53,747 bases of DNA from a virus (IMGVR_UViG_3300033159_000001:1-53747); one strand, 5' to 3'. Counted from the first letter of the stretch, positions 1 through 53,747 are shown. Numbers and translations are program-made. The notes: generated by a model from the letters alone, not told the origin.

Positions 1-253
1 TGTCGAGCAGCCACGAAAGAACGACGCTCTCGTGCACACGGTAGTTCGTCGCGAGAGTCGCGATGATCTCGTCGTCGGTGGGGCGCTTCGGTGCGGCGGC
101 GCGACCAGTCCGGGCGGGTGTCTTGACCGGCTGCGCGGCGGCCACGGCAGGCGTGCTGGCGGCCGCAGTCGGCGCGAAGCTGGCTTCCTGAGATGCGGTC
201 TGTTCGGCGGCGCACGCCTGCGCCTGACGAGTCTGTTCGAGTCGTTCTTCCTC
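1..253. repeat. Left copy of a 253-base end repeat
   Basis: Bases 1-253 are the same as 53495-53747 apart from position 128 (c here, a at 53622). The difference is synonymous in the exonuclease gene that runs through the repeat. The unique genome length is therefore about 53494 bases. It may be assembly overlap of a circular or permuted molecule, or real terminal redundancy; the sequence alone does not decide. Confidence 0.95.
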
Positions 254-1525
254 GACCTTCTTGTGCTGCTCGATGCGCGACGTCACGGCGAGCTTGAAGT
301 CATCGGCCGGCTTCTGGATAAGCGTCTGCAGGTCACGGAACAGGAAACCGTATGCTTCGTCCTGTGGCCGGTACCAGTCGAGTTTCGAGCGCATCTCGCG
401 CGCGGCCGCGTCGGCGGCGATCTTGCCGTTGGCAACGGTCGTATCGATCGATTCATGCAGGCTCGCAAGCGTGCGCTTGTTCTTCGCCGCAGCAACAAAG
501 TCTGGAGCCGCAATATCGAGGCGCACCATGCTGAGTTCCGCATTCAGCGCCGCAACATGGTCGGCGAACCGCTTGCGGCCGTCGGCGATGATCTGATCCT
601 TGATCTCGCCCTTGCGCTTCGTCACCAGTTTGTCGAGTCCGAGACGCTTCTCGCGCAGCTGCGCCTTGATGTGGTCCAGCGTGCGCATCAGATCGTCGAT
701 GCTGGCCGTCTGCGAGATCGCGGCGTTCTTGGCGACCTCGAGTTCCTTCTCGGCCTTCTCGCAGAACTTGACTGTTTCTTCCGCGTCCGCGAAGTCCTGA
801 TCCGTTTGCAGATCCGTCTTGATGTTCGCGATGAACTGTTCGGCGGCCGCCTTGAAGCGCGGCAGATTGCTCGTGACGACCTTGCCTTCGATCTGCACGG
901 CGAGAGTCGGGAGGCCCATGATCACTTCCGCTTGGGGCTTCTCGGCGAGTTCGCGCGGTTTATACTCGGCCAGATCCTTCTCGAACTGGGCCCAGCCTGC
1001 GCGCAAGCGTTCGAACCACGCCGGATCTGGCTTGACCCACATCGAGGCCATGTTGTCCCGCGTGCCGTCGGAACAAACGAAAAGCAGTTTGCTGGCGCCG
1101 CTGACCATCAGCAACTGCTGCGCCTGTGGCATGTAGGCGTCGGGCAGTTCCTTGCGCTTGATCGAGTCGAACAGCGCCTGGTTGAACTGCTTATGCTCGA
1201 ACGCAATGGTTTCATCCATCGTCAGACCGTCGAACGATCCCGACAGCAGACCTTCAGAGCCGACGACCGGGTAAAGATCTTCGCCGATGGCTTCTTCGAC
1301 GAGCGGCCGGGCAAGCGCTTCAACTTCGTGACCTTTGTCGAGGATGTGCTCTTGGAACCAGTCGCTGTATTCCTTCGCCGTGCCGGTGTGCTTCATGTGA
1401 AGCAGCTCGTTGCGCTTCACGTTGGCGGACAGGCCGAGCATCGCCGCGGCTTCGCTAGAGCCGAAATGCTTGTGGCGAAAGGCAAGCCATTCGTCGGAAC
1501 CCTGAATTAGGTCGTGAGTTTCCAT
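1..1525 (-). CDS. YqaJ-family (lambda Exo-like) recombination exonuclease, main part
   Basis: Presumed 5'-3' double-strand DNA exonuclease that makes single-stranded tails for the annealing protein encoded just upstream. The start is ATG at 1525-1523 behind a GGAG site. Joined through the end repeat to the stop at 53451-53453 it gives 522 residues. The N-terminal half has the YqaJ pattern: GSDEWLAFR near residues 9-17, GSSEAAAMLGLS at 22-33, and a nuclease core with D99 and E110-H-K112 in the context SGSFDG...AFEHKQFN. The middle (about 200-400) is helical and charged. The C-terminus (about 440-520) is Ala/Pro-rich and ends in a small helical segment. The gene appears broken here only because the sequence is linearised within it. 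Confidence 0.9.
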   Translation of the reverse strand, partial: METHDLIQGSDEWLAFRHKHFGSSEAAAMLGLSANVKRNELLHMKHTGTAKEYSDWFQEHILDKGHEVEALARPLVEEAIGEDLYPVVGSEGLLSGSFDGLTMDETIAFEHKQFNQALFDSIKRKELPDAYMPQAQQLLMVSGASKLLFVCSDGTRDNMASMWVKPDPAWFERLRAGWAQFEKDLAEYKPRELAEKPQAEVIMGLPTLAVQIEGKVVTSNLPRFKAAAEQFIANIKTDLQTDQDFADAEETVKFCEKAEKELEVAKNAAISQTASIDDLMRTLDHIKAQLREKRLGLDKLVTKRKGEIKDQIIADGRKRFADHVAALNAELSMVRLDIAAPDFVAAAKNKRTLASLHESIDTTVANGKIAADAAAREMRSKLDWYRPQDEAYGFLFRDLQTLIQKPADDFKLAVTSRIEQHKKVEEERLEQTRQAQACAAEQTASQEASFAPTAAASTPAVAAAQPVKTPARTGRAAAPKRPTDDEIIATLATNYRVHESVVLSWLLD

Positions 1526-1530
1526 GCTTG

Positions 1531-2430
1531 TTACGCTCCCTGATTGCCGTTGTCCTGCGCCCACGACCGGATTTCTTTCTTCTGCGATTCGGTCAGCGAC
1601 GCACCTTTGGTTTCGATGAACGCGATCATCTTTTCGGGCGTCTTTCGACCGGTCGCGACGACGGTCTTCCAGTCGTCCTTGTTCTTGTCGAACTTCTCCT
1701 GGTCGTAGGTCACCTTCTCGGTGGCTTGAGAAGAAGCTGCCGCACGATTACTGTTTCCCTGCTGTTCCGTGTGGGACGACTGACCGGAATCTCCCTCTGC
1801 ACCGCCCTGACCGTCGTCGTCTTCACCTTTGGTGGACATGCCGGATGCCGCTAGCAGGGTGTAACGCTGCAGGTATGTGATCGTGCTGCCGCCCTGTTGC
1901 AGAACGTTTTTCTTTCCGCTGTTGTCCGGAGGGCCTTCCATCGACACTTTCTTCGAATGCCCCATGACATGCGTCACGATGCAATCGACCTCGATCTTTC
2001 CCGGGCTTTGACGGATATCCCAGTCATAGGTAAGTCCGTGCGCCCCCATGGCGGGACCAAGAACATCGGTGACGTCTGACAGTTCGGCGTGCCTGTAGCC
2101 GACAAAGTCGCCGTCCTTCGTGTTGTAGCCGACGGCCTTGCGCTTGAAAATCGGCGGGCAGGTACGCTTGAACTCGGTCATCGCCGCGACGAACGCCTTG
2201 CGTGCTTCGTTTGCCTCCCAGCGCTGCTGCAGTTCCATCAATTTCTCAAGACGATCGAGATCGGCGTTCGTCTGGATCGCCAGGCGCAGCAGATCGGCGG
2301 GGGTCGTGAGAGAGATGCCCGTGCCGTGGTTGGTGGAAAGAGCCGATTGCTGCTGCGCAACCGGAGGCCGCGCCGTCGGCGTCTCTGAGGTATCGACGTC
2401 GATGACGTCGGCCATGGTTGCGGTGTTCAT
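1531..2430 (-). CDS. erf: ERF-family single-strand annealing protein
   Basis: A 299-residue ERF-superfamily recombinase, presumed to bind single-stranded DNA and anneal homologous strands in partnership with the YqaJ exonuclease that follows. The core spans about residues 45-200. The diagnostic stretch QGGSTITYLQRYTLLAASG (about 178-196), followed by the acidic GEDDDGQGG, matches the family's conserved GS-x-x-TY-x-RRY and DDD elements. The C-terminal third (about 205-299) is Ser/Gln/Lys-rich and probably a flexible tail. The ATG overlaps the stop of the preceding KTSC gene. P22 Erf has this role in circularisation and recombination. Confidence 0.9.
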   Translation of the reverse strand: MNTATMADVIDVDTSETPTARPPVAQQQSALSTNHGTGISLTTPADLLRLAIQTNADLDRLEKLMELQQRWEANEARKAFVAAMTEFKRTCPPIFKRKAVGYNTKDGDFVGYRHAELSDVTDVLGPAMGAHGLTYDWDIRQSPGKIEVDCIVTHVMGHSKKVSMEGPPDNSGKKNVLQQGGSTITYLQRYTLLAASGMSTKGEDDDGQGGAEGDSGQSSHTEQQGNSNRAAASSQATEKVTYDQEKFDKNKDDWKTVVATGRKTPEKMIAFIETKGASLTESQKKEIRSWAQDNGNQGA

Positions 2431-2711
2431 GATTGGCTGACGTCCTTTTCAATCTTCGCGTACGGGTGCTTCGTCGTATGCGGCTTGATGTGCTTGCCGA
2501 AGTGGCTGCCGATCGACTCGGCGGCCTTGAACTTCGCGAAGTCCTCGGCGGTGAAGTTCGCGTAGTGATACGTCGAGCCAGCACCGGCCTTCGACTTGAA
2601 ACAGATGGCGAGCGTGTTCGTTTCGGGGTCGTGGCCGATGCTGTGAATCTGGCTGGACTCGACAGGCGACAGGTCGATCGGCGCGCGGCTGATTTCGGTG
2701 GTTTCGTTCAC
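2427..2711 (-). CDS. KTSC-domain protein
   Basis: About 94 residues from a GTG at 2711-2709, chosen because AAGGAG lies six bases upstream; a longer frame to 2774 lacks a comparable site. Residues about 25-90 resemble the KTSC domain: 'IHSIGHDPETNTLAICFKS', then a Y-H-Y-x-x-F-T motif and FAKFKAAESIGSHFGKHIK. KTSC domains are common in phages and bacteria and are sometimes fused to lysyl-tRNA synthetase-like proteins. The function is unknown. Confidence 0.75.
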   Translation of the reverse strand: MNETTEISRAPIDLSPVESSQIHSIGHDPETNTLAICFKSKAGAGSTYHYANFTAEDFAKFKAAESIGSHFGKHIKPHTTKHPYAKIEKDVSQS

Positions 2712-2878
2712 GTTGAACTCCTTACGTTTGACATCAGTTGAAGGCGCAGGGTGGCGGTTTCGTCCTGATCCCATTGGTGGGCGATCTCCATGATTGCGAA
2801 CGCGCAGCAGATCGCGATCAGGAAGGAAATGGTTGGGTGCTTCTCGTAGAAGCGGTCCATCGATCTAACGAGTCGCAT
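2708..2878 (-). CDS. Small single-pass membrane protein
   Basis: 56 residues starting at ATG 2878-2876 with GGAGG upstream. A basic N-terminus precedes one hydrophobic segment (SFLIAICCAFAIMEIA, about residues 16-32) and a polar tail. It overlaps the KTSC start by four bases. It is not recognised; an early inner-membrane protein is plausible. Confidence 0.55.
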   Translation of the reverse strand: MRLVRSMDRFYEKHPTISFLIAICCAFAIMEIAHQWDQDETATLRLQLMSNVRSST

Positions 2879-2879
2879 G

Positions 2880-3350
2880 TCAGCCTCCGGTGGCTTTGGC
2901 AATTGCAGCTAGCACATTCACGTAGGCGACGTGATCCACGGAAACGACATGCATGCCATCTCCCGATGAATTGGTGGGGCACTTGACTAGTTGAATAAGT
3001 GCCTTCAGTAAATCCGGCGCAGCAGCAATTAGAAGAGCGTTAGCCTCTTTGTCGGGACCGTAACAATGGGCGATATCACCGGACTCAGTCGACCAGATGT
3101 TCCTATCAATGAACATATTTTCGAATTCCGGATAGATCGCAGCGCAATCTTCGTCAACAACAATTTGGTCCCATGGACCGGGCGTTCCTTTGAAGTCACC
3201 CGTACTGACCTCACGGTTCTCCATGAAGCTGATAGTTTTGTACGGCTGAAGGGTGTATATCTCGCCATTGATGAGCCACGCACGATCATGTGGCGGTTCA
3301 TCATCTACCTGAACCAAGGGCCGCCCGTTCACTACGATATGTTTGATCAC
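2880..3350 (-). CDS. Hypothetical early phage protein with TPGPW and LIAAAPDLLKAL motifs
   Basis: 156 residues. The pair 'GTPGPW' (about 55-60) and 'ANALLIAAAPDLLKAL' (about 103-118) recurs in a broad group of early-operon phage proteins, including Ea22-like ones, of unknown function. It lies in a tightly packed run of overlapping genes in the leftward operon. Confidence 0.65.
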   Translation of the reverse strand: MIKHIVVNGRPLVQVDDEPPHDRAWLINGEIYTLQPYKTISFMENREVSTGDFKGTPGPWDQIVVDEDCAAIYPEFENMFIDRNIWSTESGDIAHCYGPDKEANALLIAAAPDLLKALIQLVKCPTNSSGDGMHVVSVDHVAYVNVLAAIAKATGG

Positions 3351-3544
3351 CGCATACCTCCGATCGGCAGGTACACGTACTGCGCCGAAATCGACTTCGG
3401 CACGTAGCCTTTGGCAATTCGATCCCAGGGCGCCACGCCGCGACGAACCAGATCAGCTTTTGCAGCCTCCTGACGGCGCCTGGTGCGCTCGCAGAGCATT
3501 TCGTATTTCAGGTCCAGCACGCGTTCGCGCATAAAGCTCGACAT
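3347..3544 (-). CDS. Hypothetical small basic protein
   Basis: 65 residues from ATG 3544-3542. It is rich in Arg and Glu (MSSFMRERVLDLKYEML...), probably helical, and overlaps the start of the next gene by four bases. No family is recognised. Confidence 0.55.
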   Translation of the reverse strand: MSSFMRERVLDLKYEMLCERTRRRQEAAKADLVRRGVAPWDRIAKGYVPKSISAQYVYLPIGGMR

Positions 3545-3546
3545 GG

Positions 3547-3699
3547 TCAACCCCCGAACGAATGAAACATCGCGTTGACGATCGAATCACCGAAGATCGT
3601 CGACAGCAATGCGACACACAGAAACGCTGCACCGAAAACGATGCAAGCCACGGTCACCACCACTTGCGTTTGCTTGAATTCGACGTCTGTGGGGTTCAC
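3547..3699 (-). CDS. Small membrane protein, GTG start
   Basis: 50 residues. AGGAG sits six bases before the GTG at 3699-3697, which decides the start against a much longer frame to 3894. One long hydrophobic segment (TVACIVFGAAFLCVALLSTI, about 16-35) suggests a single membrane span. Function unknown. Confidence 0.6.
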   Translation of the reverse strand: MNPTDVEFKQTQVVVTVACIVFGAAFLCVALLSTIFGDSIVNAMFHSFGG

Positions 3700-3728
3700 G
3701 TTTTTTCTCCTGAATCTGCGACGCTCGA

Positions 3729-3809
3729 TCACGAGCAGCCGCGCATGAATACGACGAAGCAGCCAGCGACGAACGCCCAGATGCCCGCGTAGATGAAGAT
3801 TCCAGTCAT
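3729..3809 (-). CDS. Very short membrane peptide
   Basis: A 26-codon frame starting ATG 3809-3807 behind a strong GGAGGAAGGA site. The peptide is almost wholly hydrophobic (FIYAGIWAFVAGCFVVF). The start overlaps the stop of the upstream gene as ATGA, which supports a real translated gene. Function unknown. Confidence 0.5.
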   Translation of the reverse strand: MTGIFIYAGIWAFVAGCFVVFMRGCS

Positions 3810-3997
3810 GGCTTCCTTCCTCCGAGCTGGACATGACGAAGCCCGGGTGCGTACATCTCGTCACCGAGAATGACGCGGCGCGGCTCGTAGTCATCCCAGC
3901 TTGCCGCGCGTTGTGCTTCGGTCATCGGCTCAACGAGTTCGTCGCCGGCGCCGCGCGTCAGCGGGTCGTCATGGATTGGCAATTTATCGACTAGCAT
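3806..3997 (-). CDS. Hypothetical small acidic protein
   Basis: 63 residues, hydrophilic, with a GGAG site before ATG 3997-3995. The stop overlaps the next ATG. No recognised domain. Confidence 0.55.
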   Translation of the reverse strand: MLVDKLPIHDDPLTRGAGDELVEPMTEAQRAASWDDYEPRRVILGDEMYAPGLRHVQLGGRKP

Positions 3998-4009
3998 TGC
4001 GGACTCCAG

Positions 4010-4099
4010 TTATGGCCTGATCAGCCGGCGAAGCTCGAAACCGAGTGCGACGGCGAGGATTACGGCCGTGCCCAGAACGGGGTAGAGGATCGGGCTCAT
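4010..4099 (-). CDS. Very short membrane peptide
   Basis: 29 codons from ATG 4099-4097, which overlaps the previous stop (TGATG). The peptide has one hydrophobic stretch (VLGTAVILAVALGFEL) and a basic end (RRLIRP), a single-span pattern. Position and overlap are the main evidence that it is real. Confidence 0.4.
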   Translation of the reverse strand: MSPILYPVLGTAVILAVALGFELRRLIRP

Positions 4100-4239
4100 C
4101 AGCAGCCTCTTCGTTCGTCGGCGACACCTTCGCCGATGATGTCGGCGGCGAATTCGCGCAACAGATGCTCAGTCAGGGCACCCGCGCCACCTTCGGCCAG
4201 GCGCTTCAGTTCGATCAGGTCTTTCGCGATCACCGACAT
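4099..4239 (-). CDS. Hypothetical 46-residue protein
   Basis: Starts at ATG 4239-4237 with TAGGAG upstream. Helical, charged (MSVIAKDLIELKRLAEG...) and ending with Cys. It is coupled to the following mini-gene by an overlapping stop/start. Confidence 0.5.
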   Translation of the reverse strand: MSVIAKDLIELKRLAEGGAGALTEHLLREFAADIIGEGVADERRGC

Positions 4240-4248
4240 GACGAACTC

Positions 4249-4482
4249 CTACAGCCCTTCGCCCGTGACACGGAAGAACCGCAGCGAATCGACCGGCTCG
4301 CGATAGGCCAGTTGCGTATCGTCGTCGGCCCTGTTCGCCTTCCAGATCAGACCCAGCTCGGCGAAATCGTCGAGGCTGATGTGCCGCGTCGTGCGGCCGA
4401 TCGTGAAGGAGACGATGCGGTTCGAGCGCAACACGCCCGTCGCTTCGTTTCCTTCTTCATCAACAACCGTTCCTGTGGTCAT
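4249..4482 (-). CDS. Hypothetical early protein
   Basis: 77 residues from ATG 4482-4480; an upstream GTG is possible, but the GGGAG site is better spaced for the ATG. The sequence looks like a small beta-rich fold. It is the first gene downstream of DGR target 1. Function unknown. Confidence 0.6.
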   Translation of the reverse strand: MTTGTVVDEEGNEATGVLRSNRIVSFTIGRTTRHISLDDFAELGLIWKANRADDDTQLAYREPVDSLRFFRVTGEGL

Positions 4483-4485
4483 CAC

Positions 4486-4501
4486 GTTCTCCCGTGAGAA
4501 C
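4486..4501. other. Hairpin downstream of variable repeat 1
   Basis: Perfect six-base stem GTTCTC/GAGAAC with a four-base loop, 31-46 bases beyond the 3' end of variable repeat 1. In the Bordetella phage DGR a stem-loop soon after the variable repeat aids homing. This one is shorter and also covers the ribosome-binding region of the next gene, so that role is only a possibility. I saw no equivalent after the other two repeats. Confidence 0.35.
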
Positions 4502-4519
4502 TACGAAATAAATAAATTC

Positions 4520-5014
4520 TTAAATTTTGACTCTGCGGACCGCGCGAACCCGGCCTTTGACGTTCTTGCCGTCCGCAAACTGGAAGCCATATGCGAAACC
4601 CTGGCACCAAGCGCCGTAGGCCGAGGACTGCGTGCTCGACCAGTACCAGGAGGGCGCAAATTTTTCGGCGATCGTCGCGTAGCAGAGGTTCAGCTCACGC
4701 TGGGCCGGCAGATAGAAATCGGTGTGTCCGTCTTTCGAGTACTCCGCGGCCCAGGCGGCGGCCGGGTGCTTCGAAGTCGCGCCAAGAAGTGCCCGCGTGT
4801 TCGCGGCACCGTCGAGCCGGCTGTCGCACTCCGGAACCTTCATGCCGTACGGACCCCACTCGAAATCCATGCCTTCGTCGAGCGAAGCGATCAGGTGGTA
4901 GTCGGGCGCGTCGCCTTGGCCGGGCATCAGGCCGGCGTAAATGCCGCCTTGGCCCTCCCAATAGACGCCAAGGCGTGGTGCGACGAGAACGGGTTTGTCT
5001 TGGACTTCGGACAT
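4520..5014 (-). CDS. DGR target protein 1 (DUF1566/C-type-lectin-like variable domain)
   Basis: 164 residues. The C-terminus carries variable repeat 1 and reads SWYWSSTQSSAYGAWCQ...KGRVRAVRRVKI, the Trp/Ser/Gln-rich end typical of DUF1566 (Lcl-like, C-type-lectin or FGE-type folds) used by DGR target proteins. Upstream are the family features 'AANTRALLGA' and 'FYLPAQRELNLCYA'. Compared with the template, the changed residues are those encoded by AAC/AAT-like codons. No signal peptide or membrane span is visible. It sits near the start of the leftward operon, about 8.5 kb from the template across the sequence ends. The presumed role is ligand binding with a diversifiable site; the ligand is unknown. 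Confidence 0.9.
   Translation of the reverse strand: MSEVQDKPVLVAPRLGVYWEGQGGIYAGLMPGQGDAPDYHLIASLDEGMDFEWGPYGMKVPECDSRLDGAANTRALLGATSKHPAAAWAAEYSKDGHTDFYLPAQRELNLCYATIAEKFAPSWYWSSTQSSAYGAWCQGFAYGFQFADGKNVKGRVRAVRRVKI
4532..4633 (-). repeat. DGR variable repeat 1 (VR1)
   Basis: 102 bases aligning without gaps to the template repeat at 49379-49480. There are 18 differences, all at adenines of the template sense strand. The constant 3' segment (CGGGTTCGCGCGGTCCGCAG in sense orientation) acts as the expected initiation-of-homing region. The bases after it resemble those after VR3. Confidence 0.95.
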
Positions 5015-5041
5015 GGTTGACTCCGGATTGAGGCAAGCGGT

Positions 5042-5305
5042 TTAGTGAACGACGCACGCACGATAGGCGTCGGTCGGGTCAAGTTCTTCGTCTTGCAAAA
5101 GCGTCCAGACGAAGCGGTCGTAGAAGCGAGACTCCATGAAGTGGAGCGCCTGATCGATGATCAGATCCGCGGCCGCCTGGTCTTCCTTGAAGATCGCGTT
5201 GACATCGATTTCGTTGCCAAAGTCGTCGGTGATCAGTTCGATGCACGGCAGAACTCGGCCACGCGACGTCTGGATGCGATGTACTGAAAAAGGGATGAGG
5301 CGCAT
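5042..5305 (-). CDS. Hypothetical first gene of the leftward early operon
   Basis: 87 residues from ATG 5305-5303, which has GGAG six bases upstream; an in-frame ATG at 5317 lacks such a site. Acidic, probably alpha/beta, no recognised domain. It is the first gene after the pL-like promoter, with a leader of about 30 bases. Confidence 0.6.
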   Translation of the reverse strand: MRLIPFSVHRIQTSRGRVLPCIELITDDFGNEIDVNAIFKEDQAAADLIIDQALHFMESRFYDRFVWTLLQDEELDPTDAYRACVVH

Positions 5306-5342
5306 GTCGGTCTCCATCTGGTTTGGTGCTGCGATGGAGTGA

Positions 5343-5370
5343 ACTATACGTCAACGAATAGAAATGTCAA
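5343..5370 (-). promoter_or_regulatory. pL-like promoter of the leftward early operon
   Basis: Minus strand: TTGACA at 5370-5365, 16-base spacer, TATAGT at 5348-5343. The predicted start is near 5336, about 30 bases before the first gene. The -35 lies in a 19-base word shared exactly with the Cro-side promoter. Confidence 0.75.
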
Positions 5371-5383
5371 TGCGCGAATGAAT
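5365..5383 (-). promoter_or_regulatory. Candidate left operator
   Basis: ATTCATTCGCGCATTGACA on the minus strand, identical over 19 bases to 6711-6729 on the plus strand. The copies face the two early operons and overlap each -35 element, as expected for shared repressor/Cro operators. Confidence 0.65.
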
Positions 5384-5402
5384 AATTCAAGGCATGGGGA
5401 AA

Positions 5403-5417
5403 CCCGCTTGCTGCGGG
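5403..5417 (-). terminator. Possible terminator of the repressor operon
   Basis: Stem CCCGC/GCGGG with a five-base loop just after the lipoprotein gene. On the minus strand it is followed only by TTTCCCC, so it would be weak. It lies between the lipoprotein stop and the pL-like promoter. Confidence 0.4.
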
Positions 5418-5439
5418 CCAGGACTACGCGAAGATGGGA

Positions 5440-5742
5440 TTAGTAGCTGTTACAGTGGATCGCGTTGCCGTACGTGTAGCAATTCGTCGTTTGCGGTTGC
5501 CGTGCGGCGTTCGCCCGTTGGGCATTATTGATGCTCTGCATCTCTTCGTGATACCACTGTTGCTGTTGCGACTGCTGCTGTGCGGACATCGACTGAATCG
5601 CGGCTTGTCGCTGAGCGTATCTATTCTGCATGCAGTTCGCAAAGCCGTCAGTTCCAGGCGTAAATCCAAAATTCGAGCAGACTTGCTGATCACTGGCGCA
5701 ACCGGCCAGGAGAAGTGCGATGGCGAAGGCGCTCCATTTCAT
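5440..5742 (-). CDS. Lipoprotein in the lysogenic (repressor) operon
   Basis: 100 residues, starting ATG 5742-5740 after AGGAG. A lipoprotein signal peptide is clear: MKWS..., hydrophobic stretch, then LAGC with the lipid-anchored Cys at about residue 14. The mature part is Gln/Ser/Ala-rich with more cysteines. It is the last gene of the repressor transcript, so it is probably made in lysogens. That position and a lipoprotein fold-back to the envelope suggest superinfection exclusion or lysogenic conversion; this is inference. Confidence 0.7.
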   Translation of the reverse strand: MKWSAFAIALLLAGCASDQQVCSNFGFTPGTDGFANCMQNRYAQRQAAIQSMSAQQQSQQQQWYHEEMQSINNAQRANAARQPQTTNCYTYGNAIHCNSY

Positions 5743-5758
5743 GGCTGTTGCTCCTCGA

Positions 5759-6064
5759 CTACGAGTTAGGTTGTCCTTCGTCAATGAGCTGCGTCAGCTT
5801 CATGCACATCATCAGGCAGGCCATTACGAGCGCGGGGGCGTCGTGCCGTTCGGCTCGTACGATGTCGAAATCGACCTTGCCGTTTTCGTCAATGTGGACG
5901 TACAGGTTTCCGCGGTAGACGGTGCTCTGCCCGTCAAAGCCGCCCGGTTCTCGTGTGGCCATGTGTGCTGCCTCGCGATCGTTTGGTATTCGCCGCTTTC
6001 GCTTTCTGTAAGCTTCAATGTCGAATATTTTTTGATCGCTTTTCCCCGACTCTTCGCGCCGCAC
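5759..6064 (-). CDS. Hypothetical protein of the repressor operon
   Basis: 101 residues if translation begins at GTG 6064-6062, preceded by GAGGA. This overlaps the repressor's end by 50 bases and includes the basic stretch KIFDIEAYRKRKRR. A shorter start at ATG 5962-5960 is possible. The C-terminal half (STVYRGNLYVHIDENGKVDF...) looks like a compact alpha/beta domain. Function unknown. Confidence 0.6.
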   Translation of the reverse strand: MRREESGKSDQKIFDIEAYRKRKRRIPNDREAAHMATREPGGFDGQSTVYRGNLYVHIDENGKVDFDIVRAERHDAPALVMACLMMCMKLTQLIDEGQPNS

Positions 6065-6668
6065 GTTTTTCCTCGGTACGTGTGGCGAGGTGGCTCTCAG
6101 CATCCTCCATGGCTCTCGCGGCCTGCTCGCTGATGCTCTGCATCGCGGGTGAGGACTTTACCGCCTCGTCTTTCTTCAGAGGGGTCAGTTTGCCACTTTC
6201 CGGCGCTCTGAGTTGGGAAAAAAGCACGCGCACTGCATCAAAAGTTTCACGCGGAGCGTCTCGTTTGTATGCCTCCCGGATAGCCGCAATCGCGTCCTGA
6301 ACATAGGCCGGCAAAAGCGCATCCACATACTGTTCGGCTTGAGATCGGGCTTCCTCTTCAGTGAGTGAAGACTGATTTTTTGCCTCAAATACGGCGGTTG
6401 GAACCTTGTTTCTGTCGAGCTGCACGTAGTCGATGCTGTGCTTTGGCTCGCGGCCAGTCAGCAGCCAGTCGGTGGTGACATTGAACTCGTGCGCCAACTT
6501 GGCGAGGGTCCCCATCTCTGGCGTCGATTTTTTCCCCAGGATTCGGTTGATGGTGGGCTGTGGAACACCCGTCTTTTTGCCGAGCGCACTTTGGCCGCCG
6601 CGCCCCCTGTACAGCGGGTTTGCCTGCATTAGTTCGTTCAGTCGATCGCCTACATCATCTTCTTTCAT
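6015..6668 (-). CDS. Xre-family lysogeny repressor (CI-like), no S24 domain
   Basis: 217 residues from ATG 6668-6666. An N-terminal lambda-type helix-turn-helix (about residues 5-75) contains GQSALGKKTGVPQPTINRIL, followed by LAKLAHEFNVTTDWLLTG, typical of phage repressors. The rest is helical and highly charged, and I see no S24 (LexA/CI) autopeptidase Ser-Lys region. Induction may therefore not follow the usual RecA-stimulated self-cleavage. The gene faces away from the Cro-like gene across 91 bases of operator DNA. Its predicted promoter would start the mRNA within a few bases of the ATG. Confidence 0.8.
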   Translation of the reverse strand: MKEDDVGDRLNELMQANPLYRGRGGQSALGKKTGVPQPTINRILGKKSTPEMGTLAKLAHEFNVTTDWLLTGREPKHSIDYVQLDRNKVPTAVFEAKNQSSLTEEEARSQAEQYVDALLPAYVQDAIAAIREAYKRDAPRETFDAVRVLFSQLRAPESGKLTPLKKDEAVKSSPAMQSISEQAARAMEDAESHLATRTEEKRAARRVGEKRSKNIRH

Positions 6669-6675
6669 AAGCCCG

Positions 6676-6704
6676 ACTATGCAAGGGTGAATAGATCGGG
6701 TCAA
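6676..6704 (-). promoter_or_regulatory. Repressor-side promoter (pRM-like)
   Basis: Minus strand: TTGACC (6704-6699), 17-base spacer, CATAGT (6681-6676). The start would fall near 6669, next to the repressor ATG at 6668, and no Shine-Dalgarno is seen. A leaderless mRNA, as for lambda cI from pRM, would fit. Confidence 0.5.
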
Positions 6705-6710
6705 AGTTCG

Positions 6711-6729
6711 ATTCATTCGCGCATTGACA
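6711..6729 (+). promoter_or_regulatory. Candidate right operator
   Basis: ATTCATTCGCGCATTGACA, the exact partner of 5365-5383 on the other strand. It overlaps the -35 of the Cro-side promoter. A related word, ATTCGTTCGCG, follows at 6733-6743. Confidence 0.65.
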
Positions 6730-6751
6730 AATATTCGTTCGCGTATAGAAT
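6724..6751 (+). promoter_or_regulatory. Cro-side early promoter (pR-like)
   Basis: TTGACA at 6724-6729, 16-base spacer, TAGAAT at 6746-6751. The predicted start is around 6758, only about two bases before the ATG at 6760. Confidence 0.7.
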
Positions 6752-6759
6752 TGGCATTC

Positions 6760-6975
6760 ATGAACACGCTAACTCCCTCCCAGCTGCTTGCCGAGATCAA
6801 GTCGATGACCAAACTCGGCGAAAAGGCTATTGGCGACCGGATTGGCTGTTCTCAGCCGACGGTCAATCGAATTCTCAACGGTCAATCGGACTGCAAGTCC
6901 AGCACGTTGATGGCGATCCTGCGGTGGCACGAAGAGCTGCGTGCAGCTGAAGAATCCGGCGAGAAGGTGGCTTAA
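6760..6975 (+). CDS. Cro-like repressor
   Basis: 71 residues. It carries a small helix-turn-helix (GEKAIGDRIGCSQPTVNRIL) nearly parallel to that of the CI-like repressor (TGVPQPTINRIL), as expected for proteins sharing operators. The start is ATG 6760. No Shine-Dalgarno precedes it and the promoter's -10 is nine bases away, so the message is probably leaderless. A terminator follows at 7032. Confidence 0.75.
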   Translation: MNTLTPSQLLAEIKSMTKLGEKAIGDRIGCSQPTVNRILNGQSDCKSSTLMAILRWHEELRAAEESGEKVA

Positions 6976-7031
6976 ATGCCGACCTTCCGCCAAACGGTGG
7001 TCTCCGCGCGTTCCCCCGGACGCGATGGTTT

Positions 7032-7057
7032 GCCCAGCCTTCGGGCTGGGCTTTTTT
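7032..7057 (+). terminator. Rho-independent terminator after the Cro-like gene
   Basis: Stem GCCCAGCC/GGCTGGGC with a short loop, followed by six T. It sits 57 bases after the Cro-like stop and before the replication genes, in the position of lambda tR1. Reading on into replication would need read-through, antitermination or another promoter. Confidence 0.85.
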
Positions 7058-7147
7058 ATGCCTTGTTCGTTCGCTGCTAGCGGGCGGATTGCAGTTTGCA
7101 TGGCGGTTCTCGGCGTCTTGATGGCGCCTTTATTTGGCGCGTCGCAC

Positions 7148-7167
7148 AACCGGTTATTCAACCGGTT
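7148..7167. promoter_or_regulatory. Twin AACCGGTT palindromes
   Basis: Two perfect eight-base palindromes, AACCGGTT at 7148-7155 and 7160-7167, spaced 12 bases centre to centre, 30 bases upstream of the next regulator's ATG. The same-face spacing suggests a binding site for a dimeric regulator. Which protein binds is unknown. Confidence 0.4.
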
Positions 7168-7197
7168 AGGCGATCAAATTTTTCTAAGAAGAACGAT

Positions 7198-7542
7198 ATG
7201 ACCGAACTCGGGCTCGTTGGGGGAGCGGTACATGCCCCTGAATTTTTGCCGGCTGACGAAGTCGCCAGATGCAAGACCTATCGCGAAGCGGTCCGACTTT
7301 CATGGATGCACCGCAGATCGAAGGGAATGACTCAGGCGACTCTCGCCGAGAGAACGGGGTGCTACCCGTCTCACGTTTCGGACTATCTGCACAGGGATGA
7401 CAAGCCGTCGCGTCGTGATCTCCCTGCAGAGCGCCTGGACGCTTGGGCATCGCACGTTGGCAACTGGGGTGTCCATCAATGGCTCGCCCGTCAGGCCAAG
7501 TTGACGTTTATGGAAGAAGTCATCGCACAGAGGGCGGCATGA
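7198..7542 (+). CDS. Helix-turn-helix regulator (possible CII-like)
   Basis: 114 residues from ATG 7198; longer frames reach into the palindrome region without support. Residues about 35-65 form a helix-turn-helix (GMTQATLAERTGCYPSHVSDYL), followed by a helical tail with WGVHQWL. Its position after cro, at the head of the replication operon, parallels cII, but no specific similarity to CII is claimed. Confidence 0.65.
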   Translation: MTELGLVGGAVHAPEFLPADEVARCKTYREAVRLSWMHRRSKGMTQATLAERTGCYPSHVSDYLHRDDKPSRRDLPAERLDAWASHVGNWGVHQWLARQAKLTFMEEVIAQRAA

Positions 7543-7727
7543 ATGCACCCGAACAATCAGCCGAAGACGCCGCGCGTGAAGCGCGTATCGAGTCGTTGGG
7601 CCAGCGAATGGTTATGTCTGCGGACCTGACCGAGCGTGCACATCTGTGGCGCGAGATGCGCGCTGAGATCGAGGCTCGCTCAGTTGAGCAGGTTATCCGG
7701 ATGGAACGCGAGAAGGGGCTGCTGTAA
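7539..7727 (+). CDS. Hypothetical helical protein
   Basis: 62 residues; the ATG overlaps the previous stop (ATGA). Almost entirely charged helix (AREARIESLGQRM...VEQVIRMEREKG). It ends one base into the next gene's start. Function unknown. Confidence 0.6.
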   Translation: MNAPEQSAEDAAREARIESLGQRMVMSADLTERAHLWREMRAEIEARSVEQVIRMEREKGLL

Positions 7728-8542
7728 TGGCTGGTGAGTGGATCAAGATGCGCCATGACCTCGTAGACGATCCTGCGGTTGTGCTCATTGCGAGCAGAAC
7801 CAGCATCGACGAATACGGCGTCGTAGGACGCCTGCAAAAGCTCTGGAGTTGGGCCGATCGTCACACTGTGGACGGTAACGCTATGAGCGTTACACGTTCG
7901 TGGATTGATCGTTACGTTTCGTGTTCTGGCTTCGCAGATGCGATGTTTGAGGCTGATTGGCTTGAGGGCGACGACGGCGCCATCGATATTCCAAAATTTG
8001 AGGTGCACAACGGCGAAAGCGCCAAGAAACGGGCTCTCGGAAACAAACGCGTCGCTTTGTCACGCAACAAGCAACGCGAAGGTAACGCTGGAAGTAACGC
8101 AAATGGTAACGCTGACGGTAACGCACCCAGCGTTACAAAAAGCGTTACCAGAGAAGAGAAGAATAAGAGTAGTAAACAACCCCCCATACCCCCCATGGGG
8201 GGCGAAACCGAGGGAACGAAAAAACGGCCAATCGTCGCGCTGAAGACTTTCCTCGAGCAATGCAAGGAAAAAAGCGAAAAGCCGATTCTGGAAAGCGATA
8301 CGGTTTTTGACTACGCGACGAAGACTGGTATTCCGGATGACTTCCTCCGGCTGCACTGGCTCGAATTCAAGGCGCGCTACTGCGAAGAGGGCGCCAAGCG
8401 GTACAAGGACTGGCGTTCGGTGTTCCGCAAGTCGGTGCGCGGAAACTGGTTCAAGCTCTGGTGGATCGGTGCTGACGGCAGCTGCGCGCTGACAACGGTC
8501 GGCGAGCAGGCGAAGCGTGCGCACGGGAGAGATGCCGCATGA
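7727..8542 (+). CDS. O-like replication initiation protein containing the origin repeats
   Basis: 271 residues. The N-terminus (about 1-105) begins MAGEWIKMRHDLVDDP and has a winged-helix look, like phage replication initiators. A low-complexity linker (about 119-142; GNAG, SNAN, GNAD, GNAP, SVTK, SVTR) is encoded by 12-base DNA iterons. The C-terminal part (about 165-271; DFLRLHWLEFKARY...YKDWRSVFRKSVRGNW) resembles DnaT/O-type domains that contact the helicase. It lies directly upstream of a DnaB gene. An origin placed inside the initiator gene is the lambda O arrangement. Confidence 0.75.
   Translation: MAGEWIKMRHDLVDDPAVVLIASRTSIDEYGVVGRLQKLWSWADRHTVDGNAMSVTRSWIDRYVSCSGFADAMFEADWLEGDDGAIDIPKFEVHNGESAKKRALGNKRVALSRNKQREGNAGSNANGNADGNAPSVTKSVTREEKNKSSKQPPIPPMGGETEGTKKRPIVALKTFLEQCKEKSEKPILESDTVFDYATKTGIPDDFLRLHWLEFKARYCEEGAKRYKDWRSVFRKSVRGNWFKLWWIGADGSCALTTVGEQAKRAHGRDAA
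8081..8149. other. Candidate replication origin: 12-base iterons
   Basis: GGTAACGC or AGTAACGC occurs at 8081, 8093, 8105 and 8117, exactly 12 bases apart. Two inverted copies (GCGTTAC at 8130, GCGTTACC at 8142) are again 12 apart. An A/G-rich stretch (8150-8177) follows and could be the unwinding region. A further copy and an inverted copy lie at 7874 and 7887. The repeats sit within the initiator gene, as in lambdoid origins. Confidence 0.7.
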
Positions 8543-9936
8543 ACGCCCCCGAAAGATTCGAAGAAGAAGGCGGTCTGCGGACGCCGCCGCACAGCGTCGA
8601 GATGGAGCAATCGGTGCTCGGCGCGCTGATGATCGACAACGACGCGATCGACATGCTCTCCGGGCTGAGCGCCCAGCATTTCTACCGCTACCAGCACCGG
8701 ATCATCTTTGAGCACATCACGAAGATGATCGTGGCGCGTCGGCCGGCAGACATCATGACCGTCTACGAGTCGATCTGTACGGCCGGCAAGGACATGGAGT
8801 GTAGTCTGGCCTATCTCAACGCGCTGGTCGCGAATACGCCTGGTGCGGGCAACATCGCGCGATACGCCGAGATCGTGATCAATCGCTGGAAGCTTCGCGG
8901 CGTGATTTCTGCTGCCGACGAGGTCAGTTCGATTGCGTACAACCCGGGCGGCAGGGAGGTCGACGACATCATCGGCGAGGCTCAGACGAAGCTTGAGTCG
9001 CTGTCGGAACTGACTTCGGATGCTCCGAAGCTGATCGCCGAGAGCCTGCCGGAACTGCTTACCGACATCGACGAGCAATACCACAGCGGGACCACATCGA
9101 AGACGGTTGTCCCGACCGGCTTCAAGACTCTCGACTGGCGGCTCGACGGCGGCCTGCGTGGTGGTGAGCTTGTGGTGGTGGCAGGACGGCCCGCCATGGG
9201 CAAGACAGCGCTCGCGATGGGCATCGCGGACAACGTGGCGGACAACATCGGGCCGGTATGTGTCTTTTCGATCGAGATGCCGTCGAAGCAACTCAACATG
9301 CGTTCGATCGCCAGGCATGGGGGAATCCCGGTTTCCAGGCTGAAAGACGGATCGAAGCTCGAGGACGGCGATTGGCCGAAGATCACCAGCGCCGTCCAGC
9401 ACCTGACTGAGTTGCCCGTCTACGTGGACGAATCGAGCGTCATTTCTCTGTCGGACATCGTCAGTCGTAGCCGGTCGATGAAGCGTCGGAACGGCCTTTC
9501 GATGGTCGTGATCGACTATCTCGGGCTGGTGAAGCTCGGCAAAGAGGAACGTCACGACCTACAGATCGGCGCTATTACGCGCGGTCTGAAGTTGCTCGCC
9601 AAGCAACTCGACGTGCCTGTGGTGCTGTTATCGCAACTCAATCGCGAGCTCGAGCGCCGCCCCAACAAGCGGCCCATGGTTTCCGATCTTCGTGACTCCG
9701 GCGCGATCGAGCAGGACGCCGACATCATCATTTTTCTGTACCGCGACGAGGTCTATCACGAGGACACGCCAGACAAGGGCGTCGCCGAAGCGATCGTCGC
9801 CAAGCAGCGTAACGGCTCGCTCGGTACTGCGCATCTCGCGTTCATTGCCGATCAGGCGAAATTCGGAAATCTGCAGGGCGGCTATATCACGGTGCCCCGT
9901 ACTAAGCCACGACCATCTAGAGGTTTTGACGAATGA
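8539..9936 (+). CDS. dnaB: DnaB-like replicative helicase
   Basis: 465 residues. The N-terminal DnaB domain (about 12-110; HSVEMEQSVLGALM) is followed by the RecA-fold helicase domain with Walker A AGRPAMGKTA (about 215-225), SIEMPSKQLNMR, Walker B-like MVVIDYLGL, and LLSQLNRELERRPNKRP...SDLRDSGAIEQDAD, all DnaB signatures. It should unwind DNA at the fork as a hexamer and be loaded by the upstream O-like protein. The start overlaps the preceding stop (ATGA). Confidence 0.95.
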   Translation: MNAPERFEEEGGLRTPPHSVEMEQSVLGALMIDNDAIDMLSGLSAQHFYRYQHRIIFEHITKMIVARRPADIMTVYESICTAGKDMECSLAYLNALVANTPGAGNIARYAEIVINRWKLRGVISAADEVSSIAYNPGGREVDDIIGEAQTKLESLSELTSDAPKLIAESLPELLTDIDEQYHSGTTSKTVVPTGFKTLDWRLDGGLRGGELVVVAGRPAMGKTALAMGIADNVADNIGPVCVFSIEMPSKQLNMRSIARHGGIPVSRLKDGSKLEDGDWPKITSAVQHLTELPVYVDESSVISLSDIVSRSRSMKRRNGLSMVVIDYLGLVKLGKEERHDLQIGAITRGLKLLAKQLDVPVVLLSQLNRELERRPNKRPMVSDLRDSGAIEQDADIIIFLYRDEVYHEDTPDKGVAEAIVAKQRNGSLGTAHLAFIADQAKFGNLQGGYITVPRTKPRPSRGFDE

Positions 9937-10469
9937 GCACGATCGAAACCGAATTCGACATCGCACCGGCGATCATCTCTGCCGATTATCTCGGCGCCCG
10001 AATGATGACCGTGAACATTCTGGCGCTGGATCTTGGCACGCAACTCGGCTGGTCGACGCGCGACGCGAACGGCCGCATTCGCCACGGATCGGTCAGTTTC
10101 CATGCAAAGCGGAATGACGGCCCGGGACAGCGATGGCTGCGCTTCACTGCGCATCTGTCAGCGCTGAAGCGCGAGGTGGGCGAATTTCACGTCTGCTACT
10201 ACGAGGACGTGAAGCGGCACGCTGGAACTCAGGCCGCGCACGCGTACGGCGCGTTCGAATCTCACCTGCAGGTCTTTTGCGACATCAACCGGATTCGCCT
10301 GGAGGCGGTAGGCGTTGGCCAGATCAAGAAAAGCTGGACGGGAAACGGCGCAGCGAAGAAAGAATCGATGATCGCCGAAGCGCATCGCCGCGGATTCAAT
10401 CCGGCGGATGACAACGCTGCCGACAGCCTGGCAATTCTTCACTACGGCATGGCACGGGAGATTGTATGA
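9933..10469 (+). CDS. RuvC-like Holliday junction resolvase
   Basis: 178 residues with a RuvC/RNase H-like pattern: first-strand acidic residue in ILALDLGTQLGW (about 30-41), an acidic YYED near residue 90, and a C-terminal DDNAADSLAIL (about 158-168) supplying further acidic ligands. It is presumed to resolve branched DNA before packaging. The ATG overlaps the helicase stop. Confidence 0.8.
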   Translation: MSTIETEFDIAPAIISADYLGARMMTVNILALDLGTQLGWSTRDANGRIRHGSVSFHAKRNDGPGQRWLRFTAHLSALKREVGEFHVCYYEDVKRHAGTQAAHAYGAFESHLQVFCDINRIRLEAVGVGQIKKSWTGNGAAKKESMIAEAHRRGFNPADDNAADSLAILHYGMAREIV

Positions 10470-11080
10470 GCGGAAAACCGGGATTAAAAGCCATTCCCTG
10501 GACGCCGGAACAGGATGAGTCGCTTCGTCAGATCTGGCCGACGGACAAACGCATCAAGGCAAACATGGATCTGTTCGGGGAACACACGTACGGAGCGATT
10601 ATGACGCGCGCGTACGAACTCGAACTGGGGAAGCGCCCGAACTGCCCGCGAGGACAGTCTCCGATCGCGTGGAAATTGGTTGAGTACCAACTCAAGCGCA
10701 ATCCGTTGAATCGGTACCGTGCGGCGGAGCGCGCCAATCTGGATCCGGCGACAGCCCATAAGGTTTTGACGCTCGCTCACGCCGAACGTCGCGTGCACAT
10801 ATTCGACTGGGAACGTCGGACTAAGACAAGTGCGCTGATTCCTGTCTACAAGCTTGGCGACGGTGTCGATAAGCCAAAGCCTCCAAAACTGAGCAACGTG
10901 GAAAAAACGAGGCGCGCGAGAGAGAGGGATAAACGCCGCCGTATCTTTGCCGGCGAATCGGTTCAGGGATTCAATCCTTTCGTAACCGCCATCGGTCAGG
11001 CTCGCGCACCCGATGGCGGCAGTGGGCGAGTCTTTCAGCAGTCAATGAGCCTGCGCGACTTCGACGAGGAGGCCGCATGA
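10466..11080 (+). CDS. Putative DNA-binding early protein
   Basis: 204 residues. The N-terminus (about 10-55; WTPEQDESLRQIWPTDKRI...TYGAIMTRAYELEL) resembles SANT/GcrA-type DNA-binding helices. The middle (about 75-110) looks winged-helix-like and the last 60 residues are very basic, then acidic. Its place between resolvase and NinB suggests a replication or recombination role, not established. Confidence 0.6.
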   Translation: MSGKPGLKAIPWTPEQDESLRQIWPTDKRIKANMDLFGEHTYGAIMTRAYELELGKRPNCPRGQSPIAWKLVEYQLKRNPLNRYRAAERANLDPATAHKVLTLAHAERRVHIFDWERRTKTSALIPVYKLGDGVDKPKPPKLSNVEKTRRARERDKRRRIFAGESVQGFNPFVTAIGQARAPDGGSGRVFQQSMSLRDFDEEAA

Positions 11081-11250
11081 AGCGGATCACGAAAGACATG
11101 GTCAAGAGCGGCGGCTGGCGGTACTGCTGCGTCTGCCGGCGCAACGGCCCGCGCGTAAAGGCTCATTGGGAGCACGAGGGGCGCGAGTACTGCGACGAGC
11201 ACAAGCCGGTTCAGGCGCCTGTGTCGGCGGCGCGGGAGGCGCGAGTATGA
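11077..11250 (+). CDS. Small zinc-ribbon-like protein
   Basis: 57 residues. It has a Cys-Cys-x-x-Cys knuckle (YCCVC) and a second C-x-x-H (CDEH) 22 residues later, consistent with one zinc site. Start and stop overlap both neighbours. Function unknown. Confidence 0.6.
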   Translation: MKRITKDMVKSGGWRYCCVCRRNGPRVKAHWEHEGREYCDEHKPVQAPVSAAREARV

Positions 11251-11546
11251 AGTGGCCTTTCTATTTCGGCATTCCCGGTCGCGATCTTCCCGCGTGGCTG
11301 TGCGTCGTGGCACCGATACCGGAGTATGAATCGATCGCCAATGTCGGACGCGTCGCGTGGAATCAGTTTTCTCTGGTCTGGAACTGGAAGCGTCGGTACG
11401 TCATCCGCAGCCTTTTCGGGATGTGTCCTATTCGGCTCGAAGAGGTCCGGCATTGTGTCATCACATTCCATTCGCCCGAGGGGTCAAACAATGTCGCGTA
11501 CATCGACGTTCGCCCGCTGATCTGCGCAATTGGACCTTTCCTATGA
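11247..11546 (+). CDS. Hypothetical protein
   Basis: 99 residues, aromatic-rich (MKWPFYFGIPGRDLPAWLC...). ATG 11247 overlaps the previous stop and its own stop overlaps ninB. The composition suggests a globular or membrane-associated protein without a clear span. No family recognised. Confidence 0.6.
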   Translation: MKWPFYFGIPGRDLPAWLCVVAPIPEYESIANVGRVAWNQFSLVWNWKRRYVIRSLFGMCPIRLEEVRHCVITFHSPEGSNNVAYIDVRPLICAIGPFL

Positions 11547-11968
11547 GTGCGCGGCTCTACAAGGAGTTCGTGCTGAACGGACCGGCTGTCTGGCAGCTCG
11601 TCAAGGAGCTGATCCGCGAGCACGCCAGAGCATACATCGAGCGCGGCACGCCGCTGAGGCTGATCCTGACCACGGAAGAGCGCAAGCGGACGCTAGAGCA
11701 GAACGGGCGCTACTGGTCGAAAGCGGTTCTGGGAGCGATCGCCGAGCAAGTGTGGATCGACGGCAAGCAATACCCGGAAGAGGTATGGCACGAGGAGTTC
11801 GCCGAACGCTACTGCCCGCGAATCGAGATCACGCTGCCGAGCGGCCAGATTTTCTCTCGTCGGAAGTCGACCAGTGAAATGACCGTGAAGGAGTTTTCGG
11901 AGTACGTGCAGCGCGTGGAAGTGCATGCAGCGACGCAATTGGGCGTCGAGTTCGATTCGATGAATTAA
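11543..11968 (+). CDS. ninB: NinB-family recombination protein
   Basis: 141 residues. The family pattern is clear: LILTTEERKRTLEQNGRYWSK, EEVWHEEFAERYCP, then STSEMTVKEFSEYVQRVEVHAATQLGV at the C-terminus. Lambda NinB (Orf) binds single-stranded DNA and helps RecBCD-independent recombination. The start is ATG 11543, overlapping the previous gene's stop; the longer frame upstream is not supported. Confidence 0.9.
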   Translation: MSARLYKEFVLNGPAVWQLVKELIREHARAYIERGTPLRLILTTEERKRTLEQNGRYWSKAVLGAIAEQVWIDGKQYPEEVWHEEFAERYCPRIEITLPSGQIFSRRKSTSEMTVKEFSEYVQRVEVHAATQLGVEFDSMN

Positions 11969-11996
11969 CCCGCAGTACCAACCCAAGGAGCAGGCA

Positions 11997-12419
11997 GTGA
12001 CTCACGCATACATCGGCACCAAGATCATTACGGCATGGCCTGAATCCCGTCCGAACGGCGAAGGCTACGCAGTCACGTATCCGGATGGCTATACGAGCTG
12101 GTCGCCTAAAGCTACTTTCGAAGAAGCGTATCGCGTCGTCGAAGGCGACGACCAGAAACTGTCGTTCGGCGACGCGCTGGTTTTTCTGAAGGCTGGTCGG
12201 CGCGTATCTCGCGGTGCTTGGCCCGCCAGTGTGTTTGTCTATCACGTGGCTGCTGATGCTTACATCGCGCGCTCAGAGGTGGCGAAAACTCACTTTGGTG
12301 ATGGTGCGCTAGTGCCATATAAGGCGTATCTCGCGATCAAACAGGCCGACAACGAAGTGTGCGTATTCGTGCCGGGCATGGATTCGCTGCTTGCGGAAGA
12401 TTGGCGCGTCGTCGCGTAA
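11997..12419 (+). CDS. Protein with C-terminal Tad2-like (DUF2829) domain
   Basis: 140 residues from GTG 11997 with AAGGAG upstream. Residues about 1-50 form a small module common in phage and Burkholderia proteins (YIGTKIITAWP...YAVTYPDGYTSWSPK). Residues about 55-140 match the DUF2829 pattern: LSFGDALVFLKAGRRVSRGAW, a central YLAIKQADNEV, and LLAEDWRVV at the end. Tad2 proteins of this family block Thoeris immunity by binding the cyclic ADP-ribose-type signal. The domain assignment is good; anti-Thoeris activity is inference because the family may have other roles. Confidence 0.7.
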   Translation: MTHAYIGTKIITAWPESRPNGEGYAVTYPDGYTSWSPKATFEEAYRVVEGDDQKLSFGDALVFLKAGRRVSRGAWPASVFVYHVAADAYIARSEVAKTHFGDGALVPYKAYLAIKQADNEVCVFVPGMDSLLAEDWRVVA

Positions 12420-12506
12420 CTCGAAACCCCGTGGCGGCAAGTGCTTGGGGCAGCGGAAGTAGCGCGTAAGACCCTAGGCGGCACGAATCGATTGGAGAAA
12501 GTGGGC

Positions 12507-12830
12507 ATGAAACTCTGCAAAGACTGCAAATTTGGTCCAAAGCCGTTTCAGATTGATTTCACGACGGGCCACACGGCCTATTGCTCGCATCCGAATGCAC
12601 CAGTCGATCCTGTCTTTGGAAACAAAGACGGCTCTTTCCAGTTAATGCGATCGGTCAATTGCCTGGTCGATCATTGCGGGCCGAACGGAGACTGGTTCGA
12701 AGAAGCACCCTCTTGCCAGCCACCAGTCGAGCCGAAGCGCGAGCGTGACTATGCTGGTACATACGGCGGCACCGATGACGTCGTGCGGCGTACCGGCTTC
12801 CTTGAGCGCATGTTCGGGAGGTGGCTCTGA
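12507..12830 (+). CDS. Cys-rich small protein, paralogue A
   Basis: 107 residues from ATG 12507 with GGAG upstream. It begins MKLCKDCKF, has further Cys/His pairs (YCSHP, NCLVDHCGP) and then 'WFEE'. The next gene begins with nearly the same motif, so the two look like tandem paralogues. Zinc binding is likely; function unknown. Confidence 0.65.
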   Translation: MKLCKDCKFGPKPFQIDFTTGHTAYCSHPNAPVDPVFGNKDGSFQLMRSVNCLVDHCGPNGDWFEEAPSCQPPVEPKRERDYAGTYGGTDDVVRRTGFLERMFGRWL

Positions 12831-13099
12831 TGAAGTTCTGCAAAGACTGCAAGCACTTCGAGCCGGAGTTTAGTTGCGATGGTGGCTCGCTACTGCCGGG
12901 TTTCTTCTATTACAGAGAGCCGCTCTGCAAGCATCCAGATGGCGCGAAAGAAGTAATAGACCGCGTCAAAGGGGATCATAGGTGGCTGAACATGGGGTGC
13001 AAATTTAACAGAGACAGTGAAGATGCCTGCGGTCCGAGGGCTAAGTGGTTCGAACCCGCCAATCTGGACGGTCGGCTGGCGATGCTGGAGAACGACTGA
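12830..13099 (+). CDS. Cys-rich small protein, paralogue B
   Basis: 89 residues. ATG 12830 overlaps the previous stop; an in-frame GTG nine bases earlier is less likely. It begins MKFCKDCKHFE and keeps LCKHP, GCKF, CGP and KWFEP in the same order as paralogue A. Confidence 0.65.
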   Translation: MKFCKDCKHFEPEFSCDGGSLLPGFFYYREPLCKHPDGAKEVIDRVKGDHRWLNMGCKFNRDSEDACGPRAKWFEPANLDGRLAMLEND

Positions 13100-13263
13100 T
13101 GATCGAGATCAAACCCGCCGTTGAGCAGAAAGCCTGCGGAAACGATGACTGCCGTGATTTGACCGACGACTGCACTTAGGTCGTCGATAAGGTCCATTGC
13201 TGGCTGTACGACCCCGCTCGTGGGATGTGTCCGTTTTTGCGCAAGGACGGCGATGACCGCTAG
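13099..13263 (+). pseudogene. Cys-rich mini-gene interrupted by an in-frame TAG
   Basis: The frame starting at ATG 13099 reads 26 codons (MIEIKPAVEQKACGNDDCRD...) to TAG at 13177-13179. It then continues openly in the same frame for 27 codons (VVDKVHCWLYDPARGMCPFL...) to a second TAG at 13261. Cys content continues across the stop, as expected of one small zinc protein broken by a single base change. It may be nonfunctional, read through in a suppressor host, or reflect a sequencing error. Confidence 0.55.
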
Positions 13264-13591
13264 GTTGATCTTCCCGAAAACACTCACCTATCGGAACAAG
13301 CGCATCCGCGACTCCGCGCGCGACGAGGAATGTCTAGTGCGTCTGCCGGGCGCGTGCCTGTGCAATCCGGAAGCGACTATCTGGAGTCACTACCGCGGCG
13401 GCGCGGGCGGCAAGGGCGGCGCGCTAAAGGCTGATGACCTGTGCGGCGCCTACGCGTGCACGGCGTGCGATGCGGTGTACGACGGGCAACGGCCGCCGCC
13501 GGCGGGGATGACTTACGACGAGGTTGTTGCGGCGTGGCACGAAGGGCACATCCGGTCGATCGTTCGTCTGCATGAAAAGGGCGTCATATGA
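13253..13591 (+). CDS. YbcO-like (DUF1364) nuclease
   Basis: 112 residues from ATG 13253. It has the family pattern YRNKRIRDSARDEECLVRLPG...C, then WSHYRGG...KADDL, and CGAYACTACDAVYDG with Cys/His metal ligands, as in the E. coli DLP12 prophage protein YbcO, an HNH-like putative nuclease. Such genes lie in the nin-like region of lambdoid phages, as here. Confidence 0.8.
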   Translation: MTARLIFPKTLTYRNKRIRDSARDEECLVRLPGACLCNPEATIWSHYRGGAGGKGGALKADDLCGAYACTACDAVYDGQRPPPAGMTYDEVVAAWHEGHIRSIVRLHEKGVI

Positions 13592-13800
13592 CGGATCTGC
13601 GGCGCGGAGACTTTCGTGATCCGGCGGTCATCGTCGAAGAGCGCCAGTCACGCACCTGTGCCGGCTGCATCTACCTGAGAACCGACAGACTGTTTAACAC
13701 TGCGGCGGTGGCGTGCCGCAAGCGAAAACGCAAAGCCGAGCTGTGCATTGAAAAGATGAAGCGGTGCGAACTATACGATGACGGGAGCAAGCAGAAATGA
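13588..13800 (+). CDS. Small Cys-rich basic protein
   Basis: 70 residues, ATG overlapping the previous stop. Two C-x-x-C-like pairs (CAGC, then CRKRKRKAELC) and a late Cys (KRCELYDD) suggest zinc binding. Function unknown. Confidence 0.6.
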   Translation: MTDLRRGDFRDPAVIVEERQSRTCAGCIYLRTDRLFNTAAVACRKRKRKAELCIEKMKRCELYDDGSKQK

Positions 13801-14387
13801 CGAACGGCGCGAAGCACGACGGGATATTCAAGGACGCCAAGGAAGCGATCGTTTTTGCGCTTCATTTCTCCGACCAGCAATACGCCAAGTCGCCGATGGC
13901 GATGTTTCTCGCGCGCGGGGCGCACGGTAGCGGACGCGGTCTATCTGGTCTGGATGGCTCCGGTCAGGCTGGGATGGTAATGGCCGAGATAACCCGACTG
14001 AACTACGCGGAGGCGCTGACATTGATCGCGCGTTGCAGCGCAAAGCGGCTTCGTTGCACATGCGGCGCGCCTTGTTGCAGCAAATGGGCGCCTAACCCGA
14101 TCTGGACGATGGCGACGAGCCAACTATGCGATGTGAGCCTGTCAGCGGTGGGCACCGGCATGTCGACACGGGCAATCCGGCTCGCGTCCACGGAGAAGTT
14201 CTTCGGCCAGAAGCTGAGCATTCAGGACATCGCCGACTTCTGCAGCGTCTCGCGCAAGACAGCCGGCGAGCACAACGCGAAGATAAAGGAATTTCTAAAA
14301 GACCTGGAGGGGCTCGCGTGGTTTAACTTCACCGACATGATGGAAAGCGCCGGCATGCTTATTCGGGATCACGAATCTACAGTTTGA
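13797..14387 (+). CDS. Putative late-gene regulator (Q-like antiterminator candidate)
   Basis: 196 residues. A Cys cluster (CSAKRLRCTCGAPCC, about 81-95) precedes a helix-turn-helix-like stretch (LSIQDIADFCSVSRKTAGEH, about 140-160). It is the last gene of the rightward early operon. A strong promoter followed at once by a terminator begins at its stop codon, the exact layout of lambda Q, pR' and tR'. I infer a Q-type role from position and zinc/HTH features; sequence similarity to known Q families is not evident to me. Confidence 0.5.
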   Translation: MTNGAKHDGIFKDAKEAIVFALHFSDQQYAKSPMAMFLARGAHGSGRGLSGLDGSGQAGMVMAEITRLNYAEALTLIARCSAKRLRCTCGAPCCSKWAPNPIWTMATSQLCDVSLSAVGTGMSTRAIRLASTEKFFGQKLSIQDIADFCSVSRKTAGEHNAKIKEFLKDLEGLAWFNFTDMMESAGMLIRDHESTV

Positions 14388-14412
14388 CTACGCAAAAAAT
14401 GAGTAATATCAT
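14384..14412 (+). promoter_or_regulatory. Late promoter (pR'-like)
   Basis: TTGACT at 14384-14389, exact 17-base spacer, TATCAT at 14407-14412, AT-rich surroundings. The predicted start is near 14419. A terminator lies about 27 bases downstream. Confidence 0.75.
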
Positions 14413-14445
14413 AGAGTTTCGATATTTTCGATAAGTGCCTCTTCA

Positions 14446-14477
14446 AGCCCCGACGGTTAATTCCGGTCGGGGCTTTT
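14446..14477 (+). terminator. Terminator just after the late promoter (tR'-like)
   Basis: AGCCCCGAC pairs with GTCGGGGCT around a short inner stem, followed by TTTT. Transcripts from the late promoter would end after about 55 bases unless polymerase is modified, so late expression probably depends on antitermination. Confidence 0.85.
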
Positions 14478-14570
14478 CCGTTTACGGCCAGTCACGCGGC
14501 GGTCGGCGCCGCAGATCACCACCGGACCGGCCCACCTTGTCTCCTCTCGATGACCCTTCGTCGAGATTCT

Positions 14571-14603
14571 GCCCGCCCCGGTAAACCGGCCGCGGGCTTT
14601 TTT
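14571..14603 (+). terminator. Second terminator before the late genes
   Basis: Stem GCCCGC...CCGG/CCGG...GCGGGC with loop TAAA, then six T. It comes before the first late gene and adds a second barrier between the late promoter and the structural operon. Confidence 0.8.
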
Positions 14604-14615
14604 ATTTCAGGTGCC

Positions 14616-14810
14616 ATGACCGCGAACGATTGGCGGGCCCGATACCGCAATCCTTGGCGACAACGTCCACATCTATTCATGTGGCGCGGTCAGTGGTATT
14701 GCGAGGGCCGCGGCTGGACGGCGTACGGCGCTACATATCAGGAAGCACATCAACGGTGGAAGGCCCGGCCTCCGTTGAACGATCCCCGGGCAAAACACAG
14801 GAGATTGTGA
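14616..14810 (+). CDS. Hypothetical protein, first late gene
   Basis: 64 residues from ATG 14616. Trp/Arg/Tyr-rich (WRARYRNPWRQRP...WRGQWYCEGRGW), basic. The longer frame upstream would run through the terminator stem and is not accepted. Function unknown. Confidence 0.55.
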   Translation: MTANDWRARYRNPWRQRPHLFMWRGQWYCEGRGWTAYGATYQEAHQRWKARPPLNDPRAKHRRL

Positions 14811-15010
14811 TGGCGAAGAAATCAGGTGGTGGCATGTTCCACCCGGTGTCGAAAGGTTGCCAGCCCCCTTCGAAGGGCGGCAGTGCCCCGCAAAATACTT
14901 CCGTCGGCAGCGGCTCGCGCCCGACGCGCTCGAAGATCGGCATCGAAACGAGTGCACCGATGGATCCGCAGACCCTCGGCGGCCGCAAGACCAAGGGCGC
15001 GCTTAGCTGA
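14810..15010 (+). CDS. Hypothetical Gly/Ser-rich basic protein
   Basis: 66 residues, ATG overlapping the previous stop. Low complexity with Lys, Gly, Ser and Pro (MAKKSGGGMFHPVSKGC...). Function unknown. Confidence 0.55.
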   Translation: MAKKSGGGMFHPVSKGCQPPSKGGSAPQNTSVGSGSRPTRSKIGIETSAPMDPQTLGGRKTKGALS

Positions 15011-15243
15011 TGACGAGTCGCATCAAGGTCGAACGTCTGTCGCCGGCACTGAAGGCTGAAGTAGAACGCCTCTGGGAAGTCTACAAGCAGGACACCGGCT
15101 TCATGACGTTCGACGAATGGATCATTGCCACGCAGACAGAGCCGGGCAGGAAGGCTGTCTCGCTGGCGGCTGAGCGTACATTCGATGCGGTTGCCACCGC
15201 GAGTGCGATGGATCGATCGCTGGCTTTCAGCGTGGAGCGGTAA
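15010..15243 (+). CDS. Hypothetical protein
   Basis: 77 residues, mostly helical (LSPALKAEVERLWEVYKQD...FMTFDEWII). Stop/start overlaps on both sides. No family recognised. Confidence 0.6.
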   Translation: MTSRIKVERLSPALKAEVERLWEVYKQDTGFMTFDEWIIATQTEPGRKAVSLAAERTFDAVATASAMDRSLAFSVER

Positions 15244-15623
15244 TGATCCCGGTAAAGCAAACCAAGCTGTACTCGCCGAACGGCATCCACAGTGGCAATT
15301 GCCTCGCAGCGTGTATCGCATCGCTGCTCGAGCTGCCGCTCTGGATGGTGCCGCCGTTCGAGGACATGTTCGGCCGAGGCGATCACACGTCGCGCATGGT
15401 CGAGTGGCTGAACCGGATGTTCAAGCTTGAGCTGTTGTGGGAGCAAGGACACCCGGTTGACGAACTGCCCGATTTCTACATCGCAACGGGCCTGTCCGCG
15501 CGCGGCGTGCATCACGCGGTGATCTACAGCAAGGGCGCGATGGTTCACGACCCTCACTTCTCCGACTCAGGTATCGCATCGGTGACGGGCGTCTACTACC
15601 TCACACCGCTCGTTCAGAATTGA
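15243..15623 (+). CDS. Papain-like (C39/NlpC-type) cysteine peptidase-like protein
   Basis: 126 residues. The pattern of a papain-like fold is visible: C20 in SGNCLAACIASLL at the start of a helix, H91 in VHHAVIYSKG, and D103 in MVHDPH, giving a possible Cys-His-Asp triad. Similar small proteins occur beside phage terminases. The substrate is unknown and no leader peptide is seen, so peptidase activity is inference. Confidence 0.6.
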   Translation: MIPVKQTKLYSPNGIHSGNCLAACIASLLELPLWMVPPFEDMFGRGDHTSRMVEWLNRMFKLELLWEQGHPVDELPDFYIATGLSARGVHHAVIYSKGAMVHDPHFSDSGIASVTGVYYLTPLVQN

Positions 15624-15651
15624 GCGTCTACCTAGCATCTGGTAGCAAAAC

Positions 15652-16197
15652 ATGAACGCCACGAAACAGATTTCCTCCAAAGCCGAACAGAAACTGGTGG
15701 TGTTCGCACACGAATACATCGAGAACGGCGGCAACGGAACACAGGCAGCGATCAAAGCAGGCTGGAGCGCCAAGACAGCGTATCAGGCCGGAAACCGGGC
15801 GTTGAAGAACGCTAGGGTTCAGGAGATTCTGAAAGCACATCGTCAGCGTCTTGCTGATGAGATGGCTGAGAAGCATGGCCTGACGATCGATCGCATCCTC
15901 GGTGAGCTGCGCCGGCTGGCGCTGGGCGACGTGCGCAAGCTGTTCAACGCAGACGGCAGCATGAAGGCGCTGCACGAGATGGACGACGACACGGCCGCAA
16001 TGATCGCCGCGATTGACGTGCAGGAGATTGACGTCGAAGGCGCCTCGATCGGCCGGGTGAAGAAGATCAAGCTGTGGGACAAGAACAGCGCTCTGGGCAA
16101 CGCCATGAAGCATCTTGGCCTGTTCGAGCGCGACAACGAGCAAGGCAAGGGGCAGTTCAATCTGACTGTCAGCTCGGACGACGCGGATGTCCTATAA
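15652..16197 (+). CDS. terS: Terminase small subunit
   Basis: 181 residues. The N-terminal helix-turn-helix region (about 12-60) has the terminase small-subunit pattern 'FAHEYIENGGNGTQAAIKAG' and 'AYQAGNRALKNARVQEIL'. The C-terminal half should contact the large subunit. It recognises packaging DNA, and the large subunit gene follows with an 11-base overlap. Confidence 0.9.
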   Translation: MNATKQISSKAEQKLVVFAHEYIENGGNGTQAAIKAGWSAKTAYQAGNRALKNARVQEILKAHRQRLADEMAEKHGLTIDRILGELRRLALGDVRKLFNADGSMKALHEMDDDTAAMIAAIDVQEIDVEGASIGRVKKIKLWDKNSALGNAMKHLGLFERDNEQGKGQFNLTVSSDDADVL

Positions 16198-17530
16198 GCC
16201 GACGGCCAGACAGTCGCAGGCGCTAAGGACGATTGGAAGTGACGCGCTGCACATCCTGCTTGAGGGTGGGAGCCGCAGCGGCAAGACCTTCATAGCGTGC
16301 CGCGCGGTGGTTGTGCGGGCGCTGGCGGCGGCCGGATCGAGACACGCGATATTCCGGTTCCGGTTCAGCCACGCCAAGGCGTCGGTCGGTCTGGACACGC
16401 TGCCGAAGGTGTTCAAGGTCTGCTTTCCGAATGTCGAGTATCACCTCGACAAGACGGATTGGGTGTTCCGTCTGCCGAACGGGTCGGAGATCTGGATCGG
16501 CGGTCTGGACGACAAGGACCGGGTAGAGAAGGTGCTGGGTCTGGAGTTCGCGACCATCTACCTGAACGAGTGCAGCCAGATCCCGTACTCGTCGCGCAAC
16601 ATGGCGGTGACCCGTCTCGCGCAGCTCTGCACGCACAGCGTCGGCGGCGCGGAGAAAGAGCTGCGGCTCAAGATGATTTACGACTGCAACCCGCCGAGCC
16701 AGGCGCACTGGACATTCCAGCTGTGGCACCGCGGCATTGATCCGGACTCGAAGCAGCCGATCGACGGGCAGCAGTACACCAAGATCCTGATGAACCCGAA
16801 GGATAACGAGGAAAACCTCGCCAGCGGGTACATCGAGTCGCTCGAGAAGCTTCCGGCACGCATGCGGCTGCGCTTCCTTGAAGGCCAGTACGGCGACGTG
16901 ACCGAGAACGCGCTCTGGAATATCGAGCGCATCGAACAGCAGCGCGTCGAGGAAGTGCCTGACATGCAGCGCATCGTGGTTGCGGTCGACCCGTCGGGCG
17001 CCGATGACACGGACAACGAGGGCAACGATGAGATCGGCGTCTCGGTGTGTGGGCTCGGCGTGGATGGCAATGGCTACGTGCTGGAAGACCTGACACTCAA
17101 GGCCGGCCCTGCGGGATGGGGCAAGGTGGCCGCAGCAGCGTACGACCGGCACGCAGCTGACATCGTGGTTGGCGAGACGAACTTCGGCGGCGCGATGGTC
17201 AAGTTCGTGGTGCAGACGGCCAAGCCGGGCATCCCTTTCAAGATGGTCAACGCCAGCCGCGGCAAGGTCGTACGGGCTGAGCCGATCAGCGCACTCACAG
17301 AGCAGGGAAAGATCCGTTTCGTCGGGCGTTTCAACGAGCTCGAGGAAGAGCTGTGCGCGTTCACGACGACGGGCTACATCGGCGGCCGGTCACCGAACCG
17401 GGCTGACGCGATGGTGTGGGCCATGACCGAACTGTTCCCCGGCATGACCAAGCCAGAGAAGAAGAAACGCGAGTTCAAGCGCGCGACTGTCCAGTTGGGC
17501 GGCGGCGGTAATGGATGGCTCGGCGTTTGA
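16187..17530 (+). CDS. terL: Terminase large subunit (ATPase/nuclease)
   Basis: 447 residues. Walker A LLEGGSRSGKTF (about 24-35) and Walker B TIYLNECSQI (about 124-133) define the packaging ATPase. The RNase H-like nuclease follows, with VAVDPSGADD (about 265-274), DIVVGETNFGG (about 325-335) and NRADAMVWA (about 404-412) supplying the acidic residues. It docks on the portal and cuts concatemers. Confidence 0.95.
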   Translation: MSYKPTARQSQALRTIGSDALHILLEGGSRSGKTFIACRAVVVRALAAAGSRHAIFRFRFSHAKASVGLDTLPKVFKVCFPNVEYHLDKTDWVFRLPNGSEIWIGGLDDKDRVEKVLGLEFATIYLNECSQIPYSSRNMAVTRLAQLCTHSVGGAEKELRLKMIYDCNPPSQAHWTFQLWHRGIDPDSKQPIDGQQYTKILMNPKDNEENLASGYIESLEKLPARMRLRFLEGQYGDVTENALWNIERIEQQRVEEVPDMQRIVVAVDPSGADDTDNEGNDEIGVSVCGLGVDGNGYVLEDLTLKAGPAGWGKVAAAAYDRHAADIVVGETNFGGAMVKFVVQTAKPGIPFKMVNASRGKVVRAEPISALTEQGKIRFVGRFNELEEELCAFTTTGYIGGRSPNRADAMVWAMTELFPGMTKPEKKKREFKRATVQLGGGGNGWLGV

Positions 17531-17594
17531 GCAGTTCATTCCTTGGTACCGGCGGCGGCGTGGCGAATTCATCCGACGCCCAGCGGGTCCATAA
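17511..17594 (+). CDS. Possible 27-residue ORF overlapping the terL end
   Basis: ATG 17511, with a GGCGGCGG purine run before it, gives a peptide MDGSAFEQFIPWYRRRRGEF... to TAA. The composition is plausible, but length and overlap leave it uncertain. Confidence 0.25.
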   Translation: MDGSAFEQFIPWYRRRRGEFIRRPAGP

Positions 17595-17615
17595 GCAAGG
17601 ATTCTCCTTCAATCA

Positions 17616-17825
17616 ATGAGATATCGATCATTTCGTTTCTGGTCGCCGATTCTCGGCTGTCATGCGGAGCGTCTTTCCATGTTCGACACAAGGGGCGGTG
17701 AGTTCTTCGTAGTGCTGCCATTGCGCGGCACGGCGAGACAGAACCGCATGGACAAGCAGAAGGCACTCGAGGCGATTGCGGATGCGATCGAGAGCGGCGG
17801 TCAACCTGGAGCGGTGAACGTATGA
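17616..17825 (+). CDS. Hypothetical protein between terminase and portal
   Basis: 69 residues from ATG 17616; ATG 17679 with GGAG upstream would give 48. The conserved-looking part is the C-terminal helix MDKQKALEAIADAIESG. The stop overlaps the next start. Confidence 0.5.
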   Translation: MRYRSFRFWSPILGCHAERLSMFDTRGGEFFVVLPLRGTARQNRMDKQKALEAIADAIESGGQPGAVNV

Positions 17826-18160
17826 AGACGGACGGTATTGAATTGCCCAGCGTAGGCGTCATGGGGGCGCGATTTGTCGACGGTATGCGCGAATGCTGGG
17901 CCTATGACGTCAACCAAGACACTCTCATTGCGAGATATGACACGGTGATCGATGGCACGCAGAGAGTTGTGTGGGCGCGGCCTTTCGTCTCTATGGGGAC
18001 AGGGTTTGGCAATGGCGCGAAAGACACGCGTGGCCGAACTGTAAATGAGTGGCTCGATCAGGAGCGAGACGTCGCTAAGGCTGTTTTCGAAGCCGACGAA
18101 CGGGCTGCGCAAAAGAGTTCAGCTGAAGTTCGTCGACTGACGACGGTGCGGAATGGCTGA
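17822..18160 (+). CDS. Hypothetical protein upstream of portal
   Basis: 112 residues. The N-terminal half looks beta-rich (ECWAYDVNQDTLIARYD) and the C-terminal half is a charged helix. It overlaps the portal start by eight bases. Function unknown. Confidence 0.55.
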   Translation: MKTDGIELPSVGVMGARFVDGMRECWAYDVNQDTLIARYDTVIDGTQRVVWARPFVSMGTGFGNGAKDTRGRTVNEWLDQERDVAKAVFEADERAAQKSSAEVRRLTTVRNG

Positions 18161-20405
18161 CAACGACGAAGGCCTAGGCCTCCCCTCCGACGTTCCGGGC
18201 TACAGCAAGAAGTACAGCCCGAACATGGATACGCCGCCGAACACCAAAGGCCCGGACAAGTCCGCCGCCGAGAAGCGCAAGGACACGCTCGCGCGTCAGA
18301 AGGAAGACCAGAAGGTTCTGGAGATCGCGCGCAAGCGCTTCAAGCGCTCGCAGGATGCCGAGTCGGAGAATCGCAAGGCGGCGCATGAGGACCTGAAGTT
18401 TCTCGCCGGCGACCAGTGGCCGGACGACGTTAAGCAGCAGCGCGCGAACGACAAGCGGCCATGCCTGACGATCAACGAGCTGCCGACGCTTGTCCATCAG
18501 GTGAGCAACGACATCCGCCAGAACCGTCCGGACATCGCGATCAGCCCGGTGGGCGAGGTGTCGGACCGCGAAGGCGCCAAAGCATACGCCGGCATGATCC
18601 GCGCGATCCAGCGTCAGTGCGAAGCCGACATTGCCTACGACACCGCGGTAACGAGCGCGGTCAATGTCGGGTTCGGTTACTGGCGGATCATCACCGAGTA
18701 CGAGAACGAGAAGAGCCTGAACCAGGTCATTCGCGTTCAGCGCATCCGCAATGCGTTCCGTGTCTACCCCGATCCGGAGCGGCAGGAGCCGGACGGCAGC
18801 GACATGTCGTATTGCTTCGTGACGGACGTCATATCGCGCGAGGAATACAAGGACAAGTACCCCGGTGCCGACCAGCTTGGCTGGACCGAGAAGGCCCAAG
18901 GCGACGAGATGGCACTGTGGGTGCAGAAGGATTTCGTGCGCATTGCCGAGTACTGGACGCTCGAGCATGAGATGAAGCGTCTGGTGCAACTGTCGAACGG
19001 CCACATCGGTTTCTGGGAAGACCTCGATCCGGACATCAAGAAGCAGGTTGAGTCGGGCGACGTCGAGATCCTGAAGGAGCGCGAGTCCGAGATCCAGAAG
19101 GTCGTGTTCCGTCGCATCACCGGTCTTCAGGTGCTCGAAAAGAAGGAGTGGCCGGGCCGCTGGATTCCGATCGTCGAGGTGGTGGGCGAGGAACTGGACG
19201 TCTCCGGCAAGCTGGTTCGCAGCGGCATCATCCGCCACGCGAAAGACCCTCAGCGCATGCTGAACTACTGGAACACGGCCAAGACCGAGTTCATCGCGCT
19301 GGCGCCGAAGTCTCCGTGGGTGATGGCTGAAGGCCAGAAGGAAGGCCACGAGTTCGAGTGGGACAACGCCCACCAGAAAGCGATGGCGGTGCTGGAGTAC
19401 ACGCCGGTGGAAATGCCCGGTGGAGCGCTTGCGCCGCCGCCGCAGCGTCAGCCGATGGCGGGCGTGCCACAAGGCGTGGTCGAGGCCGAGCAGACCGCGC
19501 AGCAGCACATTCTGGCCACGACCGGCGTCCGCTACAACGCCACTGCGCAGGACCGGCTCTACGACGAGTCAGGCAAGGCGCTGCATGAAATCCGGCGCAA
19601 CACTGACGTCGGCTCGTTCCACTTCATGGACAACTTCTGCCGGTCGCTGCGTCACACCGGCCGCATCTTCGTCGACCTGATCCCGAAGGTGTACGACGTG
19701 CGCCGCGTGGTGACGATCCTGCGCGAGGACGATACCGAAGAGCAGGTGACGCTTGATCCGGAAATGGGCAAGCCGTTCATGTCGAACCAGAACGCGAAGA
19801 GCAAGGTCGCGCGAAAGATCTTCGATCCGACGATCGGCGAGTACGGCGTCACTGTGACGACGGGCCCGAGCTACGCGACGAAGCGTGTCGAGGCGGTCGA
19901 ACAGCTCATGCGGTTCGCACAGGCGCTGCCGCAGCAGGGCGCGCTGATTGCCCACCTGATTGCCAAGTACAGCGACTGGCCGGGCGCCGACGAAGCATAC
20001 CGGCTGTTGCAGAAGGCACTCCCGCCGAATCTCCAGGCTCCGGATATGAAGGACGTGCCGCCGCAGGCCGCTGCGATGATCCAGTCGTTGATGAGCAACG
20101 TCCGGCAGTTGACGGTCGAGCGCATGCAGATGCTCAAGGATCTCACCGACCAGCGCGCCGACCGTGCGCTGAAGGCGACGAAGATCCAGACCGACTACGA
20201 CGCCAAGCTGCTGAAGATCTTCACCGACGCGCGTACCAAGCTGATCCAGGTCGGCGCGGCAGACGTGCGTCACGTGCGGGAGATGGAAGTGACTGCGCTG
20301 CCAGACGCGGCTTCGACGGGCGGCACAGCAGACGGCGCGCCGCAGTTCCCCAACAACCCCGCTGCATTGCCAGTGAGCGCAGTGCAGCAACCTCTTTCGC
20401 AGTAA
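18153..20405 (+). CDS. P22-type portal protein
   Basis: 750 residues, close to the 725 of P22 gp1. It contains the portal hallmarks KAAHEDLKFLAGDQWPDDV (about 75-95), PCLTINELPTLVHQV, 'RNAFRVYPDPERQEPDGSD' in the clip/wing region, and a long C-terminal Gln/helix barrel region. It forms the dodecameric vertex for DNA entry and exit and binds the large terminase. Confidence 0.93.
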   Translation: MADNDEGLGLPSDVPGYSKKYSPNMDTPPNTKGPDKSAAEKRKDTLARQKEDQKVLEIARKRFKRSQDAESENRKAAHEDLKFLAGDQWPDDVKQQRANDKRPCLTINELPTLVHQVSNDIRQNRPDIAISPVGEVSDREGAKAYAGMIRAIQRQCEADIAYDTAVTSAVNVGFGYWRIITEYENEKSLNQVIRVQRIRNAFRVYPDPERQEPDGSDMSYCFVTDVISREEYKDKYPGADQLGWTEKAQGDEMALWVQKDFVRIAEYWTLEHEMKRLVQLSNGHIGFWEDLDPDIKKQVESGDVEILKERESEIQKVVFRRITGLQVLEKKEWPGRWIPIVEVVGEELDVSGKLVRSGIIRHAKDPQRMLNYWNTAKTEFIALAPKSPWVMAEGQKEGHEFEWDNAHQKAMAVLEYTPVEMPGGALAPPPQRQPMAGVPQGVVEAEQTAQQHILATTGVRYNATAQDRLYDESGKALHEIRRNTDVGSFHFMDNFCRSLRHTGRIFVDLIPKVYDVRRVVTILREDDTEEQVTLDPEMGKPFMSNQNAKSKVARKIFDPTIGEYGVTVTTGPSYATKRVEAVEQLMRFAQALPQQGALIAHLIAKYSDWPGADEAYRLLQKALPPNLQAPDMKDVPPQAAAMIQSLMSNVRQLTVERMQMLKDLTDQRADRALKATKIQTDYDAKLLKIFTDARTKLIQVGAADVRHVREMEVTALPDAASTGGTADGAPQFPNNPAALPVSAVQQPLSQ

Positions 20406-20436
20406 CCGAGGCCGGGACGGTAATACCCGGAAACCC

Positions 20437-20484
20437 CAATAGGTCATGGCAACCGCATCGGCAATGCGGTTGAGCTTCCTATTG
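20437..20484 (+). other. Nested mRNA hairpin between portal and scaffold
   Basis: Outer arms CAATAGG (20437-20443) and CCTATTG (20478-20484) enclose a perfect nine-base inner stem, CAACCGCAT/ATGCGGTTG, with a five-base loop (20450-20472). No T run follows, so it is not a typical terminator. It ends 13 bases before the scaffold ATG and could set its translation or protect the mRNA end. Confidence 0.6.
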
Positions 20485-20497
20485 TCTGGAGAGCCAA

Positions 20498-21427
20498 ATG
20501 AGTGATGTTCAAGCAGGAGAAGGAACTGGTGATGCAGGTTCGGCTGGCGGTGAATCTACCGAGCTGCCTAACACGGAGGTAACCAGTACGGGTGCTGACC
20601 AAGGTGGTGAAGGTGGTCAGGGTGGTGAAGCAACTGGTGGCGAATCGACCGGTGAAGCTGGCGGCGAGGGTGGGAAGGGAGGCGCATCAACCCCCGAGCC
20701 GAAAGAGGACGACGTCAACAAGCGCTTCAGCAAGGTCACGCGCGAGCGCGACGAAGCAACGCGGCGCGAGCGTGAGGCGAACGAGAACCTCAGGCGAGCA
20801 CTTGAAGCGCTGGAGCGCGCAAACGGCGGCAAGAAGCCGGAAGCGACTCCGACACCTACGCCGCCGGCAGACGACATTGGCGAGGAACCGGAACCGCCGG
20901 AGTTCATCGATCCCGAGCAGTACCAGCGGGATATGGCGGAGTACACGCGCAAGGTCACCGATCGCACGGTGAAGTTGCAGTTGCGTACCGAGCGGGCGAA
21001 TCAGGAACGCGAAGCGGCAGAGCGGGCGAATCAGGAAAAGATGCAGGCCCACGCGCGCACGTGGAACGAGCGTCGAACCAAAGCGCTCGACGAAATGCCC
21101 GATTACGCCGAAGTCGCCGAGAACCCCGCGCTGCATGTCACCGACACGATGGCGATTGCCATCACGTCAAGCGAGCACGGCCCGAAGATCGCCTACCACC
21201 TCGGCCAGCACCCGGATGTTGCAGAACGCATTGCAAAACTGCCCAACGCTTTGCAGTTGATGGAGATGGGCAAGCTCGAAGTGCAGATCACCGCACCCAA
21301 ACTTCCCAAGGTCTCCAAGACGCCGGAGCCGATCAAGGTCACGACCGGCACGGGCGAGCCGCAAGCCAAATCCGACGACGAACTGTCGATGGAAGAGTAC
21401 GCGGCCAAGCGAAGCAAACGTCATTAA
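20498..21427 (+). CDS. Scaffolding protein
   Basis: 309 residues, the same size as P22 gp8 (303). The N-terminus is Gly/Glu/Thr low complexity, the middle (about 70-190) a long charged coiled coil (RFSKVTRERDEATRREREANE), and the C-terminus a helix plus basic end (EYAAKRSKRH), as expected for a coat-binding scaffold tail. It lies directly between portal and coat. Confidence 0.85.
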   Translation: MSDVQAGEGTGDAGSAGGESTELPNTEVTSTGADQGGEGGQGGEATGGESTGEAGGEGGKGGASTPEPKEDDVNKRFSKVTRERDEATRREREANENLRRALEALERANGGKKPEATPTPTPPADDIGEEPEPPEFIDPEQYQRDMAEYTRKVTDRTVKLQLRTERANQEREAAERANQEKMQAHARTWNERRTKALDEMPDYAEVAENPALHVTDTMAIAITSSEHGPKIAYHLGQHPDVAERIAKLPNALQLMEMGKLEVQITAPKLPKVSKTPEPIKVTTGTGEPQAKSDDELSMEEYAAKRSKRH

Positions 21428-21449
21428 CCTGCGGCCAATGAATCACCCA

Positions 21450-21476
21450 AGCCCCGCCACTAAGCGGGGCTTTTCA
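21450..21476 (+). terminator. Terminator between scaffold and coat
   Basis: AGCCCCGC/GCGGGGCT with a six-base loop, followed by TTTTCATTT. It may partly separate coat expression from upstream genes or stabilise upstream mRNA ends. Confidence 0.75.
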
Positions 21477-21508
21477 TTTCTACGGCCGCGATACAGGAGC
21501 TTTGAATC

Positions 21509-22696
21509 ATGAGTAACAACACGCTGCTGACTCCGAGCATCATTTCGAAAGAAACGCTCGTGATCCTCAGTAACAACCTTGTCGCGGCCGGCAAGGTCAA
21601 TCGCCAGTTTGAAAACCAGTTCGTCAAGATCGGCACGACGCTGACGATCCGCAAGCCGAACCGCTACGTTGTCTCGAGCGGCCCGGGTTTGCAGATCCAG
21701 AACTCGGTCGAACCTTCGACGAGCATCACCATCAGCAACCAGCGCCACGTAGACATCGAGTTCAGCTCGCAGGAACTGACGCTCGTGATCGAAGAGTTCA
21801 GCGAACGCTATCTGAAGCCGGCGGCCGAGCCGATCTGCAACCAGATCGACTACGACGTGATCAGCAACTGGACGTCAGTGTTCAACGAAGTCGGCACGCC
21901 CGGTACGGTGCCGAGCACGTTTGCCACCGGTATCCAGCCGGTCGGCCAGGCGATGGACACTCAGGCGGTGCCGCAGGATGGCCGCGTGATGGTCCTCGGA
22001 CCGACGGCGTACTGGTCGCTCGCTGCCGGCCTCATCAGCCTGTACGTGCAATCGGTGTCGGAACCGGCGTTGAAGGGTTATCTGGCCCGCATCGGTAACT
22101 TCGAGATCTACCAGGACCAGAACATCCAGACGCAGACGGTCGGCGCGTATGCCGGCACGCCGGTGGTCAACGGTGCGGGTCAGACCGGCTCGTCGCTGGT
22201 CACGAACGGCTGGACGGCATCGATCGCCAACCTGCTGAACGTGGGCGACGTGTTCACGATCGCGGGCGTCTATGCGGTGAACCCGCAAAACCGCCAATCG
22301 ACGGGTGCACTGCAGAAGTTCGTTGTCACGTCCGCAGCCAGCTCGAACGGTTCCGGCGCGTCGACGATTTCGATCTACCCGGCGATCACCACCAGTGGCG
22401 CGTATCAGACGGTGACGAACTCGCCGGCCAACAGCGCGTCGATCTCGGTTCTCGGCACCGCAAGCACGCAGTATCAGCAGAACCTCGCGTTCGTGAAGGA
22501 TGCGTTCGGTCTCGTGACTGTTCCGATGGAATTGCCCGATGGCGTCGACTTCAAGGCACGTCAGGAATACAAGGGCATCTCGATCCGGATCATCCGCGCG
22601 TACGACGTGAACAACGACGTGCTGCCGTGCCGGCTTGACGTGCTGTACGGGACTGCGACGTACTACCCCGAGCTCGCCGTCCGTCTCACGAACTGA
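21509..22696 (+). CDS. Major capsid protein (P22 coat family)
   Basis: 395 residues (P22 gp5 has 430). Starts at ATG 21509 with CAGGAG upstream. Family features: NTLLTPSIISKETLVIL at the N-terminus, 'HVDIEFSSQELTLVIEEFSERYLKPAAE' (within about 72-104), an inserted Ala/Ser/Gly-rich domain near 210-310, 'FVKDAFGLVTVPMELP' and a C-terminal RLDVLYGTATYYPELAVRL. It builds the icosahedral shell. A GroES homologue lies two genes downstream. Confidence 0.93.
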   Translation: MSNNTLLTPSIISKETLVILSNNLVAAGKVNRQFENQFVKIGTTLTIRKPNRYVVSSGPGLQIQNSVEPSTSITISNQRHVDIEFSSQELTLVIEEFSERYLKPAAEPICNQIDYDVISNWTSVFNEVGTPGTVPSTFATGIQPVGQAMDTQAVPQDGRVMVLGPTAYWSLAAGLISLYVQSVSEPALKGYLARIGNFEIYQDQNIQTQTVGAYAGTPVVNGAGQTGSSLVTNGWTASIANLLNVGDVFTIAGVYAVNPQNRQSTGALQKFVVTSAASSNGSGASTISIYPAITTSGAYQTVTNSPANSASISVLGTASTQYQQNLAFVKDAFGLVTVPMELPDGVDFKARQEYKGISIRIIRAYDVNNDVLPCRLDVLYGTATYYPELAVRLTN

Positions 22697-22719
22697 TCCT
22701 GCATCTCAACTGACTCAGG

Positions 22720-22747
22720 CCCCGCCACGTGCGGGGTTTTCTTTTTT
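22720..22747 (+). terminator. Terminator after the coat gene
   Basis: CCCCGC/GCGGGG stem with a five-base loop, then TTTTCTTTTTT. The placement would favour high coat output relative to later genes. Confidence 0.85.
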
Positions 22748-22759
22748 CAGGAGCAAATC

Positions 22760-23032
22760 ATGTCTTTTGGTGATGATCGCCCACGGCAACTCAGTGACCA
22801 GAACTCGCTGGGAACCATTCTCGGCGCAGGCCCGACCGATCCGATCGGTTTCTTTGGCATCAACCCCGGTGTTCCGCAGGCGACCCCGACAGGCGTTAGC
22901 ACGGGTTTTACGGCCGGTAGTGGCACGACGGCAACGTCGACGTCGACCTTCACCGGTGGCATTGGCACCACGGCGTACACCGTGGGAGACATTGTCGCCA
23001 TCCTGAAGACGCTCGGTCTTCTCAAGTCGTAA
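22760..23032 (+). CDS. Small capsid-associated (head-fibre-like) protein
   Basis: 90 residues with a GGAG site. Gly/Thr/Ser-rich middle and a C-terminal '[20 protein letters not shown]' that resembles the end of podoviral head-fibre or decoration proteins. The position after coat agrees. Confidence 0.55.
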
Positions 23033-23044
23033 GGAGCGAGATCA

Positions 23045-23266
23045 ATGGCATATCAATACCCGCTCGGTGGCCCTGGCTATCAGTACATGATCGGCCCCGC
23101 TGATGGTTCGGGGACATTCGAGGGGCCGCCCGTGACCATTGTGTCGGTAACGGCCATCTCGGAGGCAAATCTGGAGAGCATCGCTTCGCTGCTCGCTGGA
23201 GGGACGCCTCCTACGGGGTGGCAGATCCAAGCCGACAACCCGCCGGTCACGACGAAGACGTACTGA
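23045..23266 (+). CDS. Hypothetical small protein
   Basis: 73 residues, GGAG upstream. Tyr/Gly/Pro-rich N-terminus, then a short helix. Probably a minor virion or assembly protein, by location only. Confidence 0.55.
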   Translation: MAYQYPLGGPGYQYMIGPADGSGTFEGPPVTIVSVTAISEANLESIASLLAGGTPPTGWQIQADNPPVTTKTY

Positions 23267-23302
23267 TCTTTTCATTTCTCCCCTGCGGTGACCCATACCG
23301 CA

Positions 23303-23332
23303 CCCGGCCGGCTCGCTACCGGTCGGGTTTTT
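23303..23332 (+). terminator. Terminator before the GroES gene
   Basis: CCCGGCCGG pairs with CCGGTCGGG (one G-T), seven-base loop, then TTTTT. The GroES ATG follows ten bases later, and the T run abuts its GGAG site. Confidence 0.8.
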
Positions 23333-23341
23333 GGAGCACAC

Positions 23342-23644
23342 ATGAACATTCGAATGATGAACGACCGCATTGCGGTTCGGGAGAACAAGCCAGACGTCGT
23401 GTCCGCCGGCGGCATTTACATCGGCGAACAGATTGACGATGGGTTGGTGAAGGAAATCGTGTCCGGGACGGTGCTCGCGGTTGGCCCGGGTGCGCGTTTG
23501 CCGAATGGCGCACGCGACACGATGTGGGGTCTCCAGCCGGGACAGACCGTACGTTTCTCGCCCGTGATGTCGCACAAGGAAGTGATCGACGGCGAGGAGA
23601 TTCGGATCATCCGCCGCGACTCGGTGGTCGGGGTACTGGAATGA
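23342..23644 (+). CDS. Phage GroES-like co-chaperonin (Cpn10)
   Basis: 100 residues, the usual Cpn10 length (97-100). The whole fold can be followed: MNIRMMNDRIAVRE (first strand), SAGGIYIGE after the mobile-loop region, GTVLAVGPGARLPNG, 'LQPGQTVRFSPVMSHKEVID', and GEEIRIIRRDSVVGVLE at the end. It should cap the host GroEL, perhaps to help fold the coat protein encoded two genes upstream, as T4 gp31 does for gp23. ATG 23342 has GGAG upstream; a longer frame from 23288 would cross the terminator. Confidence 0.88.
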   Translation: MNIRMMNDRIAVRENKPDVVSAGGIYIGEQIDDGLVKEIVSGTVLAVGPGARLPNGARDTMWGLQPGQTVRFSPVMSHKEVIDGEEIRIIRRDSVVGVLE

Positions 23645-24024
23645 AGTATCTCTTCGGCCCTCTCATGCCCATGCCGATTTATCTGGCGCTGTTTGTTGAT
23701 GCGGAATCGTACTTTCGGGAAACGCGTCGATTGAAGATCAAGGGAGCGGATGAATTCGTCTCCCGCGATGCCAATGCCTGCTGCCACTTCTTCGAAAACG
23801 ACAAGAACGGCAGTACGACGGTGATGGTCTGCGTTGATCTCGAGAAGATGAAAGAAAAATCTCCGATCGAGGTGGCTTGCAAGATCGTCCACGAAGCGGT
23901 CCATGTGTATCAGGAGTGCATGGAATACATCGGCGAGAAGAACCCCGGGAGGGAGTTCGAGGCGTATTCGATCCAGCACATCAGCGAGCAGCTGATGAAG
24001 TCCTACGTGGAGCAGACAGCATGA
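23641..24024 (+). CDS. Zinc metallopeptidase-like protein (HEAVH)
   Basis: 127 residues. It holds a HExxH motif (VHEAVHVYQE, H84-E85...H88) with E107 (REFEAY) as a possible third ligand, 19 residues on, as in gluzincins. The ATG overlaps the GroES stop. A maturation or structural role is possible; many small phage HExxH proteins are uncharacterised. Confidence 0.6.
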   Translation: MKYLFGPLMPMPIYLALFVDAESYFRETRRLKIKGADEFVSRDANACCHFFENDKNGSTTVMVCVDLEKMKEKSPIEVACKIVHEAVHVYQECMEYIGEKNPGREFEAYSIQHISEQLMKSYVEQTA

Positions 24025-24218
24025 AAGAGCCCGTGACGCTTTATCAGGTCCATGTGACCGACACCGATGCTGGCCATGACGTACCGATCGGGCCGGCAAT
24101 GGATAGCGCTGAGCCGCTTCACGATTTCGCTGCCGCAACCAATCTCGCGATCCTCAAAGGGAAGATCCACGGCTGGAAGGATGCCCGGGTCGTCTCGTTC
24201 GTCAAACAGACACACTAG
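24021..24218 (+). CDS. Hypothetical protein
   Basis: 65 residues, ATG overlapping the previous stop. Alpha/beta composition with a central helix (LHDFAAATNLAIL). Not recognised. Confidence 0.55.
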   Translation: MKEPVTLYQVHVTDTDAGHDVPIGPAMDSAEPLHDFAAATNLAILKGKIHGWKDARVVSFVKQTH

Positions 24219-24227
24219 GAGAGAGCC

Positions 24228-24740
24228 ATGACCTTTCAACAGTACCCGCTCGCCATGAAGCACCCGCAGTACCGGCCCGCCGTCATTTCCAAAGACACGA
24301 TCAACCGCGACGGTTCGATCACGAAGGCGCCGCCTGGCTCGCCGGTGCGATTCCCGGATGTGTTCGTGCACAACGAGGAACAGGAGAAGCAGTACGCGGC
24401 TCTTGGCTATCTGCCCGGCGGCGTGTCGGACCCGGAGGAATATCACCGCGCGATGACCGGCAACGAAGAGCCGTCGGATCACAAGCACCACGAGTACCCG
24501 CGTTGGATGTATCAGGCCGACGGCGGCGGCGATCTGAGCGTGACGGTGAACTTCGAAGTCGTTCAGGTGCGCGGCGTGCTCGTGAACAGCGAGCAGGAAC
24601 GCAAGCAACTCCGCGGCGAATGGCACGAGTTGCCGTCCCAAGCCGCAGAGGCCGCACTTTCGGATGATCCCAAGAGCGAAGAAGCGGCAGCGGCGCCGGC
24701 GCCGAAGAAAGCCAGCCAGCCGCGTAAAGAGGCTGTGTAA
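24228..24740 (+). CDS. Hypothetical virion-region protein
   Basis: 170 residues with GGAG upstream. An N-terminal 120-residue globular part rich in His/Tyr/Pro (HKHHEYPRWMY), then an Ala/Pro/Lys tail. Likely a structural or assembly protein, by location. Confidence 0.55.
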   Translation: MTFQQYPLAMKHPQYRPAVISKDTINRDGSITKAPPGSPVRFPDVFVHNEEQEKQYAALGYLPGGVSDPEEYHRAMTGNEEPSDHKHHEYPRWMYQADGGGDLSVTVNFEVVQVRGVLVNSEQERKQLRGEWHELPSQAAEAALSDDPKSEEAAAAPAPKKASQPRKEAV

Positions 24741-25489
24741 TGTCCACCGCCAACGCTCTCATTCTGGCCGCGTACCAGAAGATCGGTTACTACGCGCCGA
24801 ATGAGACGATGACGGCGGCGGATTCGTCGCTCGGCATGCAGCAACTGACGATGATGCTGGACTCATGGAGCAACCAGCCTCAAGCGTGCTTCGCGATCAC
24901 CGAAAACAGCTTCCTGCTGGTGCCCGGCCAGTCTCAGTACAGCATTGGCACATCGGGGGGCGCCAACGTCGTTGCGACGCGCCCGATCCGGATCATGGAA
25001 GGGCCGGGCGCCGCCTACTGTCAGGACGTGAACGGCAACAATTTCTCGGTCGAAGTCGTGACGCGCGAGAAGTGGAACCAGATTGGCAACCGCTCGTCGC
25101 TGACGAGCTCGAACCTGCCGGACACGCTGTTCTATGACCCGCAGATGCCGCTGGGTCTCATCAACCTGTGGCCACAGCCGAACTCGGCTGGATACACGTT
25201 GTTCTTCGACTCGTATCTCCAGCTTGCCGATCCGGCTTCGCTGGTCGCACCGTTCACCCTTCCGCCGGGCTATGAGAAGGCAATCCAGGACAACCTGGCC
25301 GTCGAACTCTGGCCGTTCTGCTTTACCAGCAAGCCGCTCCCTCCGTTCATCAAGGAAGCCGCGCGCGCGTCCCTGATGACTGTGAAGCGCGCGAATAAGC
25401 GCAATAACCTCGCGCAGTTCGACAAGGAACTGAATCCGCGTGGGCAGGCCGTCTACAACCCGTACACGGATTCGTATCGTTCAACCTGA
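24740..25489 (+). CDS. Head-tail connector / tail accessory factor (P22 gp4-like)
   Basis: 249 residues. The helical N-terminus 'ANALILAAYQKIGYYAPNE' and 'LGMQQLTMMLDSWSNQ' are typical of podoviral adaptor proteins that sit below the portal. A beta-rich centre and a basic C-terminal helix follow. Gene order (before the gp10-like gene) agrees with P22. It seals the packaged head and attaches the tail. Confidence 0.75.
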   Translation: MSTANALILAAYQKIGYYAPNETMTAADSSLGMQQLTMMLDSWSNQPQACFAITENSFLLVPGQSQYSIGTSGGANVVATRPIRIMEGPGAAYCQDVNGNNFSVEVVTREKWNQIGNRSSLTSSNLPDTLFYDPQMPLGLINLWPQPNSAGYTLFFDSYLQLADPASLVAPFTLPPGYEKAIQDNLAVELWPFCFTSKPLPPFIKEAARASLMTVKRANKRNNLAQFDKELNPRGQAVYNPYTDSYRST

Positions 25490-25499
25490 CAGGTGCGAC

Positions 25500-25802
25500 A
25501 TGAAGAAAACCCCGATGCAGATGAGAAGTGCGGCGAAGAAGGAAGTGAAGTCCGACGCGCGACCGAAGATCGACAAGAAGTCGCAACACCCGGCCTCCGC
25601 AATGGAGCGCTATGCGCAGGAGCGCGCGCAGAAGATGAAGAACATGAAGACGCCGCCTATGGTGACCGTGCTTCACGATCCGGATAGTGACGTGCACACA
25701 CTGACGCGCGCCGCGGAGATCCGCCGCAATCCGGCGCGTCATAAGGCCGCCAAGACCGTGGCGAAGCAGCGCCTGAAAGATCTGGCCGACGTCGCCGAAT
25801 GA
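25500..25802 (+). CDS. Hypothetical basic protein
   Basis: 100 residues, very Lys/Arg-rich (MKKTPMQMRSAAKKEVKSDARPK...). It lies between the gp4-like and gp10-like genes. It may bind DNA or act in assembly; not recognised. Confidence 0.55.
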   Translation: MKKTPMQMRSAAKKEVKSDARPKIDKKSQHPASAMERYAQERAQKMKNMKTPPMVTVLHDPDSDVHTLTRAAEIRRNPARHKAAKTVAKQRLKDLADVAE

Positions 25803-27235
25803 AGTCTCCGATTTTCGGCGGCGAGTTCATCGGACTCACGCGGGATCTTGCGTATAACCGCGCGATCAACCTGATTCCGGAGCTGGTCGATACGAAGGAT
25901 GGGAAGGCTGTCGGCGCGATGTACGGGGCACCTGGCTATACGTTGTTCGCCACTGCAGGCAGCGGGCCGATCCGACAGCTCTACACAGCGTCTAACGGTA
26001 CGCTGTACGCGTTGAGCGGGAACGAACTGTACAGCGTCAGTTCGGCCGGCGTGGGCGCGGCGCAGGGCGAAGTCTTCACGTCAACCGGCTACGCCTCGAT
26101 GACGGACAACGGCGACAACGAGCAGGTCTTTCTGGTTGACGGTTCGGCAGGGTACTGCCTGAACACCTCGACGGGGGCCTTCACTGTTCCTCTGCCGGGC
26201 GCTCTGGGTGTAAAGCCGACGTCACTGGCATATCAGGATGGCGTGGCGATCGTCAATGATGCTGGGACGAACCAGTGGTACCAGTCGAATCTCGGCGACT
26301 TCTCGACGTGGCAGGCGCTGAACTTTTCGTCAGCGGATGCGACGCCGGACCAGATCGTTACGATCTACGACATCCATCGGGAAGCGTGGCTGTTCAAGCA
26401 GAAAGCCATTGAGGTCTGGGTGAATGGGGGTCTCAATGGGTTCCTGTTTCAACGTCTTCAGGGCGTTGAGATTCCTGTCGGATGCGTTGCGCCGGCGTCG
26501 GTGGCGCGGGTCGGCGATAGCCTGATCTGGCTTGGCGGTGACGATCAGGGATCGGGCATTGTCTATCAGTCGTCTGTGTATCAGGCGGTGCCGATCTCTA
26601 CGCACTTCATCGCCGAAACGATTCAGGCGATGCCGGTCATCAGCGATGCGATCGGCTTTGTCGAGCAGGAGAACCAGCACTTTTTCTACTGGCTGATCTT
26701 CCCGACTGGCGGCCGGACCTTTGTCTTCGACTCGACCACGAGACTGTGGCACGAGCGAGCAGCGTTTTCGAATGGACTCTTCAGTCGCCATGCAGCGAAC
26801 TGCCATGCGTTCGCCTATGGCCAGCATCTGGTTGGTGACTACCAGAGCGGCAACATCTATGCGCTGAACTGGAACGTGTACACGGACAACGGCAACGTCC
26901 ACAAGTGGTTGAGGACGTGGCGCGCGCTGCCGCCGAACAAGGTTTCCGAGAATCCGCTCACGTTCTATTCGCTGCAGATCGATATGGGAACCGGGCTCAA
27001 CGTTCCCCCCGGCTCGGCGCCGCAGTACATGCTCCGCTGGTCGGATGACGGTGGCTACAACTGGTCGAATGAAGTATGGACGAACGGCAATATGACGGGC
27101 GCCATGAATCCCCGCGTGCTCTATCAGAGGCTGGGTACGACCAAGAAGGGCGGGACGTATGACCGGATCTTTGAGTTGTCGGGTATTGACCCGGTGCCGA
27201 TCCAGATCACTGGCGCGTATGTAGACGTCTCATGA
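25799..27235 (+). CDS. Packaged-DNA stabilisation / tail hub protein (P22 gp10-like)
   Basis: 478 residues (P22 gp10 has 472). Beta-propeller-like repeats run throughout. Family-type segments include 'LAYNRAINLIPELVDTKDGK', 'REAWLFKQKAIEVWVNGG', 'VARVGDSLIWLGGDDQGSG' and the final 'DPVPIQITGAYVDVS'. It forms the hexameric nozzle that plugs the portal after packaging. Confidence 0.85.
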   Translation: MKSPIFGGEFIGLTRDLAYNRAINLIPELVDTKDGKAVGAMYGAPGYTLFATAGSGPIRQLYTASNGTLYALSGNELYSVSSAGVGAAQGEVFTSTGYASMTDNGDNEQVFLVDGSAGYCLNTSTGAFTVPLPGALGVKPTSLAYQDGVAIVNDAGTNQWYQSNLGDFSTWQALNFSSADATPDQIVTIYDIHREAWLFKQKAIEVWVNGGLNGFLFQRLQGVEIPVGCVAPASVARVGDSLIWLGGDDQGSGIVYQSSVYQAVPISTHFIAETIQAMPVISDAIGFVEQENQHFFYWLIFPTGGRTFVFDSTTRLWHERAAFSNGLFSRHAANCHAFAYGQHLVGDYQSGNIYALNWNVYTDNGNVHKWLRTWRALPPNKVSENPLTFYSLQIDMGTGLNVPPGSAPQYMLRWSDDGGYNWSNEVWTNGNMTGAMNPRVLYQRLGTTKKGGTYDRIFELSGIDPVPIQITGAYVDVS

Positions 27236-27813
27236 CGTACCCGATCGAGGGTGGTTTCCCGAACTGGATGGCGCCGTTCACTGATGCGAATGGCCGTCTC
27301 ACACGGGATGGCATGAACCTGCTTCAGCTTCTGTTCAGCCGCACAGGAGCACTCACGGGGCAGTTTCTGGAGGCCGGGACATTGCCTCCGGTTCCCGTAT
27401 TTTCGGATTCTTCGGATTTGGACTCCGACGAGTTTGGTTCGATTCCTGGGCCACCCGGTCCTGTTGGATCGATCGGGCCACAGGGGCCGTTTGGCCCGGT
27501 TGTAATCATTGATGTTCCGGATGTCGATGAACCAATGATGCGTGGTCCGCTGGCCCCGGGCGGATGGTACGACGAGAAGGGCAGCGGCGGGACGTATGGC
27601 TTTGCCTCTGGTGTCGACTTCGTCGGTGGCACAACCACCTCTCTCACGCTTTCCCAGCCATATGGCGCGCAGGCAAATCTGATCGTTGTGTTCGACGCCT
27701 TGTGGCAAGGCGCGGATCAGTTCTCACTCAGCGGCAAGACGCTGACTTTCACATCGGCGATTCCCGTTGGCGTACAGAAAGTGTACGTCAAGGGCTTTCT
27801 GATGCCTCAGTAA
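27232..27813 (+). CDS. Tail protein with collagen-like segment and shared C-terminal module
   Basis: 193 residues. After an N-terminal domain (about 1-75) comes a short run of Gly-X-Y triplets (GPPGPVGSIGPQGPFGP, about 82-98). A C-terminal module of about 80 residues (GSGGTYGFASGVDF...IPVGVQKVYVKG) recurs in the tailspike encoded at 39129. A trimeric fibre or attachment protein is likely; the exact role is unknown. Confidence 0.65.
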   Translation: MTYPIEGGFPNWMAPFTDANGRLTRDGMNLLQLLFSRTGALTGQFLEAGTLPPVPVFSDSSDLDSDEFGSIPGPPGPVGSIGPQGPFGPVVIIDVPDVDEPMMRGPLAPGGWYDEKGSGGTYGFASGVDFVGGTTTSLTLSQPYGAQANLIVVFDALWQGADQFSLSGKTLTFTSAIPVGVQKVYVKGFLMPQ

Positions 27814-27822
27814 GGAACCCAG

Positions 27823-28194
27823 ATGGCTGCAAACAAGATACTGCGCTTTGGCCCGGTAGCTCTCGGCGCATCCGCAGCAAACCTCATCAATCCGCCGACC
27901 CTGACTGGTGGCGCGGGATTGGCCGGAACTAATACGAACACCTACGTGATTGTTCGTCACATCCGGATCGTCAACAAGTCGGCGACTGCGGCGACGGTTT
28001 CCCTATACATCGGCGCAACCGGTGCATCTGCCGCGGGCACCGAGTTCGCATTCAACGGTGCGAGCGTTCAGGCCAACAGTTACCTCGACTGGTATGGCCT
28101 TGTACGTCTGGATATTGCGGACTTTCTCACTGGTCTCGCATCGGTGGCGACGACATTGACTTTTCAGGCCGAAGGCGAGATCGGGGTCGTCTGA
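27823..28194 (+). CDS. Hypothetical beta-rich structural protein
   Basis: 123 residues, Ala/Thr/Gly-rich, reading like a small beta sandwich (TYVIVRHIRIVNKSATAATVSLYIG). It ends one base into the oxygenase gene. Probably a minor tail or capsid protein. Confidence 0.55.
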   Translation: MAANKILRFGPVALGASAANLINPPTLTGGAGLAGTNTNTYVIVRHIRIVNKSATAATVSLYIGATGASAAGTEFAFNGASVQANSYLDWYGLVRLDIADFLTGLASVATTLTFQAEGEIGVV

Positions 28195-28778
28195 TGAAAT
28201 TCTTCACTCTCATGAAGAAAGCCATCGACGTTCGGCCGCTGGTGAGCGCGCTCGATGCGCATCCGGAACTGTGGGACGCCAACGGGTTCCGCAAGACCGG
28301 CAACGGTACGCCGCACGGCGGCATGTCCGATATCTGGGTTCGTTACAACGACGTGGCGCCGTATGCCGCTCGAGGCGATTACGCAGGCTTCAATGATGCG
28401 CACGTGCCGATCTGGTATCCCGCCTACGACGTGCTTCAGCAGACGCTCGATCCGCTGATTTTCCCGCTGATGGCGGAAGTCCGCGGCGAGATGCTTGGCG
28501 GCGTGCTGATCACGCGCATCCCGGCAGGGCAAGGCATTGCGCCCCACGTGGATGAAGGCTGGCACGTCAACTACTACGACAAGTTCTATCTCTCGCTGCG
28601 CAGCGCGCCGGGAGCGACGTTCCATTGCGGTGACGAAGTGATCAATCCCGAGCCGGGCGATCTCTATCACTTCGACAACCATCTCGAGCACTGGGTGAAG
28701 AACGAGAGCGCCGGCGACCGCATGACGCTGATCGTCTGCATCCGCACGAACCGCGCGCGGTGGTCGCCATGTCAGTAG
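28194..28778 (+). CDS. 2-oxoglutarate/Fe(II)-dependent oxygenase-like protein
   Basis: 194 residues. Double-stranded beta-helix signature: H118-x-D120 (IAPHVDEGWH), distal H166 (LEHWVKN) and R176 (DRMTLIVCIR), the 10-residue His-Arg spacing expected for binding 2-oxoglutarate. It is nearest in style to Asp/Asn beta-hydroxylase and phage 2OG proteins. It would hydroxylate a protein or small substrate, unknown here. It is embedded among tail genes and followed by a cupin. Confidence 0.75.
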   Translation: MKFFTLMKKAIDVRPLVSALDAHPELWDANGFRKTGNGTPHGGMSDIWVRYNDVAPYAARGDYAGFNDAHVPIWYPAYDVLQQTLDPLIFPLMAEVRGEMLGGVLITRIPAGQGIAPHVDEGWHVNYYDKFYLSLRSAPGATFHCGDEVINPEPGDLYHFDNHLEHWVKNESAGDRMTLIVCIRTNRARWSPCQ

Positions 28779-28834
28779 CTGGCGGTTTTCCTTTGGCAGC
28801 GGTTGTCGCTGTCTACGAATTGACGAGGCCACCC

Positions 28835-29143
28835 ATGATCGACCTGAAGATCAAGCACCACTTCTCTGGCAGGGAATACGCGAAGGAAATGACTCTGCCG
28901 GCCGGTCATTACGCGGAGACGCACGAACACGTCTACGACCATATTTCGATTCTTGCCGTCGGCGAGGTTCTGGTCGATATCGACGGTTCCGTTACCCGCC
29001 ATGTTGGACCGACGGCAATTGTGATTCCGGCGAACAGAAAACATCGCATCGAAGCAATCACCGATTCAGTGTGGTTTTGCGTGCATGCGACCGATGAAAC
29101 CGACCCGGAAAAGGTCGATGACGTGCTGATCAAGGGGAACTGA
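28835..29143 (+). CDS. Cupin-fold protein
   Basis: 102 residues from ATG 28835 behind GAGG; an in-frame ATG at 28769 inside the previous gene is possible. Cupin motif 1 is PAGHYAETHEHVYDHISILAVG and motif 2 is GPTAIVIPANRKHRIEA, with His/Glu residues fit for a metal. It forms a beta-helix pair with the upstream oxygenase. Function unknown. Confidence 0.7.
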   Translation: MIDLKIKHHFSGREYAKEMTLPAGHYAETHEHVYDHISILAVGEVLVDIDGSVTRHVGPTAIVIPANRKHRIEAITDSVWFCVHATDETDPEKVDDVLIKGN

Positions 29144-29144
29144 A

Positions 29145-29906
29145 ATGCCATGGGGATTCGCTGGAGCGGCGATTGGTGCCGTAGGCGCAATTGGCAGTGC
29201 CGTGATCGGATCGAATGCATCCAGCAGCGCCGCCAATACGCAAGCCGATGCGTCGAACAATGCAACGCAGGCGCAACTGCAGATGTTCAACACGGTGCAG
29301 GGCAACCTGCAACCGTACATGTCGGGCGGAACGAACGCGCTGGCAGGGTTGAACAGTTTCATCAACGGACAGGGCCAGTCGCAACCGTTTTCCTTCAACT
29401 ACAACCCGGCGAGCGATCCGGAATACAACTTCCTGCTGTCTCAAGGCTCGAACGCGATCACAAGTCAGGCGTCCGCGCTGGGCGGCATGAAATCCGGTGC
29501 GACGCTGAAGGCGTTGTCGGACTATGGCCAGAATACGGCTCTCCAGTCGTACCAGAGCGAGTTCAACAATGCGCTGAACACGTACGGCGCCAACCAGACG
29601 AACCTCTCCAACATCTTCAGCCGGCTGTACAACACGGCGTCGCTCGGTGAGAACGCTGCTGCTGGTGTGGGCAATGCTGCGATCAGCACGGGCCAGTCGA
29701 TCGGAAGCAACATGATCGGCGCCGGCAATGCACAAGCAGCCGGGACTGTCGGATCAGCGAATGCGCTTTCTGGCGGGCTAACGAGCCTCAGCAGCCTGCT
29801 GAACAATCAGTCGTTCCTGAATTCCTTCGGCGGGGGCTCGTCTGGTTTCAATCCCGCTTACCAGTCGTCGTATTCCGGCTTCGACAATCCTTCCAACTAC
29901 GGTTGA
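29145..29906 (+). CDS. Internal virion / DNA ejection protein (gp7 position)
   Basis: 253 residues. A hydrophobic Gly/Ala N-terminus (GFAGAAIGAVGAIGSAVIG) and a long Asn/Gln/Ser/Ala-rich helical body are typical of podoviral ejection proteins. It is the first of three consecutive genes in the gp7-gp20-gp16 order of P22. Confidence 0.7.
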   Translation: MPWGFAGAAIGAVGAIGSAVIGSNASSSAANTQADASNNATQAQLQMFNTVQGNLQPYMSGGTNALAGLNSFINGQGQSQPFSFNYNPASDPEYNFLLSQGSNAITSQASALGGMKSGATLKALSDYGQNTALQSYQSEFNNALNTYGANQTNLSNIFSRLYNTASLGENAAAGVGNAAISTGQSIGSNMIGAGNAQAAGTVGSANALSGGLTSLSSLLNNQSFLNSFGGGSSGFNPAYQSSYSGFDNPSNYG

Positions 29907-29912
29907 TCGAAA

Positions 29913-31382
29913 ATGGCACAGGTAGACGCAAACATTCCGCTCGCCGTTGCAAATCCCGCCGAGCTTCAGCAGATCGCGTACAGGAACCAGCTAACCCAGC
30001 TTCAGCTTCAACAGGGCCAGCAGGAACAGCAGCAGAACAACGCGCTGCTGGGCATCCTGAAGCAGCCGGGCGCGGTTGATGACAGCGGCATGCCCACGCA
30101 GGCCACGCTCGGCCGGATCATGCAGGTCAATCCTGACGCGGGCTTCAAGATCCAGAACCAGCTCGCGACGATTCAGGAGAACAAGCAACGCGCGATCACG
30201 AACCAGATCAACCAGAGGCTGCTGGGCATGAACATCGGCGACAAGGCACACGATCGCCTGGTGGACATTGCGACGTCGTCGCAACAGCGCTATGACGATC
30301 TCGTGGCGAACGGCACGCCCAAAGACGAAGCCGCGCGCATTGTCGGGAAAGAACGCAACGAATCGATCACCGACGCGCAGGAGGCTGGCTTGCTTACTCC
30401 GGATCAGGCGCGGCCGATGCAGAACCCTTTCAACCCGGAGATGAACAAGGCGTTCATCACGGGCTCGGCACAGTACAAGCGCGTACTTGACGAGCAGCGG
30501 CAGGCGCGCATGGAGCAGACTAGCGAGCGCCGCGCGGACCTCGCTGAACACCGGGAAGAGCGGGCCGAAAACATGCCTGTCTCCGATATCGGGAAGCTGT
30601 CGTACGACTATCAGCGCGGCGCGATCAGCAAGCAGGACTACGAGGCCGCGGTACTGAACAAGACGAAGGGATTCAATCCCGAGGATGTGGATTCGGTGGT
30701 CGACCAGATGGGCAAATACGACATGCCGCCGCTGACCGGTCAGGCGCTCCGCACGCCGTGGGGGCAGGCCGTCATGGCGGGCCTCGCCAAGAAGTATCCC
30801 GACTATGACGCGAAAGAGTACAAAACCCGTCAGGCGGCTATTGGCCAGTTCGAGTACGGCAAGAAGGGCGACACCGTGCGCTCGCTCAGCGTCTCGCTGG
30901 ATCACCTGGACACGCTGACGGAAGCTGGCAAGGCGCTGAAGAACGGCAACGTGCAGGGATTCAACAAACTCGCGCAGACGCTTGCCGAACAGACCGGCTC
31001 TGCTGTGCCGACCAACTTCGAAGCCGCCAAGAGCATTGTCGCTGACGAAGTCGTGAAGGGCATTCTGGGGTCTGGCGGCGGCGTGGGCGATCGCGAGAAA
31101 GCACAGGCGATCTTTGACAAGGTCAAGAGCCCCGAGCAGTTGGCTGGCGCCGTCGATCAGGTCAAGAAGCTGCTGCGCGGTCAACTGACAGGGCTCGAGC
31201 GCCAGTACAAGCAATCGACCGGCCGCGATGACTTCGACCGCTTTTTGTCTCCCTCTGCGCGCGGGCTGGAGCAGGGTGGTGGCAACGGGCCGAAGAAGAT
31301 CGCGTCGAAGGCCGACTATGACGCTCTGCCTTCCGGCGCGGAGTTCATTGCGCCCGACGGTTCGCACCGGAGGAAGCCGTAA
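29913..31382 (+). CDS. Internal virion / DNA ejection protein (gp20 position)
   Basis: 489 residues, strongly helical, Gln-rich near the N-terminus (QLTQLQLQQGQQEQQQN), charged coiled coil in the middle, and a C-terminal domain ending in a basic stretch. It is likely part of the trans-envelope conduit. The stop overlaps the next ATG by one base. Confidence 0.7.
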   Translation: MAQVDANIPLAVANPAELQQIAYRNQLTQLQLQQGQQEQQQNNALLGILKQPGAVDDSGMPTQATLGRIMQVNPDAGFKIQNQLATIQENKQRAITNQINQRLLGMNIGDKAHDRLVDIATSSQQRYDDLVANGTPKDEAARIVGKERNESITDAQEAGLLTPDQARPMQNPFNPEMNKAFITGSAQYKRVLDEQRQARMEQTSERRADLAEHREERAENMPVSDIGKLSYDYQRGAISKQDYEAAVLNKTKGFNPEDVDSVVDQMGKYDMPPLTGQALRTPWGQAVMAGLAKKYPDYDAKEYKTRQAAIGQFEYGKKGDTVRSLSVSLDHLDTLTEAGKALKNGNVQGFNKLAQTLAEQTGSAVPTNFEAAKSIVADEVVKGILGSGGGVGDREKAQAIFDKVKSPEQLAGAVDQVKKLLRGQLTGLERQYKQSTGRDDFDRFLSPSARGLEQGGGNGPKKIASKADYDALPSGAEFIAPDGSHRRKP

Positions 31383-34216
31383 TGGCTAACTGGTGGGATG
31401 ACGCGCCCGTTATCGACGCGCCACAGACCGCGACAAGCGGATCGCCACTCGACCGCGCGTTGAAGTCCGAAGGTGTGACCGGAAAGCTGGCGGACGTTGC
31501 GCGCAGCATCTACCAGCAGGAATCGGGAGCCGGTCGCGATACGGCGACGTCGGATGCCGGCGCCACCGGCGGCATGCAGATGAAGCCCGATACGTTCAAG
31601 CGCTTCGCCGACAAAGGCTGGTCGATCGAGAACCCCGACCAGAATGCACGCGCTGCGGTGCGCTTCATCAAGTCTCTTTCCGACAAGACCGGCGGCGATC
31701 CGAAACTGATTTCCGTCGGCTACTACGGCGGTGAAGGCGCGATTCCGAAGGCCAAGGCGGGCATTGCTGTACGCGATCCGCGCAATCCGAACGCGCCGAC
31801 CACGCTTCAGTACGCCGACCAGGTGACGTCCCGCATTCCAAAGACGGGATCCAGGACGGAATCGAAAGACGAGGGGAACTGGTGGGCAGCGGCGCCGGTG
31901 GTGTCTGCGGACACGGCCGCACCAGACAATGCACAGCCAGAACCTACGCGCGCGCAGCAGGACATGCGCGGACTCGGACTCGGCGCTCGTTCAGTGGCGG
32001 AGGGCGCCGCAAGCCCGCTGACGTTCCTCGGCGACACGCTGAACAAGGGCGTCAATCTCGGCATTCGTGGCGTGAATTCGTTGGCGGGTACGAACATCCC
32101 TCAACTGGGCATGCCGTCTCAGGCCGTAAATAACGCGCTGACAGGGATCGGGCTCCCTCAACCGGCCACGCCGACTGAGCGCGTTCTGAGTGACATCCAG
32201 AGTGGTGCGGCCGGCGCTGGGGCGGGTGCTGGATTTACGGGAGCCCTGTCTGGCGTTGCCGCAAATCCGGTCGTTCGAAACGCTCTTACGCAACTTTCGG
32301 AGCAACCGGGTCTACAGATGGGTCTGGGAGCCGCGAGCGGTGGATCGGCAGGCGTCGCGCGAGAAGCAGGCTTGGGTCCTACCGGACAGCTTCTGGCAAG
32401 CTTTGCGGGCGGTTTGACGCCGCTGGGCATCAAGACGCTTGCTCAGTCCGCCGACCGCGCGACACGCAACGCCGCGAAGATGCTGCAAACAGCTATGGAA
32501 CACCACTCGCCAGAAGAATGGAATCAGGCACGTGCGCTTCTTTCGGAATCTCAGAAGCAAGGTGTTCCGCTCATGGGCCCAGAGGCGTTTCCCGGAGGGT
32601 CTCAGGTTCAGCAACTTGGCTCGGATGTGGCCGCGTCGCCGGCGAGTGGCAACAAGATTCGCGAGTTCGTTCGTCCCCGCCCTGAACAGGTAGAGACTGC
32701 GGGGAAGAACGCGCTTGCCAGAATCGGCGACAACGTGGGCGGCCAGGAAGCGGCAAATCAGGCGCAGGAAACTGCCGACAAGGTAATCCGCGACGCGCAA
32801 AAGTACCGCACGGAAGCCGCCGGCCCTTACTATCAAGGCCAGCGCGCGAGCGATACCGAAGCATTGGACTTGGGCGACCAAATCAGCGAACTTCCATCCA
32901 AAATCGTTGCCCTCAGCCAGTCCAGGTCGAGTGCTGTTCAGGCCGCCGGAAAACTGCATGCCTTTACCAACGAACAGATTAATGCGGCTAATCGCACTAT
33001 TCGTCGCAACCTGGGATTGGCGGGCGATGTAAAAGCCGGTCGTAACCTCGATCGCGCAGAGGAAGGAAAGGCAGGCACCTATGCCGCAGTGAATCGGGGC
33101 AAGGAGATCTCGGCTCAAATCGACGCGTCGCAGCGTCAACTGGATAGCGCGGCGGATCGTTTGGCCGAGAAGGATCTGCCAGCGATCCGTAGCAAGGTGC
33201 AATCGTTCGTTTCCAATCTGGATCAACAGATTCGGCTTGCCGGCCCAGACGAGGCGAAGATCCTCAAGCAGTACCGCGACCAGATTGCGCCGAACGGCCA
33301 ACCGCTTGTTCTCCCGTCCCAACTGGAGAGCATCTACAAGGCAAATCGCAACAAGATCAATCTTGGTCTCAACCCGACAGCAGAAGAAAAGACTGCCGCA
33401 GGTGTGCTCAAGGGGAGCGTGTCGGATCTGGACAACCTTATCAAGGACGTATCGCCGTCGATCCGAAACGGGCGACTCATTTACGAGCAACTGTCTCGGG
33501 AGGTGGTGGACCCGCTATTGAAAGGTCCGATCGGGAAACTCGCGGGAAAGGGTGCCGATGCTCAGAAAGAGGCGACGTACTCGCGGGCCATGTCGGAAAT
33601 GCAAAGCGACACTGCCAATCCGAAGCGAATCAAGACCATCGCCGACGAGTTCAATAAGGTTGACAAGACAGCATTTCCGAATCTCACGCGCGCATACCTC
33701 GAAAACAAACTGAATGCCTCTTTGAAGGATCTGCAGGGGCGTCGCAATCCCGGAGCTGGTGCGAACTTCCGCAACGCTCTCGCCGGTACGCCTCAAGACG
33801 CCGCCAACCTTCGCGCCATGATCGAGAAATCAGCCGAAGCGCAGGGCCAAGATCCGCAGAAGAGCTATCAGGGATTCCGCAAGCTTCTCGATGTTCTGGA
33901 CGCCACAGGACGAGTTCCAGGGATGGGTAGCCAGACACAGTCGCGCATGGAGAACGCCGCTACCGCGCGCGAGTCACTCGTCGCTGGCGCGCTCGAGACG
34001 AAGTTTTCGTCGCCCGGCGGCCAAATCGCAAAGTTTCTGAGGAACAAGGCGTACGGCGGAACCTACAAGAAGCTCGCCGACGTTTTCACCGACCCGGATT
34101 CGGTCAGGAAGATGCAGGAGCTGGTGAACCTGAAGCCGACGTCTCTGCAAGCGCAGAGGCTGGTTTTGTCGCTGCTGACCTCACCGGCACAGCGCGCCGG
34201 CCAGGATGACCAGTGA
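31382..34216 (+). CDS. Ejection protein with N-terminal lytic transglycosylase domain (gp16 position)
   Basis: 944 residues. Residues about 22-135 carry a soluble lytic transglycosylase fold with the catalytic-type Glu at E47 (IYQQESGAG), GGMQMKPDTF and YYGGEGAIPK. The remaining 800 residues are helical with Gly/Ala-rich hydrophobic stretches (about 270-370), as expected for a protein that leaves the virion and crosses membranes. It should open peptidoglycan during DNA entry. Confidence 0.8.
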   Translation: MANWWDDAPVIDAPQTATSGSPLDRALKSEGVTGKLADVARSIYQQESGAGRDTATSDAGATGGMQMKPDTFKRFADKGWSIENPDQNARAAVRFIKSLSDKTGGDPKLISVGYYGGEGAIPKAKAGIAVRDPRNPNAPTTLQYADQVTSRIPKTGSRTESKDEGNWWAAAPVVSADTAAPDNAQPEPTRAQQDMRGLGLGARSVAEGAASPLTFLGDTLNKGVNLGIRGVNSLAGTNIPQLGMPSQAVNNALTGIGLPQPATPTERVLSDIQSGAAGAGAGAGFTGALSGVAANPVVRNALTQLSEQPGLQMGLGAASGGSAGVAREAGLGPTGQLLASFAGGLTPLGIKTLAQSADRATRNAAKMLQTAMEHHSPEEWNQARALLSESQKQGVPLMGPEAFPGGSQVQQLGSDVAASPASGNKIREFVRPRPEQVETAGKNALARIGDNVGGQEAANQAQETADKVIRDAQKYRTEAAGPYYQGQRASDTEALDLGDQISELPSKIVALSQSRSSAVQAAGKLHAFTNEQINAANRTIRRNLGLAGDVKAGRNLDRAEEGKAGTYAAVNRGKEISAQIDASQRQLDSAADRLAEKDLPAIRSKVQSFVSNLDQQIRLAGPDEAKILKQYRDQIAPNGQPLVLPSQLESIYKANRNKINLGLNPTAEEKTAAGVLKGSVSDLDNLIKDVSPSIRNGRLIYEQLSREVVDPLLKGPIGKLAGKGADAQKEATYSRAMSEMQSDTANPKRIKTIADEFNKVDKTAFPNLTRAYLENKLNASLKDLQGRRNPGAGANFRNALAGTPQDAANLRAMIEKSAEAQGQDPQKSYQGFRKLLDVLDATGRVPGMGSQTQSRMENAATARESLVAGALETKFSSPGGQIAKFLRNKAYGGTYKKLADVFTDPDSVRKMQELVNLKPTSLQAQRLVLSLLTSPAQRAGQDDQ

Positions 34217-34314
34217 GGCCAATGCGCCCCATGGCCATGGGATCAGGATCGCCGCAGCGATCATGAGCAGACAGACGATAGAGACTTCAGCAAGTAGTGA
34301 CATCGGAGAGCCAG

Positions 34315-34479
34315 ATGAAGAAAGCCAATACATTGAGGGCGTCGAAACAGACTATCGCGAAAGTCAGCTCGAAACAACCGAAACCGGCGACATCGGCGAC
34401 CAAGGGCACGTTCGGGGCCAAGATCCGCGGCATCCAGAAGAAGGCCAAGCCCAAGGCCGGAAAGGTCACCTCGTTTTAA
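34315..34479 (+). CDS. Small basic protein
   Basis: 54 residues, GGAG upstream of ATG 34315, Lys/Ala/Thr-rich (MKKANTLRASKQTIAKVSSK). It is preferred over a longer frame that reads through both this gene and the next. Function unknown. Confidence 0.5.
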   Translation: MKKANTLRASKQTIAKVSSKQPKPATSATKGTFGAKIRGIQKKAKPKAGKVTSF

Positions 34480-34490
34480 GGATTTGCACC

Positions 34491-34643
34491 ATGCCACTTT
34501 CGAAAGGTAAATCCAAGGCAGCAATCGGCAAGAACATCAAGACCGAGATGAAGGCCGGGAAACCCCAAAAGCAGGCGGTGGCTATCGCGCTTAATACTGC
34601 GCGCAAGGCTGGCGCCAAGATCCCGAAGAGAGGAAAGAAATGA
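34491..34643 (+). CDS. Small basic protein (MPLSKGKS type)
   Basis: 50 residues, beginning MPLSKGKSKAAIGKNIKTEM and containing KAGKPQKQAVAIAL, a pattern seen in many podoviral small proteins of unknown function. A much longer frame from 34206 is probably not used. Confidence 0.6.
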   Translation: MPLSKGKSKAAIGKNIKTEMKAGKPQKQAVAIALNTARKAGAKIPKRGKK

Positions 34644-35011
34644 AGATCGTCATTGAGAGTATCCCTTCCGTGGCCCAGCGCTACGACACATGGGGAGACT
34701 GGTGGTTTGATCCCGATGGCACGCTGCAGATTCGCGTCAGCGATGACGTGGCGGAACTGCCTACCGAAAATCACCAGTTCCTGATTGCGCTCCACGAACT
34801 CGTTGAGGTCATGGCGTGCAAGGCACACGGCGTTACCCAGCAACAGGTCGATGAATTTGATTTTGCCAATCAGGAGCACTGCAACGAAAACGACCTCGAG
34901 CCGGGCGATCTGCCCGATGCGCCGTACCGGAAGGAACACCGGTTCGCGATGCTTATCGAGCACCTGATGGCGCGCGAACTGGGTATCGAGGGTTACGGGG
35001 AGGTTCGGTGA
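34640..35011 (+). CDS. Hypothetical protein with HELVE motif
   Basis: 123 residues. LIALHELVEVMACKAHGV contains a His-Glu pair and a further Glu on one helix, and a second helix carries YRKEHRFAMLIEH. Metal binding is conceivable but not shown. It occurs in podoviral late regions. The stop overlaps the next GTG. Confidence 0.55.
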   Translation: MKIVIESIPSVAQRYDTWGDWWFDPDGTLQIRVSDDVAELPTENHQFLIALHELVEVMACKAHGVTQQQVDEFDFANQEHCNENDLEPGDLPDAPYRKEHRFAMLIEHLMARELGIEGYGEVR

Positions 35012-36348
35012 GGGTTCTCATCGTCGATTTTGACCGCACCGGTCTGGATATGGCATACCGCGCCGCAGAGGGCGGGCATGACGTGCAAATCTGGTCGCCG
35101 CCAAACGCCGACGGCTCACCAGTCATGGCCGGCCACGGATTTCCCGGAATCAAACGCGTCGAAAAGTGGCAAGCCGCCATGTTGTGGGTCGGTAAGACGG
35201 GACTCGTCGTGAACATGTTCAACGACAAGGAAATCACCCGCGCGATGGATCAATGGCGCGCGCGCGGATACCGCGTGTTCGGACCGTCTGCAAAGAGTGC
35301 CGCGATGGAACACGACCGCGGTGCCGGCATGAAGCTGTTTGAGAAGTTCGGTTTCGAGGTGCCGGAGTACCAGATTTTCCCGACGCTGGAGGCGACGCTC
35401 GCTTACGCGTGGAAATGCCAGGACCCGATGGTTCTGAAGCCAATGGGGGACAACGATGATAAGTCCCTTACCTACGTCGCGCACGACCCGGCCGATCTGG
35501 TGTCGTTCCTTGAAATGAAGAAGACGCACGGAGTGCAGATCAAGGGCCAGCTGATGCTCCAGCAGAAGGTCGACATGATCATGGAGTTGGGCGTGTCGGC
35601 CTGGATGAGCCCTAACGGCTTCTCGCGCGCGCACAATTGCTCAATCGAGTACAAAAAGTTGATGAATGGCGATTACGGGCCTAGCACAGGCGAAATGGGC
35701 GATCTGTCGCGGTACTACACCGACACGTCGGAGAGCATCCTGTCGGACCATCTGATGCGTTTCGAAGAGACGTTGCTCGAAATGGGTCACATCGGAGATT
35801 TCGCGATCGGCGGCGGTGTGACGACAAAGGGCAAGTATGTGCCGTTCGAGGTGTCCGCCCGTTTCGGTTATCCCGAAATCTTCGCGTTTCTCCACTGCCA
35901 TCGGTGCGATCCGATCGAATGGATGAGTTCAATGATCGACGGCGAAGACACGCTCGAAGTAGACGAGCGGCCGGCGGTGTGCGTTGTGATGGCCAAGCCG
36001 CCTTTCCCGCGCTCGAGCGACAGGCCGGCGCAGGACGTCGGCGCAGTGATTACCGGAATTGAGGAAGTCTGGCACCACGTTTCGCCGGTCGAAATGATGC
36101 TGGAGAAGGGGCCGTGCATGAAAGGTGGCAAGGTCGACACGGATCTCGTCTACAAAACCACCGGGAATTACATCTGCACGGTTACCGCGCAAGGCTCCGA
36201 TGTGCATGATGCGATCGAGGAAGTCTACGCGGCGGCCGGCCGGATCAAGTACCAGGACCGGATGCTGAGAACGGACATTGCCAAGGATCTCGAAAAGAAG
36301 ATTCCCAAGGCCAAGGCGCTCGGCTTCAGAGAATTGCCTGACTGGTAG
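35008..36348 (+). CDS. PurD-like ATP-grasp protein (GAR synthetase homologue)
   Basis: 446 residues from GTG 35008. The N-terminal Rossmann-like part starts MRVLIVDFDRTGLDMAYRAA. The ATP-grasp region shows GPSAKSAAMEHDRGAGMKLF, FGFEVPEYQIF, 'MVLKPMGDNDDKSLTYV' and 'FEVSARFGYPEI', matching the order in phosphoribosylamine-glycine ligase. The family joins glycine to phosphoribosylamine in purine synthesis, but several loops differ, so substrate and pathway may have changed. The location between ejection and lysis genes is unusual. Confidence 0.7.
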   Translation: MRVLIVDFDRTGLDMAYRAAEGGHDVQIWSPPNADGSPVMAGHGFPGIKRVEKWQAAMLWVGKTGLVVNMFNDKEITRAMDQWRARGYRVFGPSAKSAAMEHDRGAGMKLFEKFGFEVPEYQIFPTLEATLAYAWKCQDPMVLKPMGDNDDKSLTYVAHDPADLVSFLEMKKTHGVQIKGQLMLQQKVDMIMELGVSAWMSPNGFSRAHNCSIEYKKLMNGDYGPSTGEMGDLSRYYTDTSESILSDHLMRFEETLLEMGHIGDFAIGGGVTTKGKYVPFEVSARFGYPEIFAFLHCHRCDPIEWMSSMIDGEDTLEVDERPAVCVVMAKPPFPRSSDRPAQDVGAVITGIEEVWHHVSPVEMMLEKGPCMKGGKVDTDLVYKTTGNYICTVTAQGSDVHDAIEEVYAAAGRIKYQDRMLRTDIAKDLEKKIPKAKALGFRELPDW

Positions 36349-36370
36349 GACACAACAACCAATCGCATCC

Positions 36371-36395
36371 AGCCCGCTTTGAGCGGGCTTTTTTA
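36371..36395 (+). terminator. Terminator after the PurD-like gene
   Basis: AGCCCGC/GCGGGCT with a six-base loop and a T run. It separates the ATP-grasp gene from the lysis genes. Confidence 0.85.
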
Positions 36396-36412
36396 TTCAT
36401 AAATCGCGCGGG

Positions 36413-36661
36413 GTGAACGTGACGAATCATGACGAAATGCAGGCCGACATCGCCGAGAACAAACAGGGGCTCGCAGTTCACGAGGCCGTTTGCGCTGAGC
36501 GATACGCTGGAATCCAGACATCTTTCAACCGCGGCGAAGAGCGGATGCAGCGAATCGAGAAGAAGTCCCAGCGTATTGAGTATGTCCTTTATTTCCTGCT
36601 GCTAGTCGTGATCGGCGGAAAGGATGTAGCTGTCAGGGTATTCGAGTTGCTCGTCAAATGA
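36413..36661 (+). CDS. Coiled-coil membrane protein (XhlA/holin-accessory-like)
   Basis: 82 residues from GTG 36413 (GTG 36419 also possible). A helical N-terminal part with heptad character is followed by one membrane span (YVLYFLLLVVIGG, about 57-69) and a short tail. This is the XhlA-like layout, directly before the endolysin. A role in lysis is likely. Confidence 0.6.
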   Translation: MNVTNHDEMQADIAENKQGLAVHEAVCAERYAGIQTSFNRGEERMQRIEKKSQRIEYVLYFLLLVVIGGKDVAVRVFELLVK

Positions 36662-37128
36662 ATCCGACTATTCTGGCCCTGCTGATCGCCGAGCTGCGCC
36701 GCGATGAGGGTGTGAAGTACGTTGAGTATCTCGACAGCAAAGGCATCCCGACGACGGGTGTAGGGCACAACCTTCAGGTTTCGCCATTGCCAGATGGATG
36801 GACGTATCCGCTGAGTGATGCGCAGGTCAATCAGCTTCTGACGCAGGATCTCGCCAATACGTTTGCGCAGCTCAACGCCAATCTGCCGTGGTGGCAGAAG
36901 CTGGACGCCGTTCGTCAGCGAGTGATCGCGAACATGTGTTTCAACATGGGCATCGGCACGCTGCTTCAGTTTCACAACACGCTGGCTGCGATGCAGGCCG
37001 GAAATTATGCCTCGGCGGCGAGCGGAATGCTTGCTTCCGTTTGGGCAACGCAAGTCGGCGCGCGTGCGACACGTCTCGCGCAAGCAATGAAGACGGGCGT
37101 CATGCCGGACGAGCCGGTGACTACGTAA
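36658..37128 (+). CDS. Endolysin (T4-type lysozyme, GH24)
   Basis: 156 residues. Catalytic E17 (RRDEG), D26 (YLDSKG) and T32 (PTTGVGHN) have exactly the T4 lysozyme E11/D20/T26 spacing. The rest (QRVIANMCFNMGIGTL...) follows the family. No signal or anchor sequence is visible, so release needs a holin. It hydrolyses peptidoglycan at lysis. Confidence 0.95.
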   Translation: MNPTILALLIAELRRDEGVKYVEYLDSKGIPTTGVGHNLQVSPLPDGWTYPLSDAQVNQLLTQDLANTFAQLNANLPWWQKLDAVRQRVIANMCFNMGIGTLLQFHNTLAAMQAGNYASAASGMLASVWATQVGARATRLAQAMKTGVMPDEPVTT

Positions 37129-37158
37129 AGCCGCGCGAAATATTCCGAAAATTATTCC

Positions 37159-37180
37159 AACCGCCTCAGGGCGGTTTTTT
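37159..37180 (+). terminator. Terminator after the endolysin
   Basis: AACCGCC/GGCGGTT with a TCAG loop and a run of T. Confidence 0.85.
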
Positions 37181-37197
37181 CGTTTCTGGAGCCTCAA

Positions 37198-37746
37198 ATG
37201 CCCCGTTGCAGTCACGGAACACCGCTTGAACAGCCATGCAGCAAATGCACCGCCGAAGGAATGGAAAAGGTCACGGAGGCGCACACGGAGAAGGAAACCC
37301 TGTCTGTGGCTGTGAACATTCCCAGCCACGAAGAGCGCAAGACCACCGCGTTATTCGAGCGCACCCGCAAGGAACTGATCGAGAGCGGCGGCGGCCGGTG
37401 CTTCATCTGCAACGCAACGGCCGAGGAATCCGGTCACCCGCTCGAGGCTCACCACCACCCAATCGAGCGATCGATGGCCGAACTGATCGATTGGGACCGT
37501 TTCAAGGCAGACGCGCAAGCCGGCGTGTGGGGCGAAAAGGTCCGTGCGTTCGACTGGGACAACTTCACCGACTGGACGCAGTTTGTCGACGACATGACGG
37601 TCAACGGGCTGCTGCTCTGCAAGGCGCATCACATCGGCAAGGACGAAGGCATTCACGCGATGCCGTTCCCGCTGTACATCGCGCAGAAGTACGCGAAGGA
37701 GGGCTACCAGTTCTCCAACGTGGAAGTCATCCACCACCAGGAGTAA
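37198..37746 (+). CDS. HNH-like zinc protein in the lysis region
   Basis: 182 residues. An N-terminal Cys/His knuckle (CSHGTPLEQPCSKC, residues 4-17) is followed by GRCFICNATAEESGHPLEAHHHP and NGLLLCKAHHIGKDEGIH, an HNH-type Cys-x-x-Cys ... His-His ... Cys-x-x-His-His pattern. It may be a nuclease or only a structural zinc protein. Confidence 0.6.
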   Translation: MPRCSHGTPLEQPCSKCTAEGMEKVTEAHTEKETLSVAVNIPSHEERKTTALFERTRKELIESGGGRCFICNATAEESGHPLEAHHHPIERSMAELIDWDRFKADAQAGVWGEKVRAFDWDNFTDWTQFVDDMTVNGLLLCKAHHIGKDEGIHAMPFPLYIAQKYAKEGYQFSNVEVIHHQE

Positions 37747-37749
37747 CCC

Positions 37750-37968
37750 ATGAACCAGACGTCCCCCGCAGCAACCGGTACCACCGGGGCTTTGATCGGC
37801 GCGCTCGTCGTCATCATTTCGGCGATTAGCACCCATTTCAAGATCGATCTGTCGGCTCAGGATCAGGTCTCGATTGCCGGCGGCATTGTTGTTGGCGCGC
37901 ATTGGATTGCGGAGCAATACGTCGCGCGTATCGCGGCAAAGAAGTCTTCAGCGCCTGTTCAGCAGTAA
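37750..37968 (+). CDS. Candidate holin
   Basis: 72 residues with two hydrophobic segments (GALIGALVVIISAIS, about 13-27; VSIAGGIVVGAHWI, about 40-53) and a basic, Pro-rich C-terminus, the size and shape of small phage holins. It sits in the lysis region one gene after the endolysin. Confidence 0.6.
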   Translation: MNQTSPAATGTTGALIGALVVIISAISTHFKIDLSAQDQVSIAGGIVVGAHWIAEQYVARIAAKKSSAPVQQ

Positions 37969-38009
37969 TCCAACTGCCGCGACCGCGGCACAACTCCGAA
38001 GGAACCACC

Positions 38010-38474
38010 ATGAAACGTATGCTGCTTGCGGCAGGCATTGCCGCGTGTCTCGCTTTTTCTGGCTGCGCATCGACCGGCTCACCGAAAATTCCAACGCCCC
38101 AGCAACTGGTGAGCGACTTCTGCCCGACGGTCAATGCCGACCTCAAACTTCTGGCCGCGTCACCGCTGCTCAATGCTTCGCAACAGCAACTGTTGAATGG
38201 CGTGCCCGGTGACGCGACGCATCCCGGCATCATCGCGATCAACAGTGCGGTTTGCGCGGCCGGCGGTCAGATCAATGTGACCGATCTGCAAACGCTCAAC
38301 AACACGGCGTTTCCTGCGCTCATCGAGCTGGTCGGGGCGCTCCCGATGCTTCCGAATCAGCCAGCGATTCTGCTCGGCCTGACACTTGCTCAGCCGATCC
38401 TGAATCAGATCGTCGCGCAAGTTATGCCGGCGGCTCCTGCGGCCGCTAGTGCACCGGCCGCCGCGAGCCAGTAA
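38010..38474 (+). CDS. Lipoprotein of the lysis region
   Basis: 154 residues from ATG 38010. It has a lipoprotein signal (MKRMLLAAGIAACLAFSGCAS, Cys at 19). The mature part holds two further Cys, a helical Leu/Pro-rich body and an Ala/Pro C-terminal repeat. An envelope-disrupting or spanin-like role is suggested by location only. Confidence 0.65.
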   Translation: MKRMLLAAGIAACLAFSGCASTGSPKIPTPQQLVSDFCPTVNADLKLLAASPLLNASQQQLLNGVPGDATHPGIIAINSAVCAAGGQINVTDLQTLNNTAFPALIELVGALPMLPNQPAILLGLTLAQPILNQIVAQVMPAAPAAASAPAAASQ

Positions 38475-39073
38475 TGACGCCGCATGACTTCGCGCTGCTG
38501 GCGCAGGAAGCCTATTCCGTGGCGCCAGACATTGGCAAAGCGGATAGCGCTTCTCGCGCCATCGTACGTACGACTGCGGACGGTCTGTGCGTTGCCTTCC
38601 CGGGATCGGACAACGCGGACTGCTGGGGTGCGGACTTCGACATTGTGCCGGTAGCCGTGAAAGGGGTCGGCGAGGTTCATCAAGGCTTCTGGAACGCCTG
38701 GCAGGCTATCGCACCACAAGTGGTGACCGCAATCGGCGATCAGCCTGTGACGCTTGTTGGCCATTCTCTAGGCGCCGCGATCGCGATTCTCGCTGCGGCA
38801 TCACTGGTGATGGCGGGAAAGCCGCCGGCGGCTGTCTATGGCTTCGAGCCTCCGCGCGTGAGTCCCGGAATCGGTGTGCGGTCAGCGCTCTCCAAGGTGC
38901 CAGTTCATCTGTATAAGAACGGTCTCGACATCGTGCCGGATCTGCCGCCTAACTGGCAGCACGCCGCAACCCTGATTCATATCGGCACGCCACAACTGCC
39001 TTTTCCCAACACGCTGGATCACCAGATTGAAAGGGTGATTCTCGCTCTGTCTGCGCAGTCTCCGCCAGCTTGA
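38474..39073 (+). CDS. Lipase (class-3-like alpha/beta hydrolase)
   Basis: 199 residues. Nucleophile elbow VTLVGHSLGAAIA with S98, then D152 (NGLDIVPDLP) and H183 (TLDHQIE) complete a Ser-Asp-His triad in lipase class 3 order. An early VAFPGSDNADCW supplies the oxyanion region. No signal peptide. It directly follows the lipoprotein, sharing an ATGA overlap. It could attack membrane lipids at lysis or act during entry. Confidence 0.85.
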   Translation: MTPHDFALLAQEAYSVAPDIGKADSASRAIVRTTADGLCVAFPGSDNADCWGADFDIVPVAVKGVGEVHQGFWNAWQAIAPQVVTAIGDQPVTLVGHSLGAAIAILAAASLVMAGKPPAAVYGFEPPRVSPGIGVRSALSKVPVHLYKNGLDIVPDLPPNWQHAATLIHIGTPQLPFPNTLDHQIERVILALSAQSPPA

Positions 39074-39088
39074 AAAAACCGACCCATC

Positions 39089-39112
39089 AAGCCGCCTTCG
39101 GGCGGCTTTTTT
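39089..39112 (+). terminator. Terminator after the lipase
   Basis: AAGCCGCC/GGCGGCTT with a TTCG tetraloop and a T run. Confidence 0.85.
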
Positions 39113-39128
39113 ATTGCCTGGACCAAAC

Positions 39129-41453
39129 ATGACCACCGTTACTCTCGCGCCTCTGGTTAAGCAGCAGTTCAACCAGAATGGGATTCCGCTGGCCGGCGGC
39201 AAGCTGTTCGTCTACAACGCCGGAACGACAACGAAGGCACTCACTTACACGGACGCCACAGGCGACACGCCGAACACCAACCCGATCATTCTCGACGCCA
39301 ACGGCCAGTGCGGCGTCTGGCTTTTGCCAACCCTCGCGTACAAATTCATTCTGTCGCCGGCGACCGATACCGATCCGCCGACGAACCCATTCTGGACGGT
39401 CGACAACGTAACGACCGTCCAGGGCGTCGCTGTCGGAGACATGACGGACGAAAAAGGCAGCGGCGGCACCTACGGATTCGCCGCAAACGTCGATTTCACA
39501 CCCGGCACCACGACGCAACTGACGCTATCCCAGAATTACGGCAGCTCGGGCAATTTGTGGGTGACCTTCGACGGCACGGAGCAGGGCGCAGATACGTTTT
39601 CTCTGGGCGGCACGAACAATACCGTTCTGACGTTCAATGCCCCGATTCCTGTGGGGGTCCAGAAGGTCTACGTCAAAGGCGGCACTGCGCTTACGATCGG
39701 CACGCCTGGCGCGGGGACCGTCGGCGACGCCCAAATCAACCAGAGCAGCAATCTGTACATCCACGCCTATTCCTTCGTCGGTTCAAAGGATGTCGGCGCG
39801 CTGGGCAACGGAACGACCGATGACCATACAGCCGTTCAGAACGCCGGATCGCTGGCGTCGAGTTCTGGAAAGTTGCTACTCGTGACGCCCGGCACTTACC
39901 TTATCGGCTCGAGCATCGCATTCGCGGGGCCGGTCGAGTTCATGCCTGGGGCGCAGTTTGTCGTAAAGAGCGGGGCTGTCGTTACCTTCAACGGACAACT
40001 CACCGGCCCACTGACCAACATCTTCAGCGTGCAAACCGGGGGCAACATTGTTGTCAATCCGGGCACCACGACGGAAGGTTACCCAGAGTGGTTTGGCGCC
40101 CAACCGGGAAATTCCTCGTTCGACTGCGCACCGTATATCAACGCGAGCCTTTCCGTTTTCTCGGTTACGCGTCTTCAGAATACGGTCTACTACACAGCCA
40201 CATCGGTCCTTATGGGGCAGAACGGGCAGTCGCTTGTCGGATCAAATCCAAATCTGACCCAAGGCGCTTTTAATTCCTCAGTCATTCAGTGCCAAAGCGC
40301 CGCGGTTACGATTTTGCAGATCGGGCCAAATGTCAATCCTTACCCCGCGTCATTGCAGACGTCGATGGCGGTTCACAACGTTGCGTTCTCTCGGGGTACT
40401 GCACCAGACATTTCCCAATCCGCGACGGGCATCAAGATTCAATACTGTTCAGGCGTATTGATGAAATGCGTCAGCGTAATTGACTCTGTTGAGTGCTTCC
40501 ATCAACTCGGCTCAGCGTATGTGCGTTACGAGCATTGCAACGCGTTCAAGTTGACAGTCGGCATCAACGGGACAGATGCGTTCCACGGATTCAATTTAGA
40601 CGGCAGTGCTTATATTGGTTTCTCTGACAGCGGAAATCCTTCGGTCCTGATGTACGACTGTCAGGTAAGCAATCTGCGCGACGCAGACACCACCTGGGCG
40701 CCGGGTAGTGACTATCAGGGTATGTTTGTCCATGGGCAGTACGGCTGGTCGGATGTCTGGATTTTTGATCTGGAAACGAATGGTGTCGGCACAGGGATAA
40801 ACCTCGTTGGGACGGTGAACAATACAACGACGGCGGACTCGTTGAATAAACGCTTCTACGTCTATAACCCGATTCTCGATACGTGCGTTCTTGCGGGTAT
40901 TTCGTTCACGAATATCAGTTCTTATGGCGATATTCATGTAATCGGTGGCTATGCCAATTGCAGCAACGCCCAACCTAATCCGGTCGGAATCTCGTACTCG
41001 TCGTCGAACGGGAACGTCCAGATTTCGCAGTTCATGGTCGAGTGCAATAAGAACCACAGCACGATTGGTGTCGTGTCGTACGCGTCATCAAAAATGGTTC
41101 ATCGCGACTGTTCATATCTCGAAGCTTTCGTGACACCCATCCAGCTTAATTCGACTTCACATTTCACATTCATGGATCAAGTGACGAATGATTCCAGCGC
41201 GTCTTCCAATGTGGCGTTCCTCGTGAACAACTGTAACCGGGGCTACATGAACATTGCACTTTCTGGTTACCCAGGCGCCTACGGAGGCGGGATCGACCTT
41301 GCCGATACGTCGATTCAGTACTGTGAATTCGCATGTTCGCGCATGGACCCTGGCGCAATCACCGGCGGCGTCAAGGTCGTCTACAACGGCACGCCGATCA
41401 CCACGGCCGGCACTTTCGGAACCGGCAACCTCGCTTCTGGGATTATGAACTGA
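39129..41453 (+). CDS. Tailspike with pectate-lyase-like beta-helix
   Basis: 774 residues from ATG 39129. N-terminal particle-binding part: LVKQQFNQNGIPLAGGKLFV and YKFILSPATDTDPPTNPFW (about 8-95). Residues about 106-185 repeat the module of the protein at 27232. From about 220 a right-handed beta-helix begins (DVGALGNGTTDDHTAVQNA, pectate-lyase-3 type) and runs to the C-terminus. It is likely a trimeric receptor-binding depolymerase acting on surface polysaccharide; the substrate is unknown. Confidence 0.85.
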   Translation: MTTVTLAPLVKQQFNQNGIPLAGGKLFVYNAGTTTKALTYTDATGDTPNTNPIILDANGQCGVWLLPTLAYKFILSPATDTDPPTNPFWTVDNVTTVQGVAVGDMTDEKGSGGTYGFAANVDFTPGTTTQLTLSQNYGSSGNLWVTFDGTEQGADTFSLGGTNNTVLTFNAPIPVGVQKVYVKGGTALTIGTPGAGTVGDAQINQSSNLYIHAYSFVGSKDVGALGNGTTDDHTAVQNAGSLASSSGKLLLVTPGTYLIGSSIAFAGPVEFMPGAQFVVKSGAVVTFNGQLTGPLTNIFSVQTGGNIVVNPGTTTEGYPEWFGAQPGNSSFDCAPYINASLSVFSVTRLQNTVYYTATSVLMGQNGQSLVGSNPNLTQGAFNSSVIQCQSAAVTILQIGPNVNPYPASLQTSMAVHNVAFSRGTAPDISQSATGIKIQYCSGVLMKCVSVIDSVECFHQLGSAYVRYEHCNAFKLTVGINGTDAFHGFNLDGSAYIGFSDSGNPSVLMYDCQVSNLRDADTTWAPGSDYQGMFVHGQYGWSDVWIFDLETNGVGTGINLVGTVNNTTTADSLNKRFYVYNPILDTCVLAGISFTNISSYGDIHVIGGYANCSNAQPNPVGISYSSSNGNVQISQFMVECNKNHSTIGVVSYASSKMVHRDCSYLEAFVTPIQLNSTSHFTFMDQVTNDSSASSNVAFLVNNCNRGYMNIALSGYPGAYGGGIDLADTSIQYCEFACSRMDPGAITGGVKVVYNGTPITTAGTFGTGNLASGIMN

Positions 41454-41454
41454 C

Positions 41455-42633
41455 ATGAAAAAGCTAATCGTATTTCTCGCTTCGCTGTACATCGCCGCAA
41501 CGTATGGCGCGACTACCGTCCCTATTCAATTGCTCAATTCGAGCGGGTCGACTTCGGGGCAGGCGATTGTTTCAACCGGCGCTTCCAGCGCGCCAGCGTG
41601 GGGAAACGTCGCAGCGACCACGCTAGCCGCGCAGGCCGCGAATACGGTAGTGGCGAACGTGACCGGCTCGTCTGCATCGCCGACGGCTTTTGTCATGCCA
41701 AGTTGCAGTGCGACTTCGAATGCACTCACATATACCTCGGGCGCAGGTTTCACCTGCAACACCACGCTTAACGCGACCACGCTTCTCAATAGTTCCTGGG
41801 CCGCGCCCGGCACTATTGGCAGTGCCACACCGAGCAGCGGTGCATTCACGACGCTCAGTGCGAGCAGTACGGTCAGTGGTAGCGGGTTCAGCACCTATCT
41901 GGCTTCGCCGCCGGCGATTGGCGGTACTGCCGCGGCTCCGGGCACATTCACAACTGTCACCGGCACGTCAGCCGTTATTTCGAATGGTTTGACCAGTGGG
42001 AATTCGATATCCGTATCGTCCACGTCAAACACGAGTAACGGCGCATCGATCCTGTTGACGGGCAATGGAGCGACTACCCCGAACAAATCAATTCGGGCGT
42101 TTAACGGAGCGTTCCAGATCGTGAATTCCGCGTCATCGGCCGTGATTGCATCGGTCGACGACTCCGGAGACCTAGTGACGACGGGATACATCTCGCCGTC
42201 TCAAACTGGCGGCATCGTCGGAACGACGACTAACAACAGCGCCAATGCCGGAAGTGTCGGCGAGTACGTATCCAGCACTATCGCTGCCGGTTCGGCTGTT
42301 ACTTTGACGAATGGGACGGCTGCAAACGTAACCTCTATTTCGCTCACTGCGGGCGATTGGGATGTGTTCGGAACTGTTTGCTTTACGCTGGGCAGCGGCA
42401 ATACGACGTATGCCGTCATCGGTTCAATTAGCCTTACGAGCGCCACCTACAACTTTCTGCCGGGCTTTTATTTGCCCGGGGTTCCTACAGGCACAACTGT
42501 AGAGTGCGCCGCGGCAGGAATGATCCGCGAATCGTTTTCGTCCACGACACCGGTATATCTGGTAGCGGGGGCGAGTTGGGCTTCGGGAAGTGCGGCTGCT
42601 TACGGTTTTATCAGTGCGCGCCGTCGTCGCTAG
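41455..42633 (+). CDS. Fibre-like repeat protein with signal-peptide-like N-terminus
   Basis: 392 residues. MKKLIVFLASLYIAATYGA is a convincing Sec signal, with possible cleavage after YGA. It is followed by Ser/Thr/Gly/Ala-rich fibre repeats (GSATPSSGAFTTLSASS; TAAAPGTFTTVTGTSA) and a C-terminal beta domain ending YGFISARRRR. Fibre repeats fit a virion tail protein, but a secretion signal does not. Either the N-terminus is used differently or the protein is exported. Confidence 0.6.
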   Translation: MKKLIVFLASLYIAATYGATTVPIQLLNSSGSTSGQAIVSTGASSAPAWGNVAATTLAAQAANTVVANVTGSSASPTAFVMPSCSATSNALTYTSGAGFTCNTTLNATTLLNSSWAAPGTIGSATPSSGAFTTLSASSTVSGSGFSTYLASPPAIGGTAAAPGTFTTVTGTSAVISNGLTSGNSISVSSTSNTSNGASILLTGNGATTPNKSIRAFNGAFQIVNSASSAVIASVDDSGDLVTTGYISPSQTGGIVGTTTNNSANAGSVGEYVSSTIAAGSAVTLTNGTAANVTSISLTAGDWDVFGTVCFTLGSGNTTYAVIGSISLTSATYNFLPGFYLPGVPTGTTVECAAAGMIRESFSSTTPVYLVAGASWASGSAAAYGFISARRRR

Positions 42634-42799
42634 ACAAACCCTGCGAATTTTTCCAGGGACGAAATAACGTCGACCAGGGTTTCCCGAACGCCAAGAGTCG
42701 GGATAATCACGTCTATGCGGACAGGATTGGTCGGGTTGGTATCTTTCATTTTAGAAAGTCTTCGTAAGACAATTGGCCTAAGCGACGCAGTATATCGCG

Positions 42800-42970
42800 T
42801 CACCACACCGTCATCCGTTTCAAAACGGCGATCAGGACAGGCGCTTCCCGACGTTCATCGAAGTCGAACAGATCCTGGTTTGGCTCGACATAAACTGCCG
42901 CCACAAAACGCTCACCAGAATTCAAAACCATCGTGTAAGTGTTTGATTTTATGAGTTCAGATATGTGCAT
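42800..42970 (-). CDS. Possible small protein downstream of the integrase
   Basis: 56 residues from ATG 42970-42968 (MHISELIKSNTYTMVLNSGE...). Balanced, globular composition, but a weak ribosome-binding site. A longer frame to 43135 is not favoured. It is the only coding candidate in this region. Confidence 0.35.
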   Translation of the reverse strand: MHISELIKSNTYTMVLNSGERFVAAVYVEPNQDLFDFDERREAPVLIAVLKRMTVW

Positions 42971-42977
42971 TTCGCTG

Positions 42978-43004
42978 GGCTGGGAATGCCCGCCAATCCC
43001 AGCC
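42978..43004. other. Perfect inverted repeat near the integrase
   Basis: GGCTGGGA and TCCCAGCC separated by 11 bases. It could be a weak terminator for the convergent operons or part of an attachment site. No T run follows directly. Confidence 0.4.
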
Positions 43005-43108
43005 ACCTCATTGTTTTCTATGAGAAATTTCCGATCTTGTTGGGTAATCACTTTCTGTTGATAACTTTTCCACCGAACCCTTTGCAGACTGGGTTTTGAG
43101 TGTGGTGA

Positions 43109-43135
43109 TCCAAAATCGGTCCAAAACTGATCCAA
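43109..43135. repeat. Three GATCCAAAA-type repeats beside the integrase end
   Basis: GATCCAAAA, GTCCAAAA and GATCCAAAA lie within 27 bases immediately after the integrase stop. Short direct repeats here could be integrase or excisionase arm sites. Confidence 0.4.
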
Positions 43136-43138
43136 AAT

Positions 43139-44266
43139 TCATGCACTTCGTGCCTTGATTTCGGTCCACTCTTTGCCCCGTGAATCGCGGTACAGAGCCG
43201 TCATCTCGGCTGATTTGTGCCCCAGAAGCGCCTGGGCGAACTCGGCGCCGTACTCGTCAGCGTAGAGGCGGGCGGCTAGAGACCGGATCTCATGAAACGT
43301 CGGCGGAGTCTTGCCCGGATCGACCGCAATCTTTGCCTGGTCACGGAAAGTTGCAAAAACGTCTGAAAAGCTGACCACATGAGGGCTTCCGCCTGGTCTT
43401 GCTGTGCCAACATGCCGCAGGTGATGGATCACGTGCTTGGAGACGATGTTGTCGCGGCATTCCCGTATTACATCGCCGATCGTCAGGCCATCCAGCGCCT
43501 TCAGGCCGACGGTCAGAGGGATTTTCAATCTCGTCCGGCCCTGACTCTTTTTCTGTTCGACGTAGAGGAACCCGTCCTTCACGTGGTCGAACAGCATGCT
43601 TTTTACATCCTCCCGGCGCTGCGCCGTGACCAGTGCCAACATGAAGGCGCGGGCGGCCCAACCCATCAGCGGATCCTTTCTGGCCTCCGCAACGACCTTC
43701 CAGAAGTCCTCGAGGGTCAATCTTGAACGCAGGACATCTCCTTTCGTTCTCTTTACGGACGAAACCGGATTCTTTCCGGCCTCAATCAAACCCTCTCCAA
43801 TCGCCTCGTTGAAGAGGTCGACCAGACGGCTGCGCATCTGCACGGCGTAGGTGTCACTCACCTCCGCGGCGAGCTTCTTCAGAAAGTCCCTGATATCCCT
43901 CGGCGTCACGACATTGACGCGCTGCGCCGCGAAAGGCGCGCGTTTGATGGCCTTCAGGTAGCTGCTGACGGTCGAGCGGGAACCTTCGTTTTCCGTCCTC
44001 TTGGCATAGATAGCCTCGTACTCATCACACCACTGGGAGACGGTCTTCATGCCGCCGTCGATCTTATTAATGAGCGCAACTGCTCCCTTGCGGCGCTCCA
44101 GCTCGGCGTTCGCGGCGCGAGCCTCTGATGAAGCGACCTTGAAGTCGCGCCCCAGACCATACGTCGCCTTGGTTTCCGGGTGCCGGAACCAGTAATAGCC
44201 CTTGGAGTTCTTATACAAGTTGTCGGGCCAGTTACGGCGCGCCGCGATTCGTCGTCTAGCTGCCAT
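43139..44266 (-). CDS. int: Tyrosine-recombinase integrase
   Basis: 375 residues from ATG 44266-44264; upstream in-frame codons lie inside the excisionase gene. The N-terminal basic domain (RRNWPDNLYKNSKGYYWFRHP) is followed by the core-binding SAM-like domain (about 85-170). The catalytic domain shows VTAQRREDVKSM (Arg I), FHEIRSLAARLY (His-x-x-Arg) and LLGHKSAEMTALY (His, then the Tyr nucleophile). It integrates and excises the prophage together with the adjacent excisionase. Confidence 0.95.
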   Translation of the reverse strand: MAARRRIAARRNWPDNLYKNSKGYYWFRHPETKATYGLGRDFKVASSEARAANAELERRKGAVALINKIDGGMKTVSQWCDEYEAIYAKRTENEGSRSTVSSYLKAIKRAPFAAQRVNVVTPRDIRDFLKKLAAEVSDTYAVQMRSRLVDLFNEAIGEGLIEAGKNPVSSVKRTKGDVLRSRLTLEDFWKVVAEARKDPLMGWAARAFMLALVTAQRREDVKSMLFDHVKDGFLYVEQKKSQGRTRLKIPLTVGLKALDGLTIGDVIRECRDNIVSKHVIHHLRHVGTARPGGSPHVVSFSDVFATFRDQAKIAVDPGKTPPTFHEIRSLAARLYADEYGAEFAQALLGHKSAEMTALYRDSRGKEWTEIKARSA

Positions 44267-44465
44267 TTGCCATCCTTTCGATACGATCGGCAACCGGGTC
44301 GAAATACTCCGCGTCTGGACGGCAGAAATACTCGCGTCCGACCTTACGGGGTACCGGACGGATCCGCCCGTTGCGTATCCAGTTGAGCAGGGTATTGCGG
44401 TGAGGTTTGTGCTCGCCGAACACATTTTCCGCCCATGACGAGAGTGGTATCAGTTGCGCTGCCAT
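44256..44465 (-). CDS. xis: Excisionase-like winged-helix protein
   Basis: 69 residues from ATG 44465-44463. The pattern LIPLSSWAENVFGEHKPHRNTLLNWIRNGRI followed by PRKVGREYFCR is typical of lambda-type excisionases. It overlaps the integrase start by 11 bases. Confidence 0.85.
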   Translation of the reverse strand: MAAQLIPLSSWAENVFGEHKPHRNTLLNWIRNGRIRPVPRKVGREYFCRPDAEYFDPVADRIERMANGS

Positions 44466-44517
44466 TTCACACCCCATGCGTTGCGTGTCGTTTCGATGAT
44501 TCGTGATGCGGCTTCGG

Positions 44518-44790
44518 TCACTTCATCCCCAACAATTCCAGAATCAACCGCTCCACCTCGCGCACATCTTCCTCCGATGCCTGCCCGACGAGACCGTTGG
44601 CGATCAGGGCGGCGGTGGCTTCGATGGCTGAGGGTGTCGGTGTTTCACTGAGAGCCGCGCGGCGGGATGCTTGCCAGACGGCCCAGCCGAATTCGAGAAT
44701 CCACTGATCCCAGCCATGAAAATAGATTGGCCCCTTGAAGTCCTTCTTCCATGCGACGTAATCGGCCCATTGTTTCTCGCGGTCGCTCAT
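44518..44790 (-). CDS. Hypothetical protein
   Basis: 90 residues, Trp-rich N-terminal half (WADYVAWKKDFKG...WDQWILEFGWAVWQ), then a helical acidic part. The start overlaps the previous stop. It resembles accessory early-region phage proteins of unknown function. Confidence 0.6.
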   Translation of the reverse strand: MSDREKQWADYVAWKKDFKGPIYFHGWDQWILEFGWAVWQASRRAALSETPTPSAIEATAALIANGLVGQASEEDVREVERLILELLGMK

Positions 44791-45785
44791 TTCGCGTCTC
44801 CGCTTGCTGGTTGAGCGGCGGTCAGGGCGCGGATCGCATCGCGCGCATCATCCGTGAGTACTGTTGGGGCGGCGAGCCGGGCATGGATTGCCCGCAGATC
44901 GTCGTCGGTCGGCTCACGCATCAGCAGCAATAGCAGTGCACAAGGGTTATCCGCCATGCGGCTGATACCGTGGACTTTCGGCAATGCCACCGCCTCCGCA
45001 CCCTGCGCCACATTGGTGGAAGTTGATGCGGCGCGGGCGAGCTTGAGGCCAAACCGGTAACCCTCCCATGCGGACTGAGTTTCGGGGCAATCGTAAGAAC
45101 TGCCGTGCCGGTCTACACTTAATTGCTGGTCTTCAGCCCACACCTCGAATGCCGCGCGATCGTCCTGCTCGACCGAGGGTGCGGTAGTAGCTATACACTC
45201 GCTGCATTGGAAGTGCGAATAGACTTCGCGGAGCGCCGACACGAAGTTTGGATATGCCGCCGTGTCCCAGCATTCCGGGTAGTGGATTGCCTGCGCAATA
45301 TCGCCAGCGAAAGGAATTTCTGCGGCAGGCTTGTTTGCATCCTTGTCGAGAGGGGCAAGGTAATCTCCCCCACTCTTGAGGCGGTTCAGAAGAACGTCCA
45401 TTGGATCGCATGGATCGACAACGACAGGCACTGCGGTAAGAGTGGTGATAATCGAATCAGCCAGTTCAAATGAATCGACGCTGCCGTCGTGGGCTTTGTG
45501 CTCATCGATCAGGATTGCCCATTTCATTCGATCAGCCACCGCCTCTCTATCGACAGCGGCAGGCTGGGTGGCGGATAGCAGGGCGCGCAATCGGTCGACA
45601 AGATGCGCGAGTGATTTTTCTCGTTTCGCAAACCACGCGGCTTCGTCGAAGTTCTTTCCGGGATGCTCAAAGTTGTAGCCTTCGCCACTGGCCGCCCATC
45701 CGCTTGCATATGCAGTGCGCAACACGTCGAGAATCTGTTCATCAGTCACAGTCACTTCTCCATCGGGATTTGTGGGGTGGGTCAT
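44787..45785 (-). CDS. Hypothetical early-region protein (Ead/Ea22-like composition)
   Basis: 332 residues, acidic, with modular segments such as 'AAFEVWAEDQQLSVDRH' and 'SAWEGYRFGLKLARAA', a motif common in phage accessory proteins of the Ead/Ea22 kind. The architecture looks mosaic. Function unknown. Confidence 0.6.
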   Translation of the reverse strand: MTHPTNPDGEVTVTDEQILDVLRTAYASGWAASGEGYNFEHPGKNFDEAAWFAKREKSLAHLVDRLRALLSATQPAAVDREAVADRMKWAILIDEHKAHDGSVDSFELADSIITTLTAVPVVVDPCDPMDVLLNRLKSGGDYLAPLDKDANKPAAEIPFAGDIAQAIHYPECWDTAAYPNFVSALREVYSHFQCSECIATTAPSVEQDDRAAFEVWAEDQQLSVDRHGSSYDCPETQSAWEGYRFGLKLARAASTSTNVAQGAEAVALPKVHGISRMADNPCALLLLLMREPTDDDLRAIHARLAAPTVLTDDARDAIRALTAAQPASGDAK

Positions 45786-46186
45786 GGTGTGGTCTTTGCA
45801 TGCATCTGGCGAAGCGTTTCGGCAACTTCGGCGGGTACGTCAAAGAAACTCAGCAGCCCTTTGCAACGCACGAATGGCAGCGGCTTGGCATCGGCGAGCA
45901 CGAACCCATACTTTCCGTTGAACCATTTAGACTCGCTTTCGGTGACGCAATCGACGATGGTTGCAACGCCCACGATGCCGCCGATCATCTCCTCGCGTTC
46001 CGGATACGACCCGTAGTAGCGACGGTAGGCAACGGCATCGTCGGCATAGTCTCGCTTTGGATATGTAACGCCCGCATGGATCAGAACGCGGCCACGAAAC
46101 TTGGTCGGCCAGTCGCGGTTCTCAATGTCTTTATGTCCGTTGACAATCAGCCACGCATAGGGCTGACGGATAGAGAGTGCTTTCAC
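45782..46186 (-). CDS. ASCH-domain protein
   Basis: 134 residues from GTG 46186-46184 with GGAGAAGG upstream. It begins with the ASCH signature KALSIRQPYAWLIVNGHKDIE, then NRDWPTKFRGRVLIHAG and a middle GGIVGVATIVDCV. ASCH domains bind RNA or nucleotides and some act as RNases or amidohydrolases. In a phage the role is not known. Confidence 0.8.
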   Translation of the reverse strand: MKALSIRQPYAWLIVNGHKDIENRDWPTKFRGRVLIHAGVTYPKRDYADDAVAYRRYYGSYPEREEMIGGIVGVATIVDCVTESESKWFNGKYGFVLADAKPLPFVRCKGLLSFFDVPAEVAETLRQMHAKTTP

Positions 46187-46512
46187 GATACCTTCTCCCC
46201 GCCAGATGCAGCGGCAATCTGTTCTTCGGAGCCGCCGTGCGCATTGATAATTGCGCGTGCTTGCTCCACGGTTAGGCCGCTCACAATATGGCCTTGCGGG
46301 CCGTGCAAAGCCACCAATTCCTCCTTCCAGTCTCCGCACGCCATATGCCATGTCGCCCGCACTTTGGAAGGGGCGAGAGCCTGAGCCTCTAGCAGCGCGT
46401 TGCGCATGCGCCATTTAAAATCGTGAGCATGCGCTTCGTCATAGGTGAACCACGCGTCGATCGCAGTTTCAATCTGCTCGTCGCTCGGCCCTGCGTCTTC
46501 ATTAGTGGTCAT
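46183..46512 (-). CDS. Hypothetical protein
   Basis: 109 residues from ATG 46512-46510. Acidic helices (SDEQIETAIDAWFTYDEAHAHD) and a C-terminal LTVEQARAIINAHGG. It overlaps the ASCH start by four bases. Function unknown. Confidence 0.6.
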   Translation of the reverse strand: MTTNEDAGPSDEQIETAIDAWFTYDEAHAHDFKWRMRNALLEAQALAPSKVRATWHMACGDWKEELVALHGPQGHIVSGLTVEQARAIINAHGGSEEQIAAASGGEKVS

Positions 46513-46784
46513 GCGAAAAGCTCCAGTTGACTCGCGTCTATCAATCGGTCTTTGGTCCATACCGACCGTCCGTCCAAGGTGTGTCCGTTAAGCCAGTAGG
46601 TCCGGCCTTTCTCATGGCGCTCCACGCCGATTACAGTCAGGTGGTAGTGAGGCTTCGACGGGCGTTCCAGACCGTTGATCATGTCGAGGTACTTGACGCA
46701 CGTGCACGGACCATCGATCTCTTTCACGATGTACGGGCCCGTGCCGTAGGTCGTACGCACGCAGGCGCCTATCCGGACCAGCAT
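46509..46784 (-). CDS. Hypothetical beta-rich protein
   Basis: 91 residues from ATG 46784-46782 (MLVRIGACVRTTYGTGPYIV...). SH3-like beta pattern and a final SQLELFA. Function unknown. Confidence 0.6.
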   Translation of the reverse strand: MLVRIGACVRTTYGTGPYIVKEIDGPCTCVKYLDMINGLERPSKPHYHLTVIGVERHEKGRTYWLNGHTLDGRSVWTKDRLIDASQLELFA

Positions 46785-46788
46785 GGCG

Positions 46789-47073
46789 TCAACCTTTGAG
46801 CCGATGCACGAAGCCGGTCGGCGTTTTCTCGATTGTCGAATTACTTCCTGCAAGCAGGCGGTCCGGATCGGAGTTCAGTGGTGAGATGAAAAGCGAATCT
46901 CCGCTCGCACCCGTGGCCTTGATGTAATCGACTTCGACCTTGGCGCTATCGACCAGCACACTGGCCACCTGAGCGACGGCTCGGGCGCGTTCAACGTCCA
47001 TCGGCTTCTCGCGATCGCGAAGATCGGCGAGCGTTTTCATCAGGTGTTCGCGCATATCGGTAATGGTGCTCAT
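46789..47073 (-). CDS. Hypothetical regulator-like protein
   Basis: 94 residues from ATG 47073-47071 with AGGAG upstream. N-terminal helices MREHLMKTLADLRDREKPMDVERARAVAQVASVL resemble a recurring prophage protein family of unknown function. The longer frame upstream is antisense-like and rejected. Confidence 0.6.
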   Translation of the reverse strand: MSTITDMREHLMKTLADLRDREKPMDVERARAVAQVASVLVDSAKVEVDYIKATGASGDSLFISPLNSDPDRLLAGSNSTIEKTPTGFVHRLKG

Positions 47074-47780
47074 GACTCTTGCTCCTTCGCCTCGCGGGCG
47101 ATTCGGTTGACCTGTCTGGTGATTGCGCCCTTGAGTTGGACCAGCTTGGCAAGCTCCGGCGAGCGCGACCGGGGATGATTGCGACGTGCGAGCTCGCCGC
47201 GGTGCACGAGCTCGAGCGCGTCGAGCGTGATCTTTTCGAGTTCCGCCGTGCGCCGGCCGGGCAGGAAGCAGACCACATGGCCTTTCGGGATCGGACCGTT
47301 CGCGGCTTCCCACACCAGACGGTGCACGCCAACCCAACGTCGCGCCGGCACCGGGTGGTCGTCGTTCGTTTTCTGCTCGAGGTAGCCGTCTTTGCTGATT
47401 CGATACGATCCGATCGGCACGTAGTTGTGCTGCGCCGCGCCGCTCATCGAGCCTTTCTTGAACTGTGTACGACGAGAATTCGGATGAGTGCCGCAGATAC
47501 CCTTGACACCTTTATTCCATGACGTCTGGCCTGACTTGAACCGCGTCGAGCCTCCACGCTGGCCATCTGTACGGCCCGCGAGCGGTCCCGCAAGATAGGC
47601 TTCAGACTTGCGCAAGCCCATTCCGAGTGCTTTCTGGTAGACGCGCCCGACACTTAGACCCATTGACGCGGCCAGAGTCGGCGTGTGCGCATCTGGATAC
47701 TCAAGCGTCAGACGTTCCTTTTCTGCTTCGGTCCACTTGTGGCGGGGCGCGGTAGTCGATCCGGGTTTGCGCTTCGTCAT
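47070..47780 (-). CDS. HNH endonuclease-like protein with N-terminal helix-turn-helix
   Basis: 236 residues from ATG 47780-47778. The N-terminal 50 residues look helix-turn-helix (WTEAEKERLTLEYPD...LAASMGLSVGRVYQKAL). A central linker has repeats 'FKSGQTSWNKG' and 'FKKGSMSG'. The HNH-like part is VHRLVWEAANGPIPKGHVVCFLPG with a basic helical end. The second half of the HNH motif is not canonical. It lies immediately beyond the DUF1643 gene of the DGR block. Confidence 0.7.
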   Translation of the reverse strand: MTKRKPGSTTAPRHKWTEAEKERLTLEYPDAHTPTLAASMGLSVGRVYQKALGMGLRKSEAYLAGPLAGRTDGQRGGSTRFKSGQTSWNKGVKGICGTHPNSRRTQFKKGSMSGAAQHNYVPIGSYRISKDGYLEQKTNDDHPVPARRWVGVHRLVWEAANGPIPKGHVVCFLPGRRTAELEKITLDALELVHRGELARRNHPRSRSPELAKLVQLKGAITRQVNRIAREAKEQES

Positions 47781-48262
47781 GCTGCCCACTCCATGAGTTG
47801 AGTGTCATACCCGAGCATCAGCGGATGCTTCGGGTCACCTCCCTTTGTGAAGCCGAATATCTTCACTGGCTTGCCGGCGCCGAGAATGCGATGCGCCAGC
47901 GTGTCGAGATGTGGCCGCAGCGCCGCGGGCAACTTCGTGCGATCTCCCCAGCACGGGACAAGCAGGTCCGCGTCCGCGATGATCTGGCCAAGATGCATGT
48001 CGTTGAATGGGCCGACCGGATCGAGAACTCGCGAGAGCTCGCGAACGTCGCGCGCACGGTATGCGAACGGGTTGCCGGCGACGTACTTGCGCGCGCCGAG
48101 CAAACGCCCGAAGCCGCGCCACTTCATGTCGGTCTGGTCCGGGATGATCGAATCCGCCCACGACGGATTAACGCCAAAGAACGCGACCACGATTCCGACA
48201 AGCTGCAACTCGCGCTCGAGGCGGTACCGGTATGTGCCACATTCGCTGATGATCGCGGTCAT
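47777..48262 (-). CDS. DUF1643 protein
   Basis: 161 residues. Family pattern: YRYRLER, then FFGVNPSWAD, DMKWRGFGRLLGARKYVAGNPFAYRARD and 'FGFTKGGDPKHPLML' near the end. It overlaps the reverse transcriptase stop by four bases, so the two genes are translationally linked. Biochemical function unknown. Confidence 0.8.
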   Translation of the reverse strand: MTAIISECGTYRYRLERELQLVGIVVAFFGVNPSWADSIIPDQTDMKWRGFGRLLGARKYVAGNPFAYRARDVRELSRVLDPVGPFNDMHLGQIIADADLLVPCWGDRTKLPAALRPHLDTLAHRILGAGKPVKIFGFTKGGDPKHPLMLGYDTQLMEWAA

Positions 48263-49584
48263 TGTTTGACCTTCGTGCGGTATGTCTGCGTGAACGTCCT
48301 GTTGACGACGTGTCCTCGGTACCGAACGACGTTCGCGATTCGAGCGCGATCGTGATGGCTCGCCGGCGCCTGACCGAGCAAGCCGAAATAGCTGTTAGCG
48401 ACAGGCAGGAAGTCTCCTTCATTGACCTGCGCCACGCGGCGAATTGCTTCGTTCACAGTGCGGCGGCGCGTCGTGCGGGACCATGGCTTGATCACGTGGC
48501 CGACGAAGTCCACGCCGCGCGCGATCGGCTGAAGCACGGTTTTCTTCGGATTGAGCCGAACACCGAGGCGCGCCGGCAGGAAAGCGTCGACCTCGGCCAG
48601 CACCGCGTTTAGCCAGTCGGCAGACGGGTGCAGGAACAGGAAATCGTCCACATAGCGCACGTAGTAACGCGCGCCGAGCTGGTGTTTTGAGCGCTGGTCG
48701 AGCACGTCGAGATAGACGTTGGCGAAGAACTGTGACGACAGGTTGCCGATCGGCAGGCCGAGATGATCCGGCTGGCTAGTCAGGCGCTTGTGCGGCGGCA
48801 CACGATCAATCAGCACCGGGTCGCCGCGGAACTCGAAGTTGGTTCGCGGATCGTGCATAAGCACGGTGTCGGTCAGATTCATCCACCACGCTTCATTGAT
48901 CTTGCGAGCGAGCAGCTCGCGCAGCTTCAGTTTGTCGATGCTGACGAAGAAATTCGCAATGTCGCACTTCAGGTAGTAAGCCGGCCGAGACCAGTTCTGC
49001 GTAATGCTCCGGATCATCGCCTCGAGCTGCTCTGCGGCATAGAGCGTGCCGCGACCAGGAATGCATGCGCAACTATTGGCGATGAAAGAGTTTTCGAAGC
49101 GCGCCGCGATGCGGTTGTAAAGCAGGTGGTGAACGACGCGATCGCGAAAGTCCGCCGCCCACACTTCGCGCGCCTTCGGACGTGTCACGACGAAACAGAT
49201 CGAGCGGCCCGGCTGATACGAGCCGTCGATCAGTTCGTCATGCAGCTGCGACAGGTTACGTTCGAGGTTCTGTTCGAATTCGAGTGCGTTTCGCGTGTTT
49301 CGCTTTGTGCGACGGCAGTCGAAGTACGCGAGAACGAGCTCTTCGAACGTGAGAGCCTCGCTTCCAGCATCGTAATAATCTGCGGACCGCGCGAACCCGG
49401 CCTTTGTTGTTCTTGTTGTTCGCATTCTGGTTGCCATTTGTGAAATTCTGGTACCAAGCGTTGTTGGCCGAGTACTGCGTTCATTCGCACTATCTACGTC
49501 GCCAGGCCGAAGGCTATCGCCGATCGACGAGGAAACTGCACCAGACCGATCCCGGTTACTCCCGGTGGTATCTGTGATGTGCAT
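48259..49584 (-). CDS. DGR reverse transcriptase
   Basis: 441 residues if it starts at ATG 49584-49582 (AAGGA seven bases upstream); ATG 49629 is an alternative. The RT core starts near residue 77 (TFEELVLAYFDCRRTKRN, then GRSICFVVTRPKAREVWAADFRDRVVHHLL). It has 'YLKCDIANFFVSID', LPIGNLSSQFFANVYLD (the DGR-type G-x-x-x-SQ motif, about 277) and YVRYVDDFLF with catalytic YVDD (about 311). No ATG, GTG or TTG exists in frame between the template repeat and the conserved core, so translation must begin in or upstream of the template. It copies template RNA with adenine infidelity. Confidence 0.93.
   Translation of the reverse strand: MHITDTTGSNRDRSGAVSSSIGDSLRPGDVDSANERSTRPTTLGTRISQMATRMRTTRTTKAGFARSADYYDAGSEALTFEELVLAYFDCRRTKRNTRNALEFEQNLERNLSQLHDELIDGSYQPGRSICFVVTRPKAREVWAADFRDRVVHHLLYNRIAARFENSFIANSCACIPGRGTLYAAEQLEAMIRSITQNWSRPAYYLKCDIANFFVSIDKLKLRELLARKINEAWWMNLTDTVLMHDPRTNFEFRGDPVLIDRVPPHKRLTSQPDHLGLPIGNLSSQFFANVYLDVLDQRSKHQLGARYYVRYVDDFLFLHPSADWLNAVLAEVDAFLPARLGVRLNPKKTVLQPIARGVDFVGHVIKPWSRTTRRRTVNEAIRRVAQVNEGDFLPVANSYFGLLGQAPASHHDRARIANVVRYRGHVVNRTFTQTYRTKVKQ
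49379..49480 (-). repeat. DGR template repeat (TR)
   Basis: 102 bases, non-mutated donor for the three variable repeats. In the target frame it reads TQYSANNAWYQNFTNG..., rich in AAC/AAT codons that can become most other residues by adenine changes. It lies within the reverse transcriptase frame, directly upstream of its conserved core and about 150 bases after avd. Confidence 0.96.
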
Positions 49585-49634
49585 GTCGGTATCCTTGTGA
49601 GATAGCGGTGCGACCAGATTAAATCGCATAGACC

Positions 49635-50006
49635 TCACCGCCTTGACGATGAAGTAACGAGCGACGATGCGGATTGCTTCTTCCATCCACCGGCCTGTTT
49701 GCCCACTTGTTCGGTTAGCGCGATCGCGGCCGCGTATTGCTTGGTCGCGATGAACCGCATGTCTCTGGACAACCTGAGCAGAAGATTGACCACTTCAAGA
49801 CGCTCGAGCAGATCGTTCAGATGCGGTACCTTGTCCATTGCCGCATTGGCGCGAAAGATCAGCGTTACGATCTTCAGCGTCTCCGCTCGAATCTCTCCGC
49901 CGAGCGATTGCTTGAAATCGCGCGGCATATGGCGAGTCGATTCCGTGACCTCTCGGAAGAGGTCGTACGCGACCTTGTAAATGGGCAGGGCGGTGGTAAT
50001 GGCCAT
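49635..50006 (-). CDS. avd: DGR accessory variability determinant
   Basis: 123 residues (Bordetella phage Avd 128). The four-helix-bundle pattern of Avd/S23-type proteins is visible: LPIYKVAYDLFREVTEST, 'PRDFKQSLGGEIRAETLKIV', 'LNDLLERLEVVNLLLRLSRD' and ATKQYAAAIALTEQVGKQAGGW. It forms a basic pentamer that binds template RNA and the reverse transcriptase. Its placement between target and TR is standard for DGRs. Confidence 0.9.
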   Translation of the reverse strand: MAITTALPIYKVAYDLFREVTESTRHMPRDFKQSLGGEIRAETLKIVTLIFRANAAMDKVPHLNDLLERLEVVNLLLRLSRDMRFIATKQYAAAIALTEQVGKQAGGWKKQSASSLVTSSSRR

Positions 50007-50022
50007 GGTTAATTTTTAAATT

Positions 50023-50610
50023 TCAAAAGTCCAATCTGCGGACCGCGCGAACCCGGCCTTTGTCGCTCTTGCCGCCCGCATCCTGGGTGCCACTCGTGAA
50101 ATACTGGCACCAAGCGTCGCCGGCCGAGTACTGCGTAGACGTCCAGTGCCACTCTCGGATGAACAGGTCAGGAACGTTCGCGTAAAGCACCGCGCTTTCT
50201 CGCTTCGAGGGTACGTAATAGTCACGGTGACATTCGAACTCCACCTCGCTGCACTTGCGAGCTGCAGGATGATCGCCGGTGGCAATCAGTGCCTGCGTGT
50301 TTGCGTATCCGTCGAACTCGTCCTTGGCGCCCGGCACGTCAACGCCGTAGCCTCCCCACTCCACGTCGCCGAAGGCGCCGATCGTGTCGGGGGAGATGAT
50401 CAACCAGTACGGCCGGCCATCGGCATGCCGCGCGAGGCCACCATTGAACCCGCCTTGGCCGGGCCAAACTTCACCGATACGCGGAACGCTGCGCACAGCT
50501 TCTTCGGTACGGCCCATGACCTTGTCGAGCCATGCGTTGATGGCAACATCCTTGGGCACGCTCAGCTTGCCGCCGTGGAACGGAACTTCGATTTCGCTTG
50601 TGTTGCTCAT
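50023..50610 (-). CDS. DGR target protein 2
   Basis: 195 residues from ATG 50610-50608 with GGAG upstream. The C-terminal DUF1566/lectin-like domain has 'YANTQALIATGDHPAARKC', YYVPSKRESAVLYANV and the variable end REWHWTSTQYSAGDAWCQYF...KGRVRAVRRLDF. An N-terminal 50-residue helix (NAWLDKVMGRTEEAV) distinguishes it from target 1. No export signal. It lies directly upstream of avd. Confidence 0.92.
   Translation of the reverse strand: MSNTSEIEVPFHGGKLSVPKDVAINAWLDKVMGRTEEAVRSVPRIGEVWPGQGGFNGGLARHADGRPYWLIISPDTIGAFGDVEWGGYGVDVPGAKDEFDGYANTQALIATGDHPAARKCSEVEFECHRDYYVPSKRESAVLYANVPDLFIREWHWTSTQYSAGDAWCQYFTSGTQDAGGKSDKGRVRAVRRLDF
50035..50136 (-). repeat. DGR variable repeat 2 (VR2)
   Basis: 102 bases aligned without gaps to the template: 15 differences, all at template adenines. 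Its 3' junction (AATCTGCGG on the plus strand) matches the template slightly further than VR1 and VR3 do. Confidence 0.95.
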
Positions 50611-50672
50611 TGATGCTTTCTCCAATGGTTCGATGCGATCGGTCGTGATGCGCCTTCGAAATGATTGAATTT

Positions 50673-51293
50673 CTAAATTTTGACTCTGCGGACCGCGCGA
50701 AGCCGGCCTTTGCCGTCCTTGCCGTCCGCACCCTGGTAGCCATCTGCGAAACCCTGGTACCAAGCGCTGAGGGCCGAGTACTGCGTGCTTGTCCAATACC
50801 ACTCGTCGGCGAAGGACTCTGCGCCGCCTTCACGGAACAGTTCGACGGGCGTCTGGCCCGGCAGGTGGATCGAATACGGATAGCCGACCGGCAGACTGCT
50901 CGGGTTGTCGCCGCTGCGGTAGACGTAGTTCTCTTCGGTGGTCGGCTTGAAGCCGCGGTAGAGCAGCTCGACCTGATCGCGCGCGCCGATGTGCCAGTCG
51001 TCGAAACCGCCGATACGCAGCTCGAGCACCTGTTGTGCGATCTCGCTGCCGGCCTCGGCCATCGCCTTGGTATTGGCGAGTCCGTCGAAGAAACTGTCGG
51101 CTCCCTCGATCAGCTTGTAATCGGGATGCCAGATGACCGGACCGAGATCGCCTTCGTTCTTCGGCGCGACGACTTGTGCGAACACGTCACCGTTGAAGGT
51201 GATGATGCCGGCGAAGTAACCGCCTTCCCACGGCGTGCCGAAAACGGTCGGAACTTCCTGCTTTGCCAGTGGCAGATTTGAGATTGCGTTCAT
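50673..51293 (-). CDS. DGR target protein 3
   Basis: 206 residues from ATG 51293-51291 with TGGAG upstream. 'ANTKAMAEAGSEIAQQVLEL' and 'HIGARDQVELLYRGFKP' correspond to the DUF1566 body; the variable end is DEWYWTSTQYSALSAWYQGF...KGRLRAVRRVKI. It contains an inserted loop (about 130-165) relative to target 1. No signal peptide. It is the first gene of the DGR cassette proper. Confidence 0.92.
   Translation of the reverse strand: MNAISNLPLAKQEVPTVFGTPWEGGYFAGIITFNGDVFAQVVAPKNEGDLGPVIWHPDYKLIEGADSFFDGLANTKAMAEAGSEIAQQVLELRIGGFDDWHIGARDQVELLYRGFKPTTEENYVYRSGDNPSSLPVGYPYSIHLPGQTPVELFREGGAESFADEWYWTSTQYSALSAWYQGFADGYQGADGKDGKGRLRAVRRVKI
50685..50786 (-). repeat. DGR variable repeat 3 (VR3)
   Basis: 102 bases aligned to the template: 17 differences, 16 at template adenines. 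The exception is position 50702 (g versus template c) in the constant 3' part, which changes Val to Leu. Confidence 0.95.
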
Positions 51294-51363
51294 AGATGCT
51301 CCAGAATGATTTCGAAAAAGAGCGGCCGGGACAGCGCCGCTTTCAACACACGCCACGCGGGGG

Positions 51364-51552
51364 TCAGCGTGACGTCCCACCCAGTTGCGCGTCGAGCGCG
51401 CGAATCCTCTTCACAACACGTTCGGGCAACGCAAGCGCCTGACCGCCATGCAAGGCAGCGAAAGCGGGCCGCAGAATTTCGCGATCGCTCGGCGGAATGT
51501 CGGCGTGTTCCAGCCGGGCCAGTGCGCGGAAAATAGGTTCGTCGGTCGTCAT
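51364..51552 (-). CDS. Hypothetical small protein
   Basis: 62 residues from ATG 51552-51550 with GAGG upstream. Helical (MTTDEPIFRALARLEHAD...) with a basic C-terminus. Overlaps the upstream gene by four bases. Function unknown. Confidence 0.55.
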   Translation of the reverse strand: MTTDEPIFRALARLEHADIPPSDREILRPAFAALHGGQALALPERVVKRIRALDAQLGGTSR

Positions 51553-51932
51553 GCTGCGACCTCGACGGGCCGTGACCTTTCTAGCCACGCTTCCCACATC
51601 TTTTCCATCAGGGACGTGGAGTCGGTCGATCCCTTGGACTCCGGACGATTCTTGAACCACGCTTCGAAACGTTGGCGTTCGTCGTACTGGTCGATGCGCT
51701 GCTGAAGCACGTCGTGCTTTTCCTTCCAGTCATCCGCGCGCCTGATCGCGTCTGCCAGAGAATTGCGGAGTTCCTCCAACTGTCTGAAGGCGGCATTCGC
51801 CTCATCGCGCGTCGTCTCGTGCGCTTTCACTTCCTTGTCGTGCGTTAGCTGCAGGACCGTCGACTTATCGGCGAGCGTCAAGAACTTCTTCTGCAATTCA
51901 TCGCGCTCACGCGTCACGGCCTGCAGTTGCAA
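51549..51932 (-). CDS. Coiled-coil early protein
   Basis: 127 residues if begun at TTG 51932; a GTG five codons later is possible. Residues about 5-85 are a continuous charged coiled coil (RERDELQKKFLTLADKS...). The end (RFEAWFKNRPESKG...MEKMWEAWLER) is a motif common in accessory phage proteins. Function unknown. Confidence 0.6.
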   Translation of the reverse strand: MQLQAVTRERDELQKKFLTLADKSTVLQLTHDKEVKAHETTRDEANAAFRQLEELRNSLADAIRRADDWKEKHDVLQQRIDQYDERQRFEAWFKNRPESKGSTDSTSLMEKMWEAWLERSRPVEVAA

Positions 51933-51947
51933 AGCGAGATCGAGAGA

Positions 51948-52283
51948 CTATTCGACGGCGCTAACGTCGGAGTCGGTCACTTCCGGTTTTTCAACCACCG
52001 GTGAGGCCGATTTCGGGGCCGCCACGGCGCCCGCCGCGAGAGTCGAAGGGCGCATGTCCACGCCATCTTGAGAAACCTGCGGCGCGTCCTTTCGCGTGAG
52101 CCAATAGACGTACTCCGTGTGCCGCGCGCCGGTGCCTTCCAGCTTCCGCTCGAGAATGCCGCTGCTGACCATCGCGTTGAGCTCGCGAGAAACCGACAGC
52201 CGGTCCATGCACAGCTTGTCGGCGATCGTCCTAGCTGTGGACTGCATGACGGTGCCGAGGTACTTCTCAATTTCTGCTCTCAC
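51948..52283 (-). CDS. Winged-helix DNA-binding protein
   Basis: 111 residues from GTG 52283-52281 behind GGAGG. N-terminal winged helix: STARTIADKLCMDRLSVSRE, LNAMVSSGILERKLEG and a wing TEYVYWL. The tail is Ala/Pro/Val-rich. Probably a regulator or replication-linked binding protein. Confidence 0.65.
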   Translation of the reverse strand: MRAEIEKYLGTVMQSTARTIADKLCMDRLSVSRELNAMVSSGILERKLEGTGARHTEYVYWLTRKDAPQVSQDGVDMRPSTLAAGAVAAPKSASPVVEKPEVTDSDVSAVE

Positions 52284-52744
52284 GCTGCCTCCGTGGGTGC
52301 GCCGATGACGGTAAAGCCAGCGGCTACGTAAGTCCTGATTGCGAACGACGTCATGTGCGGCGCCCATATGATCTCGATCGACGAGTTTGGCGCGGTATCG
52401 GATGCCGGCGCCGCACGGCCCATCAGGTTGAACACGCCCCGACCTTGGTATCCGCCTTGGCGAAACACAAACTTTCCAGTGCCGGGCCAAAAGTCGACCA
52501 CGCCTAGTTCCGTCCTGACAATGAGATGGGCTGCGCCGTTCTTTTCTTCAAACTGATATCCGCGCTCGCGCAACAGAAGGTTCGAGCTTTCACGGTTTGC
52601 TGCGCGTCGAGATTTGCTGCTTTCTCTGTCGGCGTCTTCGCTGCATCCCGAACAGCACTGCGGAAATCCAACGGCCTCGCCAAGGTATTCGCCGCACTGC
52701 TCGCAAGATGACCCGTCGAGCATCGATTCAGCGATTTCACCCAT
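52280..52744 (-). CDS. Zinc-ribbon protein
   Basis: 154 residues from ATG 52744-52742 with GAGGA upstream; a GTG at 52795 is an alternative. It begins MGEIAESMLDGSSCEQCGEYL, with a second pair FPQCCSGC, a pattern common in early phage proteins. The second half (about 60-154) is a separate alpha/beta domain (VRTELGVVDFWPGTGKFVFR). Function unknown. Confidence 0.65.
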   Translation of the reverse strand: MGEIAESMLDGSSCEQCGEYLGEAVGFPQCCSGCSEDADRESSKSRRAANRESSNLLLRERGYQFEEKNGAAHLIVRTELGVVDFWPGTGKFVFRQGGYQGRGVFNLMGRAAPASDTAPNSSIEIIWAPHMTSFAIRTYVAAGFTVIGAPTEAA

Positions 52745-52838
52745 GACATTCCTCAAAAGGGTGGGGTACTTGCATGCCGCGAAACGGAGATTCACGCCTC
52801 AATCGGCTTCATCCGGATCGTGGGCTTTCCCCCGTTGA

Positions 52839-53426
52839 TCAGGCGACCAGTTCCGGTTGTTTCTTGCGGCCGCGCTGAGCTTTCAACTGGTCATCGACCT
52901 CGTTCGCGCCGGTACCGGTGTCAGGTTTTTCTTCGTCACCGTCTCCGCCTTCAGGATCGACAGTCACGAAGACTTCCTGATTGAGCTTTCCGGCGATCTT
53001 CTCGATGTCGCCGTTGCTGGGATGACAGCGGACCTGAAACGAAAAGACCACGGTGCCGCCTTGCTTCGGCTCAATGACGAACCTGCGCACCTTGGCATCG
53101 CCAAAAACGGCGTCTCCCTTTCCGCTGGCGCCGATGTGCACGGTCACCGAGGCGTTCTCGTAGACCTCGTCCCATTTGATCGGTCCCATCTTCGGATTCT
53201 TGACGACAGTCATGTGGTCGGCGTCGGGATTTACTTCCTGTTGCGGCGAGTCCTCTTTCTCGTATAGCGAGGACTTCAGCGTCGGCGAGAACATCGCGAG
53301 CGCCTGATTGCTGGCGGTGTATCGGAAGTCGATGTCCATAGCATTGACGTCCTGATTGCCATGTTTTTCCTGTCCGACGTTGATGTGAGTGATCTTGGTG
53401 AGCTGCCGTTCGTACTCAAATGCCAT
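52839..53426 (-). CDS. Hypothetical recombination-operon protein
   Basis: 195 residues, GGAGAG before ATG 53426-53424. Beta-rich body (about 1-150), then an acidic Gly/Asp/Glu linker and a basic end (AQRGRKKQPELVA). It follows directly after the exonuclease in the operon. Size, beta content and acidic tail would fit a single-strand-binding-type protein, but I do not recognise the family. Confidence 0.6.
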   Translation of the reverse strand: MAFEYERQLTKITHINVGQEKHGNQDVNAMDIDFRYTASNQALAMFSPTLKSSLYEKEDSPQQEVNPDADHMTVVKNPKMGPIKWDEVYENASVTVHIGASGKGDAVFGDAKVRRFVIEPKQGGTVVFSFQVRCHPSNGDIEKIAGKLNQEVFVTVDPEGGDGDEEKPDTGTGANEVDDQLKAQRGRKKQPELVA

Positions 53427-53450
53427 GGTGTCTCTCCTGGGGGGAAAAGG

Positions 53451-53747
53451 TCAGAACGCGGTTGCCAGACGTTCGTTGGCCGCCTCGAGGTTCATGTCGA
53501 GCAGCCACGAAAGAACGACGCTCTCGTGCACACGGTAGTTCGTCGCGAGAGTCGCGATGATCTCGTCGTCGGTGGGGCGCTTCGGTGCGGCGGCGCGACC
53601 AGTCCGGGCGGGTGTCTTGACAGGCTGCGCGGCGGCCACGGCAGGCGTGCTGGCGGCCGCAGTCGGCGCGAAGCTGGCTTCCTGAGATGCGGTCTGTTCG
53701 GCGGCGCACGCCTGCGCCTGACGAGTCTGTTCGAGTCGTTCTTCCTC
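53451..53747 (-). CDS. YqaJ-family exonuclease, C-terminal part (continues at the left end)
   Basis: The last 98 codons of the exonuclease, ending TGA 53453-53451. Most of it (53495-53747) duplicates the left end of the window, and the other 44 bases complete the gene. The sequence is Ala/Pro-rich, then a helical end (DEIIATLATNYRVHESVVLSWLLDM). Confidence 0.88.
   Translation of the reverse strand, partial: EEERLEQTRQAQACAAEQTASQEASFAPTAAASTPAVAAAQPVKTPARTGRAAAPKRPTDDEIIATLATNYRVHESVVLSWLLDMNLEAANERLATAF
53495..53747. repeat. Right copy of the 253-base end repeat
   Basis: Same as 1-253 except a at 53622 (c at 128). It shows that the molecule is circular, circularly permuted or terminally redundant. 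Confidence 0.95.

Follow-up and report, generated by a model that had tools for sequence, protein, structure and literature searches.

Layout of the cassette and of its phage

The window, meaning the whole stretch of DNA that was analysed (53,747 nucleotides), is an entire IMG/VR virus record. The two ends of the window repeat each other over 253 bp, one mismatch apart, which indicates a circular genome of 53,494 bp, and a sister contig (L007) spans these ends. P22-like portal, scaffold and head genes are found on the plus strand, and an integrase is also present. The host element is a temperate P22-like phage. A megablast search with positions 30000-53747 returned no close relative among named phages. 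All parts of a diversity-generating retroelement (DGR) in the window lie on the minus strand, which also encodes an Erf annealing protein. They comprise a reverse transcriptase (RT), the accessory protein Avd, a template repeat (TR) and three variable repeats (VRs) in three target genes. The features are as follows:

1-253 (+): terminal repeat, copy 1; matches 53495-53747 with one mismatch
4503-4531 (-): tail of VR3, phased ATT repeats; these are absent after the TR
4520-5014 (-): target gene 3, 164 aa, C-type-lectin/Lcl_C fold
4530-4633 (-): VR3, 18 adenine differences to the TR (102-bp repeat)
48259-49584 (-): RT coding sequence counted from the leader ATG, 441 aa; crosses the TR in a second frame
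49377-49480 (-): TR, with the 3' end CAGAUU at 49377-49382
49478-49666 (-): structured 5' leader RNA, Rfam RF03018 (RT-15), ending at the TR start
49612-49620 (-): invariant leader motif AAUCUGGUC, which includes AAUCUG, complementary to the TR 3' end CAGAUU
49635-50006 (-): avd, accessory protein, 123 aa
50006-50034 (-): tail of VR1, fits the phased ATT repeats less well; runs up to the avd start codon
50023-50610 (-): target gene 1, 195 aa
50033-50136 (-): VR1, 15 adenine differences to the TR
50656-50684 (-): tail of VR2, phased ATT repeats
50673-51293 (-): target gene 2, 206 aa
50683-50786 (-): VR2, 16 adenine differences and one at a non-adenine position (102-bp repeat)

An earlier note on this DNA had placed all three targets within 48259-51293. 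Only two lie inside this span, and the third is found at 4520-5014 (-). On the circular genome target 3 is situated upstream of target 2, at a distance of about 6.7 kb, and shares its strand.

Proteins of the cassette

The RT possesses both motifs that had been read from it, IGNLSSQ and YVDD, and matches PHROG 1423. Its nearest solved structure by sequence is the BPP-1 DGR RT (8ub7, 2e-37), with the next match at 3e-9. The small protein described as Avd-like was matched by Pfam bAvd (2e-14) and by the PHROG family "Avd protein of DGR" (2e-32); its score lies above the Pfam cut-off and below NCBIfam's own cut-off. The targets match the Lcl_C/DUF1566 C-type-lectin family with E-values from 2e-4 to 7e-7, which is under the Pfam cut-off. 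When the fold of target 3 was modelled (pLDDT 96), the top PDB match was the C-terminal domain of Legionella Lcl (E-value 1e-5), and other C-type lectins matched too. The weak Lcl_C matches and this model together agree with the earlier description of the targets as DUF1566/C-type-lectin-like. The VR is placed at the C-terminus of the lectin-fold target.

Template and variable repeats

An adenine-masked scan of the window uncovered four places matching above 60%, namely the TR and the three VRs, and none other. At these four matches 93-100% of the 73 non-adenine positions agree. The scan thus recovers the arrangement that the earlier note had proposed, one template and three VRs in three genes. 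Its tally of 50 TR/VR differences, 49 of them at adenines, was reproduced on recounting: over the 102-bp repeat the VRs differ from the TR at 15, 17 and 18 positions, and the lone non-adenine difference is a G>C in VR2. With adenine making up 35 of 103 positions of the repeat, the binomial probability of such a bias in the window is 3.6e-22. The adenine changes differ between the VRs, which supports the proposed adenine-specific retrohoming from one template onto three genes. The cassette is confirmed as a real DGR, which probably rewrites three lectin-like genes from one TR.

Activity of the DGR family

Relatives were collected by RT scans, which yielded 80 IMG/VR loci, 80 genome contigs and then 82 further IMG/VR loci. 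The genome contigs come mainly from Paraburkholderia, Burkholderia, other Burkholderiales and Pseudomonas. In the first two sets (about 150 relatives) 329 TR/VR pairs were found, with 4212 of 4333 differences at adenines (97%) and every VR on the RT strand. Two or more VRs are present in 137 of the 152 VR-bearing loci of these sets, in which some loci are the same contig twice. In almost every one of 46 whole records a target profile detected two targets or more, the TR match in each record having been subtracted. Two or three targets are typical of the clade.

Between pairs of close relatives the VRs differ at 186 of 411 adenine positions (45%) and at 11 of 978 others (1%), while only 6 of 1389 TR positions (0.4%) have changed. 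Over 250 nt of sequence upstream, 453 of 3750 positions differ. In one pair (L058 and L061) the RT and the upstream sequence are identical, and one VR differs at 9 adenine and 2 non-adenine positions. Adenine-biased polymorphism of the VRs with a stable TR, which the earlier note had named as the check to run, is therefore seen between close relatives. Judging from these comparisons, the DGR family is active. The VRs of the window are identical to those of L007, a second assembly of the same phage, so the evidence for activity comes from relatives. This identity, and a source in metagenomes only, would also suit a decaying, inactive cassette whose adenine differences are relics. That explanation is very improbable: the reading frames of all three targets, of avd and of RT are uninterrupted, almost no non-adenine changes have built up, and adenine-only change continues in relatives.

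A structured leader upstream of the template

The stretch between avd and the TR is a full-model match to Rfam RT-15 (RF03018), at 168.6 bits against a gathering score of 82. In 14 of 14 sampled relatives RT-15 likewise ends at the TR start. Across 60 diverse sequences, 97.4% of the cells of the leader structure are paired, compared with 26-41% in slid controls, and compensatory double changes occur in 22 of 44 leader pairs. Codon-position entropy in the reading frame of the leader revealed no clear protein constraint. The Rfam entry labels RT-15 only as RT-associated, whereas in the window it is tied to a TR, VRs and Avd.

On the other side of the TR, the distance from TR to RT core in the clade is -8 to +25 nt. 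Rfam Phage_DGR (RF03022), the spacer RNA of BPP-1, has no match in the window even at an E-value of 10, and there are no cross-matches between the RT-15 and RF03022 models on each other's element. A 3' spacer concealed within the RT gene was considered and rejected: conservation at four-fold sites of the first 60 RT codons is not raised relative to the rest. Given this spacing and the unremarkable synonymous sites, the RT gene does not conceal a spacer RNA 3' of the TR.

These results also bear on another explanation, a plain BPP-1-type DGR. In it RT-15 would only regulate RT translation, and RT and Avd would be recruited by an RNA within the RT coding region, 3' of the TR. RT-15 does cover the start ATG of most relatives, a Shine-Dalgarno-like AAGG is located in a helix about 10 nt upstream of this ATG, and the avd-TR-RT order is common with BPP-1. 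However, both the four-fold sites and the BPP-1 spacer model speak against a conserved RNA 3' of the TR. RT-15 is also kept in a relative (L111) whose RT frame closes 72 nt before the RT core is reached, so that the leader ATG cannot be the RT start there, and in another (L165) whose start codon comes later. Such a plain BPP-1-type arrangement is improbable. The favored interpretation, with a probability of roughly 0.85, is a functional DGR of a temperate P22-like phage in which the RT-15 leader 5' of the TR would take the place of the 3' spacer of the BPP-1 type.

Start of the reverse transcriptase

The listed RT open reading frame of the window extends through the TR. In 76 relatives, stops in the RT frame within the TR amount to 0 of 2572 codons, as opposed to 27 and 7 stops in the other frames; within the leader there are 5 of 3301, against 148 and 118. 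After the TR an ATG is absent in 76 of 76 and any start codon in 73 of 76. From the leader ATG to the TR end the distance is a multiple of three in 56 of 60 relatives, across 12 different lengths. A start always at the leader ATG was nevertheless rejected, as this ATG is lost in some relatives (5 of 60) or the frame is closed inside the TR. The latter is the case in some Pseudomonas prophages, which have ATGs in the second half of the TR; because the frame closes within the TR, RT in this subgroup starts inside it. Distant relatives (47-51% RT identity) and a few others do have start codons downstream of the TR. From these reading frames, RT translation is predicted to begin upstream of or within the TR in almost the whole clade, at a site that is not fixed. 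In the window the likely start codon is the ATG at 49584 or one further downstream, within the TR.

Complementarity of the leader and the template end

The leader stretch AAUCUG and the TR 3' end CAGAUU pair in 1083 of 1176 cells (196 loci), and 0 of 5000 shuffles, which ignore relatedness and average 1049.6 +- 3.7, reached this value. In a subclade with the leader variant AUUUG the TR end is mostly CAAAU, a change from C-G to U-A. At more than a third of loci the two stretches have at least one mismatch, mostly in the outermost pair. RNAalifold offered another partner for the same leader stretch, ACCAGA inside the TR (UCUGGU/ACCAGA). This mid-TR pairing is nearly invariant, displays no covariation and is uncompensated in the U-variant subclade; it was kept as an alternative only.

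In retrons, base pairing between the 5' msr and the 3' end of the template comes just before the priming nucleotide (PMC6868368). The cDNA of BPP-1 is primed from an adenine of the 3' spacer (PMC12875486). The cassette resembles retrons in the order of a 5' structured RNA, template and RT; a putative pairing of the 5' part with the template end, whose complementarity is supported but imperfect here, would be a further likeness. It differs from them in having a DGR RT, Avd, adenine mutagenesis and retrohoming, and branched priming, with a 2'-5' branched RNA-cDNA, is a retron feature. On the pattern of complementarity, the chances that the leader primes the cDNA appear about even.

Tails of the variable repeats

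Downstream of the CAGA of the VRs, ATT recurs at an 8-nt phase (positions 10, 18 and 26). Among 227 VR tails, 30% carry the phased ATT by a strict definition and 53% by a loose one, against 0.2% and 4% after shuffling, and it follows 0 of 117 TRs. In the window the tails of VR2 and VR3 fit the phase clearly and that of VR1 less so. In BPP-1 a GC hairpin with a GRNA loop after the VR is required for homing (PMC3240598). A BPP-1-like hairpin was rejected for the clade: a GC hairpin with a GRNA loop is present in 0 of 230 VR tails and any GC hairpin in 26 of 230, none of them in the window.

Proposed mechanism and comparison with known systems

Comparison between genomes establishes adenine specificity, activity of the family, a 5' leader, TR/RT overlap, no conserved 3' RNA and a VR tail, all at the level of sequence. 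The probable mechanism is the following. One transcript would probably carry avd, the RT-15 leader, the TR and RT. RT and Avd would copy the TR to cDNA with errors at adenines, and the cDNA would replace the VRs at the 3' ends of the three lectin-fold genes, each gene being marked by CCGCAGA, which is conserved at its 3' end, and by a tail of phased ATT. The leader may do the job of the BPP-1 3' spacer, the AAUCUG/CAGAUU pairing may set the cDNA start in the manner of msr in retrons, and the ATT tail may mark acceptor sites. By extension, a major phage DGR lineage may make its mutagenic cDNA from an RT-15 leader paired with the TR 3' end, retron-like, and not from a 3' spacer. Template and RT mRNA would then be one RNA, phased ATT would mark acceptors, and any gene given that 3' end would become a target. 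This broader proposal seems as apt to hold as to fail.

The likeness to BPP-1 which the earlier note had drawn holds for adenine retrohoming and the kinship of the RT, but the side of the RNA element, the TR/RT overlap and the VR tail differ. BPP-1 (NC_005357) shares a homologous RT, Avd, the target-avd-TR-RT order, adenine mutagenesis and a lectin-fold target with a 3' VR. It has one target, a 144-nt structured spacer (Rfam Phage_DGR, RF03022) 3' of the TR, no leader, and a GC hairpin with a GAAA loop after the VR. The window, in contrast, has three targets, the RT-15 leader 5' of the TR, TR/RT overlap, an ATT tail, and a cassette on the strand opposite to the packaging genes.

Burkholderia phage Magia (MT701587) belongs to the same clade, with 72% DNA identity over most of RT. 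It is temperate and has Avd and two short lectin-fold targets, one of them about 6 kb away (PMC7883833). Unlike the window phage it is a myophage with two targets, and its announcement mentions neither a leader RNA nor TR/RT overlap (PMC7883833). According to the DiGReF study, 2-4 VRs occur in Burkholderia, Ralstonia, Collimonas and others, and DGRs with a TR overlapping the RT ORF end were classed earlier as "group 3" (PMC3521204). That study regards the arrangement as irrelevant, with TR and RT transcribed separately, and the sections consulted contain no leader RNA (PMC3521204). Multi-target DGRs are already known (PMC3521204, PMC6642488, PMC10743442). The three-target trait is thus of a known kind, to which the window adds a new member.

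No account of RT-15 as a DGR RNA was found in the literature searched, with the original RT-15 description and Wu 2018 outside the comparison. As far as that literature shows, the new points are that RT-15 is identified as the leader RNA of a DGR lineage, that a 3' spacer is lacking, that the leader is complementary to the TR end, and that the VRs have a tail element. Understanding of the DGR mechanism rests on BPP-1, whose spacer, downstream of the template, both brings in the enzyme and primes the cDNA. If a widespread phage lineage uses a 5' leader, the priming step would not be universal and DGRs would be linked to retrons. The RT-15 RNA family would also gain a function, and a compact multi-target hypermutation system with an acceptor site would become testable in laboratory E. 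coli.

Possible function of the targets

The phage C-type-lectin DGR targets that have been studied are mostly tail or attachment proteins (PMC8144416). On this analogy the targets of the window are probably virion binding proteins, expressed from an early-type operon. Instead of being virion proteins, they might work within the host cell or affect the lysogen, perhaps as diversified proteins that bind those of the host or of rival phages. This would agree with their small size (164-206 aa), with the fact that no anchoring domain is evident in them by eye or from family matches, and with their position opposite the terminase strand and beside recombination and early genes, as likewise in Magia. 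The precedent of studied targets argues against it, however, as does the lack of a known intracellular partner, and an intracellular role is rather unlikely. In the window the cassette and the terminase gene occupy opposite strands, as they do in 15 of the 16 relatives with a terminase found, which fits expression with the early genes; the BPP-1 cassette is on the same strand as the structural genes.

Genome ends

1-253 and 53495-53747: direct terminal repeat, one mismatch (at 53622)

The junction of the two ends is spanned by L007, a sister contig of this phage. This confirms the terminal repeat and shows that the genome is circular and that the record covers all of it.

Annealing protein and targets

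1531-2430, minus strand (that of the DGR): Erf-type single-strand annealing protein, between targets 3 and 2

Burkholderia phage Magia encodes an annealing protein of the RecT type at a similar place. The Erf-type protein could aid annealing of the mutagenic cDNA to the VR.

Among the relatives, the Polaromonas and Variovorax genome contigs L144, L152 and L159 carry three targets close together, lying roughly at -0.7, -1.3 and -1.9 kb. Five VRs were counted in L054 and four in L079. The distant relatives L158, L162, L163, L165 and L166 (RT 47-51%) retain the phased ATT tail of the VR, which in most of them is immediately followed by a GC-rich inverted repeat; this combination is perhaps a bridge to the BPP-1 type of target.

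In the phages collection, the records OK094664 and OP650936 (Shewanella phage vB_Sb_QDWS and "Hujiaoplasma phage zrk29-1") are both 47,902 long with identical match values, as if a single phage had been entered twice under very different hosts.
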